Source of the DNA: Thermaerobacter subterraneus DSM 13965
GTDB lineage: Bacteria > Bacillota > Sulfobacillia > Thermaerobacterales > Thermaerobacteraceae
DNA: 64,000 bases
Direction: 5' to 3'
Assembly (NCBI RefSeq): GCF_000183545.2
Contig: NZ_JH976535.1
Span: forward strand, 14,840 to 78,839
Made by a program: the position numbers and the translations under genes
The notes under the pieces: generated by a model
Told to the model about the DNA's origin: nothing
What the model saw: the letters and a program-made list of their open reading frames with translations, nothing else
The model's database searches: none
In this document: in pieces, positions 1 through 64,000 of the stretch
How the letters are laid out: each line of letters starts with the position of its first letter
Position numbering within the stretch: the stretch's first letter is position 1

Positions 1-415
1 CGAGCCCGCCTTCGCCGTGCCCCTGCTGGAGGCCGGGCGGGTGGCGGACGCGCCCCTGGTGCGGGCCCTCGCGGCAGGAGGGCCTGGGGAACCCCGGGCG
101 CCGGCTGCGGGGTCCGGCGTCGGTGGGGCTGCGCGCTGCGCCTCCTGCGTATCCCCCGCCGCCCGGCCCACCCCCCCGGACCCGGCCACCCCGGCGCCTT
201 CGGCCGGGGCGGCCGCAGCAGCCGGGGTGGCCGGGTCAACCGGGGCGGGCCGGGCCGCGGGGGATACGCCGGAGGCGCCGCGCGCAGCCCCACCGACGCC
301 GGACCCCGCAGCCGGCGCCCGGGGTTCCCCAGGCCCTCCTGCCGCCAGGGCCCGCACCAGGGGCGCCTCCGCCACCCGCCCGGCCTCCAGCAGGGGCACG
401 GCGAAGGCGGGCTCG
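1..415. repeat. Large near-perfect palindrome at window edge
   Basis: Positions 1-207 are the reverse complement of 209-415 (paired coordinates sum to 416) with almost no spacer at about 208. Scattered substitutions exist, for example around 50, 71, 137-152 and 167-177, but long blocks are identical. The right arm lies inside a coding region for a Xaa-Pro peptidase, so the left arm reads as the same protein on the opposite strand. A foldback of this size at the very edge is typical of an assembly or library artefact at a contig end, although a real inverted duplication cannot be excluded from one side. Confidence 0.85.
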
Positions 416-561
416 CCGCGCCGCGGTACCACGGCCAGGGCCAGCCGGCTGCCCAGCAGGGGAAGGCCCGTGAGATACAACCAGCTGGTCCCCGGGGTCA
501 GGATCAGAAGGTCGATCCCCGCCGACGCCATGCGCTCCTGCAGGGCCCGCAGCCGCCCCAT
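1..561 (-). CDS. Xaa-Pro aminopeptidase family (creatinase N-domain), partial
   Basis: Reading leftward from an ATG at 561, the protein starts MGRLRALQERMASAGIDLL and continues through ILTPGTSWLYLTGLPLLGS and VVPRRGEPAFAVPLLEAGR. This is the pattern of the creatinase N-terminal domain that precedes the M24 metallopeptidase fold in prolidases and aminopeptidase P. After about 65 residues the frame becomes Ala/Gly/Pro-rich and enters the palindrome, so residues beyond about 50 should not be trusted and the catalytic domain is not in the window. A ribosome binding site (AGGAGGG) lies about 15 bases before the ATG, somewhat far, so an upstream start is possible. M24 peptidases remove N-terminal residues before proline or split X-Pro dipeptides in the cytoplasm. 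Confidence 0.6.
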   Translation of the reverse strand, partial: MGRLRALQERMASAGIDLLILTPGTSWLYLTGLPLLGSRLALAVVPRRGEPAFAVPLLEAGRVAEAPLVRALAAGGPGEPRAPAAGSGVGGAARGASGVSPAARPAPVDPATPAAAAAPAEGAGVAGSGGVGRAAGDTQEAQRAAPPTPDPAAGARGSPGPPAARARTRGASATRPASSRGTAKAGS

Positions 562-870
562 CTGGGGTACGGAAGGCCCTCCTGCCCGGGGTCCACCCCC
601 TGCCGCCGTCCCGGCGGCACCGTCCCGCCGGGCCCCTCCTGCCGGGCCCGTGCCCGCGCCCCTCGTCCCGTCCACGCCCCTCACCCTCCCTGGTCCTCCG
701 TCCCGCACCATGCTGGCGGCCCGTGCCCGTCCCGGTGACCCGGCTGCGCTGCCGCCCGGCACGGGCCGGACCGCTCCCGCCAGGGGGATGCCGCGGCGCC
801 GCGCCCCGGGGCCCAACTCCCGAGCGGGCCACCGGAGCCGGGGCATCCCTCCCCCCGTCTCAGCCCGCTC
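562..870. other. Intergenic stretch, nothing recognised
   Basis: About 310 very GC-rich bases lie between the peptidase start and the end of the CCA-adding enzyme gene. No promoter, hairpin with T-run or plausible coding frame stands out; open frames here are low-complexity Pro/Arg/Gly. Confidence 0.5.
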
Positions 871-2703
871 TCAGGAAGATCGCCCTTTCCGGCCGGCAAA
901 CCGCTCCTCGGCCTCCCCCCGCAGCTGGGCGGCCCGTTCCAGCAGCCACTCCCGCCGGTTCCGGGCGGGTTCGTCCAGCACGTCCTCCAGCAGCTGCTGC
1001 AGGATCCAGCCGATGGCCGGTCCCGGTCCCAGGCCCGTGGCCGCCATGACGTCGTGGCCGTCCACCGCCAGGTCGTGCAGGCTGAAGGCCGCGTCCTGCT
1101 CCAGGATCTTCTCCATGCGGGTGAGCAGCCGGTAGGCGCCCCGGGAGATGGGCGCCCGCTTGGTTCCCGAGGCGGCCCGGTCGGCCACCCGCAGGATGAT
1201 GAGATCTTCCAGGTAGTCGAAGCCGATGCGCTGGATCAGCCGCCGGATGGCGGCGTCGGTCATCCCGGGGTAGTGGTGCAGCGCCAGGTGGTGGCGGACC
1301 AGGTGGACCACGTGCTGGACGGTCTCGTTGTCGAAGCGCAGCCGCCGCAGCATGTCCCGGGCCATCTGGGCCCCCACCACCTCGTGGTGGTAGAAGTGCC
1401 GCTCGCCCTGGGCGTCGACGGACACCGTCCGCGGCTTGCCCACGTCGTGCAGGAGGCCCGCCAGGCGCAGCCGCAGGACCGGCGGCGTGTACTCGCAAGC
1501 CAGGAGGTTGTGCTCCCAGACGGTGTAGGCATGGTGGACGTTCTGCGGAACGTCCACCCCTTCCAGCAGCTCGGGCCAGATGGGCTCCAGCAGCCCGCTG
1601 GTGCGCAGCAGCTCCAGCCCCCAGGCAGGACGCGGGCTGGTGAGCAGGCCGGCCATCTCCTCCCGGATGCGCTCCCAGGAGACGTGGCGGATCAGGGAGG
1701 CGCAGCGCGCCAGGGCCGCCCCGGTGCGGGGTTCGACCCGATAACCCAGGCGCGCTGCGAAACGCACCACCCGCAGCAGGCGCAGGGCATCCTCGCGGAA
1801 GCGCTCCTCGGGATCGCCCACGGCCCGCACCAGCCCCTGTTCCAGGTCATCCAGGCCGCCCAGGGGATCGTGCAGCCGCCCCTGGTGGTCCAGCGCCATG
1901 GCGTTGATGGTCAGATCCCGCCGCTCCAGGTCGGCCCGCAGGTCGCGGGTGAACTCCACCCGGTCGGGGTGACGGTGATCGCTGTAGCCTGCTTCCTGGC
2001 GAAAGGTGGTGACCTCCACGCTCATGCCCCGCAGCCGGACGGTCACCGTACCGTGCTCGATGCCCGTGGGGATGGTGCGCGGGAAGAGGCGCCGCACCTC
2101 GTCCGGCCGGGCGGCGGTGGCCACGTCCCAGTCCTTGGGCGGCCGGGCCATCAGGAGGTCCCGGACGCACCCGCCGACCAGGAAGGCGCCGTACCCGTGC
2201 TGGTCAAGGCGCTGGAGGATCTCCCTCACCGGAGCGGGCACCAGCTGGCCGAACCGGCGCTGCAGCTCGGCAGGCCGCTGCCGCGGCGGCAGCGCCGCCA
2301 GGGCACACAGGGCCGCAGCGGCAGGTCCGGCAGCCGGGCCGGCGCCGGCCCCATTCGCAGCCGCAGTCCCGGTGACGAGGGCGCCGTCGGCGCCGGGGGA
2401 CCTGGCGCCGGCCGCCGTACCGGGGGCAGGAGTGCCCGCGGGATCGCCGGCGACGGCACCCCCCGCATCGGCACGGGCGGCGCCGGAGGCCGGGCCCGCT
2501 CCCCGCCCCGGATCGCCGCCGAAACGCGTGTCCTGGGCCCAAAGGGCCGTGAGGGCACGGGCAAACTCCTCCCCGGTGCGGCAGCGGCGGGTGATGGCCA
2601 GCAGCCGGCGCAGGGTCTCCCGCGTGGCCTGCAGCTTTTGCCGCTCCCGCTGGCGCCGCTGCAGCTTCTCTTCCCGCTGGCGGGTGGCTTGCCCGTCGCC
2701 CAT
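871..2703 (-). CDS. cca: tRNA nucleotidyltransferase (CCA-adding, class II) with HD domain
   Basis: Class II tRNA nucleotidyltransferase, which adds or repairs the 3' CCA end of tRNAs in the cytoplasm. The polymerase head begins near residue 175 with the nucleotide-binding GGCVRDLL, followed by the metal-binding DWDVAT and the LERRDLTINAMA segment typical of poly(A)/CCA enzymes. A C-terminal HD phosphohydrolase domain carries GLLHDVGKP. At 610 residues it is longer than usual because of an N-terminal extension: a charged, coiled-coil-like stretch (residues 1-65) then about 80 residues rich in Ala and Gly. A later start would remove the extension, but the conserved-looking charged part argues it is translated. 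CCA-adding versus A-adding specificity cannot be read off. Next upstream gene is ftsH on the same strand. Confidence 0.9.
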   Translation of the reverse strand: MGDGQATRQREEKLQRRQRERQKLQATRETLRRLLAITRRCRTGEEFARALTALWAQDTRFGGDPGRGAGPASGAARADAGGAVAGDPAGTPAPGTAAGARSPGADGALVTGTAAANGAGAGPAAGPAAAALCALAALPPRQRPAELQRRFGQLVPAPVREILQRLDQHGYGAFLVGGCVRDLLMARPPKDWDVATAARPDEVRRLFPRTIPTGIEHGTVTVRLRGMSVEVTTFRQEAGYSDHRHPDRVEFTRDLRADLERRDLTINAMALDHQGRLHDPLGGLDDLEQGLVRAVGDPEERFREDALRLLRVVRFAARLGYRVEPRTGAALARCASLIRHVSWERIREEMAGLLTSPRPAWGLELLRTSGLLEPIWPELLEGVDVPQNVHHAYTVWEHNLLACEYTPPVLRLRLAGLLHDVGKPRTVSVDAQGERHFYHHEVVGAQMARDMLRRLRFDNETVQHVVHLVRHHLALHHYPGMTDAAIRRLIQRIGFDYLEDLIILRVADRAASGTKRAPISRGAYRLLTRMEKILEQDAAFSLHDLAVDGHDVMAATGLGPGPAIGWILQQLLEDVLDEPARNRREWLLERAAQLRGEAEERFAGRKGRSS

Positions 2704-2841
2704 CCTTCACCCTCCCCGGGGCGCGGTGCCCTTGCTTTCCTTCTTCAGGACATTCCCCATTGTGCCGCACCGCCTGCGGCCTGTGAAGGCGACGCTCCCG
2801 GTCAGGGATATTCCTGAAGACCCGGCCCGCCGGCGGCAAAG

Positions 2842-2866
2842 AGCCCGGGGCGGCGTGCCCCGGGCT
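2842..2866 (-). terminator. Intrinsic terminator downstream of ftsH
   Basis: Ten-base inverted repeat AGCCCGGGGC / GCCCCGGGCT with a 5-base loop, followed in the minus direction by CTTTGCC. The T-run is short but the position, 85 bases past the ftsH stop, fits a terminator. Confidence 0.6.
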
Positions 2867-2950
2867 GCCTTCTCCGCATAGACCCAGCTGGCGGCTTCGC
2901 GGGGCCGGTGGCGCGGTCAGGCGGCCCCAGGTCGCAGGCGGCTTCAGGCG

Positions 2951-4798
2951 TCAGGAGGCCTTCTCGCCGGCCGCCGCCGGTTCGTCCCCCTCCTGCTGCA
3001 GCAGGGCGTCCAGCTCCTCGGCCTCGATGGTCTCCTTCTCCAGCAGGCGGCGGGCGATGCGCTCCAGCTTGTCCCGGTGCTCCCGCAGCAGCCGCAGGGC
3101 CCTGTCGTAGCAGTCGTTGATCACCTCGCTGATGCCCCGGTCGATGGCCGCCGCCACTTCCTCGCTGTAGTTGCGCTCGCGGATCAGGTCGCGGCCCAGG
3201 AAGGGCGCGTCCATCTTGTGGCCGAAGGTCATGGGGCCCAGCTCGTCGCTCATGCCGAACTCGGTGATCATCCGGCGCACCATCTTGGTCGACTTCTCCA
3301 GGTCGTCCTGGGCGCCGGTGCTGACCTCGCCGAAGACCAGTTCCTCCGCGGCCCGGCCCGCCAGGGCCATGGTGACCCGGTCCAGGATCTCCTGGCGGGT
3401 GATCAGGTAACGGTCCTCGGTGGGCAGCTGCATCACGTAGCCCAGGGCAGCCCCGCGGGGAATGATGGAGATCTTGTGCACCGGGTCCGTGTTGGGCAGC
3501 AGCTTGGCCACCAGGGCATGCCCCGCCTCGTGGTAGGCCACCCGCTGCTTCTCCTTCTCGCTCATCACCCGCGTCTTGCGCTCGGGGCCGCCGGCCACGA
3601 TGCGGTCGATGGCGTCCTCCAGGTCCTGCATGTCGATCTGCTTCTTGCGCCGCCGCGCCGCCAGCAGGGCCGCCTCGTTGACCAGGTTCTCCAGATCGGC
3701 CCCGGTGAAGCCCGGCGTGCGCCGCGCCAGCAGCGCCAGGTCCACGTCGGGCGCCAGCGGCTTGGACCGGGTGTGGACCTTGAGGATCGCCTCCCGGGCC
3801 ACCAGGTCGGGCCGGTCGATCACGATCTGGCGGTCGAACCGGCCCGGCCGGAGCAGGGCCGGGTCCAGCACGTCCGGCCGGTTGGTCGCCGCCATGACGA
3901 TGATGCCCTCGTTGGTGCCGAAGCCGTCCATCTCCACCAGCAGCTGGTTGAGGGTCTGCTCGCGCTCGTCGTGGCCGCCGCCGTAGCCCGCGCCCCGCTG
4001 CCGGCCCACGGCGTCGATCTCGTCAATAAACACGATGGCCGGCGCGTTGCGCTTGGCCTGCTCGAACAGGTCCCGCACCCGGGACGCGCCCACGCCGACG
4101 AACATCTCGACGAAATCCGAACCGCTGATGTAATAGAAAGGAACCCCCGCCTCGCCGGCTACCGCCCGGGCCATGTGGGTCTTGCCCGTGCCCGGCGGGC
4201 CGTAGAGCAGCACGCCCTTGGGGATGCGCGCGCCCAGCTCGATGTAGCGCCGCGGGTTCTTCAGGTAGTCGACGATCTCCTTCAGCTCTTCCTTGACCTC
4301 TTCGTACCCCGCCACGTCGTCGAAGGTGATGCGCCGCTTCTCGTCGGGCTGGTGCAGCCGGGCGCGGCTCTTGGCGAACTGTATCACCCGGCTTCCCGTC
4401 CCCTGGGTCTGCTGCATGATGAAGAAAAACGCGGCCACCACCAGGATCACCGGCAGCAGGGCCGTCAAAAGGTTGGTCCACCAGGGTGTCTCCTCGATGG
4501 GCCGCGTGTCCACCTGCACACCCTTCTGCTGCCATTCCCGGATGGTCGGCCAGTCCAGGTCGGGGACGTTGGCGCGGAAGTGGGTGCCGTCCTTGAGCTG
4601 CCCCGTCACCGCCCGGCGGCTCTCGTCATAGACGACGCGTTCCACCTGACCCTGCTCGATCTTCTCCAGCAGCTCACCGGTGGACAGGGACTGGACTTCG
4701 GTGGTCACCGGGTTCAAGCGCTGGACGATGGCGATGGCGAAGAAGAGCAGGATAAGGTAGAACAGCAGGTTCTTGAAGACGCGGTTTGGCTTCATCAT
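2951..4798 (-). CDS. ftsH: ATP-dependent zinc metalloprotease FtsH
   Basis: Membrane-anchored AAA+ protease that degrades misfolded membrane proteins and selected regulators; in Bacillus it is also needed for sporulation. Two membrane segments flank a small extracytoplasmic domain: residues about 9-26 and about 110-128. The AAA module has Walker A GPPGTGKT (about 199-206), Walker B with FIDEIDAVG, and the arginine-finger region RPGRFDRQI. The zinc site HEAGH is near residue 422, so the protease is intact. Length 615 is normal. An extended -10 promoter precedes it, leaving a leader of about 115 bases. tilS lies directly upstream, whereas Bacillus has hpt between them. Confidence 0.97.
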
Positions 4799-4922
4799 GG
4801 CCCTCCTTGCGGCCGCTCAGGGCGCGGCCCGCGGGCCTGCCCCCGGCCGAGGCGGGTTCAGGCCGGACCTCGACGGCATGGCGCCGCGTTTTTGCGCCTT
4901 CTGACGCCGTAAAGGCGCCCCC

Positions 4923-4931
4923 ATTATAACA
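4923..4931 (-). promoter_or_regulatory. Extended -10 promoter for ftsH
   Basis: On the minus strand the sequence reads TGTTATAAT, a perfect -10 hexamer with the TGn extension. No good -35 hexamer is seen. Predicted transcription start is near 4916, about 118 bases before the ftsH ATG. The leader contains an imperfect hairpin (GCGCCTT / AAGGCGC). Confidence 0.6.
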
Positions 4932-4960
4932 CGGCGCCCATGGTGCGGCTATGTCGCCCC

Positions 4961-6859
4961 TCACCACCCTCCAGGCCCGCCGCCCGGCCCGAGCCCCGCC
5001 TGCACCTCCAGCAAGAGCACCCGCTGGTCTTTCGGACGAACCCGGCACCCTTCCGCCGCCCTTACCCCCACCAGCCAGAGGACATCCCGGCCGGCGGCGA
5101 CCACCCACGGTCCCAGGCGGGCGCCGGTTCCCGTGGCGGGGTCCACCAGGTCCAGGTCGCCCCGGCGGGCCGCGGTGCGGTAAATCCGTTCCACGGAGCG
5201 GTGCCCCTTGCCCCCCAGGGGCTGCATGCTCTCGCCGGGCAGGGGCCGGCGCAGGATCAGGGGTCCCTGCACGGCCCGGGCGGGGCAGATCACCCGGGCC
5301 AGGAACCGGGGACCGGGATTCGCCCGGTGCGCCGCCGCCCTCCCTTCCGGGTATGGTGGCAGGTGCGGGCCAGCCGGCCCTGCGGCCAGCAGCCGGGCTA
5401 CCGCCTGGCGCGCCGCGTCTCCCTCCAGCCAGCGGGCCCGGAGCCACAGGCCGGACTCCAGCGGCCAGGCGCCGGGAACCCGCAGGATCCGCGCCGTTCC
5501 AGGGGCCGGCTCGCCCGGCGCCGGCGCCTGCGCGGGTTCCTCCCCGCCGGGCGTCCCGGGAACGGGCGTGGCGGCGCGGAGCCGGCCGCCGGCCTGGGGT
5601 TCCAGCCAGAGCCACGACCCCTGGCGCCGGGCCCGCCACCCGCCGGGTAGATCCAGCCCACGGCCCGCCACCGGTGCCTCGAAGCTCCTCCCTGCCTCCG
5701 GCCCGGGCTCCGGGGTTGACCCGGGCCACCCCTCCGGCCGGGCCTCCCCTTGCGGTCGTGCCCCGGGCGGCGCTGGCGGCGCCTCTGCCGGCGGTGCCCC
5801 GGGCGGCGGTGGCGGCGCCTCGACGGACGGTACCGCCCCCGGTGGCCGTGCCCCCTGTCCCACCGCCGGCCCCGCTGCCGCGTCCGGCCGGACTTCCGGC
5901 GCCCATGGCCGGGGCTCGCCCTCTTTCGCCGGCGCCGCCAGGGCCCTTACGGCCTCGCAGTGGGCCAGGGGCAAAGGCCGCCGGGCCAGCCGGTGGTAGG
6001 CGGCCTGCAGCAACCGGCGCTGGTCGGCCACGGGGAGCCGGGCCAGATCGTCCACCCGGCACGCCCAGCGGGGTCCCAGCCTGTATCCCAGCCGCCCCTC
6101 CAGCCTCCGGGTACGCCGGCGCAGCAGGGCGCCTTCCGCCGCCAGTACCGCGGCCACCCGGCCCAGGGCGGTCACCACCCGCGGGTTGAACTCGGCCTCC
6201 AGCAGGGGAAGCAGCCGGTGCCGGATCCGGTTGCGGAGAAAGGTCAGGTCCTGGTTCGAGGGGTCATCGCGCCAGCCCAGGCCCCGGGCGGCCGCATAGG
6301 CGGCCAGCAGGGCCGGCTCGGTGGCCAGCAGGGGCCGGACGAAGGGGCCCCGCCGCCAGGGCATCCCCGCCAGCCCCCGCACCCCGGCCCCTGCCAGCAG
6401 GCGCATCAGCACCGTTTCCGCCTGGTCGCCGGCATGGTGGGCCAGGGCCACCCGCTGGGCGCCGAACTGGCGGGCCATGGCCGCCAGGGCACGGTAGCGG
6501 GCCAGGCGGGCCCCTTCCTCCAGGGAGCGGCGTCCCGGCCGGATGTGCACCCGGCGGCAGAGAAAGGGCAGGCCGCGGGCTGCGGCCTGCTCTTCCACCC
6601 AGCGGGCGTCGCCCGCCGAATCCGGCCGCAGGCCGTGGTCCACGTGGGCAACCCCCAGGGCGGCCAGCCCAAGGACCGGCCGGAGCCGGTCCAGCACATC
6701 CAGCAGGACCATGGAGTCGCGGCCGCCCGAGACGGCCACCAGGACCCGCTGCCCGGCCTCCAGCAGGCGGCGCCGGCCGGCCGCCAGGAGCACCTGTTCT
6801 TCCAGTCGCCGGATGGCCGGGGGGACGGCGGTGCCCCCCGCCTCGCCGGGCCGTTCCAC
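4961..6859 (-). CDS. tilS: tRNA(Ile)-lysidine synthase TilS
   Basis: ATP-dependent enzyme that converts the CAU wobble cytidine of one tRNA-Ile to lysidine, changing both codon and amino-acid identity. The PP-loop SGGRDSMVLL sits near residue 44, and VAHVDHGLRPDS, ALAHHAGDQAETVLMRL and GWRDDPSNQDLTFLRNRIR are the usual N-domain landmarks. The C-terminal TilS domain follows (GDLDLVDPATGTGARLG). The protein is 632 residues, well above the typical 430-470, because of a roughly 90-residue Pro/Ala/Gly-rich insertion around residues 315-400 between the two halves. An AT-rich patch at 6901-6931 is the likely promoter region but no convincing hexamer pair was found. Confidence 0.95.
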   Translation of the reverse strand: MERPGEAGGTAVPPAIRRLEEQVLLAAGRRRLLEAGQRVLVAVSGGRDSMVLLDVLDRLRPVLGLAALGVAHVDHGLRPDSAGDARWVEEQAAARGLPFLCRRVHIRPGRRSLEEGARLARYRALAAMARQFGAQRVALAHHAGDQAETVLMRLLAGAGVRGLAGMPWRRGPFVRPLLATEPALLAAYAAARGLGWRDDPSNQDLTFLRNRIRHRLLPLLEAEFNPRVVTALGRVAAVLAAEGALLRRRTRRLEGRLGYRLGPRWACRVDDLARLPVADQRRLLQAAYHRLARRPLPLAHCEAVRALAAPAKEGEPRPWAPEVRPDAAAGPAVGQGARPPGAVPSVEAPPPPPGAPPAEAPPAPPGARPQGEARPEGWPGSTPEPGPEAGRSFEAPVAGRGLDLPGGWRARRQGSWLWLEPQAGGRLRAATPVPGTPGGEEPAQAPAPGEPAPGTARILRVPGAWPLESGLWLRARWLEGDAARQAVARLLAAGPAGPHLPPYPEGRAAAHRANPGPRFLARVICPARAVQGPLILRRPLPGESMQPLGGKGHRSVERIYRTAARRGDLDLVDPATGTGARLGPWVVAAGRDVLWLVGVRAAEGCRVRPKDQRVLLLEVQAGLGPGGGPGGW

Positions 6860-7051
6860 GGCTTCCCGCCCCCCCTATCCCGTCGCCGGGCGAGGGTCGT
6901 TTCCTATTTACATTACTAGGCGCGGGGACAAAAAGCAGCGCGGCCGCCGGCCGCCGCGGGCTGGCCCGCAGGCTCCGGAGGACCGCGCAGGGGAAGGCGA
7001 CGGCCCGCCGCCGGGAACCGCCGCTCAGGGGAGAGAGGGTTTGGGTTGGTG

Positions 7052-9826
7052 CTACCGCAGGCCACCGGCGCCGGCACCGGCGGCTGGCGCCAGCTGGGCC
7101 CGCGGCAAGAGTTTTCCGGTCACCACCGTCATGTCGTCGGGGGCCCGGTCGCCCGAGCGGCGCAGGGCCTCCTTGACGATGCGGGCCGCCACCCGGCGGG
7201 GGTCGTCGTCCTCCAGGCCGGCCAGATAGCCGCGGATCCACGCCGTGGCGGCGTCCACGTCACCAAAGGCGGACAGCACGCCGTCGGAGACCAGCACCAC
7301 CAGGTCGCCCGGCTCCAGGACCCCGCTGCCGGCCTGGACATCGCCTTCCTCCACATAGCCGGCCGGCGGCGCGGGGTGGGCGATCATCTGGACCTCCCGG
7401 GCCCGCCGCACGAAGCTGGGCGCGGCGCCGATCTTGACGAACTCCACCCGGCCCCGTTCCAGGTCCACCGCGGCCAGGTCGACCGTGGTATAGGTCTCCC
7501 GGTCCCGCAGGGCCAGGGCGGTGTTGAGCAACCGCACCGCCGGGGTGGCGGGCAGGCCGGCCTCCAGCATCCGTTCCAGCAACTGCAGGGCCAGGCGTGA
7601 CTCGTTGGCGGCACGGCGCCCCGACCCCATGCCGTCGCTGATCACCAGCACCATGCGGCCGCCCTGGTCGAAGGACCGGCACAGGTAACCGTCGCCGGAG
7701 ATCCAGCGCCCCTCCTTGGGAGTGCGGGCCACGCCCACGCGCATGCCGTAGCGCCATCCCGGGCGGCGGGGAGCCGGGGGCTGCCCCGTCCCCTGGGCCG
7801 CCAGGGCCGCCAGCTCGCGCAGCTGCTGGGCCACCAGGCGATGGTGGCGGTCCAGGCGCCGCTGCCAGCGCATCTCGATGCGCAGCACGTCGAGTCCTTC
7901 CGCCAGCGACCGGCTGATGGCGGGCAACCGCGGGCAGCGGGCCCGCAGGGCCGGGGCGACGGCCTCCTGCCGGAAGCCGGTACCCCGCTCATGGCCGGCC
8001 AGGATATCGAAGAAGGCCTGATAGGTCTGGGTGAACTGGTCCTGCCAGCAGGTGCGGGCCATGGGGCAGCGCAGGCAGTGGCGCCGGGCCACGTCGTTGA
8101 TGAGCTCCCCTACCTGCTCCCGCGGGTCCCAGGCCCTGGGGTCCGGCTCGATCAACCGGGCCAGGTCGGCCAGCAGGGAGGGCCAGGCCGGCATCCCGGG
8201 ATGGGAAGGGAACGCGGTACCGCCCGCAGGCGCCGTCGCGGGCCGGCCCGCCGGGCCGGAGCCCGGGGCCGGCGCAGGGACGTCCCATAGCCGCTGGCCG
8301 TCGAGGCCACCGGCCAGCCCGGCTGCCGCCGGCGTGCGGCGGGCAGCGGCGCCCCCACCGGCGGCGGGACCCGCGGCAGGCAGGGTCGGGCTTGCCCCGC
8401 CGGGGTGCACCCCTTGGAATCCCGCCGCAGCGGCCGCCCGGCCCCGGCCTGCTGATGGGGCAGCGGGCCCGTAGCCGGTCTCCCCACCTGCCTGTCCGGG
8501 ACCGGGGACGAACCCGGCCGGTCCGGTCGCGCCGCCCACCCGGCCGGCCTCCCCGGACCGCCCGCCGGCCCAGTGGCCCGGCAGGGCGGCCTCCAGGCGC
8601 TCCGCCAGCCGCCCGGGCCAGCCCGTGGCGGCGATGCCCAGGTAGATGACCAGCGCCGTGGCGGCGCCGCCCGCCAGTTGTCCGACCCCAGCCGCCGTGG
8701 GCAGCGAGCCGCCGACCACCGCGGTGGCCAGAAGGAAGCCGGCCACCGCCGCCGCCCTCCCATACCGTTGCAGGAGCCCGCTGGCTGCGCCCGCCAGGGC
8801 GAGCCACGCCAGGCCCCAGAGGGCCCCCTGACCGCCCAGCAGCCCAAGCAGCCCGGCGGCCGTGCCCGCCAGGGCCCCCGCCTGGGCACCTCCCAGGTGA
8901 GCCGCCACGAGAACGGCGACACCGCGGACCACCAGGGCCGTGTCGATGCCCAGCAGCTGGACCCCGTCCAGGCCACCCGTGGCCAGGACCACCAGCAGGG
9001 CCAGCGCTCTCCGGCCGTGAACCGTCCGGACGACGGGCGGCCCGGCCGCCACCCGGCCGAGGCTGCCCGGCAAGGGCGGCAGGAGGGAGAGGGCCACCGC
9101 CACCGCCTGGCGGGCCCAGGGCAGGGCCAGGAGCAAGATCCCGGCCGTGACCGCCAGCCCCACCACCTGATCCAGCGCCCACCCCAGGTCGCTGCGGGGC
9201 CACCCCCAGAGGGCCCCGGCCAGGAGGACGATGCCCGCGGCGGAGCCGTCCAGCAGCCGCCAGGAGGGGGCGGCGCCGGCGGCAGGGGTTCCTCCCGCCA
9301 ACGCTCCACCTTCCCGGAGGGACTCACCCGCCCGCTCCCAGCGGGCCAGGATCCGCTGCTCAAGCCGCAGCAGGGCCGCCGCCGTCACCAGCACCGCTGC
9401 CCCGTACAGGGCACCGCGGCTGGCCGCACCGGCAGCGGCGGCCGCCACCAGCAGCCAGCCCAGGCGCGGCGCCATGGCCAGGGTGGCCAGAACCAGGGGC
9501 AGAGCCAGGGGTGAGGGCAGGCCCGCCGGCTGGACCCGCCCGGCCAGCCAGGCCAGGGCCAGAGCGGCAGCCCACGGGGGCCCCCAGGCCAGGGCCTGGT
9601 GCCACCGTCCTTCCCAGGTGCCCGCGCCTGGCCGGGCACCGGAGCCCGTGTGGCCCCCGGCGGCGCCGCCGGCGCCACCCCCGGCCGCCAGGCTGCCGTG
9701 CGCCCGGGCGCCTGGGCCGGGTACCGTGCCTTCCCTCTGGCCGCCCTGGTCCTGGCGGAACCGGCCTCCGCCCCCTGACGCCAGGGATCGCCATGCCACC
9801 GGCCCGCGCCGCCCGTTCTTCCCCAT
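7052..9826 (-). CDS. spoIIE: Stage II sporulation protein E (membrane PP2C phosphatase)
   Basis: SpoIIE dephosphorylates the anti-anti-sigma factor SpoIIAA in the forespore, releasing sigma-F, and helps build the polar septum with FtsZ. The N-terminal third is a run of hydrophobic segments (residues about 90-420), as expected for its multi-span membrane region. A Gly/Ala/Pro-rich linker of about 130 residues follows, then a middle region with a Cys pair (LRCPMARTCWQDQ). The C-terminal PP2C domain begins near residue 700 with the acidic metal-site motif VISDGMGSG (about 727-735) and ends with VVLVSDGVLSAFGD. Length 924 exceeds the Bacillus 827 mainly through the linker. Upstream lies an elaborate control region (9908-10010). 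Confidence 0.95.
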   Translation of the reverse strand: MGKNGRRGPVAWRSLASGGGGRFRQDQGGQREGTVPGPGARAHGSLAAGGGAGGAAGGHTGSGARPGAGTWEGRWHQALAWGPPWAAALALAWLAGRVQPAGLPSPLALPLVLATLAMAPRLGWLLVAAAAAGAASRGALYGAAVLVTAAALLRLEQRILARWERAGESLREGGALAGGTPAAGAAPSWRLLDGSAAGIVLLAGALWGWPRSDLGWALDQVVGLAVTAGILLLALPWARQAVAVALSLLPPLPGSLGRVAAGPPVVRTVHGRRALALLVVLATGGLDGVQLLGIDTALVVRGVAVLVAAHLGGAQAGALAGTAAGLLGLLGGQGALWGLAWLALAGAASGLLQRYGRAAAVAGFLLATAVVGGSLPTAAGVGQLAGGAATALVIYLGIAATGWPGRLAERLEAALPGHWAGGRSGEAGRVGGATGPAGFVPGPGQAGGETGYGPAAPSAGRGRAAAAAGFQGVHPGGASPTLPAAGPAAGGGAAARRTPAAAGLAGGLDGQRLWDVPAPAPGSGPAGRPATAPAGGTAFPSHPGMPAWPSLLADLARLIEPDPRAWDPREQVGELINDVARRHCLRCPMARTCWQDQFTQTYQAFFDILAGHERGTGFRQEAVAPALRARCPRLPAISRSLAEGLDVLRIEMRWQRRLDRHHRLVAQQLRELAALAAQGTGQPPAPRRPGWRYGMRVGVARTPKEGRWISGDGYLCRSFDQGGRMVLVISDGMGSGRRAANESRLALQLLERMLEAGLPATPAVRLLNTALALRDRETYTTVDLAAVDLERGRVEFVKIGAAPSFVRRAREVQMIAHPAPPAGYVEEGDVQAGSGVLEPGDLVVLVSDGVLSAFGDVDAATAWIRGYLAGLEDDDPRRVAARIVKEALRRSGDRAPDDMTVVTGKLLPRAQLAPAAGAGAGGLR

Positions 9827-9907
9827 GACCGTTCACCTCGCTCCGGCCGGCGGCGGCGCCCCTCCCCGCAGGGTCCACCGGCCGGCCATCCCGTGACGCA
9901 TGCCGGG

Positions 9908-9935
9908 AGCTTGTCCCCCGACCGGGGGACAAGCT
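9908..9935 (-). promoter_or_regulatory. Perfect 12-bp hairpin in the spoIIE leader
   Basis: AGCTTGTCCCCC and GGGGGACAAGCT form a perfect 12-bp stem with a 4-base loop. With the predicted -10 at 9944-9949, transcription would begin near 9937, placing the stem at the extreme 5' end of the spoIIE mRNA. It could stabilise the message or be an operator; no T-run follows, so it is not an intrinsic terminator. Confidence 0.55.
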
Positions 9936-9943
9936 GTGGCCCG

Positions 9944-10010
9944 ATTGTAACGGGGCCGCCTGCCGGAGTTTTGTCGCAACGGCGAGGTGGCCCGGACAAA
10001 AATTGCGACA
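9944..10010 (-). promoter_or_regulatory. spoIIE promoter region with Spo0A-box-like sites
   Basis: The minus strand has TACAAT (9949-9944) as a -10. No canonical -35 lies 17 bases away; instead TTGCGACA-type sequence sits about 21-24 bases upstream. The octamers TGTCGCAA (9972-9979) and TTGCGACA (10003-10010) form an inverted pair that resembles the Spo0A box TGTCGAA with one inserted base. Bacillus spoIIE has a long-spacer, Spo0A-dependent sigma-A promoter, so the arrangement fits, but binding is inferred. Confidence 0.4.
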
Positions 10011-10358
10011 GGCCCCGGAGCCAGCCGACAGGATGCGAAGGGGACGGGAAGGTCCGTTCCGGCCCGGGGGCGGGGGCAGGGATGGGGCGGCGGCTCACCG
10101 CCTGGCCCGCCCGGCAGGGCGAGCGGCGGAAGGGACCGGGGCCGGCACGCCGCGGAGCTGGGAGAGCAAGAGAATAGGCCGCCGGTACCGGCGGCCGCAG
10201 GCTGGAGGCGCCAGATTTTGATGGACGGTGACGGCAAGCCGGCCAGGACCGGCCGACAAGCTTCGCCGCCCGGATCCCGGAAGGGCCGGCCCGGGCGGGT
10301 AGGCGGGGAGACGGGGAGGCGCGTGAATACGGGAAGGCCGGTCGACACGGGAAGCTCA
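10011..10358. other. Intergenic stretch upstream of the spoIIE promoter region
   Basis: About 350 bases between the spoIIE control region and the trmI stop. It contains a short palindrome (GCCGCCGGTACCGGCGGC near 10179) but no T-run terminator and no credible gene on either strand. Confidence 0.5.
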
Positions 10359-11393
10359 TCAATTGAGACGATCAGCCGGTCCGGGGTGCGGCCCGGGGTG
10401 CTCCCGGGCCACCTCGGGCTCGCCCCCATCCCCTGCCGGGGGTGCGTCCGAGGCTTCCCCTGCAGGTGCGCCTGGGCCAACGCCGGTAGCCCCCGCGGCA
10501 GCGCCAGGCACCACCCGCCGGGCGCTGATGAGGAAGCCGGTGTGGGCCACCATGCGGTGTTCGGGACGCACGCTGGACGCCGTCACGTGCCAGGGCCGCA
10601 GCAGGAGCTCGGTGGTCTCCACCAGGTCCCAGGCAGGGTGGGCCTGAAGGGCGGTGACCAGCTGCTGGACCTGGTTGGTGGTGGGCAGCCAGCAGAGGAG
10701 GACGCCGCCCGGGCGCAGGGCCTCCGCCGCCGCGCCCACACAGTGGAAGGGTTCGGGCACATCCAGCACGATGGCGTCCAGATCGCGCTCGGCGATCCCC
10801 TGGTAGACATCCCGCAACTCGACCCGCCACCAGGACGGCGCGTAGCCCAGGAAGCGCTCCACGTTCTCCCGGGCCAGCCGGGCGAACTCGGCCCGCCGCT
10901 CGTAGGAGATCACCTGGCCTCCCGGGCCCACGGCCTGAAGGAGGGCCAGGGTGGTGGCGCCGGAACCCACCCCCGCCTCCAGCACCCGGTCCCCCGGTCG
11001 CAGGTTCGACCGGATGATGATCTGCCCCAGGTCCTTGGGGTAGATCACCTGGGTCCGTCGCGGCATGGCGAGGATGTACTCCTCCAGGGTCGGGCGCAGT
11101 ACCCGCAGGCGGCCGCCGGTGCTGGTCACCACCGTGCTGCCCTCCGGCAGGCCGGCCACGGCCTCGTGGCGCACGATGCCACCCGCCGGGGCCTGGAAGA
11201 CCCGGCCCTGGCGCAGCCGCTGCAGCCGCCGGCGCTGCTTGCTGTCGACGAAGACCACCAGGTCCCCCATCGCCAGGGGCCCCCGCCGGCCGGGTGCAGG
11301 CCCCGGCCCCGGCGGCACACTGGTCTCCGGCTGGTCTGGCTGAAGTCCGTTCCGGTCCATGATCACGCCCCATGCCTTACGATCCCGCTTCAT
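10359..11393 (-). CDS. trmI: tRNA (adenine(58)-N1)-methyltransferase TrmI
   Basis: SAM-dependent enzyme that forms m1A58 in the T-loop of tRNAs, a modification important for tRNA stability in thermophiles. An N-terminal beta domain (GDLVVFVDSKQRRRLQRL) is followed by IYPKDLGQIIIRSNLRPGD, the SAM-binding VLEAGVGSGATTLALL, the acidic VISYERRAEFARLAREN and DAIVLDVPEP. These are standard TrmI landmarks. The last 60 or so residues are a low-complexity Gly/Ala/Pro tail. Start at 11393 has GGGTGAG nearby; an internal ATG at 11360 is an alternative. The next upstream gene is an exonuclease on the same strand. Confidence 0.93.
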   Translation of the reverse strand: MKRDRKAWGVIMDRNGLQPDQPETSVPPGPGPAPGRRGPLAMGDLVVFVDSKQRRRLQRLRQGRVFQAPAGGIVRHEAVAGLPEGSTVVTSTGGRLRVLRPTLEEYILAMPRRTQVIYPKDLGQIIIRSNLRPGDRVLEAGVGSGATTLALLQAVGPGGQVISYERRAEFARLARENVERFLGYAPSWWRVELRDVYQGIAERDLDAIVLDVPEPFHCVGAAAEALRPGGVLLCWLPTTNQVQQLVTALQAHPAWDLVETTELLLRPWHVTASSVRPEHRMVAHTGFLISARRVVPGAAAGATGVGPGAPAGEASDAPPAGDGGEPEVAREHPGPHPGPADRLN

Positions 11394-11580
11394 GTCTCAC
11401 CCGCCGCCAGTGCACCCGGTCGCAGCCGCCGGGGCACCGGCGGGCGCCCGCCCCTGGGGACCCGCCCTCGACGGGGTGCAGCCGTCACGAGTTCCGCTCC
11501 AACCACCATGCCCCGGGGGAGACGGGGCCGGACGCGGCACCGCCCTGCCGGGCCTCGGTGACCCCTCTGCGGGCCGGCCA

Positions 11581-12381
11581 TCACCGGGCCGTGCCCGGCG
11601 GCGCTTCGCCGCCGGGTGCGCCCGGGCCGGCCGGTGACGGGCCGTTGCCAGGGGCCGTCCCGCCCTCGCCGCCCTGGCTCCGCCCGTCCATCACCGCAAT
11701 CATGGGTTCCAGCCGCCGGTACAGCTCGGCCGTAGCCCGGGCATCGGCCAGGCAATAGCGGGCGATGTCGTCGATGCGCCCCTGCCGGTAGGCTTCACCT
11801 ACCTCCGCCCCGTCCATCGCCTGCTTGGGCGAGGGGATGCCGAACTGGTGGCACCAGAAGAGGAACGAATTGCGCTGGCGCGCACCGTAGAAGGACAGGA
11901 CCTCCGCCAGGTCGCAGTGGTCCTGAAAGCTGTACCGGTAGGGCACCAGGTTGCGGGTGGGCACGACTCCCAGGATGGCCGAGCGGATCATGAGGAAGGG
12001 CCCGTCGAAGGACCGGCCGTTGAAGGTGATCAGGGTCCCTGCGTGCTGGCTGACGTAGCGCCAGAACTCCGTCAGGATATCCCGCTCCGAGCCCCGGTAG
12101 ATCAGGGCGCCGGCACCGGCCTCGGGGAAGGGGGCCCAGCGGGGGGCCGTGGCGGCCGGGTCTTCCACCAGCACACCGCCTCGGTCTTCATAGGGCCGCC
12201 AGAGGGCGATGGCCACCACCCGGCCCGTGCCGGGATGCAGGCCCAGCTGGTCCTTGACCCTCGACCGCTCGTCGTCGTCCCGCGCCCGGCGCATCAGGTA
12301 ATCTTGCACCTCGGGGTGTAACTCGTCCCAGTCGAAGCCCACGGTTTCGATGTCGACCGCCAGGGGCGTCCGCTGTCCCAT
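11581..12381 (-). CDS. PolB-type DEDDy 3'-5' exonuclease
   Basis: RNase H-fold nuclease resembling the stand-alone exonucleases related to the proofreading domain of family B DNA polymerase. Exo I is AVDIETVGFD near the start, Exo II is TFNGRSFDGPFL, and Exo III is YCLADA, which has the YxxxD spacing of the DEDDy class, so all catalytic acids are present. The substrate is unknown; DNA end trimming or repair is a reasonable guess. The chosen ATG at 12381 has GGGAGG 11 bases upstream and starts right before the catalytic motif. The frame stays open upstream but as low-complexity residues. The C-terminal 30 residues are Gly/Pro-rich. It lies near an SRAP gene, another DNA-damage-linked family. 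Confidence 0.8.
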   Translation of the reverse strand: MGQRTPLAVDIETVGFDWDELHPEVQDYLMRRARDDDERSRVKDQLGLHPGTGRVVAIALWRPYEDRGGVLVEDPAATAPRWAPFPEAGAGALIYRGSERDILTEFWRYVSQHAGTLITFNGRSFDGPFLMIRSAILGVVPTRNLVPYRYSFQDHCDLAEVLSFYGARQRNSFLFWCHQFGIPSPKQAMDGAEVGEAYRQGRIDDIARYCLADARATAELYRRLEPMIAVMDGRSQGGEGGTAPGNGPSPAGPGAPGGEAPPGTAR

Positions 12382-12703
12382 GCCGTGCTTCGCCTCCCGG
12401 TGCGCCGCCGGGCCGCCGGGGTGCTCTCCGATCGGCCCTCCCCCTTGCGGCGCGGCTGGTGGAACGGGCGGGATCGGGCGACAGGCTGCCATGGCGGGCT
12501 GCCCGTCCCCGCGGCGACGGCGGGCGAGGCATCCCGGCGGGCACCTGGAGACGTTTCGCGGGCCCGCCGGGGGTTCCTGCCGCGCCCCACCGCCGGCGCC
12601 ATACCACCGGAGGCCCGCCCGCGCCCGGCAATGGGACCTGGGCCGGGTGCTTCCCGAAGGCACGAGGCGCGCCCGGAGCCCGGCAGGGCCCGGCCGGCCG
12701 GCA
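12382..12703. other. Intergenic stretch, nothing recognised
   Basis: About 320 GC-rich bases between the exonuclease start and the end of the next gene on the same strand. No promoter or terminator was recognised. Confidence 0.4.
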
Positions 12704-13186
12704 CTAGCGGCGGCGGCCACCCATACGGCCCGCCAGCGCCTCCAGGCGACGGGGGTCTGCAATCCCCTCTTGTTCGACCTGCCGGGCGAAGGCCCGTGCC
12801 TCATCCAGGGAATCGGGCGGGAACGCAAAGATGTGGACCACCGACCCCGTGTCCACGATGACCAGATGCTCGGTGACCTGGTCGTCGCCGCCCGGCTGGG
12901 GCGACTGCCCCGGAGCACCCCCTTGCCCTCCCGCGCCGCCCGGGCGGGGCCGGCCTCCCCGCGGCCGGGTCACCACCGCCCGCACCGCCACCCAGGCCCG
13001 GCCCGGATTGGGCTTGGAATAGGTCTCCACCCGGAACCACTGGTTGGTCAAGGGGATGATGCGGGCCTCCACGCCCAGCCGCCGGGCTTCGGCGGCAATC
13101 ACCTCCGCCAGTTGACGGCCGGGTACATCCACCCACCCGAACTCCGCCAGGTCGCGCAGCGCCGCAGAAATGCCCTCGCCGACCAC
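12704..13186 (-). CDS. Conserved-looking hypothetical protein
   Basis: Not recognised. The 160-residue product has two ordered blocks, residues 1-75 (GWVDVPGRQLAEVIAAEARR, then RIIPLTNQWFRVETYSKP) and 100-150 (EHLVIVDTGSVVHIFAFPP), separated by a Gly/Pro-rich insertion. It is predicted soluble, with no signal peptide. A GTG start with GGCGGGAG about 9 bases upstream is used. The alternating strand/helix pattern and the insert are like those of real genes in this window, so I believe it is coding. It is on the same strand as the exonuclease, separated by 320 bases, and divergent from the XRE regulator. Confidence 0.6.
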   Translation of the reverse strand: MVGEGISAALRDLAEFGWVDVPGRQLAEVIAAEARRLGVEARIIPLTNQWFRVETYSKPNPGRAWVAVRAVVTRPRGGRPRPGGAGGQGGAPGQSPQPGGDDQVTEHLVIVDTGSVVHIFAFPPDSLDEARAFARQVEQEGIADPRRLEALAGRMGGRRR

Positions 13187-13535
13187 CCTGACTCTCCCGC
13201 CTTTGCCCTCCCGGGGCGAATACTGGTTATCGCCGCTGGCGATTTCTTTTCGCCGATAGTGAAATCTACCATGGGGAACTCAAGACGGAAACACGCTTCT
13301 AGCGAACAGAGGATGGCAGCAGGGTCGCTGGTGGGGCAGGTGCACCGCAGAATGCCACGCCCGCGCGGGATTTGTTGCCAGTCCCGGGCGGTGCCCAGCA
13401 GTACCCTAACATCCTCAAGCCTCCATTGTTACCGCAACCTGTTAAGGCAGGCCCCAGCACGCCCTTCGCCGCACCCGCCGGCACCGGGGGCTGCGGCTGG
13501 TTCCGTCAAGTTCGCCTCCGGCGAACCGCGGCCGC
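13187..13535. other. Divergent intergenic region with lower GC
   Basis: Roughly 350 bases between the hypothetical gene (minus) and the XRE regulator (plus). GC drops around 13215-13310. A small hairpin ATCGCC / GGCGAT (about 13224-13238) is followed by a T-rich stretch TTTCTTTT on the plus strand, resembling a weak terminator with no obvious upstream gene. Promoters for both flanking genes presumably lie here or just beyond. Confidence 0.4.
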
Positions 13536-13564
13536 TTCATCGCCTCTGCAAGCGGTGCTAATGT
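13536..13564 (+). promoter_or_regulatory. Possible promoter of the XRE regulator, near-leaderless
   Basis: TTCATC (13536-13541), 17-base spacer, TAATGT (13559-13564). Both hexamers are weak. Transcription would start around 13571, only a few bases before the ATG at 13575, which agrees with the lack of a ribosome binding site. Confidence 0.3.
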
Positions 13565-13565
13565 T

Positions 13566-13577
13566 CATGACGTCATG
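13566..13577. promoter_or_regulatory. 12-bp palindrome over the XRE start codon
   Basis: CATGACGTCATG is a perfect palindrome spanning the predicted transcription start and the ATG at 13575. XRE-family repressors often bind such dyads in their own promoter, so autoregulation is plausible but inferred. Confidence 0.45.
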
Positions 13578-14441
13578 CAATCCGATCCCGTTGCCGTTGG
13601 CCAGCGCATCCGCCTCGCCCGCCAGGCCGCCGGTCTGTCCGTCAAGGACCTGGCCCGGCGGGCTCACATCTCCCCGTCCCACCTGAGCGACATCGAACGG
13701 GGCGTCAAGCACCCGTCCCTGGCCGTGGCCGTCACCCTGGCGGCGGCCCTGGACCGCAGCCTGGACTGGCTTGTCACCGGGCGTGATCCGCTGCCCGGCC
13801 CCCTGGACCTCCGCAGCCTGCTGCGGGATCCCACCCGGCCCCTGCGGTATCAGGGGCTGCCCCTGGACGATGCCGCCCGCGAGCACCTGGTGGACCTTCT
13901 GGATGCCGCCCTGGGCCTGGCCCGGCTCGCCGGCAGCATGGTGGTCCAGGCCCTCGGCGCCGCTTCCGGCGCTGCTTCGGGACCGGGCCCGGCACCTTTC
14001 GCCGCCGGCTACCCCGGCGCCATCACCGGCAGGCGCGGAGGCGCGGGCACCCCCGGACCAGCTGCCGGGACGACGCCTTCCGGCGTGATCCAGACCCCAG
14101 GACCCGGTCCCGCCGGCAGGCCCTCCCCCGCCTCCTATCTGGACGAACCGGAGGCCCGGGAGTGGCTTCGCCAGGTGGTGGCCGATGCCCTACAGCGGGC
14201 CTGGGGCCAGCCCCGGGTCCCGTCCACCCCGCCCTTTCCGGGAGTCGCCGCCACCGGCTTCCCTCCTCCCGCCGCCGCAGGCGGTACGGGAGTGGCCGGC
14301 TCGCCCCCAGCGGCGGGGCCGTCAGCTCCCCGGCAGTCCCCGGCCCCGGGACGCTTCCTGTCCTCTGAGACCGGTCAGCCCCCGGCCCCTGGCCGGGACA
14401 GCGGCGGCCCTGCGGGCGCCAGGCACCCGGGATCATCGTAG
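13575..14441 (+). CDS. XRE-family transcriptional regulator
   Basis: DNA-binding regulator with an N-terminal lambda-repressor-like helix-turn-helix (residues about 8-65): VGQRIRLARQAAGLSVKDLA, then HISPSHLSDIERGVKHPSL. The HTH is followed by a helical block to about residue 125 and a long Pro/Ala/Gly-rich tail. No sensor domain is recognised, so the signal is unknown. It is the first plus-strand gene in the window and has no Shine-Dalgarno sequence, suggesting leaderless translation. Its 3' end overlaps the convergent SRAP gene by 67 bases; the shared stretch is the disordered tail of both proteins. SinR/SlrR-like roles are possible, but the tail is unlike theirs. Confidence 0.85.
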   Translation: MQSDPVAVGQRIRLARQAAGLSVKDLARRAHISPSHLSDIERGVKHPSLAVAVTLAAALDRSLDWLVTGRDPLPGPLDLRSLLRDPTRPLRYQGLPLDDAAREHLVDLLDAALGLARLAGSMVVQALGAASGAASGPGPAPFAAGYPGAITGRRGGAGTPGPAAGTTPSGVIQTPGPGPAGRPSPASYLDEPEAREWLRQVVADALQRAWGQPRVPSTPPFPGVAATGFPPPAAAGGTGVAGSPPAAGPSAPRQSPAPGRFLSSETGQPPAPGRDSGGPAGARHPGSS

Positions 14442-15058
14442 CGGGGTGAGTTGACGCGGGGCGAGACCGGGTAGGCCTCCATCGCCTCCGCCGGGAAGGG
14501 CTCCCAGACCGGTGCCAGCTCCTCGGGCGGCACCCGCGGGTCGAGCCAGGCCTCTTCCCACTGGCGGCGCAGGATGACCGGCATCCGGTCGTGCACCTGA
14601 CCCACCAGTTCATTGGGCCGGGTGGTCAGGATGCAGCAGGTCCAGCGGGGCCCGCCGGGCCCGTCCCAGCGCTCGTAGAGGCCGGCCAGGGCGAAGGGCT
14701 CTCCCTCCCGCAGGCGAAAGAACACCGGCAGCCGGGCCTTCTCCCGCCGCAACCACTCATAGAACCCATCGGCGGGGATCAGGCACCGGCGCCGCCGCAG
14801 GGCCTGCCGGAACATGGGCCGCACCGCTGCCGTCTCTGCCCGGGCGTTGATGGGACCCGGCCGGGGGTCCTGGGCCCAGGGCGGGATCAGCCCCCACACC
14901 AGCCGCGCGGGCCGCCGCTCCCCTGCCGGGGCCACCACCGCCAGGACCTCCTGCCCGGGGGCCACGTTGTAGCGGGGCACATGCCGGCCCTGCAGGTCAA
15001 CGAGAAATCGGCGTTCCAGTTCCACCGCCGGCGTGGTCAAGGTGAAACGGCCGCACAT
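14375..15058 (-). CDS. SRAP domain protein (HMCES/YedK family)
   Basis: SRAP proteins crosslink to abasic sites in single-stranded DNA through Cys2 and shield them from breakage. The start at 15058 gives MCGRFTLTTP, exposing the catalytic Cys2 after Met removal. Further hallmarks are PRYNVAPGQEVLAV, LVWGLIPPWA, INARAETAAVRPMF, the GFYEWLR motif with the active Glu, and VHDRMPVIL with the conserved His. Length 227 fits the family. A longer frame exists upstream but would bury Cys2. The leader carries five 19-bp tandem repeats and an extended -10 promoter. The gene converges on the XRE regulator. Confidence 0.93.
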   Translation of the reverse strand: MCGRFTLTTPAVELERRFLVDLQGRHVPRYNVAPGQEVLAVVAPAGERRPARLVWGLIPPWAQDPRPGPINARAETAAVRPMFRQALRRRRCLIPADGFYEWLRREKARLPVFFRLREGEPFALAGLYERWDGPGGPRWTCCILTTRPNELVGQVHDRMPVILRRQWEEAWLDPRVPPEELAPVWEPFPAEAMEAYPVSPRVNSPRYDDPGCLAPAGPPLSRPGAGG

Positions 15059-15059
15059 G

Positions 15060-15152
15060 ACCGTCACCCCCGCATGGTGCCCGCTCCCCGACATGGAGCC
15101 CTCATCCCCGCATGGGGGCTGGTGCCCCGTGTGGGGACCGGTGCCCCGTATG
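15060..15152 (-). repeat. 19-bp tandem repeats in the SRAP leader
   Basis: Reading toward the gene, units begin CATACGGGG, CACACGGGG, CATGCGGGG, CATGTCGGGG and CATGCGGGG. The first four units are exactly 19 bases and the last is 17, ending one base before the start codon. Conserved core is CAYRCGGGG. The array lies entirely between the promoter at 15169 and the ATG, so it is transcribed as the 5' leader. Confidence 0.85.
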
Positions 15153-15168
15153 GCCCCGTGCCGCCACA

Positions 15169-15177
15169 ATTATACCA
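15169..15177 (-). promoter_or_regulatory. Extended -10 promoter for the SRAP gene
   Basis: Minus strand TGGTATAAT: perfect -10 hexamer plus TGn. No clear -35. Predicted start near 15162, giving a leader of about 105 bases occupied by the 19-bp repeats. Confidence 0.6.
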
Positions 15178-15196
15178 GCCCTGTCCAGCTGGAGGA

Positions 15197-16735
15197 TCAT
15201 TCCTGCCGGAGCGCCAGCGCCCGCCAGCCGTGCAACAGCCTGCCCACGGCCAGGACGTGGGAGACCAGGGCGACCGCCGCCAGGCCGGCCAAGGGTGCGG
15301 CCGCCAGGCCCGCCAGGCAGATCAGGAAGTACCGGCCGTCCCGGTTGCCCGGTATCCAGCGCAGCCACGGCGGGTCATCACGCATGGGGTCGAATCGGCG
15401 GGTCCCAGGCGAGCCGTCCTCCGGCTGCCCGGTCCTAGGGCCGCCGGCAGCCTCCGCGGCACCGGCCCCCTGGCCGGTCGCCGGCCGCAGCAGCTGCAGG
15501 CGGTCCTTCATCAGGGCCGACAGCGGCATGCCGGCCATGGCAGCCAGGGCCAGGGTCAGGGTCACCCCCCCGCCCGCTCCCGCTGCCAGGGCGCCCGCTG
15601 CCAGGCCTGCCACCACTGCCGCGTCCGCATAACGATCCAACACGGTATCGAGGAATGCACCCCGGGGCTGGGCCTCCAGCCGCAGGCGGGCCACCTCCCC
15701 GTCACAGCCGTCGAGGACGGATCCCGCCTGGCACAGCAGGCCCCCCAGCCAGGGTTGCCCGGCGGCAAAGGCCAGCGCCCCGGCCAGGGTGGTGGCAAAG
15801 GCCAGCAAGGTGGCTCCGTTGGGCCCTACCCCTGCGGAGGCCAGCCAGGCGGAGAGGGGCCGGGAAAGCCTGCGGTTGAGCCAGCGGGCCACCGGCCCGT
15901 CGCCCCCTGAGGCCGCGGCGTGATCCAGCAGCAGCCGGCGGGCATGGGCCAGGGCGGCCCCATCGTCCACGTCGATCCACCAGCCCCGGGTCACCGGCAC
16001 CGCTCCCAGCCGGCCCCGCCGGGCCAGCCGGCCCGCCGCAGCCGTCAAGGTGATGGTTTCGGTCCCGGCGGGTGGTGACGGATTTTCGGGGCGGTCCTGG
16101 GAACCGGCGGGCGGGCCGGCGCCGGGGACCACCGGCGCCGCGGCCTCGCTGCCGGCGGCCAGCCGGGCCAGTTCGTCCAGCAGGGCGGGCGAGGCCACGA
16201 AGATCCCCGTGTCCACGGCATCAAAGGTCGCCAGGTCCTTGCCGATAGCTTCGATCCGGCAACCCCCGCCCCCCGTTCGCACCTTGGTCGCCTCCGGGAG
16301 GTCGAAGACCTGGTCCAGGCGCGGGTCCACCAGCAGCAGGACCCCGCCGTCCACCAGCTCGTCCCAGCGCGCCCGGGCCGCGGCCAGGGCCTGGCGCACC
16401 AGGCCGGGGTCGACCAGGTGGTCCGCCATCAACAGGAGGAAGGGACCGTCCACCCGGCCCCGGACGGCAAGCAGCGAGGCACCGTTGCCCCGCTCCCACC
16501 CCTCGGCCCGGACCACTTCGACCCAGGGCCGCCCGGCCTGCAGGACCGCCCGTTCCACCGCCTCCGCCTGGTAGCCGGTGACCACCAGGACCCGCCGGCA
16601 ACCGGCCTGGCGGGCGGCCCGCAGGGCCCGCTCCACCAGGCTCACGCCGAAGAGCCGGTGGAGAGGCTTGGGACAGGAAGCGGCCGTGCGCCGGAAGCGG
16701 GTTCCGGCGCCGGCCGCCAGCACCACCGCGTCCAT
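15197..16735 (-). CDS. Bifunctional inositol-1-P cytidylyltransferase / CDP-inositol:inositol-P transferase (IPCT/DIPPS)
   Basis: Two-domain enzyme of di-myo-inositol phosphate (DIP) synthesis. Residues 1-250 are a nucleotidyltransferase (LAAGAGTRF, then PLLLMADHLVDP-like acidic region) predicted to make CDP-inositol from CTP and inositol-1-phosphate. Residues about 310-500 are a membrane CDP-alcohol phosphatidyltransferase carrying the full motif D-x2-D-G-x2-A-R-x8-G-x3-D-x3-D (LDGCDGEVARL then GAFLDTVLD), with several membrane segments, predicted to join CDP-inositol to a second inositol-1-phosphate. It starts 4 bases after the ino1 stop, so the two form an operon. This fusion is known from thermophiles that accumulate DIP. 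A phospholipid substrate cannot be ruled out. A Gly/Pro-rich insert separates the domains. Confidence 0.85.
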   Translation of the reverse strand: MDAVVLAAGAGTRFRRTAASCPKPLHRLFGVSLVERALRAARQAGCRRVLVVTGYQAEAVERAVLQAGRPWVEVVRAEGWERGNGASLLAVRGRVDGPFLLLMADHLVDPGLVRQALAAARARWDELVDGGVLLLVDPRLDQVFDLPEATKVRTGGGGCRIEAIGKDLATFDAVDTGIFVASPALLDELARLAAGSEAAAPVVPGAGPPAGSQDRPENPSPPAGTETITLTAAAGRLARRGRLGAVPVTRGWWIDVDDGAALAHARRLLLDHAAASGGDGPVARWLNRRLSRPLSAWLASAGVGPNGATLLAFATTLAGALAFAAGQPWLGGLLCQAGSVLDGCDGEVARLRLEAQPRGAFLDTVLDRYADAAVVAGLAAGALAAGAGGGVTLTLALAAMAGMPLSALMKDRLQLLRPATGQGAGAAEAAGGPRTGQPEDGSPGTRRFDPMRDDPPWLRWIPGNRDGRYFLICLAGLAAAPLAGLAAVALVSHVLAVGRLLHGWRALALRQE

Positions 16736-16739
16736 GGGT

Positions 16740-17858
16740 TCAGTCCCCTGCCTGGGTGCGAGCCGCCAGGGACTCGCCGCGGATGAAGGCCTCCACCAGG
16801 CGCCGCGCCTCGTCGTCGGTGTACTGGACCGGCGGCGACTTCATGAAGTAGGCGGAAACGGGCTCGATGGGCCCCGCCAGGCCGCGGTCCAGCGCCAGCT
16901 TGGTGCACCGGATGGCGTCGATCATCACCCCCGCGCTGTTGGGCGAGTCCTGCACCGACAGGCGCAGTTCCAGCTCGATGGGCTGGTCGCCGAAGCCCGT
17001 GCCCTCCATGCGGATCATGCAGATCTTGTTGTCGTTGAGCCAGGGCACGTAGTCGCTGGGACCGATGTGGATGTCCTCCCCCGGCAGCGGCTCGCCCAGC
17101 TGGGACTGGACCGCCTGGGTCTTGGACTGCTTCTTGCTCTTCAAGCGGCTGTGGTTCAGCATGTTGAGGAAGTCGGTGTTGCCGCCGAAGTTGAGCTGGT
17201 AGGTACGCCGCAGGCGCACGCCCCGGTCTTCGAACAGCCGGGTCAGCACCCGGTGCACGATGGTAGCGCCGACCTGGCTCTTGATATCGTCGCCGACCAC
17301 GGGCAGGCCCTTGCGGCGGAAGCGCTCCGCCCAGCGAGGCGACGAGGCGATGAAGACGGGGATGGCGTTGATGAAGGCACAACCCGCCTCCAGAGCGGCT
17401 TCCGCATAGTAGCGGGTGGCCTGCTCCGACCCCACCGGCAGGTAGTTGACCAGGATGTCCGCCCGGGTCTCGCGCAGCACCCTGGCCACGTCCACCGGCG
17501 GCTCGTCGGCCAGGACGAAGGTGCGGTCTTCGGGATAGTCCGCCATGTGCTCGCTGACGCCGTCCAGTACGGGCCCCATCTGGACGGTCACGGGGATGTC
17601 CGGCAGGTCCGGGCAGAACACCGGCGTGCAGTTGGGCTTGGCGAAGAGCGCCTCCCGGAGCGGCTTGCCCACCTTCCTCCGGTCGACGTCGAAGGCAGCG
17701 ACGATTTCGATGTCCGCCGGGTAGTAGCCGCCCACTTCCGGGTGCATCAGCCCGGTGCCGTCCTTGAGCCGCTGGGTGTCGCGATAGTAGTAGATCCCCT
17801 GCACCAGCGAGCTGGCGCAGTTGCCTACCCCCGCGATGGCCACGCGGATCTTGCGCAT
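16740..17858 (-). CDS. ino1: myo-Inositol-1-phosphate synthase
   Basis: NAD-dependent cyclisation of glucose-6-phosphate to inositol-1(3)-phosphate, the first step for inositol compounds. The N-terminal Rossmann motif is [16 protein letters not shown]. Catalytic-domain landmarks include [47 protein letters not shown] and [13 protein letters not shown]. At 372 residues it is the short prokaryotic form. The ATG at 17858 is preceded by GGAGGGGAGGG eight bases away; the longer open frame upstream lacks support. It is followed after 4 bases by IPCT/DIPPS, so inositol-1-phosphate is probably channelled into a CDP-activated product. Confidence 0.93.
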
Positions 17859-18477
17859 CGCAGCTGCCCTCCCCTCCAGAGCCCTGGCGCCGCCCGCGGG
17901 CAAGGCTCGCCCAGGCCGGGCCCGCGGGCGCCGGCGCCCCGTGAGATGCGGATGGCTTCCCTGTGAACGTGGTGTCCGCTGGGGATCGACAGGCCACGGC
18001 GTCCCCACGACCGCCACCAGGCCACCGGGCGGCAAGGAACGTTCCTTCCCCCGCGGAGGGCGTGGCCCCTGCGGCCATCCGCCGGATCCTTGCCGGAGCC
18101 GGCGGGACGAACGGGGCAGGAGCCGTCCCCTTCATGGGCAAAGATGGTCTCGACCACCGGCACGGTGCGGGCGGCCAGCCGGGTTCCATCGCGCCGCTGA
18201 CACCGGCCGGAGGCTTCTCCTGGTGATGGGTTGTGCGTCGTGTAGTGCCGGCCAGGCCGGCAGGGAAAAGGGTAGAGACTCGGCAGCCAGTAAACGACGG
18301 TTGGTGTGAGGACGCGGTGGCCTGGTGGATCTATCCTGAATTGTTTATTAGCACTCTTGTTAGGCGGCTGTCAACAGCCCGCGGGGGTGCTCCGCCCGAA
18401 GCGTGCTGCAGCCGGCGGAGGCTCCGCCGGCAACCGCCCCCGGTGCGCAGCCAGCCGCCCCCGCGGAAAGGACGGCG
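17859..18477. other. Divergent intergenic region, ino1 / DMT exporter
   Basis: About 620 bases. The ino1-proximal half is GC-rich and featureless. The exporter-proximal part (18330-18380) is AT-richer and contains a CIRCE-like half-site. A strong 10-bp hairpin GCCGGCGGAG / CTCCGCCGGC (18411-18431) lies 46 bases before the exporter start. No confident promoter hexamers were found on either strand. Confidence 0.45.
18348..18374 (+). promoter_or_regulatory. Degenerate CIRCE-like element
   Basis: TTAGCACTC (18348-18356) equals the left arm of the HrcA operator CIRCE. Nine bases later comes GGCTGTCAA, matching 5 of 9 positions of the right arm GAGTGCTAA. The right part also forms its own dyad GGCTGT / ACAGCC (18366-18379). 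May be coincidence. Confidence 0.25.
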
Positions 18478-19623
18478 ATGGTCCCGATGGATTGGCGAAC
18501 CCTGGCCCTGGCGGGTTGCACCCTGCTGTTCTGGTCGTCGGCCTTCGCGGTGATCCGGGCCGGGCTCCGGTACTGGGGTCCCGGCGAGCTGGCGCTGGCC
18601 CGTTTCATCGTCGCCTCCCTTGCCCTGGCGCTGGGGCTGGGCTTGCGCCGGCTGGCCCGCAGGCAGGAGCAGCCGGCACCGGCGACGGGCCCGGCAACGA
18701 CCGGCGCAGCAACCGGGCCGGGTGCCGCCGGTACCGGTCGCCGCCGGGCCCACCGGCTGGCCCAGGCCGCCGGTGGGGAGCGTCCTGCGCTGCCGGCCGC
18801 GCCGGCGGCGTCAGGCGTGGAGAGCGGGTGGTGGCGGGATGCGGGCCGCTTCGTCCTGCTGGGGGCCACGGGGATCTTCCTGTATCACACGGGTTTGAAC
18901 TGGGGCGAGACCAGGGTTTCCGCCGCCACCGCCAGCCTGCTGGTGGCCACTGCCCCGGCGCTGACGGCCCTGATGTCCCGTTTCTGGCTCGGGGAGCGGC
19001 TGGCACCGCGGGGCTGGCTGGGTCTCGCGCTCAGCTTTGCGGGGGTGGCGCTGATCAGCTGGGCCGCCGCCCAGCCGGCGGCGCCGGAGCCCGCGGCGGC
19101 GGTCACGGCCGCGGGTGGCGGCGCCGTCCCGTCCCTGCCCGCTTGGGCCGGCCCTGCGGCCGTGGGCGTGGCCGCCCTGGGCACCTCGGCCTTCTTTGTC
19201 CTGCAGCGGCCCCTCAGCGGGCGCTACGATGCCCTCACCCTGACCGCCTTCTACACCTGGGCCGGCACCCTTCTGCTGGGGGCCGCCTTTGGCCCAGGGC
19301 TGGCCCGCCAGGTGGCGGCCGGCCAGCTGGCGCCGGGGGCGTGGCTGGCCGCGGTGTACCTGGGGGTCTTTCCGTCGGCCCTGGCCTACTGGTGCTGGTC
19401 GGCGGCCCTGGCCCGGGCACCTGCCGCCCGGGTGGCCAGCCTGCTCAACCTGAATCCCCTGCTGGCCGTGGCCACCGCCTGGGTCATGCTGGGCGAGCGC
19501 CCGACCTGGGCGGAGTGGCTGGGAGGAGCCGTAGCCGTAGCGGGCGTCCTGCTGGTGCAAGGCAGGGCTCGTCCTCGGGCCGCGGCCGCGCAGGGCCGGG
19601 GCCTGCCCGTTGCGGAGGGCTGA
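18478..19623 (+). CDS. EamA/DMT-family permease
   Basis: Drug/metabolite transporter superfamily protein with two EamA repeats, expected ten membrane helices; typical substrates are amino acids or small metabolites, usually exported. Repeat 1 starts LALAGCTLLFWSSAFAVIRAG and continues past GLNWGETRVSAATASLL; repeat 2 covers GVAALGTSAFFVLQRPLSG to LLNLNPLLAVATAWVMLGE, with the conserved glutamate. A 45-residue Ala/Gly/Arg-rich insertion (about residues 60-115) enlarges the loop between helices 2 and 3. Start at 18478 has GAAAGGACGG just upstream. Substrate unknown. Its 3' end overlaps the convergent hypothetical gene by 140 bases. Confidence 0.88.
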   Translation: MVPMDWRTLALAGCTLLFWSSAFAVIRAGLRYWGPGELALARFIVASLALALGLGLRRLARRQEQPAPATGPATTGAATGPGAAGTGRRRAHRLAQAAGGERPALPAAPAASGVESGWWRDAGRFVLLGATGIFLYHTGLNWGETRVSAATASLLVATAPALTALMSRFWLGERLAPRGWLGLALSFAGVALISWAAAQPAAPEPAAAVTAAGGGAVPSLPAWAGPAAVGVAALGTSAFFVLQRPLSGRYDALTLTAFYTWAGTLLLGAAFGPGLARQVAAGQLAPGAWLAAVYLGVFPSALAYWCWSAALARAPAARVASLLNLNPLLAVATAWVMLGERPTWAEWLGGAVAVAGVLLVQGRARPRAAAAQGRGLPVAEG

Positions 19624-20116
19624 GGGGCGCCTGGCCCGGGGGGCTGGCAGCCGGTTCGCCCTGGAGGACGGTGGACCGCATCGCGGCCTCCCCCTCTACG
19701 TTGCCGGCCCCGGGATCGTAACCCGGCGGTTCAGGATCGCGGTGGATGTGCTGGAACCGCTTCGCCAGCTCCTGCGCCAGCCGGCGATCGTCCCAGGTGC
19801 GCGGCGCAAGGCCCGCGGCGCCGGCCACCGCCGGGAGGCAGAAGGGACCGGCCCCGCAGAGGGGGCAGTAGAGGAGCCACTCGGTCTCGTAGAGGCCGGG
19901 GCCCAGGGGATACTGCAGGCCGAGCACCGGGCGCACCTCGGGGAAGTGGCGGCCGGCCCACTGGCGCAGGGCGGCGCGGAAGGCGTCCTCGTCCCAGGAG
20001 GGGCGCAGGCGGGCCCGGGGCTCGAGGATGGCCGCTACGGTGTCATGCCGGCCCAGGATGAAGACGGCACACTGTTGCGTCGTGTCGCCGAACCGGCCGA
20101 GAAGTACCCACCGCAC
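19484..20116 (-). CDS. Hypothetical protein with a CPLCG motif
   Basis: Not recognised. Residues 1-130 look ordered: RWVLLGRFGDTTQQCAVFIL, then LYETEWLLYCPLCGAGPFCL and LAQELAKRFQHIHRDPEPP. The CPLCG plus a following Cys could bind zinc or iron, but one pair is not enough to say. The last 70 residues run antisense through the end of the exporter gene and are low complexity, so the true C-terminus may be a by-product of a missing stop. GTG at 20116 has AAGGGGGG six bases upstream. Codon third positions are GC-rich, as expected for coding. Confidence 0.55.
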   Translation of the reverse strand: MRWVLLGRFGDTTQQCAVFILGRHDTVAAILEPRARLRPSWDEDAFRAALRQWAGRHFPEVRPVLGLQYPLGPGLYETEWLLYCPLCGAGPFCLPAVAGAAGLAPRTWDDRRLAQELAKRFQHIHRDPEPPGYDPGAGNVEGEAAMRSTVLQGEPAASPPGQAPLSPPQRAGPGPARPRPEDEPCLAPAGRPLRLRLLPATPPRSGARPA

Positions 20117-20928
20117 GGAATGCCCCCCTTCAGGATCCTCCCCTGGACTGGCGCCGGCGACGGGGCGGGAACGCACCGCCGGGCTTGCAGCCGGGGATCG
20201 GTGATCTGGCGACGAAGTGCGGGTCAGCCCGGCCCCCGCCCGCCGGATCCGCGCTGGGCGCAGGTAACTCCCTGCGAGCGGGGACCGGGTTGCTACCCGC
20301 AGGGCTGCGACGAATCACCCACATCCGGTGGACGCCCGAAGGTGCTACCGTAGCCATGACGGCCCCGCCCGCGGGAGCCGGGGCCGCCGGCCATTCCGGA
20401 CCCGTACCGGGAGGCCGGCCTGGGTACCTACCCGGTCTGGTGGAAGCAAACTGGCCGCGCGCCAGGGCGCGGCAGAGACAAGGAACATCCAGCGGTCGTG
20501 CAGGGTCGAATGTTCCCCTTGCGTGGTAGGTGGCGGTAAGCCGGCAGCGGTCACAACGGCGTTCATCCCGTCGGCGAATTGGGCACAACCCGGAAAGGCG
20601 GGTTTTTCCGATAATATTTGGCTTTCATTGCCCGTTCCCTGCGCTGGCGGAAAGGGGTTCCTTTCGCCGAACTCGGCGGACGAACGCGGCAAGCTCGCTC
20701 CGGGCGATGGGCCGTCGGCACCGCAAGCCGCCCGCGGCCGCCATCAGGTCTCGACACGGTTCATCGGTATGCGGCGTCGTAGCGTCGTAGGACCGATGCC
20801 TGCGGCAGCTGGGCCGGCAGGGTGCGCAGTGCCGGTCGCCGTCCGGGCCCAGGCCAGGGGCCGGCAGCGACTCGGCGGAACCGACCGGGAAGGCAGCAGG
20901 GGCGTGACAGCGGGGTCCAGGCCATGGC
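20117..20928. other. Long intergenic region with possible non-coding transcript
   Basis: About 800 bases without a convincing gene on either strand. It contains a structured stretch (a stem pairing CAAGGAACAT near 20480 with ATGTTCCCCTTG near 20512) and a plus-strand intrinsic terminator at 20587-20607. GC falls around 20600-20640 (ATAATATTTGGC). A small RNA ending at the terminator is possible; no known RNA family was recognised (RNase P, SRP, 6S, tmRNA and common riboswitch signatures were looked for by eye). Confidence 0.4.
20587..20607 (+). terminator. Intrinsic terminator without an obvious upstream gene
   Basis: AACCCG / CGGGTT stem with a 6-base loop, running into TTTTT on the plus strand. 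The nearest plus-strand gene ends almost 1 kb upstream. Confidence 0.6.
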
Positions 20929-20957
20929 TTGCACGCCGCAGCAGCCGTCCCTATAAT
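20929..20957 (+). promoter_or_regulatory. Promoter for tRNA-Met
   Basis: TTGCAC, 17-base spacer, TATAAT. Predicted start near 20964, about 100 bases before the tRNA. The leader contains a 10-bp inverted repeat (CCCGGCAGCC at 20981 / GGCTGCCGGG at 21014). Confidence 0.7.
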
Positions 20958-21063
20958 AGGCCTTGCGAGCGCGCGAGCGCCCCGGCAGCCGGCGGGACCG
21001 TCTTGCGGGTGGCGGCTGCCGGGCCCGCGGCGGCCGTTGCAGGCCATCGTGGGAGATACGTGG

Positions 21064-21137
21064 GGCGGCGTAGCTCAGTTGGTTAGAGCATGCGGTTCAT
21101 ACCCGCAGGGTCGGTGGTTCGAATCCACCCGCCGCTA
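21064..21137 (+). tRNA. tRNA-Met (CAT), elongator type
   Basis: Cloverleaf is complete: acceptor GGCGGCG / CGCCGCT with a G-U first pair, D-arm GCTC / GAGC, anticodon stem TGCGG / CCGCA with loop TTCATAC, and T-arm GGTGG TTCGAAT CCACC. The first pair and the lack of three G-C pairs at the loop end of the anticodon stem exclude the initiator. An Ile-CAU tRNA cannot be wholly excluded, but the body matches elongator Met. CCA is not encoded. Confidence 0.93.
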
Positions 21138-21225
21138 CCGTCGGATGCCGCGGCCTGTGCGCCGCGGTGCTCCGCGTACAGCTGCCGGATACCGGTCGCG
21201 GCGCCCGGGTACCGGCTCCTGCCGC

Positions 21226-21255
21226 TTCACCAGGCCGTGGGCGCCATGGTATAAT
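21226..21255 (+). promoter_or_regulatory. Promoter for tRNA-Lys
   Basis: TTCACC, 18-base spacer, TATAAT, with TGG directly before the hexamer (extended -10). Start would be near 21262, only 8 bases before the tRNA. Confidence 0.7.
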
Positions 21256-21269
21256 GGGATCCGGCACGC

Positions 21270-21342
21270 AGGCCCTTAGCTCAACTGGCAGAGCACCTGA
21301 CTCTTAATCAGGGTGTTGTGGGTTCGAGTCCCACAGGGCCTA
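21270..21342 (+). tRNA. tRNA-Lys (CTT)
   Basis: Acceptor AGGCCCT / AGGGCCT, D-arm GCTC / GAGC, anticodon stem CCTGA / TCAGG around CTCTTAA, T-arm GTGGG TTCGAGT CCCAC. CCA is not encoded. Followed directly by a strong terminator. Confidence 0.95.
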
Positions 21343-21378
21343 CAAGAAACCCGCGCACGGCGCGGGTTTCTTGCTTTT
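21343..21378 (+). terminator. Strong intrinsic terminator of tRNA-Lys
   Basis: Perfect 14-bp stem CAAGAAACCCGCGC / GCGCGGGTTTCTTG with a 3-base loop, then CTTTT. It begins at the first base after the tRNA. Confidence 0.9.
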
Positions 21379-21586
21379 CGGCCCCGCGCAAAAGCGCCGC
21401 TGGACCGGACTGTGACAGGAACGGGAGCCGGGCGCCACGGAAGCCTGTCCTGACCGTGGGCCGCGCACGTTGGGCACTGGTCCCCCTCCCCGTCACGCCG
21501 GATCCACCGCTGTGCGCGCCGGGGATCGTGGCGCGGGACGCGGCGCAGGGAGCGGGGCGGGTCCTGCATGGGCTCCTGTCCCACGG

Positions 21587-22141
21587 TCACTGGGGCTGCC
21601 ACGGGACATCGGGCACGCCCGCCCGGTGATTGACCCAGCGCGCCAGCACGAACAGCAGGTCCGACAAGCGGTTCAGGTACTGGAGGACCACGGGGTTGAC
21701 TTCCTCCTGGGCGGCCAGGGCGGCGACCCTGCGCTCGGCCCGCCGCGCCACCGTGCGCGCCAGGTGCAGGGCCGCGGCCGCCGGCGCGCCGCCGGGCAGG
21801 ATGAATTGCCGCAGCGGCGGCAACTGGGCGTCATACCGGTCGATCAGGCCCTCCAGCGCCTGCACCTGCTGGGCCGTCACCCGGGGCAGGCCCGTCGCCG
21901 CCTCCCGGGCGGGACCCGGCGGCGCCGCCAGATCCGCCCCCAGCGCAAAGCACTCCTGCTGCAGCTGGTGGATCACCGGCGCCGGGTCGGCGCCGTCCAG
22001 CAGCGCCGCCGCCCAGCCCAGGGCGGCGTTCAACTCGTCCACGGCGCCATAGGCTTCGACCCTGGGATGGGCCTTGGGAACCCGGCCGCCGCCCAGCATG
22101 CCCGTCTCGCCGGCATCGCCCGTCCGGGTGTAGATCTTCAT
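21587..22141 (-). CDS. Cob(I)yrinic acid a,c-diamide / cob(I)alamin adenosyltransferase, PduO type
   Basis: Transfers the adenosyl group of ATP to cob(I)alamin, giving adenosylcobalamin. N-terminal KIYTRTGDAGETGMLGGGR is the ATP-binding signature of the PduO/MMAB family, followed by AYGAVDELNAALGWA and, near the end, ARTVARRAERRVAAL and LNRLSDLLFVLARW, which form the trimer-interface helices. Length 184 is typical. The ATG at 22141 has GGGAGGG about 7 bases upstream. It is monocistronic here, so no substrate-pathway link to neighbours; it implies that adenosylcobalamin-dependent enzymes exist elsewhere. Confidence 0.93.
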   Translation of the reverse strand: MKIYTRTGDAGETGMLGGGRVPKAHPRVEAYGAVDELNAALGWAAALLDGADPAPVIHQLQQECFALGADLAAPPGPAREAATGLPRVTAQQVQALEGLIDRYDAQLPPLRQFILPGGAPAAAALHLARTVARRAERRVAALAAQEEVNPVVLQYLNRLSDLLFVLARWVNHRAGVPDVPWQPQ

Positions 22142-22388
22142 TCCGTTCCCTCCCGTCGTCCACCGGTCCCGAGGGGTTCCGCTCACCGGGGCCCGCGCGG
22201 AGCGCGCCGGCGGGTGCGCCTCTGGCCCGGACATGGAAAGGATCTGGGATGCCTCCGCTGGCCCTTCGCCCGTGAACCGTATCCCCTGCGACCGGCTGTC
22301 GGGGTCACCGTCGCATGACGCGGCGCGGCCGTGACGCCCGGTCTAGGCCCGCCCCCGGCGCGCATAGGGTGCAGGGGGTGCACAAGCC

Positions 22389-23204
22389 ATGAAGCAGGCG
22401 CGTTTGCCGCACATCCTCTGGAGTCTCCGCAGCAGCCGGCCGGCCCGCCTCCGTTCCCGGACGAACCCGCCGGTTCCCGCGGGCCCGCCGGAGGCTGCCA
22501 TCGCCAGGCCACCCGGTTCGCGGCCCCCTTCGGGGAATCCCTTGCTCCGCCGGCTGCTCTCTTCCTCCCCAGCGGCGTCCCTGTCCTTCAGCAGCGGCCC
22601 CACGCCGGGACCGGGAAGCGAAGCGGCTGCCGCCGGCCGGGGCGGGCAAGATCCCTCCGCCGCCGGTCTCCGGGTCCCCGGCTCGAACCCGCGCCGGGCG
22701 GGCGCTTCGTACTCCAGCCTGCCCGCAGGTCCCTGGGCCCTCCTGCTCCTCCTGGCCCTGCTGGCGGGCCTGCCCTGGATGCTGGCCACCCCGCGGGTCG
22801 GCTGGCTGCCGGGGGTTCCCGCCGCCGTGCCCGCCCAGGCCGGCCTCAGCATCGCCCTGGAGGGGGACACCACGCCCGCCGCATACGAAGAGGGCGGCCC
22901 GCCCATCGCCGTGGGCTCGGCCGCCGATGCCCGCGTGTTTTTGCGCCAGTTCGCGCCGGAGCTGGCCGCCGCGGGCAGCGAGATCCTGGGCCAGGCGGCG
23001 GCCCGCCAGGGCTGGCGCGCCCGCCAGGTCACCCTCGCCCAGCTGGTGCTCCTGCGGGACGGGCAGGTGGTCGCCCGCTACGACGTCTCCGACGGCGGCA
23101 CCACGCGGCCCGCCTGGATCCGGTTCGCTCGGCTGGCGGGCCGGTGGCAGGCCGTCCACCTGGTGGTGGGCGAACCCGGCCAGGCGACCTTGCCAGCCCC
23201 GTAG
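22389..23204 (+). CDS. Hypothetical single-span membrane protein
   Basis: Not recognised. Residues 1-112 are low complexity (Pro/Ser/Arg/Ala) and presumably cytoplasmic. One membrane helix follows (WALLLLLALLAGLPWMLA, about 114-132). The outer domain of about 135 residues looks folded: DARVFLRQFAPELAAAGSEI, VTLAQLVLLRDGQVVARYDV and RFARLAGRWQAVHLVVGEP. ATG at 22389 has AGGGGGTG eight bases upstream. It is divergent from the adenosyltransferase and convergent with sdhB. Topology predicts an extracytoplasmic domain anchored by an uncleaved signal; function unknown. Confidence 0.6.
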   Translation: MKQARLPHILWSLRSSRPARLRSRTNPPVPAGPPEAAIARPPGSRPPSGNPLLRRLLSSSPAASLSFSSGPTPGPGSEAAAAGRGGQDPSAAGLRVPGSNPRRAGASYSSLPAGPWALLLLLALLAGLPWMLATPRVGWLPGVPAAVPAQAGLSIALEGDTTPAAYEEGGPPIAVGSAADARVFLRQFAPELAAAGSEILGQAAARQGWRARQVTLAQLVLLRDGQVVARYDVSDGGTTRPAWIRFARLAGRWQAVHLVVGEPGQATLPAP

Positions 23205-23413
23205 GCGGGGCACGCCCGGCCCTGCGGTGGGCCGCCACTTCCCCCTCCCGGCTCCCGCGGGAGGCGAGGCCCCGCCGGGTCCCCGGCGGCCCGGGCCTCA
23301 CGCCTCACCCCTCGCCCTTCCGGCCGGGGTGCGGGCGCTGACGGTTCCCTCCCGGGCAGGCCGGGTTCGTCCCCCACGGCCCCGATGCCGTTCGACGCCG
23401 TTCGCGCAACGGC

Positions 23414-24121
23414 TCAGCGCTGCCCCAGCAGGATGGCGCGCTTGACCTCCTGGATGGCGCGGGTCACCTCGATACCCCGCGGGCAGGCCTCGGTGCAGTT
23501 GAAGATGGTGCGGCAGCGCCAGACCCCGTCGCGGGAGTTCAGGATGCGCAGCCGCTCGTCGGCCGCCTGGTCCCGGCTGTCAAAGATGAAGCGGTGGGCG
23601 TTGACGATGGCGGCCGGGCCCACGTAGTCGGGATTGGCCCAGAAGGACGGGCACGACGTGGTGCAGCAACCGCAGAGGATGCACTTGGTCGTGTCGTCGA
23701 AGCGCTCCCGGTCGTGGGGGGATTGCAGCCGCTCCCGCTCGGGCTCCGGGTCGTGGTTGATCAGGTAAGGCTTGATGGACCGGTATGCGGCGAAGAAACC
23801 GGTGAAGTCCACGATCAGGTCCTTCTTGACCCGGAAGCCCCGCATGGGTTCCACGGTGATGGGCTGGGACAGCTCCTTGACCAGGGTCTTGCACGCCAGC
23901 CGGGCCTTGCCGTTGATGATCATGGCGTCGGAGCCGCAGACCCCGTGGGCGCAGGACCGCCGGTAGGCCAGGGTGCCGTCGACCTCCCACTTGACCCGGT
24001 TCAAAAGGTCCAGGACCCGATCGGTGGGGTCCGCCTCAAGCCGGTATTCCTCCCAGTGGGGCTCCCGATCCTGCTCCGGATTGTAGCGCCGGATGCGCAG
24101 CGTCACCTGCAAGGTTCTCAC
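23414..24121 (-). CDS. sdhB: Succinate dehydrogenase iron-sulfur subunit
   Basis: Carries electrons from the flavin of SdhA to quinone. The [2Fe-2S] ligands are in RRSCAHGVCGSDAM plus a downstream Cys (ARLACKTL); the C-terminal ferredoxin half has CILCGCCTTSCPSF and CRTIFNCTEACPRGI, giving the ligands for the [4Fe-4S] and [3Fe-4S] clusters. Length 235 is normal. GTG at 24121 is chosen, giving RTLQVTLRIRRYNPEQ; a further upstream frame is low complexity. Last gene of sdhCDAB, 40 bases after sdhA. Confidence 0.95.
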   Translation of the reverse strand: MRTLQVTLRIRRYNPEQDREPHWEEYRLEADPTDRVLDLLNRVKWEVDGTLAYRRSCAHGVCGSDAMIINGKARLACKTLVKELSQPITVEPMRGFRVKKDLIVDFTGFFAAYRSIKPYLINHDPEPERERLQSPHDRERFDDTTKCILCGCCTTSCPSFWANPDYVGPAAIVNAHRFIFDSRDQAADERLRILNSRDGVWRCRTIFNCTEACPRGIEVTRAIQEVKRAILLGQR

Positions 24122-24161
24122 TCCCCGTGACCGTTGCCGTGGGTGCCGGCCTCCCCCGGAT

Positions 24162-25913
24162 TCAGTACTTGCGCTCCTGGGGCTGGAAGCGCGTGATGAC
24201 CACCGGCTTGTAATCGATCCGGACCGACCCGTCGGGCTCCCGGTAGAGCAGCGTGTGCTTGAGCCAGTTGGCGTCATCGCGCTTGGGGTAGTCCTCGCGG
24301 GCGTGCCCGCCCCGGCTTTCCTTCCGGTTCCGGGCGGCCACCACCGTCGCCCGCGCGCACTCCAGCAGGTTGCCCAGTTCCAGGGCCTCCAGCAGGTCCG
24401 TGTTGTACATGCGGCCGCGGTCGTCGATGGCGGCCTCCTGGTACTGGGCCTCCAGCTCCTTCAGGATGCCCTCCATCTCCGTCAGGCCTTCTTCCGTACG
24501 GAAGACCCCGGCCTTGTCCATCATCTCTTCCTGCAACCGTGCCCGGATGGCACCGATCTTCTCGCCCTTCTGGCGGGTGAGGAACCGCTCCACCTGCTCC
24601 CGGGCCCAGTCCGTCGCGTCCCCGGGCAGGGCCGGCCAGTCCGACTCGCGGGCATACCGGGCCATGTGGCGGCCTGCCCGCCGCCCGAACACCACCAGGT
24701 CCAGGAGGGAGTTGGTGCCCAGGCGGTTGGCCCCGTGCACCGAGACGCACGCGCATTCGCCTGCGGCGTAGAAGCCTTCCACGGGGGTGTTCTGCGCGTC
24801 CCAGATCACCCGCCCGTCCACGTCGGTCGGGATGCCACCCATCTCGTAGTGGGCGGTGGGCTGGATGGGGATGGGTTCCTCCACCGGGTCGATGCCCAGG
24901 TAGGTGCGGACGAAGTCGGTGATGTCGGGCAGGCGCGTCTCGATGATGTCGCGGCTCAGGTGGGTGAGGTCCAGGTGGACGTAGTCCTTGCCGTCGATGC
25001 CGCGCCCCTCGCGGATCTCCAGGTAGATGGCCCGCGAGACCACGTCGCGCGGCGCCAGGTCCTTGATGGTGGGCGCGTACCGCTCCATGAAACGCTCGCC
25101 GTGCCGGTTGCGCAGGATGCCGCCCTCGCCCCGGGCCCCTTCGGTGATCAGGATCCCCAGGCGGTAGATGCCCGTGGGGTGGAACTGGAAGAACTCCATG
25201 TCCTCAAGGGGGATGCCGTGGCGGAAGGCGATGGCCAAGCCGTCGCCCGTCAAGGCCAGCGCGTTGCTGGTGACCTTGAACATGCGGCCGGCGCCGCCGG
25301 TGGCGAACAGCGTGGCCTTGGCATGGAAGACGTGCAGGTCGCCCGTGGCCAGCTCGATGGCCACCACTCCGGCTACCCGCCGCCCGTCCATGATCAGGTC
25401 GACCACGTGGAACTCGTCGAAGAAGCGCACGCCGTGCTTGATGGACTGCTGGTAGAGGGTCTGCAGGATCATGTGGCCGGTGCGGTCGGCAGCAAAGCAG
25501 GAGCGGTGGACGGGTGCCTTGCCGAACTCCTTGGTGTGCCCGCCGAAGCGCCGCTGGTTGATCCGACCGTCCTCGGTGCGGCTGAAGGGCAAGCCCATGT
25601 GCTCCAGCTCGTACACGGCTTCGGGCGCTTCCTTGCACATGACCTCGATGGCGTCCTGGTCACCCAGGTAGTCGCTGCCCTTCACCGTGTCGAACATGTG
25701 CCACTCCCAGTGGTCCTCTTCGATGTTGCCCAGGGCCGCGCCGATGCCGCCCTGGGCCGCGCCGGTGTGGGAGCGGGAGGGGTACAGCTTGCTGACCACG
25801 GCCACCTTGAGGTCGGGATACTTGGCCAGTTCCACCGCCGCCCGCAAGCCGGCGCCGCCGGCGCCGACGATGACGGCGTCAAACTGATGCCGGTGGATAC
25901 GAATCGCAGACAC
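24162..25913 (-). CDS. sdhA: Succinate dehydrogenase flavoprotein subunit
   Basis: Oxidises succinate to fumarate in the TCA cycle. FAD-binding GAGGAGLRAAVELA near residue 17 and SRSHTGAAQGGI near residue 48, whose His is the usual covalent FAD attachment point. Substrate-site elements are FHPTGIY, TEGARGEGG, and HYEMGGIPTDVDGRV. C-terminal Arg-rich GGHAREDYP motif is present. 583 residues, full length. It begins 6 bases after the sdhD stop, in the operon. Confidence 0.97.
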   Translation of the reverse strand: MSAIRIHRHQFDAVIVGAGGAGLRAAVELAKYPDLKVAVVSKLYPSRSHTGAAQGGIGAALGNIEEDHWEWHMFDTVKGSDYLGDQDAIEVMCKEAPEAVYELEHMGLPFSRTEDGRINQRRFGGHTKEFGKAPVHRSCFAADRTGHMILQTLYQQSIKHGVRFFDEFHVVDLIMDGRRVAGVVAIELATGDLHVFHAKATLFATGGAGRMFKVTSNALALTGDGLAIAFRHGIPLEDMEFFQFHPTGIYRLGILITEGARGEGGILRNRHGERFMERYAPTIKDLAPRDVVSRAIYLEIREGRGIDGKDYVHLDLTHLSRDIIETRLPDITDFVRTYLGIDPVEEPIPIQPTAHYEMGGIPTDVDGRVIWDAQNTPVEGFYAAGECACVSVHGANRLGTNSLLDLVVFGRRAGRHMARYARESDWPALPGDATDWAREQVERFLTRQKGEKIGAIRARLQEEMMDKAGVFRTEEGLTEMEGILKELEAQYQEAAIDDRGRMYNTDLLEALELGNLLECARATVVAARNRKESRGGHAREDYPKRDDANWLKHTLLYREPDGSVRIDYKPVVITRFQPQERKY

Positions 25914-25919
25914 CCCCGA

Positions 25920-26297
25920 TCAGGCCGGGAACGGGAAGGTCACCAGGACCACGGTGCCCAGGACCAGCAGGATGAACGTCACCACGTAGAGCAGCGTCAG
26001 CCAGAAGGTACGCCATCCCGGCCGGTGGGCGTAGTCGTCGATGATGACCCGGATCCCGTTGGCCCCATGGAAGAGCGCCAGGGCCAGCATCACCCAGTCG
26101 TAGGTGCGCCATCCGATGTTGGCCAAGCGCCGGGCGACGAAGTTGTAGTCGATGATTTCCACGCTGTTGAGGATATGCATGATGTAGAGGTGCCCCAGGA
26201 CGAGAAAGACCAGCAGCAGACCGGAGATCCGCATGAAGAACCAGGACCACAGCTCGAACCCGCTGGCCGGGCGCGGGCTTCCTTCTCCGTACGACAC
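25920..26297 (-). CDS. sdhD: Succinate dehydrogenase membrane anchor SdhD
   Basis: Small cytochrome b-type anchor of complex II, 125 residues with three membrane helices: MRISGLLLVFLVLGHLYIMH, DWVMLALALFHGANGIRVII, and FWLTLLYVVTFILLVLGTVV. His in GHLYIMH and FHGANG are candidate haem ligands. The GANGIRVIIDDY sequence is typical of SdhD. It lies between sdhC (12-base gap) and sdhA (6-base gap). Confidence 0.92.
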   Translation of the reverse strand: MSYGEGSPRPASGFELWSWFFMRISGLLLVFLVLGHLYIMHILNSVEIIDYNFVARRLANIGWRTYDWVMLALALFHGANGIRVIIDDYAHRPGWRTFWLTLLYVVTFILLVLGTVVLVTFPFPA

Positions 26298-26309
26298 CCC
26301 GCCACCCCC

Positions 26310-26675
26310 CTAGCCGAAGAGGCGGCCCAGCATGATGACCGCCGCCGGGATGAAGAGCACCAGGAAGACGATGACTTCCGCCACGATCAGCGACTTGTGC
26401 CACCGCAACGCGTTGGGCCAGAAGTCGATGATGATCACCCGCAGGCCGTTGACCGCGTGGTACACCACGCCGCCGACCAGCACCACCTCCAGCACCATGA
26501 ACAGCGGTGCCCGGTAGATCGCCATCACGTGGTCGTACACCTGCGGTCCGAACCCGGCCAGGAAGGTGTCGACGATGTGCATCATCAAAAAGAGCATGAT
26601 GCCCACGCCGCTCAGCCGGTGGAGCATCCACGCCCACTGGCCCTGGCTGCCGCGGTAGCCGCGGTAGAGGCCCAT
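26310..26675 (-). CDS. sdhC: Succinate dehydrogenase cytochrome b subunit SdhC
   Basis: First gene of sdhCDAB; anchors the enzyme and helps form the quinone site. Three helices: WAWMLHRLSGVGIMLFLMMH, MVLEVVLVGGVVYHAVNGLR, and VIVFLVLFIPAAVIMLG. HRLSGVG and the His in MMH and YHAVNG are the usual quinone/haem residues. The ATG at 26675 follows AGGAGGG by about 8 bases and gives GLYRGYRGSQGQWAWM, as in other SdhC proteins. The longer frame upstream is the translated leader repeat and is rejected. Confidence 0.93.
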   Translation of the reverse strand: MGLYRGYRGSQGQWAWMLHRLSGVGIMLFLMMHIVDTFLAGFGPQVYDHVMAIYRAPLFMVLEVVLVGGVVYHAVNGLRVIIIDFWPNALRWHKSLIVAEVIVFLVLFIPAAVIMLGRLFG

Positions 26676-26707
26676 CCCGACCCTCCTCTCAAGCAAGCTG
26701 GCGACCG

Positions 26708-26788
26708 GTCTGGAAACCCCGCCCTCTGGAAACCCCGCCACCGGCAACCCGCCGCGGACAACCCGCCTACGAGACAACCCGCCTACGA
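26708..26788 (-). repeat. Five degenerate 14-16-bp tandem repeats in the sdhC leader
   Basis: On the sdh strand the core GGCGGGTT or GGCGGGGTTT recurs five times; the repeat cores end at 26723, 26739, 26753, 26767 and 26783 on the plus strand. Two outer pairs are almost identical (GTAGGCGGGTTGTC twice; GGCGGGGTTTCCAGA twice). The array lies 33-113 bases upstream of the sdhC start. Confidence 0.75.
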
Positions 26789-26856
26789 AAAGAAAAGACC
26801 GGCGCTGCCGCCCTTGCAGGGGTTTTCCTGCCTTCCCAACTCAAAGTAAGAACAGC

Positions 26857-26884
26857 GGCGGGGCGAAGTCAACTTCGCCCCGCC
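26857..26884 (-). terminator. Long hairpin between the M42 peptidase and sdhC
   Basis: Thirteen-bp perfect inverted repeat GGCGGGGCGAAGT / ACTTCGCCCCGCC. In the minus direction it is followed by GCTGTTCTTACTTTG, a weak T-rich tail, so it can terminate the peptidase transcript. It also contains TTGACT, 18 bases before TACTTT, so an sdh promoter overlapping the hairpin is possible. Confidence 0.5.
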
Positions 26885-26973
26885 GGTCCTCAGCCGGCCT
26901 TCAGCCGGCCGGCAAGCGGGCCGGTGACGGGCCCGCCTCCCGCCCTGGCGGGAGGCTCGCCGCATCCGGGCTG

Positions 26974-28062
26974 CTAACCCTGGCGCAGCGCCGCCACCGT
27001 CGCCTCATCCAGCCGTTTGACCAGGGCCACCAGAAGCCGCACCGTGTGCTCCACGTCCGCCAGGTGCACGATGGCGCCGTGGCTGTGGACGTACCGGGCC
27101 GGCGGCCCCACCACCACCGAAGGGACGCCGCGCCCGTGCACGTGGAAGAACCCGGCGTCGGTGGCTCCGCCCGGCATCATGTCGAACTGGTAGGGAATGC
27201 CCTCGGCCTCCGCCGTCTCGGCCACCAGGTCCCTGAGCCGCCGGTGGGGCACCATGCTGCTGTCGTAAAGCAGCACCGTGGGCCCGCGGCCCAGGCGGCT
27301 CTGGGCTTCATCGGGCTCAACACCGGGCATGTCGCCGGCGATGCCCACGTCCACGGCGATGGCCACGTCGGGGTCCACGGCAAAGGCCGAGGTCCGGGCA
27401 CCACCGCCGGTGCGGGCCACCTCTTCATGCACCGTGGCCACCCCGTAGACCGTGTTGGGATGGCCGCCCGCGGCCAGTTCTTCCATCACCCGGACGATGA
27501 TGGCACAGCCCGCCCGGTCATCCAGGGCCTTGGCCAGGACCAGCTCGGGATTGCGGAGGCGGGTGAAGGGCCCGTAGGGCACCACCGGATCGCCCGGGCG
27601 GATGCCCCACTCCTCGGCTTCCTGGCGGCTGCGGGCGCCGATGTCGATGAACATCGCCTTGAGCTCCACGGGCTTCTTGCGCTCGTCGGCCGGCAGGAGG
27701 TGGGGCGGCTTGGAACCGATCACCCCGAGGATCGGGCCCTTGCGGGTGTGGATCACCACCCGCTGGGCCAGGAGGACCTGCCCCCACCAGCCGCCCAGGG
27801 GCTGGAACTTGATGAAACCCTCGTCGGTGATGCGCCGGACCATGAAGCCCACTTCGTCCATGTGGGCCGCCAGCAACACCCGGGGCCGCAGGGCGCTGCC
27901 CTGCCGCCGGGCGATGAGGCTGCCCAGGTGGTCCTGCTCCAGCTTCGCCACCGGCGCCAGGTACCGGCGCAGTACCTGCCGGACCGCATCCTCCTCGCCG
28001 GGTACACCCGGCGCCTCGGCCAGTTCCTCTAAAAGCCGGGCGGTATGCTGCCAGTCGGCCAT
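26974..28062 (-). CDS. M42-family metallo-aminopeptidase
   Basis: Dinuclear-metal aminopeptidase (FrvX/TET-like) that trims short peptides in large cytosolic particles. Metal ligands are visible in AAHMDEVGFMV, ALDDRAGCAI, VHEEVARTGG and AVDVGIAGD, with the last His in the ARYVHSHGAIVH region. Length 362 is normal. ATG at 28062 is preceded by AAAGGATGG and starts MADWQHTARLLEELAEAPG; an upstream in-frame ATG is possible but adds non-homologous sequence. Divergent from sufC. Confidence 0.9.
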   Translation of the reverse strand: MADWQHTARLLEELAEAPGVPGEEDAVRQVLRRYLAPVAKLEQDHLGSLIARRQGSALRPRVLLAAHMDEVGFMVRRITDEGFIKFQPLGGWWGQVLLAQRVVIHTRKGPILGVIGSKPPHLLPADERKKPVELKAMFIDIGARSRQEAEEWGIRPGDPVVPYGPFTRLRNPELVLAKALDDRAGCAIIVRVMEELAAGGHPNTVYGVATVHEEVARTGGGARTSAFAVDPDVAIAVDVGIAGDMPGVEPDEAQSRLGRGPTVLLYDSSMVPHRRLRDLVAETAEAEGIPYQFDMMPGGATDAGFFHVHGRGVPSVVVGPPARYVHSHGAIVHLADVEHTVRLLVALVKRLDEATVAALRQG

Positions 28063-28203
28063 CGGCACCCATCCTTTCGCGATCACCATGGCCTTGCCAT
28101 GGCCCCGGGGCCGGCCCCCGCCGGCGCCTTCCCGCTGGGGTGGGCGGCGGCCCCGTCGGGGGGCCTGCGCTTCCACCCTTCCCCCGGCTGAGCCCGGCCG
28201 TGT

Positions 28204-28232
28204 TTGCCAGCCCCGGCATTTAAAAGTATTAT
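28204..28232 (+). promoter_or_regulatory. Promoter of the suf operon
   Basis: TTGCCA (28204-28209), 17-base spacer, TATTAT (28227-28232); each hexamer has one mismatch to the sigma-A consensus. Transcription should start near 28239, giving an 80-base leader before sufC. Confidence 0.7.
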
Positions 28233-28319
28233 AAATTGAGAACTGGCCATCAAAAGTCCCGGCCGCCGCCGCCTCCGCGCGGCGGCGATGCGTGCCGGCT
28301 GACGGAGGAGGTCACGCCG

Positions 28320-29099
28320 ATGGCGTCGACGCTGGAGATCCGCGAGCTGCGCTGCAACGTTGAAGACAAGGAAATCCTCAAGGGCGTGAACCTGACGGTC
28401 CGGCAGGGCGAGGTCCACGCCATCATGGGCCCCAACGGGTCCGGCAAGAGCACGCTGGCGTACACCCTGATGGGCCACCCCCGCTACGAGGTGACCGGCG
28501 GCGAGGTCCTTCTGGACGGCGAGAACCTGCTGGAGCTGCCGCCGGACGAGCGGGCGCGCAAGGGCCTGTTCCTCGCCTTCCAGTATCCTCAGGAAGTGCC
28601 CGGCGTGACCGTGGCCAACTTCCTGCGCACCGCCGTGAACTCCGTGCGGGGCGAAGCGCCGTCGGGCCCCGCCGGGTCGGGGAAGAACCTGGCCGCCCTG
28701 GCTGCCCTGCAAAAGGAGATCGAGGGCGCCCTGGAGCAGCTGCGCTGGGATCCCTCCTTCACCCGCCGCTACCTGAACGAAGGCTTCTCCGGCGGCGAGA
28801 AGAAGAAGGGCGAGATGCTCCAGATGGCGGTGCTGAAGCCCAAGTTCGCCATCATGGACGAGACGGACTCCGGCCTGGACATCGACGCCCTCAAGGACGT
28901 GGCCCGGGTCTTCAACGGCCTGCGGGGGCCGGAGCTGGGCGCCATCATCATCACCCACTACCAGCGCATCCTGAAGTACATCGAGCCCGACTTCGTCCAC
29001 ATCATGGTCGACGGGCGCATCGTCCGTTCCGGCGGCCGTGAGCTGGCCGAAGAGGTGGAAGCCAAGGGTTACGACTGGATCAAGGCGCAGGTCGGCTGA
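28320..29099 (+). CDS. sufC: Fe-S cluster assembly ATPase SufC
   Basis: ABC-type ATPase that powers the SufBCD scaffold. Walker A is GPNGSGKST, signature is FSGGEKKKGEML, Walker B is FAIMDETDSGLD, and the H-loop is IITHYQRIL, all intact. GGAGGAGG lies seven bases before the ATG at 28320. 259 residues, normal length. First gene of sufCDSU, matching the Bacillus gene order. Confidence 0.97.
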   Translation: MASTLEIRELRCNVEDKEILKGVNLTVRQGEVHAIMGPNGSGKSTLAYTLMGHPRYEVTGGEVLLDGENLLELPPDERARKGLFLAFQYPQEVPGVTVANFLRTAVNSVRGEAPSGPAGSGKNLAALAALQKEIEGALEQLRWDPSFTRRYLNEGFSGGEKKKGEMLQMAVLKPKFAIMDETDSGLDIDALKDVARVFNGLRGPELGAIIITHYQRILKYIEPDFVHIMVDGRIVRSGGRELAEEVEAKGYDWIKAQVG

Positions 29100-29126
29100 G
29101 GCCGCCGAGGCAGGAGGGGAAGGACG

Positions 29127-30449
29127 ATGGCCAAGTCCGTGGACAACCTGGAAACCCTGGCGCAGGCGCAGGGGTTCACGGCCGAGCTGGTGGACCGCAT
29201 CGCTCGCGCCCACGACGAGCCCGACTGGCTGGTGGAGCGCCGGCGGGAAGCCTTCCGCATCTTTTCCGAGCTGCCCCTGCCGTCCTGGCGGCATACCCGG
29301 GTGGATGACCTGAAGCTGGAACGGCTCCGGCCCGTGGCGCCGGCCTCGGCGCTGCCGGCCTGGGCCGAGGCCTCCCTGCCGCCCGCGGCAGAGGCCGCCG
29401 CCATCGCCGTCCAGGTGGACGGCCGGGTGGAGGTGACCCACCTGGACCCGGCCCTGGCCGAACGGGGTCTCGTGGTCTCCGACCTGCACACCGCCGCCCG
29501 GACCCACGGGGAACTGGTGCAGAAGTACTTCATGCAGAGCGGCCTGGACGCCGGTGCCGACCGTTTCGCCGCCCTGCACGCGGCCTTCTGGACCGGAGGC
29601 TTCTTCGTCTACGTGCCGCGGGGCCTGGTGGTGGAAAAGCCGATCTACCTGGTCAACCTGATCACCGGCCGGGCGGCGGGGGCCAGCGTCTCCGGTCACG
29701 GCCTGGTGGTGGTGGACGAGCAGGCCGAGGCGACCCTGTTCGACGAGAGCGACGCCCATGACCTGGCGGAAGCGGCCCTCTACACCGGCCAGCTGGAGAT
29801 TCACGTGCAGCCGGCCGCCCGCTTGAATTACGTCAGCTTTCAGAACTGGCGCGGCCCGGTGCGGGAGTTCTCCCAGAAGGCCGGCGTGGTCCGGCGGGAT
29901 GCGACCCTGCGGGTCACCACGGGCTTCTTCGGCGGGAACCAGACCCGCCACCAGTTCTTCCTGGATATGGTCGAACCCGGCGCCAGCATGGAGCACATCC
30001 TGGCCTACGCCGCGGCGGGCCAGCAGCACTTCGACCTCTTTACCCGCAGCCGGCACGGCGCCCCCAGCACCTTCGGCAACATGACGGCCCGGGGCATCCT
30101 GACGGGTGCCTCCCGGCTGGTCTACCAGGGGCTGATCCGCATCGATCGGGGCGCCCACAAGAGCGAGGACTACCTGAGCAGCAACACCCTGATCCTCTCG
30201 CCCGAGGCGAAGGTGCTGGATGACATCCCGAGCCTCGAGATCGAGGCCGACGATGTCAAGGCCAGCCACGGTGCCACCGTGGGCCAGATCGACCAGGAGC
30301 AGCTGTTCTACCTGCGCAGCCGCGGCCTGGACGAAAAGCAGGCCCGGCGCCTGCTGGTCAGCGGGTTCTTTGAGCCGCTCCTGGGCAAGATCCCCAACGA
30401 GGCGGCCCAGGAACGCATCAGCGAGCTGGTCCTGGAAAAGGTGGTCTGA
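29127..30449 (+). CDS. sufD: Fe-S cluster assembly protein SufD
   Basis: SufB/SufD-family beta-helix scaffold partner of SufC. N-terminal FRIFSELPLPSWRHTRVDDL and C-terminal VKASHGATVGQID, YLRSRGLDEKQARRLLVSGF are standard. The lack of the SufB-type cysteine region and the position between sufC and sufS favour SufD. 440 residues. It begins 27 bases after sufC with AGGAGGGGAAGG upstream. No sufB follows sufU here, unlike Bacillus. Confidence 0.93.
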   Translation: MAKSVDNLETLAQAQGFTAELVDRIARAHDEPDWLVERRREAFRIFSELPLPSWRHTRVDDLKLERLRPVAPASALPAWAEASLPPAAEAAAIAVQVDGRVEVTHLDPALAERGLVVSDLHTAARTHGELVQKYFMQSGLDAGADRFAALHAAFWTGGFFVYVPRGLVVEKPIYLVNLITGRAAGASVSGHGLVVVDEQAEATLFDESDAHDLAEAALYTGQLEIHVQPAARLNYVSFQNWRGPVREFSQKAGVVRRDATLRVTTGFFGGNQTRHQFFLDMVEPGASMEHILAYAAAGQQHFDLFTRSRHGAPSTFGNMTARGILTGASRLVYQGLIRIDRGAHKSEDYLSSNTLILSPEAKVLDDIPSLEIEADDVKASHGATVGQIDQEQLFYLRSRGLDEKQARRLLVSGFFEPLLGKIPNEAAQERISELVLEKVV

Positions 30450-30534
30450 AAAGGAGTCGCGCAGGCGCCGAGCGCGGGCCGGGACGGCCCGCGCTCGCGC
30501 CCTCGACCCCCGCGATGCAAGGAGGCCTGGGGCC

Positions 30535-31827
30535 ATGGCCACCTCCGTTCAGCCGCCGGCCGGTGATGCGGTTCCACCGGCCGGCGCCAAGGGCGCACCC
30601 GCCTTCGACCCGGCGGTCCTGCGCCGCGACTTTCCCATCCTGCAGCGCACGGTGCACGGGCGCCCGCTGGCCTACCTGGACAGCGCCGCCACCTCCCAGA
30701 AGCCCGCCGCGGTCATCGACGCCCTGGCCGCGTTCTACCGCGAGAGCAACGCCAACGTCCACCGGGGCATCCACACCCTGGCCGAGGAGGCGACGGCGGC
30801 CTACGAGGGGGCGCGGGCCCGCACCGCCGCCTTCCTCGGTGCCTGCGAGGACGAAATCGTCTTCACCCGCGGCACCACGGAAGCCCTCAACATGGTCGCC
30901 TGGGGCTGGGCCTTCCATCACCTGCAGCCCGGGGATACCATCCTGGTCACCCTGATGGAGCACCACAGCAACCTGGTGCCCTGGCAGCAGGTGGCGGCCC
31001 GGGGAGGATTCCAGCTGCGGGCCGTGCCGCTGACGCCCGACGGGCGGCTGGACACGGAGGCCTTCACCCGCCTCCTGGAGGCCCACCGCCCCCGGGTGGT
31101 GGCCCTGGCCCACATGTCCAACGTCCTGGGCACCATCAATCCCGTTCCGGAGCTGGCCCGGCAAGCCCGCGCCGCCGGCGCGGTGGTCGTGGTGGATGGG
31201 GCTCAGAGCGTCCCCCACCTGCCCGTGGACGTGGGTTCCCTGGGAGCCGACTTCCTGGCCTTTTCCGCCCACAAGATGCTGGGTCCCACCGGCCTGGGCG
31301 TGCTCTACGGCCGCCGGGAGCGGCTGGCCGAGATGGAACCCCTGCTGGGCGGGGGCGGGATGATCCGGCGGGTGGAGGTGGACCGGTCCACCTGGGCCGA
31401 TCCGCCCCAGCGCTTCGAGGCGGGGACGCCCCCCATCGCCGAGGCGGCGGCCTTCACCGCGGCCCTGGACTACCTGCAGCGGCTGGGTCTGGAGGCGGTG
31501 GCCGCCCACGAGCGCGAGCTGGTGCGCTACGCCTGGGAGCGGCTGCAACAGGTGCCGGGGCTGGTCCTTTACGGCCCGGGCCCCGAACACCGGGGCGGTG
31601 TGCTCAGCTTCACCCTGGAGGGAGTCCACCCCCACGACCTGGCCCAGGTGCTGGACGGCGAGGGCGTGGCCATCCGAGCCGGCCACCACTGCACCCAACC
31701 CCTGCACCGCCACCTGGGCGTGGTCGCCACCGCCCGGGCCAGCTTCTACATCTATAATGATCGGGACGACGTGGACCGGCTGGTCGACGGGATCGAAAAG
31801 GCCCGGCGCCTGCTGGCCGGTTCCTGA
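30535..31827 (+). CDS. sufS: Cysteine desulfurase SufS
   Basis: PLP enzyme that mobilises sulfur from cysteine. PLP lysine in FSAHKMLGPTGLG, PLP contacts in EHHSNLVPWQ and VVDGAQSVPHLPVD, and the persulfide cysteine in RAGHHCTQPLHRHLG. The first 25 residues are a Pro/Ala-rich extension before FDPAVLRRDFPILQR. ATG at 30535 follows GGAGG. 430 residues. Third gene of the suf operon, 85 bases after sufD. Confidence 0.96.
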   Translation: MATSVQPPAGDAVPPAGAKGAPAFDPAVLRRDFPILQRTVHGRPLAYLDSAATSQKPAAVIDALAAFYRESNANVHRGIHTLAEEATAAYEGARARTAAFLGACEDEIVFTRGTTEALNMVAWGWAFHHLQPGDTILVTLMEHHSNLVPWQQVAARGGFQLRAVPLTPDGRLDTEAFTRLLEAHRPRVVALAHMSNVLGTINPVPELARQARAAGAVVVVDGAQSVPHLPVDVGSLGADFLAFSAHKMLGPTGLGVLYGRRERLAEMEPLLGGGGMIRRVEVDRSTWADPPQRFEAGTPPIAEAAAFTAALDYLQRLGLEAVAAHERELVRYAWERLQQVPGLVLYGPGPEHRGGVLSFTLEGVHPHDLAQVLDGEGVAIRAGHHCTQPLHRHLGVVATARASFYIYNDRDDVDRLVDGIEKARRLLAGS

Positions 31828-31926
31828 ACGCCCGAAGGAGGCGCCCGGGCACCGCCACCCCCGGCCAGGGGTCCGGGACGGCGGCCCGGCGAAGGGCGGG
31901 GACGGCCTGTTGGGGAGGCATCACCC

Positions 31927-32325
31927 GTGGGCAGCGATTTCTACCGGGAAAACATCCTGGACCACTACCGCAACCCGCGCAACCGCGGCCACCTGGAGGA
32001 CGCCCAGATCCGGAACGAGGATCTGAACCCTCTCTGTGGCGATCAGATACGCTTCGAAGTACGGCTGGATCCCCAAGGCAGGGTGGAAGCAGCCGCCTTT
32101 GACGGCCGCGGCTGCGCCATCAGCCAGGCGTCGGCTTCCATGCTGACCGAAGCGGTCCAGGGCAAGACCCTGGAGGAGATCAAGGCCATGGACAAGGACG
32201 ACGTCCTGGCCCTCCTGGGGATTCCCTTGAGCCCGGTGCGGCTCAAGTGCGCCCTGCTGGCTCTGAAGGTCCTGCAGGCCGGCATCTACCGCTATGAGGC
32301 GGAACAGGCCGGGGGCCCGGCTTGA
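31927..32325 (+). CDS. sufU: Zinc-dependent sulfurtransferase SufU
   Basis: Zinc protein that relieves the SufS persulfide and passes sulfur on. The start is DFYRENILDHYRNPRNRG; the conserved ligands are NPLCGD, GRGCAISQASASML and RLKCALLALK. The asp/cys set is complete. 132 residues is close to the usual 145. GTG start at 31927. Last suf gene; the next gene is convergent, 9 bases away. Confidence 0.94.
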   Translation: MGSDFYRENILDHYRNPRNRGHLEDAQIRNEDLNPLCGDQIRFEVRLDPQGRVEAAAFDGRGCAISQASASMLTEAVQGKTLEEIKAMDKDDVLALLGIPLSPVRLKCALLALKVLQAGIYRYEAEQAGGPA

Positions 32326-32333
32326 CCTCAGGC

Positions 32334-32867
32334 TTAGCCCCCCTTCTGGTCTCCGGGGGGACCCGCGCCCCGCCCTTCGGAGGGACGAGCGCCCTGGCCT
32401 TCGGCCGGCGCGCCGGCAACCCGCGCGGCCGTCTCGACAAAGATGGTCTCGCCCATGGTCAGGGCGTACACATAGGCCAGCTGGGCCAGCAGCTGGTCGG
32501 CCGTAAAGCCGCACAGCTCCACCAGCCGCCGGACGTCGTCCCACGTGTACGGGGCATCGGCGGGGGGAAGGCGCCCCGCCGCCATGGCCTCCTGGACCCG
32601 CTGGTAAAGGGCCTCCGAGCGGGGCGGGTCCCGCCGCACGGCCTCCGGGACCCACCAGCCCGCCTCCAGGTACTGCCGGGGCTGGGAGAGCCCCAGCGCC
32701 GTAAGCAGCTCGACCAGCCGCTCGAAGGTCCAGCCTTGCCGCGCCGCCTCCGGAAGGCGGTTCAGCAGCTCCTCCGCCCGCCGGCTCTTGGTCCAGGCCA
32801 GGAAGGAATCCCGCCCGGTCCAGTCGCCGGGCCCCGGAACCGCCGGCGCCCGGCCGCGCTCGTCCAC
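32334..32867 (-). CDS. Hypothetical helical protein
   Basis: Not recognised. 177 residues, mostly helical, no membrane segment: DSFLAWTKSRRAEELLNRL, TFERLVELLTALGLSQPRQY, YTWDDVRRLVELCGFTADQL and YALTMGETIFVE. A repeated pattern of short helical hairpins resembles small DNA-binding or scaffold folds, without a clear family. GTG at 32867 has GGGGGAG six bases upstream; the frame continues upstream but antisense to the flavin reductase. The Gly/Pro C-tail ends next to sufU. Confidence 0.6.
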   Translation of the reverse strand: MDERGRAPAVPGPGDWTGRDSFLAWTKSRRAEELLNRLPEAARQGWTFERLVELLTALGLSQPRQYLEAGWWVPEAVRRDPPRSEALYQRVQEAMAAGRLPPADAPYTWDDVRRLVELCGFTADQLLAQLAYVYALTMGETIFVETAARVAGAPAEGQGARPSEGRGAGPPGDQKGG

Positions 32868-33052
32868 CTGCAGCTCCCCCTTTTGCCATGCCAGCGATCC
32901 CGCGGTGGCCACCCGTGCACGGGCCCGCGCCGGCCGGCGATCCCGCCCGGCAAGGTGCGGCCGCCGGGACGCGGCCTGGAGCGCGCCGGGGGCGCGGCGG
33001 GCCGGGGGCCGGCCACCGCCACGCGCCGGGCCGGCCGCTGCCCCAGGAGTCC

Positions 33053-33544
33053 CTACCGGGCCGTGGGCGCCGGCTGTCCCGCCAGCCGGGCGTAGCGGCC
33101 GGCGAAGAACAGCAGCGGGTCGCCACCCTGGACTTCGGCGTGGTCCACCTCGGCCAGGAAGATGGTGTGGTCGCCACCGGGCAGGCTCTCCACGATGCGG
33201 CAGTCCAGGTAGGCCAGGGCGCCTTCCAGGCGGGGAGCCCGGGGCGGCTCTTTCAGGAAGCGATAGGGCGGCTCCTGGTCGGTCTGGCGCGCAAAATACC
33301 GGGCCAGGGGCTCCTGTTCGGCGGACAGGACGTTGATCCCGTACCGTCCCGCCTGCTCCAGCACACCGTGCATGACCCGGTCCCGTCCCACGCACACCAG
33401 GACCAGGGGCGGCTCCAGGGACACCGACGTCACCGCATTGGCCGTCATGGCGTGGACGGCCCCCTGCACCTCGGCGGTGATCAAGGTGACCCCCGTGGCA
33501 AACTGCCCCATGGCCTGGCGCAGCAACTGGGGAACGATCGGCAT
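33053..33544 (-). CDS. Flavin reductase-like FMN-binding protein
   Basis: HpaC/RutF-type fold that binds FMN and usually supplies reduced flavin to a partner oxygenase. Hallmarks: LRQAMGQFATGVTLITAEV, MTANAVTSVSLEPPLVLVCV, YGINVLSAEQEPLARYFA and LEGALAYLDCRI, then HTIFLAEVDHAEV. 163 residues is typical. ATG at 33544 lies eight or nine bases after GGAAGGAGGG. No partner oxygenase is adjacent. Confidence 0.9.
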   Translation of the reverse strand: MPIVPQLLRQAMGQFATGVTLITAEVQGAVHAMTANAVTSVSLEPPLVLVCVGRDRVMHGVLEQAGRYGINVLSAEQEPLARYFARQTDQEPPYRFLKEPPRAPRLEGALAYLDCRIVESLPGGDHTIFLAEVDHAEVQGGDPLLFFAGRYARLAGQPAPTAR

Positions 33545-34021
33545 CGGGCGCCCTCCTTCCGCGGGGCAACCCGCGGCGGGCGGCCGTCTCCGGTCGCAGG
33601 GCGCGCCCCCGGGGCACCGCGCCGGCAGGCGCCGCCCGGACTGCCGCCAGGGGCGGGTCCTGCGCCCGCCGCCGGCACGCCGGCGGGCTGCAGCCCGCTC
33701 TTCATCATATCCGAAGGGCGGGGCCCGCGGCAAAAACCGGTGGCTGCCGGGAGGTGGCGGCTCGAGCCCCGGCGCCGCCGGGCAGGCCCCGCGCCCTCGT
33801 GGCCGCGCCCAGGCCTGGGGGGCGATCCTCCGGGCCTGCCGCGAGCTTTTGCCCGGCGGCAGCATCGGCCGGGGCAAGCGCCTGGCTGCAGCGGACGGCC
33901 CGCTGCCGGGACCTCCGGCCGCCCGGCGCCGCCGGAGCGCCGCGGGCGGGGACCAGCAGGCGCCGCGAGCGGGGGCCAGCGGGCGCCGCGGGCCAGGGCT
34001 ACCGGGTGCTGCCAGGCATCT
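33545..34021. other. Divergent intergenic region, flavin reductase / trxB
   Basis: About 480 GC-rich bases. Only two features stand out: 23-bp tandem repeats at 33937-33998 and the trxB promoter just beyond. No gene recognised. Confidence 0.5.
33937..33998. repeat. 23-bp tandem repeats upstream of trxB
   Basis: Two 23-base units beginning GCGCCGCGGGCGGGGACCAG and GCGCCGCGAGCGGGGGCCAG (three mismatches or so), then a truncated third copy GCGCCGCGGGCCAGGG. The array ends 24 bases before the trxB -10 element. Confidence 0.75.
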
Positions 34022-34030
34022 TGATATAAA
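34022..34030 (+). promoter_or_regulatory. Extended -10 promoter for trxB
   Basis: TGATATAAA: TATAAA hexamer with TGn extension. No -35 seen. Start would be near 34037, about 20 bases before the ATG. Confidence 0.6.
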
Positions 34031-34056
34031 ATGTGGGCGAAGGTAGGTGAGGAAAT

Positions 34057-35046
34057 ATGTCCTCCCAGCGTGTGGTCATCGTCGGCTCCGGCCCCGCCGG
34101 CCTGACGGCGGCGATCTATGCCGCGCGGGCCAACCTGGATACCACCGTCGTGGCGGGGTGGGAAGCCGGCGGCCAGCTGATGCTCACCACCGAGGTGGAG
34201 AACTTCCCAGGCTTTCCCGAGGGGATCCTGGGGCCGGACCTGATGGCCCGCATGCGCCAGCAGGCCGAGCGGGCCGGGGCCCGGTTCGTCGACGGTGACG
34301 TGACCGGTGTGGATTTCAGCCGCCGGCCCTTCCGCCTTCAGGTCGGCTCCACGGAGCTGGAGGCCGACGCCGTGATCCTGGCCACGGGCGCTTCGGCCAA
34401 GTGGCTGGGCCTGCCCGGCGAGAAGCGGCTCATGGGTCGCGGCGTCTCCAGCTGCGCCACCTGCGACGGAGCCTTCTTCCGGGATCAGGACGTGGTGGTG
34501 GTGGGTGGCGGCGACACCGCCATGGAAGAGGCCCTCTACCTGGCCCGCATCTGCCGCTCGGTGACGGTGGTCCACCGCCGCGACCGGCTGCGCGCCAGCA
34601 AGATCATGCAGGAGCGGGCCATGGCGAACGACAAGATCCGGTTCGTCTGGGATACGGTGGTCGAGGACATCCTGGGCGAGGAGAAGGTCGAAGGCGTGCG
34701 CGTTCGCAACGTGAAGACCGGCCAGACCAGCGAGATCCCGTGCGCCGCAGTCTTCGTGGCCATCGGCCACAAGCCCAACACCGACTTCCTGCGGGGCCAT
34801 CTGGACCTGGACGAACGCGGCTACGTCGTCGCCGACGGCCCGCGCACCAGCATCCCGGGCGTCTTCGTGGCGGGAGATGTGCGCGACCACCGCTACCGCC
34901 AGGCGGTGACGGCGGCGGCGGAGGGGTGCAAGGCCGCCATGGAGGCCGCCTGGTTCCTGGAAGGGACCAGCGACGTGGTGCCGCCCGCCGGCGCGGTGCC
35001 GGCCGCCCAGGGCCAGGATGTGGCGTCCAACGGAGGCGGCCGCTAG
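34057..35046 (+). CDS. trxB: Thioredoxin-disulfide reductase
   Basis: NADPH-dependent flavoenzyme that keeps thioredoxin reduced. FAD motif GSGPAGLTAAIYAARA, redox-active SCATCDGAFF, NADPH motif VVGGGDTAMEEALYLAR and C-terminal FAD contact GVFVAGDVRDHRYRQA. 329 residues with a 30-residue Ala/Gly tail. GGTGAGG precedes the ATG. Transcribed alone from its own promoter. Confidence 0.96.
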   Translation: MSSQRVVIVGSGPAGLTAAIYAARANLDTTVVAGWEAGGQLMLTTEVENFPGFPEGILGPDLMARMRQQAERAGARFVDGDVTGVDFSRRPFRLQVGSTELEADAVILATGASAKWLGLPGEKRLMGRGVSSCATCDGAFFRDQDVVVVGGGDTAMEEALYLARICRSVTVVHRRDRLRASKIMQERAMANDKIRFVWDTVVEDILGEEKVEGVRVRNVKTGQTSEIPCAAVFVAIGHKPNTDFLRGHLDLDERGYVVADGPRTSIPGVFVAGDVRDHRYRQAVTAAAEGCKAAMEAAWFLEGTSDVVPPAGAVPAAQGQDVASNGGGR

Positions 35047-35245
35047 GCGGGTGGCTCCGGGTCTCCCGCCCGGGCCCGTCGCCGGCACCGGGCGACCGTA
35101 CCGGCCGGTTCGCTGCCGCGCCATGAGGGCGCAGGCCCTCAGGCGCGGGACCCAAGCCCGGTGGCCGGAAGCCGGTGGCCGGCACTAGGCATTCCCAGGG
35201 GAGCGGGCCGCCTGCGCCGCACACGCTAGCGACGGGGGTGGTCCC

Positions 35246-35353
35246 ATGCGCCTGAGCATGCGCACCCGGGCCAAGACCCGAATCCCCAACTGGGTGATCT
35301 CGGCGGTGGGTGCCGCGGCGGCCATGCTGGTCGCCCGCCTGATCCGCCGCTAG
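35246..35353 (+). CDS. Small 35-residue membrane peptide
   Basis: A short frame too small for routine gene finding: MRLSMRTRAKTRIPNWVIS, then a hydrophobic run (AVGAAAAMLVARLI) and a basic end (RR). Basic N-terminus, single helix and GGGGGTGG six bases before the ATG make translation plausible. It stands alone between trxB and a strong hairpin terminator at 35389. No family recognised. Confidence 0.5.
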   Translation: MRLSMRTRAKTRIPNWVISAVGAAAAMLVARLIRR

Positions 35354-35388
35354 CGCGCTCGCGCGCCTCGAGTAACAGGAGCCGTCTT

Positions 35389-35422
35389 CCGGGGCCGGTC
35401 GCCGTGCGGCGGCCGGCCCCGG
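35389..35422 (+). terminator. Long hairpin, likely terminator
   Basis: Fifteen-bp stem CCGGGGCCGGTCGCC / GGCGGCCGGCCCCGG (one G-T pair) with a 4-base loop, followed by GCTTCGTT. The T-run is weak but the stem is strong. It would end the trxB or small-peptide transcript. Confidence 0.5.
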
Positions 35423-35636
35423 GCTTCGTTGTGGCCCGTGGCGCTGGCGGTTGGGGGGCACGGGGGATTCCCCAGCCAGGCCCCCTTGCTGCCCTTCTTC
35501 TGCACATCGGGACGGGACCCGGCGCCGGTCACCCGGCCGGGCCGGCCCCCGTGCCATTTAGAGGCCCTGTGCCCGTGGGCCGCCTACCGCTCCGGCGCGC
35601 GTCATAAACCTGGACCAGGAGCCTGCGCCGGAGAAG

Positions 35637-36620
35637 GTGAAACCGTTGGGCGCACCCCTTTGGATCGACGTCATGATCCACCTGGGCGGCCTGGCGGCGG
35701 GCCTGGCCCTGATGACCTGGAGCCTGCGGCAGGCCGCCGGCCACCGGCTGGACGACGCGGTGCGGCGCCTGCAGGATGCCGGCCCCTGGCAGGGGCTGGT
35801 GGCCGGCCTGGCCGTGACCGCCCTGTTGCAGTCGTCCAGTAGCTTCAGCCTGCTCTTGCTGGCGGCCGCCGCCGCGGGCTGGGTGCGCCGCCCGGCAGGT
35901 CGCGCCGCCCTGGTGGGCGCCAATCTGGGAACCACCCTCACCGCCCATCTCACGGCCACGCCCCACCTGGGCCTGGCCATCCTGCTGGCCGGCGGCGGCC
36001 TGGTGGCGGCAGTGCTGGGGTGGCGCCGGGCAACGGTGCGGGCCGCAGGCCTGGCTGCCCTGGGCCTGGGTGCCGCGCTGGCTGCACTGGACGGCCTGGG
36101 CCGCGCCCTGGTGACCCTGGCCGGTCCAGCCGGCGCCACCCCGGGTCCGGCCGGCCCCGCGGGGAGCCCGGAACCCGACTGGCTGGCCTGGGTCCAGCAG
36201 CCCTGGGCCGGATTCGCCGCCGGCCTCGTCCTGTCCGCCGGGGCGCTGTCCAGCAGCGCGGTACTGGCCGTGCTGCAGCGCGCCGTCTCGGCCGGGTTCC
36301 TCCGGATGGAACAGGCCCTGCCGGTGGTCTACGGCGCCAACGTGGGGACGACCAGCGACGTGTTGCTGGCGGGCCTGCTTCTGCGGGGCGTGGCCCTGGA
36401 CCTGGCCCTGTTCCACCTGGGGATGAACCTGCTGAATGCGCTGGCGGCGGTTCCCCTGGGGCCCCTGCTGGCCGCCGTGGCGCGCGGGCTGTCTTCCGAC
36501 CCTGCTCGCCAGGTGGCATGGGCCCACACCCTCTTCAACGTGCTGGGTGCCGTCCTGGTCTGGCCCTGGGTAGGGGACGAAAAAAGGCGGGCACCAAGCG
36601 GCGGCCCGCCTCCAGCGTGA
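35637..36620 (+). CDS. Na/Pi-cotransporter II-related protein
   Basis: Integral membrane protein of the sodium/phosphate cotransporter (NptA/PhoU-associated) family. Two inverted repeats each carry the hallmark Ser/Gly-rich re-entrant segments: TALLQSSSSFS with GANLGTTLTAH, and SAGALSSSAVLAV with VYGANVGTTSDVLL; HTLFNVLGAVLVW ends the second. 327 residues, shorter than forms with a PhoU tail; the tail is absent. Probably imports phosphate or exports a related anion. GTG at 35637 is used, with GGAG upstream; TTG at 35646 is an alternative. Confidence 0.85.
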   Translation: MKPLGAPLWIDVMIHLGGLAAGLALMTWSLRQAAGHRLDDAVRRLQDAGPWQGLVAGLAVTALLQSSSSFSLLLLAAAAAGWVRRPAGRAALVGANLGTTLTAHLTATPHLGLAILLAGGGLVAAVLGWRRATVRAAGLAALGLGAALAALDGLGRALVTLAGPAGATPGPAGPAGSPEPDWLAWVQQPWAGFAAGLVLSAGALSSSAVLAVLQRAVSAGFLRMEQALPVVYGANVGTTSDVLLAGLLLRGVALDLALFHLGMNLLNALAAVPLGPLLAAVARGLSSDPARQVAWAHTLFNVLGAVLVWPWVGDEKRRAPSGGPPPA

Positions 36621-36836
36621 CGGCGTGGCAAGTTCACGGTCCCGATGGCGCTGCGGCACCGGCACCGCCCGCGAGGCCCGGCACCGCCCGCCCGGCGCCC
36701 GGGACACCGCATGGTCGAATCCCGCACCACCCCGCAGGCGATGGGGCATCAACCGGGGCGCCTGCCCGCCCTCGCGCACGAAGGCACGGTGCCCCGGCGG
36801 GGACTGCGGACGCTGCCGGCACCGCGGGCTTAAGGC

Positions 36837-37064
36837 TCAGGAACCGCCCATGGCGGCCATGATCTTGGTGACCAGATCGGGCTCACCGAAGATGGTGACC
36901 AGGGCCAGGCCCACGACGAAGACCACCGTGGCCACGACCCGGTTGGGCACCCGCAGGCTCGAAAGGCTGCCCTGAATCAAACCGGCAAGGCCGACGATGG
37001 TGAGGCCGCCGCCCACCAGGGCGAGAACCAGCTTGAGAAGCAGGGTTCCAAGCTCTCCTCCCAT
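36837..37064 (-). CDS. Small two-helix membrane protein
   Basis: Not recognised. 75 residues with two hydrophobic helices: LLLKLVLALVGGGLTIVGLA and VVATVVFVVGLALVTIFG. ATG at 37064 has GGGAGGTGG about 7 bases upstream. It is preceded by 11-bp tandem repeats. Similar short proteins in Firmicutes are often spore- or envelope-associated, but nothing in the sequence proves it. Confidence 0.65.
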   Translation of the reverse strand: MGGELGTLLLKLVLALVGGGLTIVGLAGLIQGSLSSLRVPNRVVATVVFVVGLALVTIFGEPDLVTKIMAAMGGS

Positions 37065-37141
37065 GCCAACTCCACCTCCCACCCTTCCGATGGTAACAGG
37101 CGCAGCGACCCGCGACCAGCCAGGCGATGGCACCGCAGCCG

Positions 37142-37198
37142 GAGGATTGGAACGGGACTCGAAAGGGACTCGAACGGGATTAGATAAGGGATTAGAAA
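37142..37198. repeat. 11-12-bp tandem repeats
   Basis: Plus-strand units GGGACTCGAAA, GGGACTCGAAC, GGGATTAGATAA and GGGATTAGAAA, preceded by a diverged GGATTGGAAC. The region is much less GC-rich than its surroundings. It lies 80 bases upstream of the small membrane protein gene and 100 bases beyond tRNA-Leu. Confidence 0.75.
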
Positions 37199-37292
37199 GC
37201 GGCCCGCGGGGACGGTTTGCAGCGCGGCCTCGCCGCAAGGGTACCGCTGCGCCGGGCGGGAGACCGCGTTGGCCAGGCTGCTTTATGGCCTG

Positions 37293-37376
37293 TGCCGGGG
37301 GTGGGCCTCGAACCCACACGGGCTTGCGCCCAGCGGATTTTAAGTCCGCCTCGTCTGCCGATTCCGACACCCCGGC
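37293..37376 (-). tRNA. tRNA-Leu (TAA)
   Basis: Class II tRNA with acceptor GCCGGGG / CCCCGGC, discriminator A, anticodon stem GCGGA / TCCGC around CTTAAAA, a long variable arm TGGGCGCAAGCCCGT, and T-arm GTGGG TTCGAGG CCCAC. CCA is not encoded. Located 36 bases downstream of divIC on the same strand. Confidence 0.94.
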
Positions 37377-37409
37377 CGGAGGCGCAGCGCCCGAGGCGCC
37401 GCGCCCATA

Positions 37410-37438
37410 ATTCTAGTGCGCCGCCGCAGGCTCGTCCA
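37410..37438 (-). promoter_or_regulatory. Promoter for tRNA-Leu inside the divIC 3' end
   Basis: TGGACG, 17-base spacer, TAGAAT on the minus strand; the -10 overlaps the divIC stop codon. Transcription would begin near 37403, about 27 bases before the tRNA. Confidence 0.45.
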
Positions 37439-38123
37439 CCAGCTGGATGACCGTCTCGCCCGGCTGCACCAGCCCCAGGCGTTCCCGGGCCGTCTCGTCC
37501 ACGTAGGCCGGATCCTGGATCCGCCGGCGGGCCGCCTCCAGCTCGGCCGCCCGGTCCTGCAGGACCTGGACCTGCCGGTCCAGCGCGCGCAGTTCCTGGC
37601 GCGCCTGCCAGAGGGCCCACTGCTGAAGGACGAGCCCCGAGAGCAGGTAGGCGGCCACCACCACTGCCGCCAGCCGCCCCAGGCGCAGCCGGAGACGCCG
37701 CCGTACGGGACGGCGCCCCGGCCCGGGCACCGGCGCCCCCCGCCCACCGGCCCCGGGCGGCCAACCGGGACCGGCTGCCTGCCCAGGACCGCGGTGGAAC
37801 CCGGCAACGGCGCGCCCCGCACGGGCACCGCCGCCTCCCGTTACCGGCCGCAGGGGCGTGACGGAAGCCGCCGCGGCCCGGTGTGCCGCCGCCCGGCCCT
37901 GCGGGGTGCCCCGGCCGGCGATCCGCGCCCGGCTCGAAGGGTTGGGCGAAGGGCGCCCGGCGCCCGCCAGGACGCTACCGTCCGGACCGGTGCCGGGGCC
38001 GCGCCCGCCGCGCTCCGCCCGTAACGCATCCCCGGCGCCGGGAGCCCGGCCGTCACCTTCCCGTCCCGTCCACCCCGGCTCCCCCTGGCGCATCCAGCGA
38101 GTTCCCACCGGACGAACCGGCAT
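37413..38123 (-). CDS. divIC: Septum formation initiator DivIC/FtsB family
   Basis: Bitopic cell-division protein. One membrane helix (LAAVVVAAYLLSGLVLQQWA), then a coiled coil (ELRALDRQVQVLQDRAAELE) and the conserved end DPAYVDETARERLGLVQPGE. About 125 residues before the helix are Gly/Arg/Pro-rich, far longer than in Bacillus DivIC. The start is uncertain: ATG at 38123 has GGGAGG ten bases upstream; GTG at 38327 would overlap the preceding HTH gene, and later starts are possible. Synteny with yabP, yabQ and spoIIE supports the assignment. Confidence 0.85.
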   Translation of the reverse strand: MPVRPVGTRWMRQGEPGWTGREGDGRAPGAGDALRAERGGRGPGTGPDGSVLAGAGRPSPNPSSRARIAGRGTPQGRAAAHRAAAASVTPLRPVTGGGGARAGRAVAGFHRGPGQAAGPGWPPGAGGRGAPVPGPGRRPVRRRLRLRLGRLAAVVVAAYLLSGLVLQQWALWQARQELRALDRQVQVLQDRAAELEAARRRIQDPAYVDETARERLGLVQPGETVIQLVDEPAAAH

Positions 38124-38298
38124 CCCTGCCCAACCTCCCTGCGTCACCGCGGCCTGTGGCCCTGGCACCGTACCCTCCATCCCCACCCCGCGGACGGCTC
38201 GGGGCGGCCCGCCAGGCCACGGCCCCTGGGCGTCTCTGGCTGGCCCTTGCAACCCCTCGGTGCGCCGGCGGTGCCGGCAAGCCGCCATCAGGCGTCCT

Positions 38299-38559
38299 TT
38301 AGCGGATCTCTTCGCCGCCGCCTTCACCGTCCAGCGCTTCCTCGTCGCCTTCGCCGAACAACCGCAGCGGGTCGCCGTCGACGACGATGACCACCTCGTA
38401 GCCCTTGCTGCGCGCCCGGTTGTAGAGGGTGGCCACGGTGCCGGGCGCCAGCCCCAGGCGGCGGGCGATGGCCTCGGTGCTGTAGCCCGTCTCCTTCAGG
38501 ACGACCACCTGGCGCTCGCGAAAGCTCAGGCGCTCGGCCCCGCGAATCTCGATGCGCAT
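38299..38559 (-). CDS. Small sigma-region-4-like HTH protein
   Basis: 86 residues. LSFRERQVVVLKETGYSTEA, then IARRLGLAPGTVATLYNRAR is a typical LuxR/sigma region 4 helix-turn-helix; the C-terminal half (YEVVIVVDGDPLRLFGE) is short and acidic. It has no region 2, so it is a DNA-binding accessory rather than a complete sigma factor. It sits between yabQ and divIC, where Bacillus has no such gene. Its upstream region contains two inverted DnaA boxes. Target unknown. Confidence 0.8.
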   Translation of the reverse strand: MRIEIRGAERLSFRERQVVVLKETGYSTEAIARRLGLAPGTVATLYNRARSKGYEVVIVVDGDPLRLFGEGDEEALDGEGGGEEIR

Positions 38560-38598
38560 GGCCGGCTGGCGACCCCCGATGTCCGCCCTCGAGCGAGG

Positions 38599-38630
38599 TT
38601 ATCCACAAATTACACACATACTGTGGACAA
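38599..38630. promoter_or_regulatory. Inverted pair of DnaA boxes
   Basis: TTATCCACA (38599-38607) is the consensus DnaA box; TGTGGACAA (38622-38630) is its inverse with one change. Spacer is 14 AT-rich bases. A TATAAA element (38633-38638, minus strand) directly upstream may be the HTH gene promoter, so DnaA could control it. Confidence 0.6.
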
Positions 38631-38714
38631 ACTTTATACAGCAGGTACCGGGTACGGTTCGCCGGGGGAAGGGGGATTCCTGCCGGTCCCCCACCTGGGA
38701 TCCGCCGCCGGCCG

Positions 38715-39383
38715 TCACCCCGCCGGGGGCGGGGGTGGCGCGCCCTGGTGGGGCCCGATCAAGGCGGCCAGGACGGCCCGCAGCCGGTTCCACTGCCCGG
38801 ACAGCCGGCGGCCGGCCGCCGCCCGGTACCGGCGCCAGGGATCGAGAAGGTGGCGTCGCAGGGCGGCCCGGCAGGGGTCGATGAAGTGCCTTTGCACCGG
38901 AATGGAGACGGGTGCCAGCAGCCAGCCCAGGGGGATGGTCACCGGCTTGAGCAGCCACCGCACCAGCAGCGCCAGGCTGCGTACCACCCACCGGCAGCCC
39001 CGCCCCAGGGCGCCGGCGGCACGCCGGTTCCACCGGATGAACCGGAGGGTGCCCTGGCTGGTGGCCCGGTAGGTCGCTGCCAGGGCGGGATAGAGGAAGG
39101 GTGAGCCCAGCCCGGCGTAAACCCCCAGGCCCAGGGCCAGGCCCAGGAAGGTGAAGGTGCGCACCTGGCCCCAGTTGCCCCATCCCCAGGCCAGAAGCAC
39201 CAGAGGCAGGGCCAGCGCCCAGAAGGCCCCGTCCAGCAGGGCGTCCAGCCAGGGGCGGCGGGGCGGCCGGCCGCCGCCCAGGACGGCACGCAGGGCGCGG
39301 CAGGCATCAAAGAGAAAGCCCAGGGTGAGGCCCAGGGCCACGTTGACGGCAAGCATGTACAACTGCACGGTCAGGGGGAACAT
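38715..39383 (-). CDS. yabQ: Spore cortex protein YabQ
   Basis: Membrane protein needed for spore cortex formation, made in the mother cell in Bacillus. N-terminal VQLYMLAVNVALGLTLGFLF and DALLDGAFWALALPLVLLAW are the first helices and match the YabQ domain. The C-terminal half is Arg/Pro-rich and basic. 222 residues. Follows yabP by 46 bases. Confidence 0.9.
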   Translation of the reverse strand: MFPLTVQLYMLAVNVALGLTLGFLFDACRALRAVLGGGRPPRRPWLDALLDGAFWALALPLVLLAWGWGNWGQVRTFTFLGLALGLGVYAGLGSPFLYPALAATYRATSQGTLRFIRWNRRAAGALGRGCRWVVRSLALLVRWLLKPVTIPLGWLLAPVSIPVQRHFIDPCRAALRRHLLDPWRRYRAAAGRRLSGQWNRLRAVLAALIGPHQGAPPPPPAG

Positions 39384-39429
39384 CGGCCGCCCGCCTCCGG
39401 TTCCTGCCGGTGTGGGCCTGCGGGCCCCT

Positions 39430-39726
39430 TCACTTCAGCAGACGCTCCAGCAGGTTGCGGCGGTCGCGGCGGCGCTGGGTGGAGTCATCGTAGGCCAGCA
39501 GGGAAACCCGGCCCGTCATGCGCAGCCGCCCCTCCTCCAGGTTGAGTTCGTGGATGTGCAGCCCCTCGCCCCGGATGGTCAGGCGGCCCATCACCGTTTC
39601 CAGCACCACCGTGTGGTCGTCGAAGTTCTCCACCCGCTGGACGCCGTCCAGCTCCAGCCGTTCCCGCCCGGCCAGCGTCAGGGTGTGGCGACCCCGGTTG
39701 CCCGGCGCAGCCTGGCCCTCGGCCAC
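39430..39726 (-). CDS. yabP: Sporulation protein YabP
   Basis: Small beta-rich sporulation protein related to YqfC. Core: HTLTLAGRERLELDGVQRVE, FDDHTVVLETVMGRLTIRGE and LNLEEGRLRMTGRVSLLAYD. GTG at 39726 has GGAAGGAGG eight bases upstream and gives 98 residues, the family length; the ATG at 39783 lacks a nearby ribosome binding site. First gene of yabPQ; in Bacillus the operon is sigma-E-controlled, but no clear sigma-E element was seen here. Confidence 0.88.
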   Translation of the reverse strand: MAEGQAAPGNRGRHTLTLAGRERLELDGVQRVENFDDHTVVLETVMGRLTIRGEGLHIHELNLEEGRLRMTGRVSLLAYDDSTQRRRDRRNLLERLLK

Positions 39727-40034
39727 GGCCCGGACCTCCTTCCCTACCGCCCTGGCAGGGGGCCTGCCAGGCCCCCGATCCATGGATGTGGCTGGTGCCC
39801 TCGCTCATGGATATGCCCGGGGGAAGGGGCTATGTACCGGGCCGGTGTCCCGGCCGTGGCGGACCTCGATGGCCGGTTGCCGGCGGGGCACCCCGGCCCA
39901 CGGGCAGCGCCGCGGGGATCCGTTAAGGCAACCCCGCGGCCGCCCGCCGCCGGCCGCCGAAAGCACAAGGACCGGCACCCTGGCGGGGGTGCCCGGGGCG
40001 GCCCCCCTCCAGGAGGGCCGGACCTGGAAAGCAA

Positions 40035-40071
40035 AAGGACCGGCACCCGGCTGTCGCCGGTGCCGGTCCTT
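40035..40071 (-). terminator. Intrinsic terminator of hup
   Basis: Thirteen-bp stem AAGGACCGGCACC / GGTGCCGGTCCTT, followed in the minus direction by TTTTGC. A second copy of AGGACCGGCACCC occurs about 70 bases further downstream (39968), perhaps a decayed duplicate terminator. Confidence 0.8.
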
Positions 40072-40122
40072 CTGTGCCCCGCAGGACCCCGCAGGGTCAC
40101 CCTTGCCGGAGCGGGGCCGGTC

Positions 40123-40395
40123 TCACTTCACCATGTCCCGCAGCTGCTTGCCGGGCTTGAAGGCCGGCACCTTGGCCGCGGGGATGGTCAGAGTCTGCCC
40201 CGTCCGCGGATTGCGGCCCGTGCGGGCCTGGCGCGTACGCACCTCGAAGGTGCCGAAGCCGACCAGGGAGACCTTGTCGCCCCGGGCCAGCGCCTCGCTG
40301 ATGGACTCCACGAAGGCGTTGACCGCCCGCTCGCTGTCCTTCTTGTTCAAGCCGGTCTTTTCGGCGATGGCGTTCACCAGCTCAGGCTTGTTCAC
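40123..40395 (-). CDS. hup: DNA-binding protein HU
   Basis: Histone-like protein that bends and compacts DNA. NKPELVNAIAEKTGLNKKDS, VSLVGFGTFEVRTRQARTGR and NPRTGQTLTIPAAKVPAFKP are canonical. 90 residues. GTG at 40395 lies 9 bases after GGGAGGG. It sits between mazG and yabP, where Bacillus has the S4-domain gene yabO. Confidence 0.97.
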   Translation of the reverse strand: MNKPELVNAIAEKTGLNKKDSERAVNAFVESISEALARGDKVSLVGFGTFEVRTRQARTGRNPRTGQTLTIPAAKVPAFKPGKQLRDMVK

Positions 40396-40421
40396 CCACG
40401 TTTCCCTCCCCTCGCCTCGCG

Positions 40422-41546
40422 TCAAATTCCGCTCTTGTGTTCTGCGGACGAGCCCTGAATCCTCCCGCGTTCCCGGTCTTTGGCCGCTTCCCAGAGATGG
40501 TCCAGCTCTTCGGGGGACATGTCCTCCAGGCGGCGGCCCTGGTGGGCGGCCTGTTCTTCCATCAGGCGGACCCGCCGGCGGAACTTGCGGACGGCCCCCA
40601 GCAGGGCCGCCTCCGGGTACACGCCCCAGTGGCGGCCTGCGTTGACCAGGATGAACAGGACGTCGCCCAGCTCCTCCTCGATGCGCTGCGGGTCGCCGTG
40701 GGCGACGGCTTCGTCCAGTTCGGCCAGCTCCTCGTCCAGCTTGGCCCGCGGCCCCTGGGGATCGGGCCAGTCCAGGCCGGAGCGGGCCGCCCGTTCCTGG
40801 ATCCGGTAAGCCTGGACCAGGGCACTGGGCGGCCAGTCCTCCGCGTCCACCCCGCCGGCCGTCGCCGCCCGGGCACCGGATTGGGACCGGACATCCGGCG
40901 GCAGGCCGGGCGCGCCCTGGTCCGCCGCAGCTTCCCTGACCCGGCCGGCTGCCGGGTTGCCCGCAGCCGGGGCACCCGGGCCGGTCCCATACCGGTCGCC
41001 GGCACCCCCATGCTCGCCGCTCGCGCCACCGGTCCCGGCCCGTCCCGCCGCAAGCGGGGGCACCGCCGGCGGGGATGGCGCCGGGGTCTTGCCGTCCCCG
41101 GAGGCCGGCTCGTCCGCCGGCGAGGGGAGCCCGGGCCGGCCGCCGGCTTCCGCCGCCTTGATGGCGGACCACAGGCGCTGCACGTCGGCAGCACTACGGG
41201 CCTCCATCTGGCCGAAGACATGGGGGTGGCGGCGGACCAGCTTGTCCGCCAGCCGGTGACAGACGTCCGCCACGTCGAAGTGACCCGCTTCGGCGGCAAT
41301 CTGGGCATGGAGCAGCACCTGGAGGAGAAGGTCGCCCAGTTCTTCGGCCAGGTGCTGGGGATCTCCGCGGTCAATGGCTTCCACCACTTCGTACGCCTCT
41401 TCCAGGGCGAAGCGGCGCAGGGAGCGGTGGGTCTGGGCGCGGTCCCAGGGGCAGCCGCCCGGTGCCCTCAGGCGGCGGACCAGTTCCACCAGCCTGGCGA
41501 ATCCGTAGGGGTCCTGCCTGCTGCGATCCACAAAGGTATCCGTCAC
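40422..41546 (-). CDS. mazG: Nucleoside triphosphate pyrophosphohydrolase MazG
   Basis: Hydrolyses NTPs/dNTPs to monophosphates. Both halves carry the EExxE...ExxD motif: FALEEAYEVVEAIDRGD with LAEELGDLLLQ, and LDEELAELDEAVAHGD with IEEELGDVLFI. GGCPWDRAQTH is the classic start. A 100-residue Ala/Gly/Pro insertion separates the halves. The N-terminal methylase domain of Bacillus YabN is absent. Overlaps nothing; hup follows 27 bases later. Confidence 0.94.
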   Translation of the reverse strand: MTDTFVDRSRQDPYGFARLVELVRRLRAPGGCPWDRAQTHRSLRRFALEEAYEVVEAIDRGDPQHLAEELGDLLLQVLLHAQIAAEAGHFDVADVCHRLADKLVRRHPHVFGQMEARSAADVQRLWSAIKAAEAGGRPGLPSPADEPASGDGKTPAPSPPAVPPLAAGRAGTGGASGEHGGAGDRYGTGPGAPAAGNPAAGRVREAAADQGAPGLPPDVRSQSGARAATAGGVDAEDWPPSALVQAYRIQERAARSGLDWPDPQGPRAKLDEELAELDEAVAHGDPQRIEEELGDVLFILVNAGRHWGVYPEAALLGAVRKFRRRVRLMEEQAAHQGRRLEDMSPEELDHLWEAAKDRERGRIQGSSAEHKSGI

Positions 41547-41584
41547 GATAAACCCCCCGGGCGGGGGTTGGACATGGGCACCGC

Positions 41585-42145
41585 CTAGTCCTCCATTTGC
41601 TTGCGCAGCACCGCCGCCGCCGTCTCGGCCAGCTTGAGCTCCAGGTCCCCCATCTGGGTGCCGGGCTCCTTGGAGGCCAGAATCACCGCCCCGATGACGT
41701 CGCCCGTGGCCAGAATGGGCGCGATCACGTAGGCGGAGAACCGCTCGTCGGTCTCGTCGTCGGCCAGGAGGGTGCCGGCGCCGGGGTTCTGGGCCGGGCG
41801 GTTGCGCAGGACGGGCTGCCGCTGGGCCATGGCCTCCTCCACCGCACCCCCGATGCGCTTCTCCATGAACTCCTTCCGGGGAGCACCGGCCACGGCGATG
41901 ATGGCGTCCCGGTCGGCCACCAGGGCGATGTGGTGGACGGCCTCGTGGAGGGAATCGGCCAGTTCCTTGGCAAAATCACCCAACTCGCCAATCGGCGAGT
42001 ACTTTTTCAGGATCACTTCGCCGTCGCGATCCACGAAGATCTCCAGCGGGTCGCCCTCGCGGATGCGCAGGGTGCGCCGGATCTCCTTGGGGATCACGAC
42101 CCGGCCCAGGTCGTCGATGCGGCGCACGATGCCCGTCGCCTTCAT
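41585..42145 (-). CDS. spoVT: Stage V sporulation protein T
   Basis: Forespore transcription regulator. N-terminal AbrB swapped-hairpin domain (MKATGIVRRIDDLGRVVIPK) followed by a GAF-like domain (HIALVADRDAIIAVAG, VIAPILATGDVIGAVILAS). 186 residues, close to Bacillus 178. Between mfd and mazG as in Bacillus, without the spoVB-like gene. Confidence 0.95.
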   Translation of the reverse strand: MKATGIVRRIDDLGRVVIPKEIRRTLRIREGDPLEIFVDRDGEVILKKYSPIGELGDFAKELADSLHEAVHHIALVADRDAIIAVAGAPRKEFMEKRIGGAVEEAMAQRQPVLRNRPAQNPGAGTLLADDETDERFSAYVIAPILATGDVIGAVILASKEPGTQMGDLELKLAETAAAVLRKQMED

Positions 42146-42337
42146 CCGTCACCCCTCCTCGCCTGGTTCCTCGCGGTGGTGGCGGTCCGTTTCCGGGTTC
42201 CGGCCTGGTGTCCCGTCCCGGCCCGGCGCGCTCGCCGGGGGCGGGCGGGTGATCCTTCCGGAATAGCTTTTCGCACGCAGGGGTCCCTTCTCGAGGGACA
42301 GCCACCGCGAAGACAGTGTGCCGCCAAAAATTTTCCG

Positions 42338-45300
42338 TTATTCTGCCGCCGGCTCGTCCACCGGCAGCTCTCCGGCGGGAAGGGGTGTGTGGCGGGCCAG
42401 CTCGCGCAGAAAGCGGCGCAGGGCGGTGAGGACCTCGCGCTCGCCCAGGCCGTCGGTGCGGAAGAACGCCGCCGCCCGGCCCCGCACCGGCTGCAGCCGG
42501 CGGCCCAGCTGCGGGCGCAGCGCCTCGCACGCCTGGACCACGGCCCCGGCCTGGGGAGCGACGGCTTCCATGTCGATCCGGGTGCCCTGCTGTTCGATGC
42601 GGAAGACGCCGCAGCGGGCCGCCAGCTGCCGCACCTCGGCCAGGGCCAGCAGGTTCCGTACCGGTTCCGGCGGCGGGCCGTAGCGGTCCTGCAGCGCCTC
42701 CCGCACCTCGGCCAGGTCGGCCGGCGTCTCCGCCAGGTTGACCTTCTTGTAGAACTCGATCTTCTGGCGGGCGTCGCGGATGTAGTTGTCGGGGATGTGG
42801 GCATCGACCACCAGGTCGATCACCGGTTTCAGCCGCGCGGGCCGCTGCCGGCCACGCAGCTCGTTGACAGCCTCTTCCAGCAGCTGGGTGTACAGGTCGA
42901 AGCCCACCGACAGCATGAAGCCGTGCTGCTCGGCACCCAGCAGGTTGCCGGCGCCGCGGATCTCCAGGTCCCGCAGGGCCAGCTTGAACCCCGCCCCCAG
43001 CTCGGTGAAGTCCTTGATCGCCTGCAGGCGCTTCTGGGCGTCTTCCGTCAGCACCTTGTCGCGGCGGTAGGTGAAGTAGGCATAGGCCACCCGGTCGGAT
43101 CGCCCCACCCGGCCGCGCAGCTGGTAGAGCTGGGCCAGCCCCATCCGGTCGGCGTCCTCCACGATCAGGGTGTTGACGTTGGGAATGTCCAGGCCCGACT
43201 CGATGATGGTGGTGCACACCAGCACATCGGCCTTGCCCTCCATGAAGTCGACCATGACCCGTTCCAGCTCGCCCTCGGCCATCTGGCCATGGGCCACGGC
43301 GAAGCGGGCCTCGGGCAGCAGGCGCTCCAGACGCCGCCGGACGGCGTGGATGCTCTGGACGCGGTTGTGCACGTAGAACACCTGGCCACCACGGCGCAGC
43401 TCCCGCTGGATGGCGTCCCGCACCAGCGACTCGTGCCACTCCACCACGAAGGTCTGGACCGGGAAGCGGTTCTCCGGTGGCGTGTCGATGCGGCTCAGGT
43501 CCCGGATTCCCGCCAGGGCCATGTGCAGGGTGCGGGGGATGGGCGTGGCCGACAGGGTCAGCACGTCCACGTTCTGCTTCAGCTGCTTGAGCCGCTCCTT
43601 GTGAGCCACGCCGAAGCGGTGTTCCTCGTCGATGATCAACAGACCCAGGTCCTTGAAGCGCACGTCGGGCTGGACCAGCCGGTGGGTGCCGATGACGATG
43701 TCCACCGTGCCCTGGGCCAGGCCCGTCAGGATCTCCGCCTGCTCCGCCGGCGAGGCAAAGCGGCTCAGGGTGCGGATGGTGACGGGAAAGGGCGCGAAGC
43801 GCTCCTTGAACGTCCGCTCGTGCTGGTACGCCAGCACGGTGGTGGGCACCAGCACCGCCACCTGCTTGCCGTCCTGGACCGCTTTGAAGGCCGCCCGCAT
43901 GGCCACCTCGGTCTTGCCGAAGCCCACGTCGCCCACCAGCAACCGGTCCATGGGGACCGGCCGCTCCATGTCGGCCTTGATGGCGGCGATGGCCGCCAGC
44001 TGGTCCGGCGTCTCCTGGTAGGGAAAGGCGTCTTCAAACTGGCGCTGCCAGGGGGTGTCGGGGCTGAAGGCGTGACCGCGGACCGACTGGCGGGCGGCGT
44101 ACAAGGCCAGCAGCTCCCCGGCCATCTCCCGCACCGATTCCTTGACGCGCTGCTTGACCTTGTTCCACTCGCCGGAACCCAGCCGGGCCAGCCGCGGCTG
44201 GTGACCCTCGGCGCCCACGTACTTCTGCACCAGCTCGATCTGGTCGGTGGGCACGTAGAGCCGGTCGCCGCCGGCGTACTGCAGGGTCAGGTAGTCGCGG
44301 TGCACGCCCTGGATCTCCATGGTGCGCAGGCCGAGGAACCGGCCGATGCCGTGGTGGACGTGGACCACGTAGTCGCCGGGCTTGAGGTCCACCAGCCGTT
44401 CCAGGGCCTGGGCTTCTGCCCGGTCGGCGGCCACGGTGGGGCTGCGCCGCCGGGCCACCCGGCGGCCCAATACCTCCCGCTCCGTCAGGACGACCCAGCG
44501 CAGGGCGGGCACCTCAAAGCCTTCGCTCAGGGCGGCCGGAGCCACCAGCACTTCCCCGGGGGCGGGCAGGGTCAGGCGCTCCACCTGGCGAGCCGCCACG
44601 TCGGCGTCGAGCAGGGCCTGGCGCAACCGGCCGGCCCGGTCGCCGTCGCCGGCCACCAGCAGCACCCGGTATTGCTGGCGCTGCCAGGTGCGCACCTCTT
44701 CCTCGAACAGGTCCCACTGCCCGTGGAACATCGGGGCAGGCCGCGCCGTCACGGGATATACCTGCCGCGGCTCCGGCCCCTGGCCCGGCGCCCGGGCCAG
44801 CACCGACAGGTACAGCACGGGCCGGGAAGCCAGGGCGCCCCAGAGGGCCGGTTCGTCCAGGTAGAGGGCGGCCTGGGCGGGCAGGATCTCGCCCCGGGAG
44901 AGAAGGTCGGCCTGGCGCTCCTGCCACTGGCGCTCCCGATCGGCCACCGCCTCCTCCAGGGACCGGGGCTCCACCCAGACGGCCAGGGCGGGCCCCGGGG
45001 CATAGTCCAGCAGGGTGGCCATCTCCGGCTCGAAGAAGGGCAGGTAGTGCTCCGCCAGCTCGATGGAGCGCTCGGCCTCCAGCCGGACCAGGTCCTGCTC
45101 CAGCCGGTCCAGCAGCTGGCGGGCGGCGCCCCCCCTGCGGTGGCGCGTCTGGTCCCGCAGGGAGTCCAGCTCGGCGGCCAGGGCGGCGAGTCCCCGCCGC
45201 CAGGAAGCCTCGTCCAGCACCAGTTCCCGGGCGGGGGCCAGGCGCACCCGCTCCAGGGTGCCCGTCGACCGCTGGGTACCGGGGTCGAACCGGCGCAGGG

Positions 45301-45928
45301 AGTCGATCTCGTCGCCAAAGAACTCGATGCGCACGGGCTCACCGGCCGGTGGGTAGACGTCCACGATCCCGCCGCGAACGGCCAGCTCGCCGGGACGGTC
45401 AACCTGCTCGGCCCGCTGGTAGCCGGCGGCCACCAGGCGAGTCAGGAGGTCGTCCCGGTCCATGACCTGCCCCGGTTCCAGCTCGATCAGCCCCGCCGCC
45501 CAGCGCTCCGGATGGGGCAGCCGGCGGGCAACAGCGGCTACCGGGGCCACCACCAGGCAGGGGCCCTGGCGCAGCCGGGCCAGCGCCTCCAGCCGCAGGG
45601 CCATAAGCTCGGGGCTGGCGGCCAGCACCTCGAAGGGCAGGACTTCGATGGCGGGGAAGACCACCACCCGCTCCGCAGGCACCCAGGCGCGCAGGTCGGC
45701 AGCCAGGGCGTCGGCCGCCCCCTGCTCTGCGGTAAGGATGAACAAGGTCCGGCCCGTGGCGGCCGCGAGGGCAGCCAGCAGGCTGGCCGCGGCCGGCCCG
45801 CCCAGGCCGTACACCGCCTGGGCGGGCAGTTCCCGGCGCACCCCTCCGGCCAGGGAGGGGAACTCCGGCAGCTGCTGCCACAGGCGCAGCAGGTCTTCCG
45901 TCAGGTCCTGGGCTGGCAGGGTGGTCAT
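42338..45928 (-). CDS. mfd: Transcription-repair coupling factor Mfd
   Basis: Displaces stalled RNA polymerase and recruits UvrA. N-terminal UvrB-like module (VVFPAIEVLPFEVLAASPEL; RGGIVDVYPPAGEPVRIEFF), RNA-polymerase-binding domain near residues 510-560 (LKPGDYVVHVHHGIGRFLGL), then the RecG-like translocase with Walker A GDVGFGKTEVAMRAA (about 665) and box II IIDEEHRFGV (about 766). 1196 residues. ATG at 45928 overlaps the pth stop as ATGA. Confidence 0.97.
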   Translation of the reverse strand: MTTLPAQDLTEDLLRLWQQLPEFPSLAGGVRRELPAQAVYGLGGPAAASLLAALAAATGRTLFILTAEQGAADALAADLRAWVPAERVVVFPAIEVLPFEVLAASPELMALRLEALARLRQGPCLVVAPVAAVARRLPHPERWAAGLIELEPGQVMDRDDLLTRLVAAGYQRAEQVDRPGELAVRGGIVDVYPPAGEPVRIEFFGDEIDSLRRFDPGTQRSTGTLERVRLAPARELVLDEASWRRGLAALAAELDSLRDQTRHRRGGAARQLLDRLEQDLVRLEAERSIELAEHYLPFFEPEMATLLDYAPGPALAVWVEPRSLEEAVADRERQWQERQADLLSRGEILPAQAALYLDEPALWGALASRPVLYLSVLARAPGQGPEPRQVYPVTARPAPMFHGQWDLFEEEVRTWQRQQYRVLLVAGDGDRAGRLRQALLDADVAARQVERLTLPAPGEVLVAPAALSEGFEVPALRWVVLTEREVLGRRVARRRSPTVAADRAEAQALERLVDLKPGDYVVHVHHGIGRFLGLRTMEIQGVHRDYLTLQYAGGDRLYVPTDQIELVQKYVGAEGHQPRLARLGSGEWNKVKQRVKESVREMAGELLALYAARQSVRGHAFSPDTPWQRQFEDAFPYQETPDQLAAIAAIKADMERPVPMDRLLVGDVGFGKTEVAMRAAFKAVQDGKQVAVLVPTTVLAYQHERTFKERFAPFPVTIRTLSRFASPAEQAEILTGLAQGTVDIVIGTHRLVQPDVRFKDLGLLIIDEEHRFGVAHKERLKQLKQNVDVLTLSATPIPRTLHMALAGIRDLSRIDTPPENRFPVQTFVVEWHESLVRDAIQRELRRGGQVFYVHNRVQSIHAVRRRLERLLPEARFAVAHGQMAEGELERVMVDFMEGKADVLVCTTIIESGLDIPNVNTLIVEDADRMGLAQLYQLRGRVGRSDRVAYAYFTYRRDKVLTEDAQKRLQAIKDFTELGAGFKLALRDLEIRGAGNLLGAEQHGFMLSVGFDLYTQLLEEAVNELRGRQRPARLKPVIDLVVDAHIPDNYIRDARQKIEFYKKVNLAETPADLAEVREALQDRYGPPPEPVRNLLALAEVRQLAARCGVFRIEQQGTRIDMEAVAPQAGAVVQACEALRPQLGRRLQPVRGRAAAFFRTDGLGEREVLTALRRFLRELARHTPLPAGELPVDEPAAE

Positions 45929-46551
45929 TCTTCCCCTTCGCCTCCACCGCCGGTGCCGGCGCCCTGGGTGCCTGAGGGCCAGGGAGTGGGCCCGTTGTAA
46001 CGGGACATCGCCCGTTCCAGGCCCGTGGCCAGCACCGCCAGGACGGCCTCCGCGGCCCGCTGGACGGCCGCGGCCATCAGAGGTTGCTCCGCCGGAGCAA
46101 AGGGAGCCAGCACGTAGTCCGCGGCGTCCACGCCCGCGGGCGGGCGCCCGATGCCCACCCGCAGGCGCGGGAAATCGTCCCGGCCCAGGCTGGCGATGAT
46201 GGAAGCGACCCCGCGGTGGCCGCCGGCGCTGCCCCGCGGCCGCAAGCGCAGGTGGCCGGGCGGCAGGTCCAGGTCGTCGTAGATCACCAGGACCTCCCCC
46301 GGCGGGACGCGCAGGTTGCGGCAGGCCTGCGCCACGGCCTCGCCGCTGAGATTCATGTAGGTCTGGGGTTTGAGCAACACCACGGGCTGGCCGCGCCACG
46401 TCCCCTCCGCCCAGAGGGAGCGGAAGCCCCGACGCCAGCCGGCCGTGCGCAGCCGCCGGGCCAGGGCATCGACCACGGCAAAGCCCACGTTGTGCCGGGT
46501 TCCCTCGTACTCGGGACCCGGGTTGCCAAGCCCGACGATGATCCGGGGCAC
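45925..46551 (-). CDS. pth: Peptidyl-tRNA hydrolase
   Basis: Recycles tRNA from prematurely released peptidyl-tRNA. IVGLGNPGPEYEGTRHNVGF includes the catalytic His and Asn; KPQTYMNLSGEAV, YDDLDLPPGHLRLR (catalytic Asp) and GSAGGHRGVASII follow. 208 residues with a Gly-rich tail. Overlaps mfd by 4 bases, as translationally coupled genes do. Confidence 0.97.
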   Translation of the reverse strand: MPRIIVGLGNPGPEYEGTRHNVGFAVVDALARRLRTAGWRRGFRSLWAEGTWRGQPVVLLKPQTYMNLSGEAVAQACRNLRVPPGEVLVIYDDLDLPPGHLRLRPRGSAGGHRGVASIIASLGRDDFPRLRVGIGRPPAGVDAADYVLAPFAPAEQPLMAAAVQRAAEAVLAVLATGLERAMSRYNGPTPWPSGTQGAGTGGGGEGEE

Positions 46552-46730
46552 AGGCCCCGCCTCCGTCCTCGCCGGCGGGGGCGAGGGCGCCGGGCCGGTG
46601 GGGTGGGCGAGCGGCTCGCCCGGTTCGACCCGGCGGGCCGCCGCCCCCTGCCGCGAGGCCGGCTCCCGGGGTCCGGGTACCGGGCCGCCGCGTCACCGCC
46701 CGGCCCTGCCCCCGGCCACCGCCACCGGCG

Positions 46731-47363
46731 TCACGCCTCGCCCTTCTCGCCCTTCTCGTCCGTGGCTGCACCCGCAGCGGCCTCAGCAGCCGGCTGCGCT
46801 TCCTCCTCCGCGCCCACGTCCTTCGGCGGCAGCAGCACCGCCACGATCTCGTCCGGATCGTTCAGCACCCGGACCTGGGCCGGCACCTCCAGATCACGCA
46901 CCCGCAGCTCCTCGCCCACCGGCAGCCGGGCCACGTCCCCCTCCACGGCCGCCGGCATGTGGCGCGGCAGGCTTTCGATCTCCAGCTCGGCCAGCTGGTG
47001 CTGCAGGATGCCCCGCTTCTCGGCCTCTTCCACACCCCGCAGGACGATGGGCACCTCGGCCCGGACGGGTTCGTCCTCCCGCACCTCGAAGAGGTCCACG
47101 TGGAGCAGGTCGCCCCGGGCGGGGTGGTACTGCAGTTCCTTCACCATGGCGCTGAGGGAGCGGGTCGACCCGTCCTGCACCAGCTCGACGGTCAGGATAC
47201 CCCGCGCCCGGCCCGACGCCAGCAAGCGGTGGAACTCCCGGGCATCGAGGCGCACGGGAAAGTTGCCGCTGGGCCCGTACAGAACCGCCGGGAGACCGCC
47301 CTCGCGGCGTACCCGCCGCGCGTGGCCCGGCTCCCGCGGCACCGCACGCAAGACGGCCTGCAC
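46731..47363 (-). CDS. rplY: Ribosomal protein L25 / general stress protein Ctc
   Basis: 5S rRNA-binding protein of the large subunit, TL5/Ctc type with a C-terminal extension. Landmarks: RREGGLPAVLYGPSGNFPV, MVKELQYHPARGDLLHVDLF and LEIESLPRHMPAAVEGDV. 210 residues, with an Ala/Glu-rich tail. GTG start with GGGAGGG eight bases upstream. It has its own near-consensus promoter downstream of prs. Confidence 0.95.
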   Translation of the reverse strand: MQAVLRAVPREPGHARRVRREGGLPAVLYGPSGNFPVRLDAREFHRLLASGRARGILTVELVQDGSTRSLSAMVKELQYHPARGDLLHVDLFEVREDEPVRAEVPIVLRGVEEAEKRGILQHQLAELEIESLPRHMPAAVEGDVARLPVGEELRVRDLEVPAQVRVLNDPDEIVAVLLPPKDVGAEEEAQPAAEAAAGAATDEKGEKGEA

Positions 47364-47414
47364 CAGGACATCCCTCCCGACTCCAGGATCGGTGAGCCTT
47401 CACAAGCCGGCGCT

Positions 47415-47444
47415 AGTTTAGCCCCGAAACGCCGGCGGTGTCAA
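47415..47444 (-). promoter_or_regulatory. Promoter for rplY/ctc
   Basis: Consensus TTGACA, 18-base spacer, TAAACT on the minus strand. Start near 47408, leader about 45 bases. Looks sigma-A-like rather than sigma-B. Confidence 0.7.
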
Positions 47445-47487
47445 AGGGCGCCCTGGACGGCCGCAGCCCCGGCCTGCCGAAGCCGTT

Positions 47488-48435
47488 TCAGTTGAAGAGC
47501 CGGCTGACGGACAGGTCCTCGTGGATGCGGACGATGGCCTCCCCCAGCAGGGGCGCCACCGACAGCACCTTGACCCGCGCCTTCTCCGCCCCGGGCGGCA
47601 GCGGAATGGTGTCCGTCACCACGATCTCCTCGATGGGCGCCTCCGCCAGCTTTTGCAAGGCGTTGCCCGAAAATACGGCGTGGGTGCAGCAGGCGTACAC
47701 GGCCCGGGCGCCCAGGGCGATGAGCGCCTCCGCCCCGTGCCGGATGGTACCCCCCGAGTCGATGATGTCGTCGATCATGATGGCCGTGCGGCCCTCCACC
47801 TCGCCCACCACCGACATCACTTCGGCCACACCCGGTTCGGGCCGGCGCTTGTCGATGATGGCGATGGGGACCCCGAGCCGGTCGGCCAGCTCCCGGGCCC
47901 GGCTCACCCCGCCGTGGTCCGGGGACACCACCACCGGCTTCTCCAGCTTCTTGCCAGCGAAGTACTCCGCCAGGAGGGGCACCGCCGTCAGGTGGTCCAC
48001 CGGCACGTCGAAGAAGCCCTGGATCTGGCCGGCATGGAGGTCCATGGTGACGACCCGGTCCGCCCCGGCCACCGTCAGCAGGTTGGCCACCAGCTTGGCC
48101 GTGATGGGCTCCCGGGGCCGGGTCTTCCGGTCCTGGCGGGCGTATCCGTAGAAGGGCACCACCGCATTGACCCGCCAGGCGGAGGCGCGCTTGAGGGCAT
48201 CCAGAAGGACCAGCAGCTCCATCAGCGTGTCGTTGGGCGGGTGGCAGGTGGGCTGGATCACGAACACGTCGGCCCCGCGCACGCTCTCGTTGACGGAAAC
48301 CCGCACCTCGCCGTTGGCGAAGCGGCCCAGTTCCAGGTCCCCCAGGGGAACGCCGATGTGCTGGGCGATGGCTCGTGCCAGCGCCGGATTGGCACTGCCC
48401 GCGAAGAGTTTCAGCCGCCCACTATCGTACGCCAT
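47488..48435 (-). CDS. prs: Ribose-phosphate pyrophosphokinase
   Basis: Makes PRPP from ribose-5-phosphate and ATP. RFANGEVRVSVNESVRGADV, YARQDRKTRPREPITAKLVA, VTMDLHAGQIQGFFDVPVDH and the PRPP loop MIDDIIDSGGTI are all present. 315 residues. Its start overlaps the end of glmU by 14 bases. Confidence 0.97.
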   Translation of the reverse strand: MAYDSGRLKLFAGSANPALARAIAQHIGVPLGDLELGRFANGEVRVSVNESVRGADVFVIQPTCHPPNDTLMELLVLLDALKRASAWRVNAVVPFYGYARQDRKTRPREPITAKLVANLLTVAGADRVVTMDLHAGQIQGFFDVPVDHLTAVPLLAEYFAGKKLEKPVVVSPDHGGVSRARELADRLGVPIAIIDKRRPEPGVAEVMSVVGEVEGRTAIMIDDIIDSGGTIRHGAEALIALGARAVYACCTHAVFSGNALQKLAEAPIEEIVVTDTIPLPPGAEKARVKVLSVAPLLGEAIVRIHEDLSVSRLFN

Positions 48436-49822
48436 CGCCGTTCCTCCCCCGGGCCCGCTGGCGCCAGCGGGCCGCCCATCCTTCCTTGTTGACCTGGCGC
48501 TCCCGGGCGATGGCCAGGGCGCCGGGCGGAACGTCCTGATTGACGGTCGAACCGGCGGCCACGTACGCTCCCTGGCCGACCCGCACCGGCGCCACCAGGT
48601 TGGCGTTGCAACCGATGAAGGCCTCGTCCTCGATGATGGTGCGGTGCTTGCGGAAACCGTCGTAGTTGACCGTCACGGTGCCGGCGCCGATGTTGACGCC
48701 GGCGCCCACCTGGGCATCGCCCAGATAGGAGTGGTGGTTCACCTTGGACCCGGGGCCCACCTCCGCGTTCTTCAGCTCGGCGAAGTTGCCGATGTGGACG
48801 CCGGGGGCGAGGCGGCAGCCTGGCCGCAGGTGGCTGAAGGGGCCCACCCGGCAGCCGTCACCCAGCTGGCTGTCTTCCACCACCGAATACCAGACCTGCA
48901 CCTGGTTGCCCAGGACGCTGCCCGTGATGTGGGCACCGGGGCCCAGGCGGCAGCCCTCCCCGATGCGAGAGCCGGCCGCCACCACCGTGTTGGGGAAGAT
49001 CACCGTGTCCCGCCCGATCTCCACGTCGTCATCGATCCAGGCGCTGGCCGGGTCGATCAGGGTCACGCCCGCCGCCATCCACCGCCTGCGGATGCGGTCG
49101 CGCAGGATGGCTTCCGCCCGGGCCAGCGCCTCCCGGTCGTTGACCCCTTCCACCTGCCGGGGATCGGGGGCGGTGACGGTGTGGACCGCCAGACCCTGCT
49201 GGTGAAGCAGCGCCACCACGTCCACCAGGTAGTACTCCCCCTGGGCGTTGGCCGGCGTGAGGCGGCGGAGGGCGTCGAACAGGGGCTCCCGCCGGAAGCA
49301 GGCCATGCCGGTATTGACCTCCCGGATGGCCCCCTGGGCCGGGGTCGCATCGGCCTCTTCCACGATGCGCACCACCCGGCCCGCCTCATCCCGGACGATC
49401 CGGCCGTAGCCCGTCGGGTCGTCCAGCTGCGCGGTGAGGAGGGTGGCCGCCGCACCCGACCGGCGGTGGGCGTCGATCAACTGGCGCAGCAGATCGGCCT
49501 CCAGCAGGGGCGTATCCCCATAGAGGACCAGGACGTCCTGCGCCCCGGCCACGGCCGCTTCCGCCTGCAGCACCGCGTGCCCCGTGCCGAGGGGCTGGTG
49601 CTGCCAGGCATACACCACCCGTTCCCCCAGCAGGGCCTGCACCTGCTCGCCCTGGTGGCCCACCACCACCACCACCCGGCCGGCGCCGGCCCCTTCGGCC
49701 GCCCGCACCACGTGCTCCACCATGGGCCGCCCGGCCACCGGGTGGAGCACCTTGGCCCGGTTCGACCGCATGCGCTTGCCCAGCCCCGCGGCCAGGATCA
49801 CGGCGTGGAGCGGATGATCCAA
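48422..49822 (-). CDS. glmU: Bifunctional GlmU (uridyltransferase / acetyltransferase)
   Basis: Makes UDP-GlcNAc for the cell wall. N-terminal LAAGLGKRMRSNRAKVLHP and LYGDTPLL; the C-terminal left-handed beta helix has hexapeptide repeats and HIGNFAELKNAEVGPGSKVN, HHSYLGDAQVGAGVNIGAGT. TTG at 49822, eight bases after GGGGAGG, is preferred; an upstream ATG would put the ribosome binding site inside the gene. About 466 residues. Confidence 0.96.
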   Translation of the reverse strand: MDHPLHAVILAAGLGKRMRSNRAKVLHPVAGRPMVEHVVRAAEGAGAGRVVVVVGHQGEQVQALLGERVVYAWQHQPLGTGHAVLQAEAAVAGAQDVLVLYGDTPLLEADLLRQLIDAHRRSGAAATLLTAQLDDPTGYGRIVRDEAGRVVRIVEEADATPAQGAIREVNTGMACFRREPLFDALRRLTPANAQGEYYLVDVVALLHQQGLAVHTVTAPDPRQVEGVNDREALARAEAILRDRIRRRWMAAGVTLIDPASAWIDDDVEIGRDTVIFPNTVVAAGSRIGEGCRLGPGAHITGSVLGNQVQVWYSVVEDSQLGDGCRVGPFSHLRPGCRLAPGVHIGNFAELKNAEVGPGSKVNHHSYLGDAQVGAGVNIGAGTVTVNYDGFRKHRTIIEDEAFIGCNANLVAPVRVGQGAYVAAGSTVNQDVPPGALAIARERQVNKEGWAARWRQRARGRNGDGVR

Positions 49823-50033
49823 CGAGGTAACCTCCCCGTGGGCACAGGCCTGCACCCCGGACCGACGCCGCGCCGCATGGCGCGACCGCCCGGGGTGCCG
49901 GGGTGCCCATCCTTTCCCATCCCGGTTTCAGGGCCTCGCCGGACCCCTGCTGGGACCTGCAGGGTCCGGGACGGCACCAGTCGGGGCCGTCCGGCCCCGC
50001 GGGGACCCGCAGGCCCCCTTGCCTGCGGCCTCC

Positions 50034-50513
50034 TCAGCGGCCGGCGCTTTCCGCGCCCACCTGCCACGGCCGCCACCGCACCACGCGGGTCCGGGCCACC
50101 GTGTCGTGCCAGGGCGGGCCGGCGGGCCTCTGCCCGATCCCCAGGGCCGGCCACCAGCCCGCGCCGGCCAGGACGGTGCCCGCCATCCGGGCCAGGAAGC
50201 GGACCAGCGCCCGCCGCCAGCCGGGGCACTGGCCTCGGGCCTCCACCACCCGCAGGCCCAATGCCAGCTTGCCCAGGGTGGTCCCCCAGTAGCCCTCGCC
50301 GGCAGCAAAGTAGGCGGCGGCGGCCGCCAGGACCGCGGTGCCGGCCAGCGCCAGAGCGGCCGTGCCGCCGGTCCAGGCCTCGGCCACCTCCAGGACGGTC
50401 AGGCCCAGGAGGTTGCCGGCCGCCGACAGCAGCACCAGGTCGATCAAACCCGCCGCCCAGCGCAACCCCAGGGGTGCCGGTTCGGCCCCAGTCCCGCGCC
50501 GCAAGGGGATCAA
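50034..50513 (-). CDS. RDD family membrane protein
   Basis: Small membrane protein with the conserved Arg/Asp pattern: LRWAAGLIDLVLLSAAG in the first helix, YWGTTLGKLALGLRVVEARG, and the final WHDTVARTRVV. Helices near residues 20-40, 50-72 and 110-128. Function of the family is poorly known, possibly transport. TTG start overlaps the peroxiredoxin stop (TTGA), so the two genes are coupled. Confidence 0.85.
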   Translation of the reverse strand: MIPLRRGTGAEPAPLGLRWAAGLIDLVLLSAAGNLLGLTVLEVAEAWTGGTAALALAGTAVLAAAAAYFAAGEGYWGTTLGKLALGLRVVEARGQCPGWRRALVRFLARMAGTVLAGAGWWPALGIGQRPAGPPWHDTVARTRVVRWRPWQVGAESAGR

Positions 50514-50989
50514 CCCTGCAGCTCGGTCAGGACCTTGCGGATGGCCTCCTGGTCGGGCAGCACCTTGGGGTCGTCGGTGACCCAGCGGTAGCGGATGACC
50601 CCGTCCTTATCGATGACGAAGGCCGCCCGCTTGGCCACGCCGCGCAGGTTCATCAGCTCGTCGTAGTACACGTCGTACGCCCGGGACACTTCCTTGTTGA
50701 AGTCCGAGAGCAGGGGGAAGTCGAACTTCTGCTGCTCGGCCCATGCCCGCAGGGTGAAGGGGCTGTCCACGCTGATGCCCAGCACCTGGGCATCGAGACC
50801 GCTGAACTGCTCGCTGTAGGTGTCCCGCAGGGCACACATCTCCTGGGTGCACACCGAGCTGAAGGCGAAGGGGAAGAAGTACAGCACCACGTTCTTCTTG
50901 CCGCGGAACTGCCCCAGGGAGATGGTGTCTTCCGGGCCGGTCGCCGGCAGCCGGAAGTCCGGAGCCTTGTCCCCCACCTGAGCCGCCAT
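50510..50989 (-). CDS. Peroxiredoxin (AhpC/TSA family)
   Basis: Thiol peroxidase. KAPDFRLPATGPEDTISLGQ, the peroxidatic Cys in FSSVCTQEMCALRD (with the AhpE/BCP-like second Cys five residues on), and LGISVDSPFTLRAWAEQ. 159 residues. ATG at 50989 after GGAGG. The upstream frame is open but low complexity. Confidence 0.93.
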   Translation of the reverse strand: MAAQVGDKAPDFRLPATGPEDTISLGQFRGKKNVVLYFFPFAFSSVCTQEMCALRDTYSEQFSGLDAQVLGISVDSPFTLRAWAEQQKFDFPLLSDFNKEVSRAYDVYYDELMNLRGVAKRAAFVIDKDGVIRYRWVTDDPKVLPDQEAIRKVLTELQG

Positions 50990-51046
50990 GGTCATCCCTC
51001 CTGTCGGCTGGCAGGCCGCCACCGCCTTACCGGCCGGCCGCGCCGC

Positions 51047-51079
51047 GGTCCCGCCCGGCGCGGTCCCACCCGGCGCGGT
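51047..51079 (-). repeat. 15-bp direct repeat upstream of the peroxiredoxin gene
   Basis: GGTCCCGCCCGGCGC (51047) and GGTCCCACCCGGCGC (51062) are adjacent with one mismatch; a third copy is truncated (GGT). Sits 60-90 bases upstream of the ATG. Confidence 0.65.
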
Positions 51080-51293
51080 GGCACCCCACTCCTCCTGTAT
51101 CAGATTCGGGATGCCCGGGTAAAGGGTCAAGCTGTGGCCCGTCCCGGTCCCACCCCGGCCGCCGGCCCGGGTCGCAGCCGGGGCCGGTCGAGGGCTCGGC
51201 AGCCCGCCCGCCGTGCCGCCCCACCGGCCCCGGACAGCCGCCCCGCCTGTCCCGCCCCGGCGCCGCCACCGGTACCTGCGGCGCCGGGCAGGG

Positions 51294-51578
51294 CTAGCCC
51301 GCCTGCTCGGCTGCCATCCCGCCCACCTGCTGGCGGTAGGCCGCCAGCACCGCCTGCTGGATGCGGTCCCTCGCATCGGCGGTGATGGGGTGGGCGATGT
51401 CGAAGTACTCGCCGCTGGCCGCCCGCTTGGACGGGAAGGCCACGAACATGCGCCCCTCGGACCCCTCGACCACCTTCAGCTCGTGGACCACGAACTGGCC
51501 GCCGAAGACGACGGAGGCAAAGGCCCGCATCCGGCCCGCACCCTTGACCGGCCGGATCCGCACCTCCGAGATGTCCAT
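51294..51578 (-). CDS. spoVG: Septation/stage V sporulation protein SpoVG
   Basis: Small nucleic-acid-binding regulator. MDISEVRIRPVKGAGRMRAF, VVFGGQFVVHELKVVEGSEG and RMFVAFPSKRAASGEYFDIA are canonical. 94 residues. ATG at 51578 with AAGGGGGGTG upstream. In Bacillus it is sigma-H-dependent; no clear sigma-H element was recognised here. Confidence 0.96.
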   Translation of the reverse strand: MDISEVRIRPVKGAGRMRAFASVVFGGQFVVHELKVVEGSEGRMFVAFPSKRAASGEYFDIAHPITADARDRIQQAVLAAYRQQVGGMAAEQAG

Positions 51579-51676
51579 GGCGTCACCCCCCTTCTGCGGG
51601 GAGGATTCGCCGCCATGAACCCATTTCCTTCCATTGTCTGATCCAGATTTTGGACTTGCTTGGGTCCGGATAGCCC

Positions 51677-53092
<1,416 letters not shown>

Positions 53093-53307
53093 TGCGCTGC
53101 GCCTCCCGTTCGTCAGTGCGCCTCGCGCGGCACTTGCGACGCGCCTCATGCGCTGCGCCACGCGGCGGGCGCCGGCGGCCGCGGACCGCCGGCCTGCCAC
53201 GGCAGTCCCCCCGGGCCGCCCGCCTGCACCGCCAGCCTCCGCGGCGGGCCGCCCGCCGGCCGCCCTGCTGCCGCTGGTCAAGGCCGCTGCCCGCTAGCGC
53301 CCGCGTC

Positions 53308-54123
53308 CTAACGACCCAGGCTGGGCCGGACCCGCACCTGGCGGCGCACGGTATCCACGCCCTCCAGCACGGCCACGGCGAAATAGTCCTCCACCAGCTT
53401 ACGGGCCGGCTCGGCGGTGGCAATCATCACGCCCAGGCCGGCCACCCGGGCCCCCACCTCGCGCATCAGGTCCATCATGCCGCGGGCGGTGCCGCCGCCT
53501 TTCATGAAGTCGTCCACCAGCAGCACCCGCGCCCCCTGGGGCACGGCCCGGCGCGGCACCGACATGGTGGCGATCCGCTGGGACGAACCGGACACGTAGG
53601 TGATGCTCACCGACGGCCCCTCGGTGACCCGGCTGTCCCGCCGCAGCAGCACCAGCGGCCGCCCCAGGGCCCGGGCGGTCATCAGGCCCAGGGGGATGCC
53701 CTTGGTCTCCACCGTGGCCACCAGGTCGGGCTCCTCCCCGCGGAAGCGGGTCGCGAAGAGCGCCCCCAGCCGCTCGGCCCACGTGGGCGAGAAGAGCAGG
53801 TCCGTCATGTAGACGAACCCGCCGGGCAGGATGCGCTGGGGGTCGCGCAGCTGGGCGGCCAGTTCCTCCGCCAGTTGCCAGGCCGCTGCCTCCGTGACCC
53901 GCGGCTCGTAGGTGACGCCGCCGGCCACGCCGGGGTAGGTGCGAATGGTGCCCAGTCCCTCCTGGTCCAGCACGGCCTTGACCAGGGACAGGTCGTCGCT
54001 GATGGTCGACTTGGCCGTGGCGAACCGCTCGGCGAACTGGCTGAGGGACCACAGATGGCCGGGCCTGTCGGCCAGGAGCTTCACCAGAGCGGCAATCCGC
54101 TCGCTGCGCTTGAGCTTAGCCAA
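53308..54123 (-). CDS. purR: Purine operon repressor PurR
   Basis: PRPP-responsive regulator of purine genes. N-terminal winged helix (KLKRSERIAALVKLLADRPG; ERFATAKSTISDDLSLV) and a PRTase-like domain with LLVDDFMKGGGTARGM. TTG at 54123 with GGAGGAGGG seven bases upstream gives about 271 residues, matching Bacillus PurR; it overlaps the upstream gene by 8 bases. Confidence 0.95.
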   Translation of the reverse strand: MAKLKRSERIAALVKLLADRPGHLWSLSQFAERFATAKSTISDDLSLVKAVLDQEGLGTIRTYPGVAGGVTYEPRVTEAAAWQLAEELAAQLRDPQRILPGGFVYMTDLLFSPTWAERLGALFATRFRGEEPDLVATVETKGIPLGLMTARALGRPLVLLRRDSRVTEGPSVSITYVSGSSQRIATMSVPRRAVPQGARVLLVDDFMKGGGTARGMMDLMREVGARVAGLGVMIATAEPARKLVEDYFAVAVLEGVDTVRRQVRVRPSLGR

Positions 54124-55003
54124 GGCGGGGCCCTCCTCCGGGCGGTACCGGGACGGTCGCGCAGCCGGCTCCCGTGCCATCCCCGGCGGCCGTCTCCCGC
54201 TCCGGGGACGAACCGGCCGCAGCCTGCAGTCGTGCCTCGGCCTGGCGATAGTCGGCGACCTTGTCCACGTCCATGGCCAGCTCCGGATCGGTCACCTCGA
54301 CGGCGTGGGCGCGCAGGCCGGCCAGCCGGCCCAGCCGGAGCTCCAGCTCGGCCACCGTGGCCCGGCGGGTCGCCACCCGCACCAGGACCGCCGGGCCGAA
54401 CATCATGGCCAGCTTGAGGGGCTGCTTCCGCGCAGCGTAAAGCGCCTCGGCCCACCGCAGGGCCTGCGGGGCGGCGGCCAGCCGCAGGTACAGGGCGTTG
54501 CCGCCGGTGAACTCGCCGTCGCGCAACCGGACGTAGGTACGGGCCGCACCGGGGAAACGCCGCTCCATGTTCTGGCGCCGGGCGATGGGATAGCCCACGT
54601 CGGCCCCGGCCGGGATGGCGGCCAGAAAGCGCTCCAGCACGGCGCCGTCGACCAGCGGCACGTCGCCGGTGACCAGCAGGACCCCGGTGGCCCCCGGCAG
54701 GGCCGCCTTGAGGCCCTCGAGCCCCTGCCGGACGCTGCCCAGCAGGTCGTCACCGGGCGGCACCACGCTGAACCGCCCTTCCTGCCGGGCGCGGGCCAGC
54801 ACCGTCCCGGCGTCGCCGGGGTCGGGACCGGCCAGTACCACGTGCTGCAGGGAAGGCGCCTGGAGGCAGGCCTCCACCACCCAGGCCACCATGGGCCGTC
54901 CGGCCAGGGGGACCAGCGCCTCCCACTCCGCGCCGCTCACCTGGCGCAGGGCTCCGGTGTTGCGGCGCCCCGCCAGGATGACGGCTCCCGTCACACCGTC
55001 CAC
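54116..55003 (-). CDS. MobA-like nucleotidyltransferase family protein
   Basis: NTP-transferase fold: GAVILAGRRNTGALRQVSG, VPLAGRPMVAWVVEACLQAP and LLVTGDVPLVDGAVLERFLA. Similar proteins occur beside purR and ispE in many Firmicutes, with unknown acceptor. 295 residues with a disordered tail. Between ispE and purR, overlapping purR by 8 bases, so likely cotranscribed. Confidence 0.85.
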   Translation of the reverse strand: MDGVTGAVILAGRRNTGALRQVSGAEWEALVPLAGRPMVAWVVEACLQAPSLQHVVLAGPDPGDAGTVLARARQEGRFSVVPPGDDLLGSVRQGLEGLKAALPGATGVLLVTGDVPLVDGAVLERFLAAIPAGADVGYPIARRQNMERRFPGAARTYVRLRDGEFTGGNALYLRLAAAPQALRWAEALYAARKQPLKLAMMFGPAVLVRVATRRATVAELELRLGRLAGLRAHAVEVTDPELAMDVDKVADYRQAEARLQAAAGSSPERETAAGDGTGAGCATVPVPPGGGPRLG

Positions 55004-55042
55004 GCCAGCTTCCTCCTCGCTTCCTCCCGGCTCCGGCAGGCC

Positions 55043-56107
55043 CTAAAGGGTGCGGGCCAGCCGGGCGCCGGGGTAGCAGCGCCTCAACCGCCGCCAGGCT
55101 TTTTGGGCCGCCTCCCCATGGGGGAAGATCCCCCAAACCACGGGACCGCTGCCGCTCATCCGCGCCACCACGGCTCCTTCGCGCCGCATGCGCTCCAGCG
55201 CTTCGGCCACCTCGGGGAAGGCCGCCGCCACCACGGCTTCGAAGTCGTTCCGCACCAGACGAGCGAGGCTGTGCAGGTCCCGCCGCGCCACCGCCCGGGC
55301 CACGGCGCCACCGTCGGCGAAGGCCTCCCCGGCCTGCCCTTCTCCGCACCGCCGGTCCCATTCGCCGTATGCCCAGGCCGTGGATACCGGCCGCGGCAGG
55401 GGCACCAGGACCAGGGCCAGACCGGGCCAGGAGGGCAGCACCTGGATCCGCTCCCCCTTCCCCCGGACCCGGGCCGCCCGCCCGCCCAGCAGGAAGGGGA
55501 CGTCCGCCCCCAGCCGGTCCCCCAGGCGCCGCAGGGTGGCACCATCCACAGCCAGCCTCCACAGCCGGCGCAGCCCCCGCAGCACCGCCGCCGCATCGGC
55601 ACTGCCACCGCCCAGCCCGGCTCCCGCGGCCACCCGCTTGACCAGCCGGATGTCGACGCCGGCCGCCACGTCCAGCGCCTGCTGCAGCAGGCGCGCCGCC
55701 CGCCAGGCCAGGTTGTCCGGCCCCGAGGGGACCGGCGGGGCGAGGGGTGCGCCCAGGGCATCGCCTCGGCCCGGCATCGCCCCGGGGAGTGCCTCCCCCC
55801 CGGGCATGACCGCAGCTGGACCGGAGGGGACCCACCGGGCCGGCGCCGGTTCCGGCCCCGCCTCCGCGCCGGCTTCCGGCTCCGCCGGGCCGCCGCCCGG
55901 TGCGGCCCCGGCCGGTTCGACCGCCAGGCGAACGGCGCCGTCGCCACGCCAGCGCAGTTCCAGGTCGTCGCGCCAGCTGATCCGGTGCAGCACCGAGTCG
56001 ATCTCGTGATAACCGTCAGGGCGGCGCGGCCCGATGCGCAGGTGCAGGTTGATCTTGGCGTAGGCCCGCACCCGCACCACCGCCGGCGCCGGCCAGCGGT
56101 CCTGCAA
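55043..56107 (-). CDS. ispE: 4-Diphosphocytidyl-2-C-methyl-D-erythritol kinase
   Basis: GHMP kinase of the non-mevalonate isoprenoid route. AYAKINLHLRIGPRRPDGYH, ATP loop VAAGAGLGGGSADAAAVLRG and C-terminal MSGSGPVVWGIFP. A 65-residue Pro/Ala/Gly insertion after residue 70 interrupts the N-terminal domain. TTG at 56107 lies seven bases after GGAGGGAG. Confidence 0.94.
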   Translation of the reverse strand: MQDRWPAPAVVRVRAYAKINLHLRIGPRRPDGYHEIDSVLHRISWRDDLELRWRGDGAVRLAVEPAGAAPGGGPAEPEAGAEAGPEPAPARWVPSGPAAVMPGGEALPGAMPGRGDALGAPLAPPVPSGPDNLAWRAARLLQQALDVAAGVDIRLVKRVAAGAGLGGGSADAAAVLRGLRRLWRLAVDGATLRRLGDRLGADVPFLLGGRAARVRGKGERIQVLPSWPGLALVLVPLPRPVSTAWAYGEWDRRCGEGQAGEAFADGGAVARAVARRDLHSLARLVRNDFEAVVAAAFPEVAEALERMRREGAVVARMSGSGPVVWGIFPHGEAAQKAWRRLRRCYPGARLARTL

Positions 56108-56318
56108 CGCCCGGCTCCCTCCCCCGTCGTTGCCCCGCCGCCAGGGGCTCCCGTGGAGCACCAACCGTCAGGGCATACCTTCGGCACAAACCCATGAGCA
56201 CTTCGTCCTGAAGGGCGCAGCTCCTGTTCCCCCGCCTACGGGACGCGTTCCTCCCGGCGCCGGCGGGTGCCGGCGGGCGTCGGCGACCGTGCGCTGGAGC
56301 GGCCGTGCGCTGCAAACG

Positions 56319-56345
56319 AAAAAGAGCACCGCGCCTGCGGTGCTC
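56319..56345 (-). terminator. Intrinsic terminator of veg
   Basis: GAGCACCGC / GCGGTGCTC, 4-base loop, then TTTTTCGTTT in the minus direction. Forty-five bases past the veg stop. Confidence 0.85.
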
Positions 56346-56389
56346 CCGCCCCTGCGCCTTTTCGGCCCCACCGGCCGGCGGAGACGCCG

Positions 56390-56677
56390 TCAACTGGCCG
56401 ATGAGGCCGAAAAGTTCAGCTTCTTGCGCTCGTTGCCGTTGTACACGCTGACCTCTACCATGGCGGTCAGCAGGTCGGCATAGGTATACGACAGCCTGCG
56501 GTTCTGGTACTCCTCGTCCAGCTTGATGACGAACAGGTTGGGATAGGTCTTCTCCAGGGTGCCTTCCCGTTCGACGATGCGCCGGCGCCCCTTGTTGGCG
56601 CGGATGCGGACCCGCTTGCCCACGTAGTTCTCCAGGTCTCGCCGGATCTCGGCGAGCACGTTCCGCGACTCGCCCAC
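56390..56677 (-). CDS. veg: Veg protein (biofilm regulator)
   Basis: Conserved small protein that stimulates biofilm formation in Bacillus. LAEIRRDLENYVGKRVRIRA, IVEREGTLEKTYPNLFVIKL and RRLSYTYADLLTAMVEVSVY are typical. GTG at 56677 follows AAAGGGGTG. 95 residues. Strong promoter and terminator make it monocistronic. Confidence 0.93.
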   Translation of the reverse strand: MGESRNVLAEIRRDLENYVGKRVRIRANKGRRRIVEREGTLEKTYPNLFVIKLDEEYQNRRLSYTYADLLTAMVEVSVYNGNERKKLNFSASSAS

Positions 56678-56712
56678 AGGAACACCCCTTTTGCCCCGCA
56701 AGCTCAAGCCCC

Positions 56713-56741
56713 ATTATACTGCATTCACCCGGGCGAGTCAA
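56713..56741 (-). promoter_or_regulatory. Strong sigma-A promoter of veg
   Basis: TTGACT, 17-base spacer, perfect TATAAT. Start near 56706, leader about 30 bases. Bacillus veg also has one of the strongest known vegetative promoters. Confidence 0.85.
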
Positions 56742-56903
56742 AAGCGGTAGTCTACCAGAGGCCTTTTTCGAGTGTCAAGCGAGAATTGTCGGTGAGCCCA
56801 ACCGCCGCTCCGCGACCGCCGCCCCACCGCGTGGAGGGGGCTTTCCAGGGACCCGCAGTGCGCGTGCCGCACCCCAGGGGCGCGGCACGCCGGCAGGCCG
56901 GTG

Positions 56904-57386
56904 TCACTTGGTGTAGCGGTCGGCCACCGAGGAGGCCGCGTAGGAGTCGGGCTTGATCTTGGCGTCAAAGCCGCTGCCGACCACCATGCCGACGATCTCC
57001 CGGATCAGGTCCCGGGTCTCGCCCTGCATGCCCACGTCCAGGTGGATCTCCACGTTGGGCAGCCGCCCGCCCCTCTGGGCCAGCCGCTCCGCCAGGCGGG
57101 TGGCCAGGGACAGGCTCAGGCTCGCCTCGTAGAAGATCTTCTGCCGCAGGCTGGTGATCTTCCGCTGCTTGCGCACCTGGTAGAAGTACCGCGCGCCCTT
57201 CCCCAGCCGGTGGATCACTACGGCCGTGACGAACTGGGTCTGCTGCCGGACCTGGGAGTCGGTGCCGATGATCAGCTTGTACTGGGCATCGGGTTCGGCA
57301 CGGATGTAGTCCAGGATCTCGGCACACAGGCCGTCGAAGGAGAGGGCACCGCGGGTTGGGCTGATGAAGGGTGTCTGCACGGCCAT
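56904..57386 (-). CDS. RNase H-like YkuK family protein
   Basis: Conserved DUF458/YkuK fold. FISPTRGALSFDGLCAEILD, LIIGTDSQVRQQTQFVTAVV and VEIHLDVGMQGETRDLIREI with acidic residues in RNase H-like positions. 160 residues. ATG at 57386. Lies between veg and rsmA. Substrate unknown. Confidence 0.88.
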   Translation of the reverse strand: MAVQTPFISPTRGALSFDGLCAEILDYIRAEPDAQYKLIIGTDSQVRQQTQFVTAVVIHRLGKGARYFYQVRKQRKITSLRQKIFYEASLSLSLATRLAERLAQRGGRLPNVEIHLDVGMQGETRDLIREIVGMVVGSGFDAKIKPDSYAASSVADRYTK

Positions 57387-57432
57387 TTCCCCCCGGCCGG
57401 AAGCCCACTGCGAGCCGCTGCAAGGATTGCCG

Positions 57433-57463
57433 CTTGAGTGCTCGTTGTTCTTCAGTGCTCGTT
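57433..57463 (-). repeat. 14-bp direct repeat in the YkuK-gene leader
   Basis: AACGAGCACTGAAG and AACGAGCACTCAAG, period 17, on the minus strand. The distal copy overlaps the rsmA stop codon. A TATAAT (57468-57473) lies just upstream and may start a separate transcript. Confidence 0.65.
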
Positions 57464-58396
57464 ATTCATTATATCCAAGGACGGCCCGCCGCCGGGCAGG
57501 GGCGGTCGCCCTGGGGGGAACAACTGATTGGCCAGGCGCGCAAACCCTTCCAGATCGACGTTCTCGGGCCGGGCTCCCGGGTCGATCCCGGCCGCCCGGC
57601 ACGCCGCCTCGGCCTGCACCCGCTCCACCGCCGGATGGGCCGCCAGGGCGTTGGCCAGGCGCTTGCGGCGTTGGCTGAAGGCCGCCCGCACCAGCGCGAA
57701 CAGGGCCTCCGGGTCGGCCACCGCCACCGGCGGGCGCAGGTGGGGCCACAGGCGCACCACCGCCGAGTCCACCTCCGGCCGGGGCCAGAAGGCACCCGCC
57801 GGCACGGTGCCCAGCCGCTCCACCCGGGCATGGTAGGCGACGAAGACCGTCAGCGCGCCGTAGGCCGCGGAGCCCGGCGCAGCCACCAGCCGGTCGACCA
57901 CCTCCGCCTGCAAGGTGAGCACGGCCCGCTCCCACCGGATGGGAGCTTCAAGCCAGCGCACCAGGAAAGGCGACGTGATGGCGTAGGGAAGGTTGCTGGC
58001 CAGCTTGACCGGCCCCCCCGCCGGGTCTTGGCGCGACGCCAGGCGGTCCAGGTCGACGGCCAGGATGTCCCCCTCCACCAGCTCCAGGTTCGGCAGGTGC
58101 CCCAGCCGCTCCCGCAGGGCCGCGGCCAGCCGGCGGTCGACCTCCACCGCCCGCACCCGGCCGGCCCGCTGCGCCAGGCGCTCCGTCAGGGCGCCCAGGC
58201 CCGGTCCCACCTCGATCACCAGATCGTCCGGGCCGGGTTCCACCGCGGCGACGATCCGTTCCGCCCAGTTGTCGTCGACCAGGAAGTTCTGTCCCAGCCG
58301 CCGGCTGGGCCGCACGCCGTACCGTTCGAGCCACCGGCGCAGCTCGGACCGGTGGGTGGCCCTGTGGGCCCCGGGCCCCCTTTCCTGGCCCTGCAT
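57452..58396 (-). CDS. rsmA: 16S rRNA dimethyladenosine transferase (RsmA/KsgA)
   Basis: Dimethylates A1518/A1519 of 16S rRNA. RRLGQNFLVDDNWAERIVAA, SAM motif VIEVGPGLGALTERLA, VEGDILAVDL, and catalytic KLASNLPYAITSP. ATG at 58396, giving 314 residues. The frame remains open upstream with Gly/Pro-rich sequence, so a longer form is possible. Confidence 0.95.
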   Translation of the reverse strand: MQGQERGPGAHRATHRSELRRWLERYGVRPSRRLGQNFLVDDNWAERIVAAVEPGPDDLVIEVGPGLGALTERLAQRAGRVRAVEVDRRLAAALRERLGHLPNLELVEGDILAVDLDRLASRQDPAGGPVKLASNLPYAITSPFLVRWLEAPIRWERAVLTLQAEVVDRLVAAPGSAAYGALTVFVAYHARVERLGTVPAGAFWPRPEVDSAVVRLWPHLRPPVAVADPEALFALVRAAFSQRRKRLANALAAHPAVERVQAEAACRAAGIDPGARPENVDLEGFARLANQLFPPGRPPLPGGGPSLDIMNNEH

Positions 58397-58723
58397 GCCG
58401 GACGAACCTGCCACACCCCGTGCCTCCTCGAACAGCCCCGTGGTACCGGCGGGATCCGGGCCGGGACCGGTACCCGGGCCGGGGCCGCCTGGCCCGGTAC
58501 CGCCGCCCCGACGACCATCCCCACGGCGGCACCGGCTGACCCGCGTGGACCGGCTGACCAGCGTGGTTCCAGGTGGCCGGCCAGCCTGGCGGCCGCGCGG
58601 CCCGGCCCCCAGCGTCATCGCCGGCGCGGGCCGCCGGCACCGCCGCTGCCCGGCTCCGCGGATCCTGCCCGCCTGCCGGGTCGCGGTTCCGGCCGGCCCG
58701 GCGCCGGGGCCCGCTCCTCCCGT
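58397..58723. other. Intergenic or extended rsmA N-terminus
   Basis: About 330 bases, low complexity and very GC-rich. Bacillus has yabE and rnmV here; no remnant was recognised. The rsmA frame is open through most of it. Confidence 0.4.
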
Positions 58724-59608
58724 CTAGAGGCCTTCGCCCCCCGCCGGGCGGCCGGCTTCCTCCCCCCGGGGCGGCCCCGACGGGGCCACCGGGGGAAGGG
58801 CGAGCCGGAAGAGCCGGGCCGCGTTGGCCGTGGTCTGGGCGGCCAGCCGGTCCAGGGGAAGCCCGCGCTCGGCGGCAATCCGCTCGGCCACCAGCCGCAC
58901 CCAGGCCGGCTGGTTCCGCCGGCCCCGGTGGGGATGGGGCGCCAGGAAGGGCGCGTCCGTCTCCACCAGCAGCCGTTCCAGGGGCACCGCCCTGGCGGTG
59001 GCTCGAGCGTCCTCGCCGTTCTTGAAGGTCACCGGCCCGTCCAGCCCGATGAACCAGCCCGCCGCGGCCCAGCGGGCGGCCCAGTCGGGACCGGCGCTGA
59101 AGCAGTGCAGCACGCCTTCCACCTGCGGCCGGCCCGGCGCCGCCAGCAGGTCCCAGAGGTCGTCCACCGCGTCCCGCTGGTGGATGATCACCGGCAACCC
59201 CAAATCCGCCGCCAGCTCCAGCTGGGCCAGGAAAGCCTTCTTCTGCTGGGCTTCCCCCGCGCGGCCGCGGTGGTAGTCGAGCCCGATCTCCCCGATGGCC
59301 ACCACCCGCGGGTGGGCGGCCAGGCGGCGCAGCTCGGCCAGGGCCGCGGCGGTGCACTCCCCGGCGCTGTAGGGATGGATGCCCACCGCGGCGTAGACGT
59401 CCTGATACCCCTCGGCCAGGGCCACGGCCCGGCGGGAGCTTTCCAGGTCGATGCCGATGGTGATCATGGCCACCACCCCGGCCGCCCGGGCGGCGGCCAC
59501 CACCTGGTCCCGGTCCCGGTCGAAGTCGGGGAAGTCCAGGTGGCAGTGGGTATCCACGAGGGCCAGCGGGCCCAGCCCGGTGGCCTGCGCCCCCGCTCCG
59601 GGCCTCAC
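58724..59608 (-). CDS. tatD: TatD family hydrolase
   Basis: Metal-dependent hydrolase/DNase. LVDTHCHLDFPDFDRDRDQV, AVGIHPYSAGECT, GEIGLDYHRG, IIHQRDA, GVLHCFSAG and VETDAPFLAP carry the metal ligands. 294 residues with a Pro/Gly tail. GTG start overlaps the metG stop by 4 bases. Confidence 0.95.
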   Translation of the reverse strand: MRPGAGAQATGLGPLALVDTHCHLDFPDFDRDRDQVVAAARAAGVVAMITIGIDLESSRRAVALAEGYQDVYAAVGIHPYSAGECTAAALAELRRLAAHPRVVAIGEIGLDYHRGRAGEAQQKKAFLAQLELAADLGLPVIIHQRDAVDDLWDLLAAPGRPQVEGVLHCFSAGPDWAARWAAAGWFIGLDGPVTFKNGEDARATARAVPLERLLVETDAPFLAPHPHRGRRNQPAWVRLVAERIAAERGLPLDRLAAQTTANAARLFRLALPPVAPSGPPRGEEAGRPAGGEGL

Positions 59609-61674
59609 CGGATCCGGCTCCCTTCCCCGATGGGACGGTCGGTGGTGAGCAGGGCCAGCCCCTGGCCGTCCTCCGCCGCCAGGACCATGCCCTGGGATTC
59701 CACGCCGCGGATCACGGCGGGCTTGAGGTTCGCCACCACCACGATGGTCTTCCCCACCAGTTCCTCCGGCCGGTAATGGGCAGCGATCCCCGCCACGATC
59801 TGGCGGCGTTCCCCGCCCAGGTCGACCTCCAGGCGCAGGAGCCGGTCGGCCCGCGGGTGCTTCTCGGCGTGGATCACCCGAGCCGTGCGCAACTCGATCC
59901 GCCCGAACTCTTCAATGGTCACCTGGCCGGCCGGGGCGGCGCCGCCGCCGGCACCGGCCGGACCGGCCGCTGCCGCCGTCCCGGCCTGGGGCGTGGGCTT
60001 GGTCCCGGCAGCCGCCGCCACCGCAGGGCCCGCCGGCGCTGCCGTCACCCCATCGCCGGCCTCCCGGGCCGCCGGTTCGTCCAGCTCGATGCGCGGGAAC
60101 AGGGGCTGGTCGCGGACCACCCGCGCCCCCGCCGGCAACTGCCCCCATTCCAGGCCCTGCTGCCAGCCTGCCGGCCGGTAGTCCGGCCCCAGGCCCAGCT
60201 GGGTCCAGAGCCGGGCCGGCGTCTCCACCAGGAAGGGCGAGAGCAGCACCCCGACCACCCGCGCCGTCTCGGCCACGTCGTAAAGAACGGCCTCCAGCCG
60301 GTCCTGCCGGCCCTCCCGGCGCAGCGCCCAGGGTGCCTGTTCGTCGATGTACTTGTTGGCCCGGCCGATCAGGTCCCAGATGGCCTGCAGGGCCGCCGGC
60401 AGGTCGAACCGGTCCAGGGCCTGTTCCACCCGCGCTGCCGTTTCCCGGGCCGCCGCCGCCAGCACGCCGTCGCTGGCCCCGGCGGGCGGCCGCGGGATGC
60501 GACCGTCCAGGAAGCGCTGGATCATCCCCGTGGTCCGCCAGGCCAGGTTGCCCAGGTCGTTGGCCAGGTCGGTGTTGAGCCGCCGCACCAGGGCCTCTTC
60601 GCTGTAGCTGCCGTCGTCGCCGAAGGGCACCTCCCGCAGGAGGAAGTAGCGCACCGGGTCGACGCCGTATTTCTCGATCAGCTGCACCGGGTCGATCACC
60701 TGGCCGCCCGCCCGCGACTTGCCGATCTTGCCGCCGTCGATCAGCAGCCAGCCGTGGCCGTACACGCAGCGGGGCAGGGGCTCGCCCAGGGCCATCAGCA
60801 GGGCGGGCCAGATGATGGCATGGAAGCGCAGGATGTCCTTGCCGATCAGGTGGACGTCCGCCGGCCAGAAGCGTCGGTAGAGCTCGCCGTCGGGCCAGCC
60901 CAGGGCGGTGATGTAGTTGGCCAGGGCGTCGATCCAGACGTAGATCACGTGGTCCGGGTCGAAGGGCACGGGGATGCCCCAGCGGAAGGAGGTGCGGGAC
61001 ACCGAGAGGTCCTGCAGCCCCTGGCGGATGAAGGCGATCACCTCGTTCCGCCGGCTGGGCGGCTGGATGAACCCGGGGTGCCGCTCGATGTGCTCCAGCA
61101 GGGGCTCGGCGTACCGGGAAAGCCGGAAGAAGTAGCTTTCCTCCTGCAGCCGCTCCACCGGCGTCTCGTGGACCGGGCAACGCCCCCCGTCCAGCAGCTC
61201 CGCCTCGGTGTAGTAGGCCTCGCAGGCCGTGCAGTAGAGGCCTTCGTAGACCCCCTTGTAGATATCCCCCTTGTCATACAGGCGCTGGAAGATCTGCTGC
61301 ACCCGCGCCTTGTGCCGCGGCTCGGTGGTGCGAATGAAATCGTCGTAGCTGATGTGCAGCCTCTGCCAGAGCTGCCGGGTCGCCTCCACGATGGGATCGA
61401 TGTACTCCAGGGGCTCCTTGCCCGCCTGGCGTGCCGCCCGCTCGATCTTCTGGCCGTGCTCGTCGGTTCCGGTGAGCAACCAGGTCTCATCGCCCCGCAG
61501 CCGGTGGTAACGGGCCAGGGCATCGGCGGCCACCGTGGTGTAGGTGTGCCCGATGTGCAACCGGTCGTTGGGGTAGTAGATCGGGGTGGTGATGTAGAAC
61601 CGGCCCCGGCCGCGGCCGGCCTGCGACCCGGCCGGCTCCTGTGCCGGGAACTGCGTTGCCGACGAACCTGCCAT
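59605..61674 (-). CDS. metG: Methionyl-tRNA synthetase with EMAP-like tail
   Basis: Charges tRNA-Met. HIGH motif (40-43), zinc knuckle CTACEAYY with CPVH, and the catalytic lysine loop reading GGKIGKSRAG rather than the usual KMSKS. A C-terminal tRNA-binding domain (IELRTARVIHAEKHPRADRL; VVVANLKPAVIRGVESQGMV) is linked by a 60-residue Ala/Gly linker. ATG at 61674 after AGGAGGTG. 689 residues. Controlled by the T-box leader. Confidence 0.96.
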   Translation of the reverse strand: MAGSSATQFPAQEPAGSQAGRGRGRFYITTPIYYPNDRLHIGHTYTTVAADALARYHRLRGDETWLLTGTDEHGQKIERAARQAGKEPLEYIDPIVEATRQLWQRLHISYDDFIRTTEPRHKARVQQIFQRLYDKGDIYKGVYEGLYCTACEAYYTEAELLDGGRCPVHETPVERLQEESYFFRLSRYAEPLLEHIERHPGFIQPPSRRNEVIAFIRQGLQDLSVSRTSFRWGIPVPFDPDHVIYVWIDALANYITALGWPDGELYRRFWPADVHLIGKDILRFHAIIWPALLMALGEPLPRCVYGHGWLLIDGGKIGKSRAGGQVIDPVQLIEKYGVDPVRYFLLREVPFGDDGSYSEEALVRRLNTDLANDLGNLAWRTTGMIQRFLDGRIPRPPAGASDGVLAAAARETAARVEQALDRFDLPAALQAIWDLIGRANKYIDEQAPWALRREGRQDRLEAVLYDVAETARVVGVLLSPFLVETPARLWTQLGLGPDYRPAGWQQGLEWGQLPAGARVVRDQPLFPRIELDEPAAREAGDGVTAAPAGPAVAAAAGTKPTPQAGTAAAAGPAGAGGGAAPAGQVTIEEFGRIELRTARVIHAEKHPRADRLLRLEVDLGGERRQIVAGIAAHYRPEELVGKTIVVVANLKPAVIRGVESQGMVLAAEDGQGLALLTTDRPIGEGSRIR

Positions 61675-61731
61675 CACCGTGCACCTCCTGTCCTCCGCTG
61701 GGCTGGAAGATGGGCCCGGGCCGGGCAAAAG

Positions 61732-62010
61732 AAAAAGCCCCGCGCCCGGCAAGGGCGAGGGACTCTCGCGGTACCACCCTGCTTCACCCGCCCCTTGCGG
61801 GGACGGGCCTTGGCACCCCGCCAGCGCCAGGCCTGACGCCGCGTTGCCTGCACCAGCGGGGCTTGCGCGTTCACGGGCGCACCCGGCCGGGCCTACTGGG
61901 CTGGCGCCGTTGGGCCGGCGGCTCCGGGGCCATGTTCGCCGGGCGGACGGGCGGGCTTGCACCATCCCCGCCTCGCTGGGGCGTCCGGACCGGTTACTCA
62001 TCCCCTTCAT
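61732..62010 (-). promoter_or_regulatory. T-box riboswitch of metG
   Basis: The minus strand carries the T-box core AGGGTGGTACCGCG (61767-61780), followed by a terminator stem (CCCTCGCCC / GGGCGCGGG, one mismatch) and TTTTT. Near the 5' end, GGATGAGTAA matches the AGTA element of stem I. A specifier ATG in GAACATGG (61931-61933) fits methionine. Uncharged tRNA-Met should favour the antiterminator. Confidence 0.88.
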
Positions 62011-62039
62011 GGCCTTTGCTATTACTATGGTTCCGGACC

Positions 62040-62572
62040 GGTGGCCTGCGGGTTTCGGGGGAAGACCCCCTTTTCCCGGGTTCCTCCCGCTTGCGCCGTA
62101 TTTTGGCTTGGCCGTGCCCCCGCTGTCAAGTTTGCCGGCACCGGGGCCGCTCCCGTGCGCGCAGCCGCCCTGGCCCGCCGCTCCTGGTCCTTGGCCTGGG
62201 CCCGTTGCAACGTCGGCGCCGGGGCTGGCGAACCAGCCCGCCCTCGGAGTCACCTCGCCTGCGCTTGCAGCCGGGATCATGGCCGGACCGGCCGGGACAA
62301 CCGGCTGGGGTGTCTCCCTCGCCTAGGCGTCACCACCGCCTTCCAATACCGCAAGCGGGCGCCCCGACCGCCCTTCGGCGAGCGCTTGCGGATCCGCAGC
62401 CGGACCGGGGGTCCGGGACCCGTCCGGGCGTGCCGCGGCCCGGCAGGGTGTTCGACGGTTCGGCCGGGGGTTCCGCCCCAGGCCGGGTTCACCGCCGCCC
62501 GGCCTGGCGTTCCCCGGCAACGCCGGTGGCCCCGTTCCGTAAGCTTTTTCCCACCCAGCCATTCCGTTGGCG
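62040..62572. other. Divergent intergenic region metG / abrB
   Basis: Roughly 530 GC-rich bases without a gene. A weak -10-like ATAGTAAT (62030 area, minus strand) may start the T-box RNA. CCGGACCGG is repeated at 61985 and 62033. Confidence 0.4.
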
Positions 62573-62580
62573 TTGTCGAG
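62573..62580 (+). promoter_or_regulatory. Spo0A-box-like site at abrB
   Basis: TTGTCGAG matches the Spo0A box TTGTCGAA at 7 of 8 positions and ends 7 bases before the -35. Spo0A represses abrB in Bacillus. Confidence 0.4.
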
Positions 62581-62587
62581 ATGTGTC

Positions 62588-62616
62588 TTGACGTTTTTTG
62601 GTACTGGTGCTACGGT
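62588..62616 (+). promoter_or_regulatory. Promoter of abrB
   Basis: TTGACG, 17-base spacer, TACGGT preceded by TGC (extended -10). Start near 62623, leader about 43 bases. Confidence 0.5.
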
Positions 62617-62665
62617 CTTGATAGAGGGGCAAAAGAAATCAGCGGTTAAGGGGGCCTCTGGGTAA

Positions 62666-62917
62666 ATGATGAAGTCTACGGGTATTGTCCGCAAGGTGGA
62701 CGAACTGGGCCGCGTGGTGATCCCCATCGAGCTGCGGAGGACCCTGGACATCCAGGAGAAGGACTCGCTGGAGATCTACGTTGACGGCGACAAGATCATC
62801 CTGCGCAAGTACGAGCCCGCCTGCATCTTCTGCGGGAACGCCTACAACGTCGAGAACTTCAAGGGGAAGAACGTCTGCAAGAGCTGCATGGCCATCATGG
62901 CCACCCGGGCGAGCTGA
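62666..62917 (+). CDS. abrB: AbrB-family transition-state regulator
   Basis: DNA-binding swapped-hairpin regulator. MKSTGIVRKVDELGRVVIPI and KDSLEIYVDGDKIILRKYEP are nearly those of Bacillus AbrB. The C-terminus is a Cys4 zinc ribbon (CIFCGN, VCKSC) rather than the Bacillus helical tail, as in many Clostridia. 83 residues. Between metG and rsmI, as in Bacillus. Confidence 0.95.
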   Translation: MMKSTGIVRKVDELGRVVIPIELRRTLDIQEKDSLEIYVDGDKIILRKYEPACIFCGNAYNVENFKGKNVCKSCMAIMATRAS

Positions 62918-63414
62918 GCGAACCGGGCGACCGGCCCGGGCCCGCTCGGACGGCATCCGCAGGGGAGACACCCGCCAGGCTGGTGCGGCTCCACGGGGCA
63001 GGCGGCCGCGCCGCCAATCCGGAACCGGTTGGGGGCAGAACCGGGACGGAGCCTGGCATAGGTGGAACCGGTGCGATCGGGGCTTGACCCGTCACCGCAA
63101 GGTGCGTGGACCAGACGGACCTTCACCACCATCCGGCAGGGACGGCCGCCGTGGGCAGCAGGCGGTTTGCTGCAGGTGGGGGTGGCTGCCAGGGGCGGTG
63201 GCAAGGACCGCCTGGCAGGGGGTCCGGGCCCCGGGGTCGGGCCAGGGATGCCCGGCAGAGCCTGACCGGGGAGCGTTGCCGGCGATGCATACAAACGTGG
63301 AAAAGAGTGGGGCCCTGTACAGGGCCCCCTTTCCATGATGTATGGAGCCCGCGCCCTGTCGCCACGGCCTAGTATGGGTGCGCCCTGGCCCGCCCCCCGT
63401 GCACGCCTTCCCGT
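62918..63414. other. Convergent intergenic region abrB / rsmI
   Basis: About 500 bases; the only structure is the palindromic hairpin at 63309-63328. No credible gene. Confidence 0.45.
63301..63334. terminator. Bidirectional terminator between abrB and rsmI
   Basis: Perfect 20-bp palindrome GGGGCCCTGTACAGGGCCCC flanked by CTTTCC on one side and ACTCTTTTCC on the other strand. Suited to stopping both convergent transcripts. Confidence 0.7.
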
Positions 63415-64000
63415 TCAGGTCGTGTCCGATGGGGGACGGCCTGAACCGGCGGCGTCCAGGTAAGCACGGTACACCCGGCTGCGGCTAAGGCCGTACCGGC
63501 GTGCCACCTCCCGCGCGGCCGCGCTGGGAGCCAGGCCGGCCGCCACCCGCTGAGCCACCTCCACGGCCAGCCGTCCCGGATCGGGCGGAACGGCCTCCTG
63601 CTGCCATGGCTCCTCCGGGCCAGCAAGGGGCACCGGCTCCTCTGGCACGCTCCCTGTTGCGGGCCTATCGTCACCGGCGGGCCTGCCGTCACTGGGGCTG
63701 GCCACCCCCGCGCCGGCCGCCTTCCCGGTGCCTTCCCATCCCTCCGGCCCCTCCACCGCCCGGACCGGCCGGTTTCCGGATCGGTTCTCGCGCAGGTGCC
63801 CAGGGTCCGTCCATGACAGCGCCGGCCTTGGGTGGAGGCCCGCTTCCTCGTCCGGACCTGGGCCTCCCCCGGCGCCGGCCGTGCCGGCCCCCTCCCCCGG
63901 CGCCGGCCGGTCCGGCGGCACCGCAACCCCGGGAGGCGCCAGCACCAGGGTGTACTCCCCCCGCGGGGGTGCGGCTTGAAGGACCGGGGCCAGCCGGGCT
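63415..64000 (-). CDS. rsmI: 16S rRNA (cytidine(1402)-2'-O)-methyltransferase RsmI, C-terminal part
   Basis: The frame enters from the right edge with GEYTLVLAPPG, the typical RsmI segment after the SAM domain, then about 110 low-complexity residues, then the C-terminal helix-turn-helix LAVEVAQRVAAG, AREVARRYGLSRSRVYRAYL. That end resembles the KEVAK...REVYRA tail of RsmI. Gene order rsmI-abrB-metG as in Bacillus supports it. The catalytic domain lies outside the window. Confidence 0.72.
   Translation of the reverse strand, partial: ARLAPVLQAAPPRGEYTLVLAPPGVAVPPDRPAPGEGAGTAGAGGGPGPDEEAGLHPRPALSWTDPGHLRENRSGNRPVRAVEGPEGWEGTGKAAGAGVASPSDGRPAGDDRPATGSVPEEPVPLAGPEEPWQQEAVPPDPGRLAVEVAQRVAAGLAPSAAAREVARRYGLSRSRVYRAYLDAAGSGRPPSDTT

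Follow-up and report, generated by a model that had tools for sequence, protein, structure and literature searches.

An array of DnaA-box units lies directly upstream of a gene for an 86-residue HTH protein in Thermaerobacter subterraneus DSM 13965. Both the pairing of the boxes and their conservation in relatives are far beyond chance, and it is the HTH gene to which the array belongs, not the division gene divIC. Arrays of this kind precede the gene in a large group of deep-branching Firmicutes. Since the row of boxes follows the HTH gene wherever that gene is placed, the gene is probably under replication-cycle control; we favour, with moderate confidence, DnaA acting through the array as the means of this control.

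Layout of the array

The window, that is, the whole stretch of 64,000 nucleotides that was analysed, contains the array in the 155-bp gap between yabQ and the HTH gene (38560-38714), the genes being on the minus strand. The features, in the order of transcription, are the following:

38715-39383, minus strand: yabQ, the upstream neighbour (PF09578, E 1.9e-14)
38657-38681, minus strand: putative SigH-like promoter AGGAATc-12-GGCGAAc, agreeing with 10 of 11 consensus positions
38633-38641, minus strand: outer unit CTGTATAAA, with consensus TTGTAcTAA in relatives (profile of 82 loci)
38622-38630, minus strand: DnaA box TTGTCCACA, one mismatch, G at base 3; the first full unit
38610-38618, plus strand: degenerate middle unit TTACACACA, one mismatch to TTRTNCACA
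38599-38607, plus strand: exact DnaA box TTATCCACA; third array unit in the transcription sense
38299-38559, minus strand: gene of the 86-residue HTH protein, of sigma-region-4/LuxR type (PF08281)
37413-38327, minus strand: divIC open frame, with the DivIC domain at about 37434-37661 (PF04977, E about 1e-16 to 6.6e-16)

Pfam matches for HTH, YabQ and DivIC bear out an earlier claim, made in a preliminary description of this DNA, that a sigma-region-4-like protein of 86 residues is encoded between yabQ and divIC; YabP was also identified among the neighbours.

The DnaA box is given as TTATNCACA in a published account (PMC4447404). With TTRTNCACA allowed, the boxes of the array fit this form: one is exact, one has a G at base 3, and one is degenerate. 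The preliminary description had pointed to an inverted pair of boxes separated by 14 bases, and this pair was located as the exact TTATCCACA and the one-mismatch TTGTCCACA. Read in the transcription sense, the three units are plus, minus and minus, and their starts lie 12 and then 11 bases apart; the position of the middle unit is conserved, whereas its orientation differs by lineage. The outer unit lies 11 bases before the first box and contains the TATAAA (38633-38638, minus strand) that had been put forward as an element beside the boxes. The hexamer is indeed present, but it was rejected as a usual -10: no sigma-70 promoter was found in 37700-38900 of the window, and the hexamer falls inside the fourth array unit, which reads TTGTAcTAA in relatives.

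Taken singly, 9-mers of this kind are not unusual in the window, where 3 occur with at most one mismatch, compared to 1.54 expected (21 of 100 shuffles reach 3). Across the five nearest genomes, AGGAATCC, GCGAA, TTGTCCACA and TGTGGATAA are invariant, TGTGGATAA being the block that covers the box at 38599-38607. Other identities for the array were considered and rejected. An RNA hairpin made of the two full boxes could pair here, but the pairing is broken, as judged by eye, in loci with TTGTACACA and TGTGAATAA. Sites of the SpoIIID and LexA types were considered from their consensus and set aside.

Conservation of the array in relatives

Conservation was assessed with a strict score and a looser count. 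In the strict score, each of three units brought at most 8 matches to TTRTNCACA (maximum 24), in a plus/minus/minus layout with units 12 then 11 or 12 bp apart, at most 150 bp upstream of the start. The looser count asked for at least three units spaced by 10-13 bp, whatever their orientation. The genome set comprised the window's own genome and 60 relatives, hence 61 genomes, 54 of them with an HTH locus (this includes G028, whose HTH frame is broken, with an approximate start). A second set, which overlaps the 54 genomes, consisted of 110 loci reduced to 102 distinct ones; the start pattern failed to pick up L168 and L194, and six loci were duplicate, short or with N.

A strict score of at least 20 of 24 was found in 37 of the 54 genomes; none of 5400 dinucleotide shuffles and none of 999 random windows taken from these loci scored as high. 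For the second, overlapping set, the proportion was 81 of 102 loci (0 of 5100 shuffles). The looser count was satisfied in 46 of the 54 genomes (6 of 1620 shuffles, 0 of 997 random windows), 8 genomes having fewer than three units, and in 93 of the 102 overlapping loci (36 of 3060 shuffles). In 45 of 47 loci (47 of the 54, seven starts being unrecognised), the rest of the locus, up to some 12 kb, had no module with a higher score. Conservation in relatives, on which the preliminary description had made its proposal depend, is therefore a property of these boxes.

At three loci (L222, L224 and L226), long one-sided rows of 11-bp units, for example TTGTCGATAAC or TTGGGATAAGC repeated, lengthen the array upstream of the HTH gene to many units, a feature of some lineages. 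A different kind of variant was seen in G028, a single-contig genome of 3.6 Mb, whose HTH gene runs over two reading frames and whose array is kept (L120, G028:C1:3441361-3441587); this reflects a frameshift or a sequencing error.

Linkage of the array to the HTH gene

The gene order yabQ, HTH, divIC was found in most loci. Among the 53 relatives and the window, the HTH gene precedes DivIC in almost all loci with enough sequence; of 108 further loci, 94 have DivIC next, 11 gave no DivIC and 3 were too short to tell, although one of the 11 (L165) does hold DivIC on reading of its sequence. divIC is probably a downstream gene of the same transcription unit as the HTH gene. In the window, the HTH stop is some 640 bases (37662-38298) away from the conserved DivIC domain, and the DivIC frame is open up to 38327; the distance is much shorter in many relatives.

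So regular an order would suit boxes that serve divIC or the timing of sporulation, with the HTH gene as a passenger, and a direct tie of the boxes to divIC had in fact been proposed. Loci in which the genes are parted decide otherwise. The HTH gene is missing in 7 of the 61 genomes. yabQ and divIC adjoin in six of these (G025, G027, G030, G031, G049 and G058), and no array was found at any of the six loci, where the best module scored 13 to 17 of 24; in G046, only another DivIC-family gene was recovered. Conversely, all 10 loci at which DivIC does not follow the HTH gene keep an array of five or more units. Because several of them are close relatives, these ten relocated loci correspond to about three separate placements. 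Four of the relocated neighbourhoods were read, and Pfam names were obtained for three: in L158 the neighbours are an HhH-GPD base-excision repair gene, and a short-chain dehydrogenase with an isochorismatase-family gene; in L174, a DFP/flavoprotein gene with a DUF47 gene; and in L171, an MFS and an ECF transporter gene. The gene and its array are also kept in G013 and G038, in which no YabP or YabQ was detected (scores 23 and 22), and a sporulation-only role was dropped for that reason. Absent at HTH-less divIC loci and kept at relocated HTH genes, the array belongs to the HTH gene. The proposed direct tie to divIC is not supported, and the wider reading in terms of divIC or sporulation timing is disfavoured, to the point that we consider it extremely unlikely.

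The same loci bear on another possibility, namely that the array is a DnaA titration or reactivation site (datA- or DARS-like) buffering DnaA near the origin, with its position before a gene being secondary. In the window's genome, some 64 kb separate the box cluster from dnaA, and many loci have three to nine units, as such a site might; these are nevertheless few units, and the array precedes the HTH gene, moves with it, and stands directly after a promoter-like element. Buffering of this kind seems to us very unlikely, and control of the HTH gene by DnaA remains the preferred reading.

The HTH protein and its distribution

The protein matches Sigma70_r4_2 (PF08281) with 36.8 bits, for a cut-off of 25.7, and LuxR-type HTH families more weakly. 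It is above the Pfam cut-offs for the sigma-70 region 4 and LuxR-NarL HTH domains (PF08281, PF00196) and has a similar predicted fold. Unlike those domains, it stands alone as a protein of 80-90 aa that lacks sigma region 2, has strands flanking the HTH, carries a conserved KGYqVViV..GDPL motif and has an acidic tail. No region 2 family was among the Pfam matches of the 86-residue protein, which does not qualify as a complete sigma factor. Pfam offered no specific name for the family, and NCBIfam had none above cut-off among the matches listed; PHROGs matches were to general HTH/sigma families, and a sequence search against solved structures gave weak matches only. The AlphaFold model (pLDDT 87.3) has a strand at 2-6, three helices and a strand at 55-59, and aligned best to sigma region 4 (Z 8.1, rmsd 2.2 A, 53 residues), with NarL-type domains tied. 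In an alignment of 40 sequences, the conserved parts were the MxIEIRG start, the KGYqVViV..GDPL segment and the acidic tail.

The protein was found in 54 of the 61 genomes and in 43 of 50 genera. At the level of the phylum, 118 of 299 sampled genomes gave a match below 1e-20 (hand count), and homologues are encoded on 354 stretches of the genome collection; among the matches listed (80 of the 354), the carriers include Sulfobacillus, Pelotomaculum, Desulfotomaculum, Thermincola and Candidatus Fermentithermobacillus. The gene had been taken for an insertion between yabQ and divIC. Given its presence in most of these genomes and across the phylum, it is not a local insertion; rather, the gene is widespread, and its usual position is ahead of divIC.

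Comparison with the module upstream of dnaA

The paired core of the array was searched for as TTRTNCACA-N3-TGTGNAYAA, with the reversed pattern as control. At one mismatch or less, it occurs at two sites only in the 2.89-Mb genome: the HTH locus and upstream of dnaA (C1:118204). The DnaA-box character that had been assigned to the boxes gains support from this module of the same type upstream of dnaA. A module scoring at least 20 of 24 was found at 31 of the 36 dnaA loci examined, out of 60 dnaA-bearing genomes (in two of these, G002 and G028, dnaA is at the contig start and the upstream DNA is outside the locus). The pattern at dnaA is TTATnCACA-3-TGTGGATAA-3-TGTGnATAA, often with a further weak unit. 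The dnaA promoter/oriC cluster thus resembles the HTH array in having the same 9-mer and an inverted pair 12 bp apart, followed by minus-strand units, and in the window's genome, G001 and G004 the 12/11 spacing is found at both loci. As four HTH-less genomes (G025, G027, G031 and G058) carry the dnaA module at 20 of 24 or more, this type of array at dnaA is independent of the HTH protein.

The two arrays nevertheless differ in detail. The first box begins with TTGT at the HTH gene and not TTAT, base 3 being G in 34 of 37 HTH-gene arrays, compared to A in 29 of 31 dnaA arrays. The step to the third unit is 11 in 35 of the 37, compared to 12 in 26 of the 31. The HTH array also has the extra outer TTGTAcTAA, and it precedes the HTH gene, not dnaA. 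Differences in base 3, step and outer unit argue against a plain operator for DnaA only.

They bring in the possibility that the HTH protein alone is responsible: bound along the array as successive monomers or dimers, each a helical turn from the next, it would repress its own gene, and the likeness to DnaA boxes would either be convergent or allow the two proteins to compete for the sites. Sigma-region-4 domains read TTG-type elements, which counts for such autoregulation, and the first box is held to TTGT[CA]CACA, more tightly than at dnaA; yet all the defining bases of the DnaA box are matched in the full units. The outer unit beside a box, searched for as TTGTAnTAA, gave 14 matches in 14 of the 61 genomes, all at the HTH gene, but degenerate outer units also occur at dnaA, even without the HTH gene. 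That array and gene have been gained, lost and moved together is what would be expected of an autorepressor. Against this, a near-identical dnaA module persists in the four HTH-less genomes, and few other sites were found in the genomes, which would leave an oddly specialised regulator devoted to one operator. Autoregulation without DnaA is in our opinion the strongest rival, to be taken seriously though less likely than control by DnaA.

Control by DnaA and use of the array by the HTH protein are compatible, and both could bind. A further-reaching scheme can be imagined, in which the HTH protein would read DnaA boxes and compete with DnaA at its own promoter and at the dnaA/oriC module, in a mutual feedback loop, and would be a widespread regulator of replication initiation in deep-branching Firmicutes. 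This we regard as speculative and improbable.

Putative promoter and proposed control by DnaA

The sequence preceding the array was compared with the SigH consensus of B. subtilis, AGGAWW, 10-13 bp, RNNGAAT. With this consensus, 56 of 101 loci had an element with at least 10 of 11 positions, compared to 3.3% of shuffles, and 25 of the 101 had all 11, compared to 0.1%. The -10 of the SigH-like element usually ends 15-28 bases before the first box, and AGGAATC and GCGAA of the putative promoter are invariant in the five near genomes. At Sulfobacillus-type loci, TATAAT-like elements were seen by eye in place of the SigH-like element. With either promoter type, the array would span about +1 to +50, where repressor operators are usually found.

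Control of the HTH gene by DnaA may then be pictured as follows. Transcription of the HTH gene would start at the SigH-like promoter just upstream of the array. DnaA would bind cooperatively to the units, whose spacing of 11-12 bp puts them on the same side of the helix, and would block or tune transcription, repression being the simplest form, as at dnaA. HTH expression would consequently vary with free or ATP-bound DnaA, as does the expression of dnaA itself. Where divIC lies downstream, it would be affected by read-through, and may simply ride along.

Relation to known systems

To our knowledge, few conserved targets of DnaA as a transcription factor are known outside dnaA. If a single operator has stayed with one small regulator gene throughout a class and in lineages outside it, that gene would be a conserved output of DnaA, and its promoter would be a defined one on which to test how the replication state is read. 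Judging from its sequence, the array would be of a known kind, a DnaA-box operator, and a variant of it in being attached to the HTH gene, having an 11-bp outer unit and occurring so broadly.

A 2021 review describes the repression of dnaA by DnaA, its control of sda and its binding to the ftsL promoter in B. subtilis, and states that a major effect of DnaA on the timing of cytokinesis has been shown in no species (PMC8203912). The sda gene encodes a small regulatory protein, and DnaA binds the sda promoter region, as described in the same text (PMC8203912); the likeness here lies in predicted DnaA sites. The sda product is a phosphorelay inhibitor, whereas the HTH protein is predicted to bind DNA, and the operator described here, unlike that of sda, spans the class and reaches the wider phylum. 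The ftsL promoter offers, in that text, a DnaA site before a division gene (PMC8203912), again comparable through predicted sites; the sites found here track the HTH gene, not the division gene. A literature search, covering few subscription papers, gave no paper pairing a DnaA box with divIC and, judged by the titles listed, none describing the operator.

Other sites in the genomes

When two mismatches were allowed, the paired core had three further sites in the window's own genome, where the reversed control had none; the reversed pattern was found 0 times in each of the 61 genomes. Among the matches listed for these genomes, most paired-core sites are at the HTH gene or beside dnaA. At least one other place each was present, among the matches listed, in G001, G005, G009, G010, G021, G029, G031, G037, G040, G041, G053 and G056.

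Another exact TTATCCACA, with box-like repeats close by (TGTGGATAATGTGGATGATCTGTTGATAA), lies near position 1501 of L005 (G000:C1:2438025), and is possibly a further DnaA site in the window's genome. A third conserved inverted box module was observed near position 1501 of L240-L242, which come from one family (G041, G021 and G056). By Pfam, its neighbours are a NUDIX gene and/or a sigma-70 family gene, and the module suggests an additional, family-specific target of DnaA.
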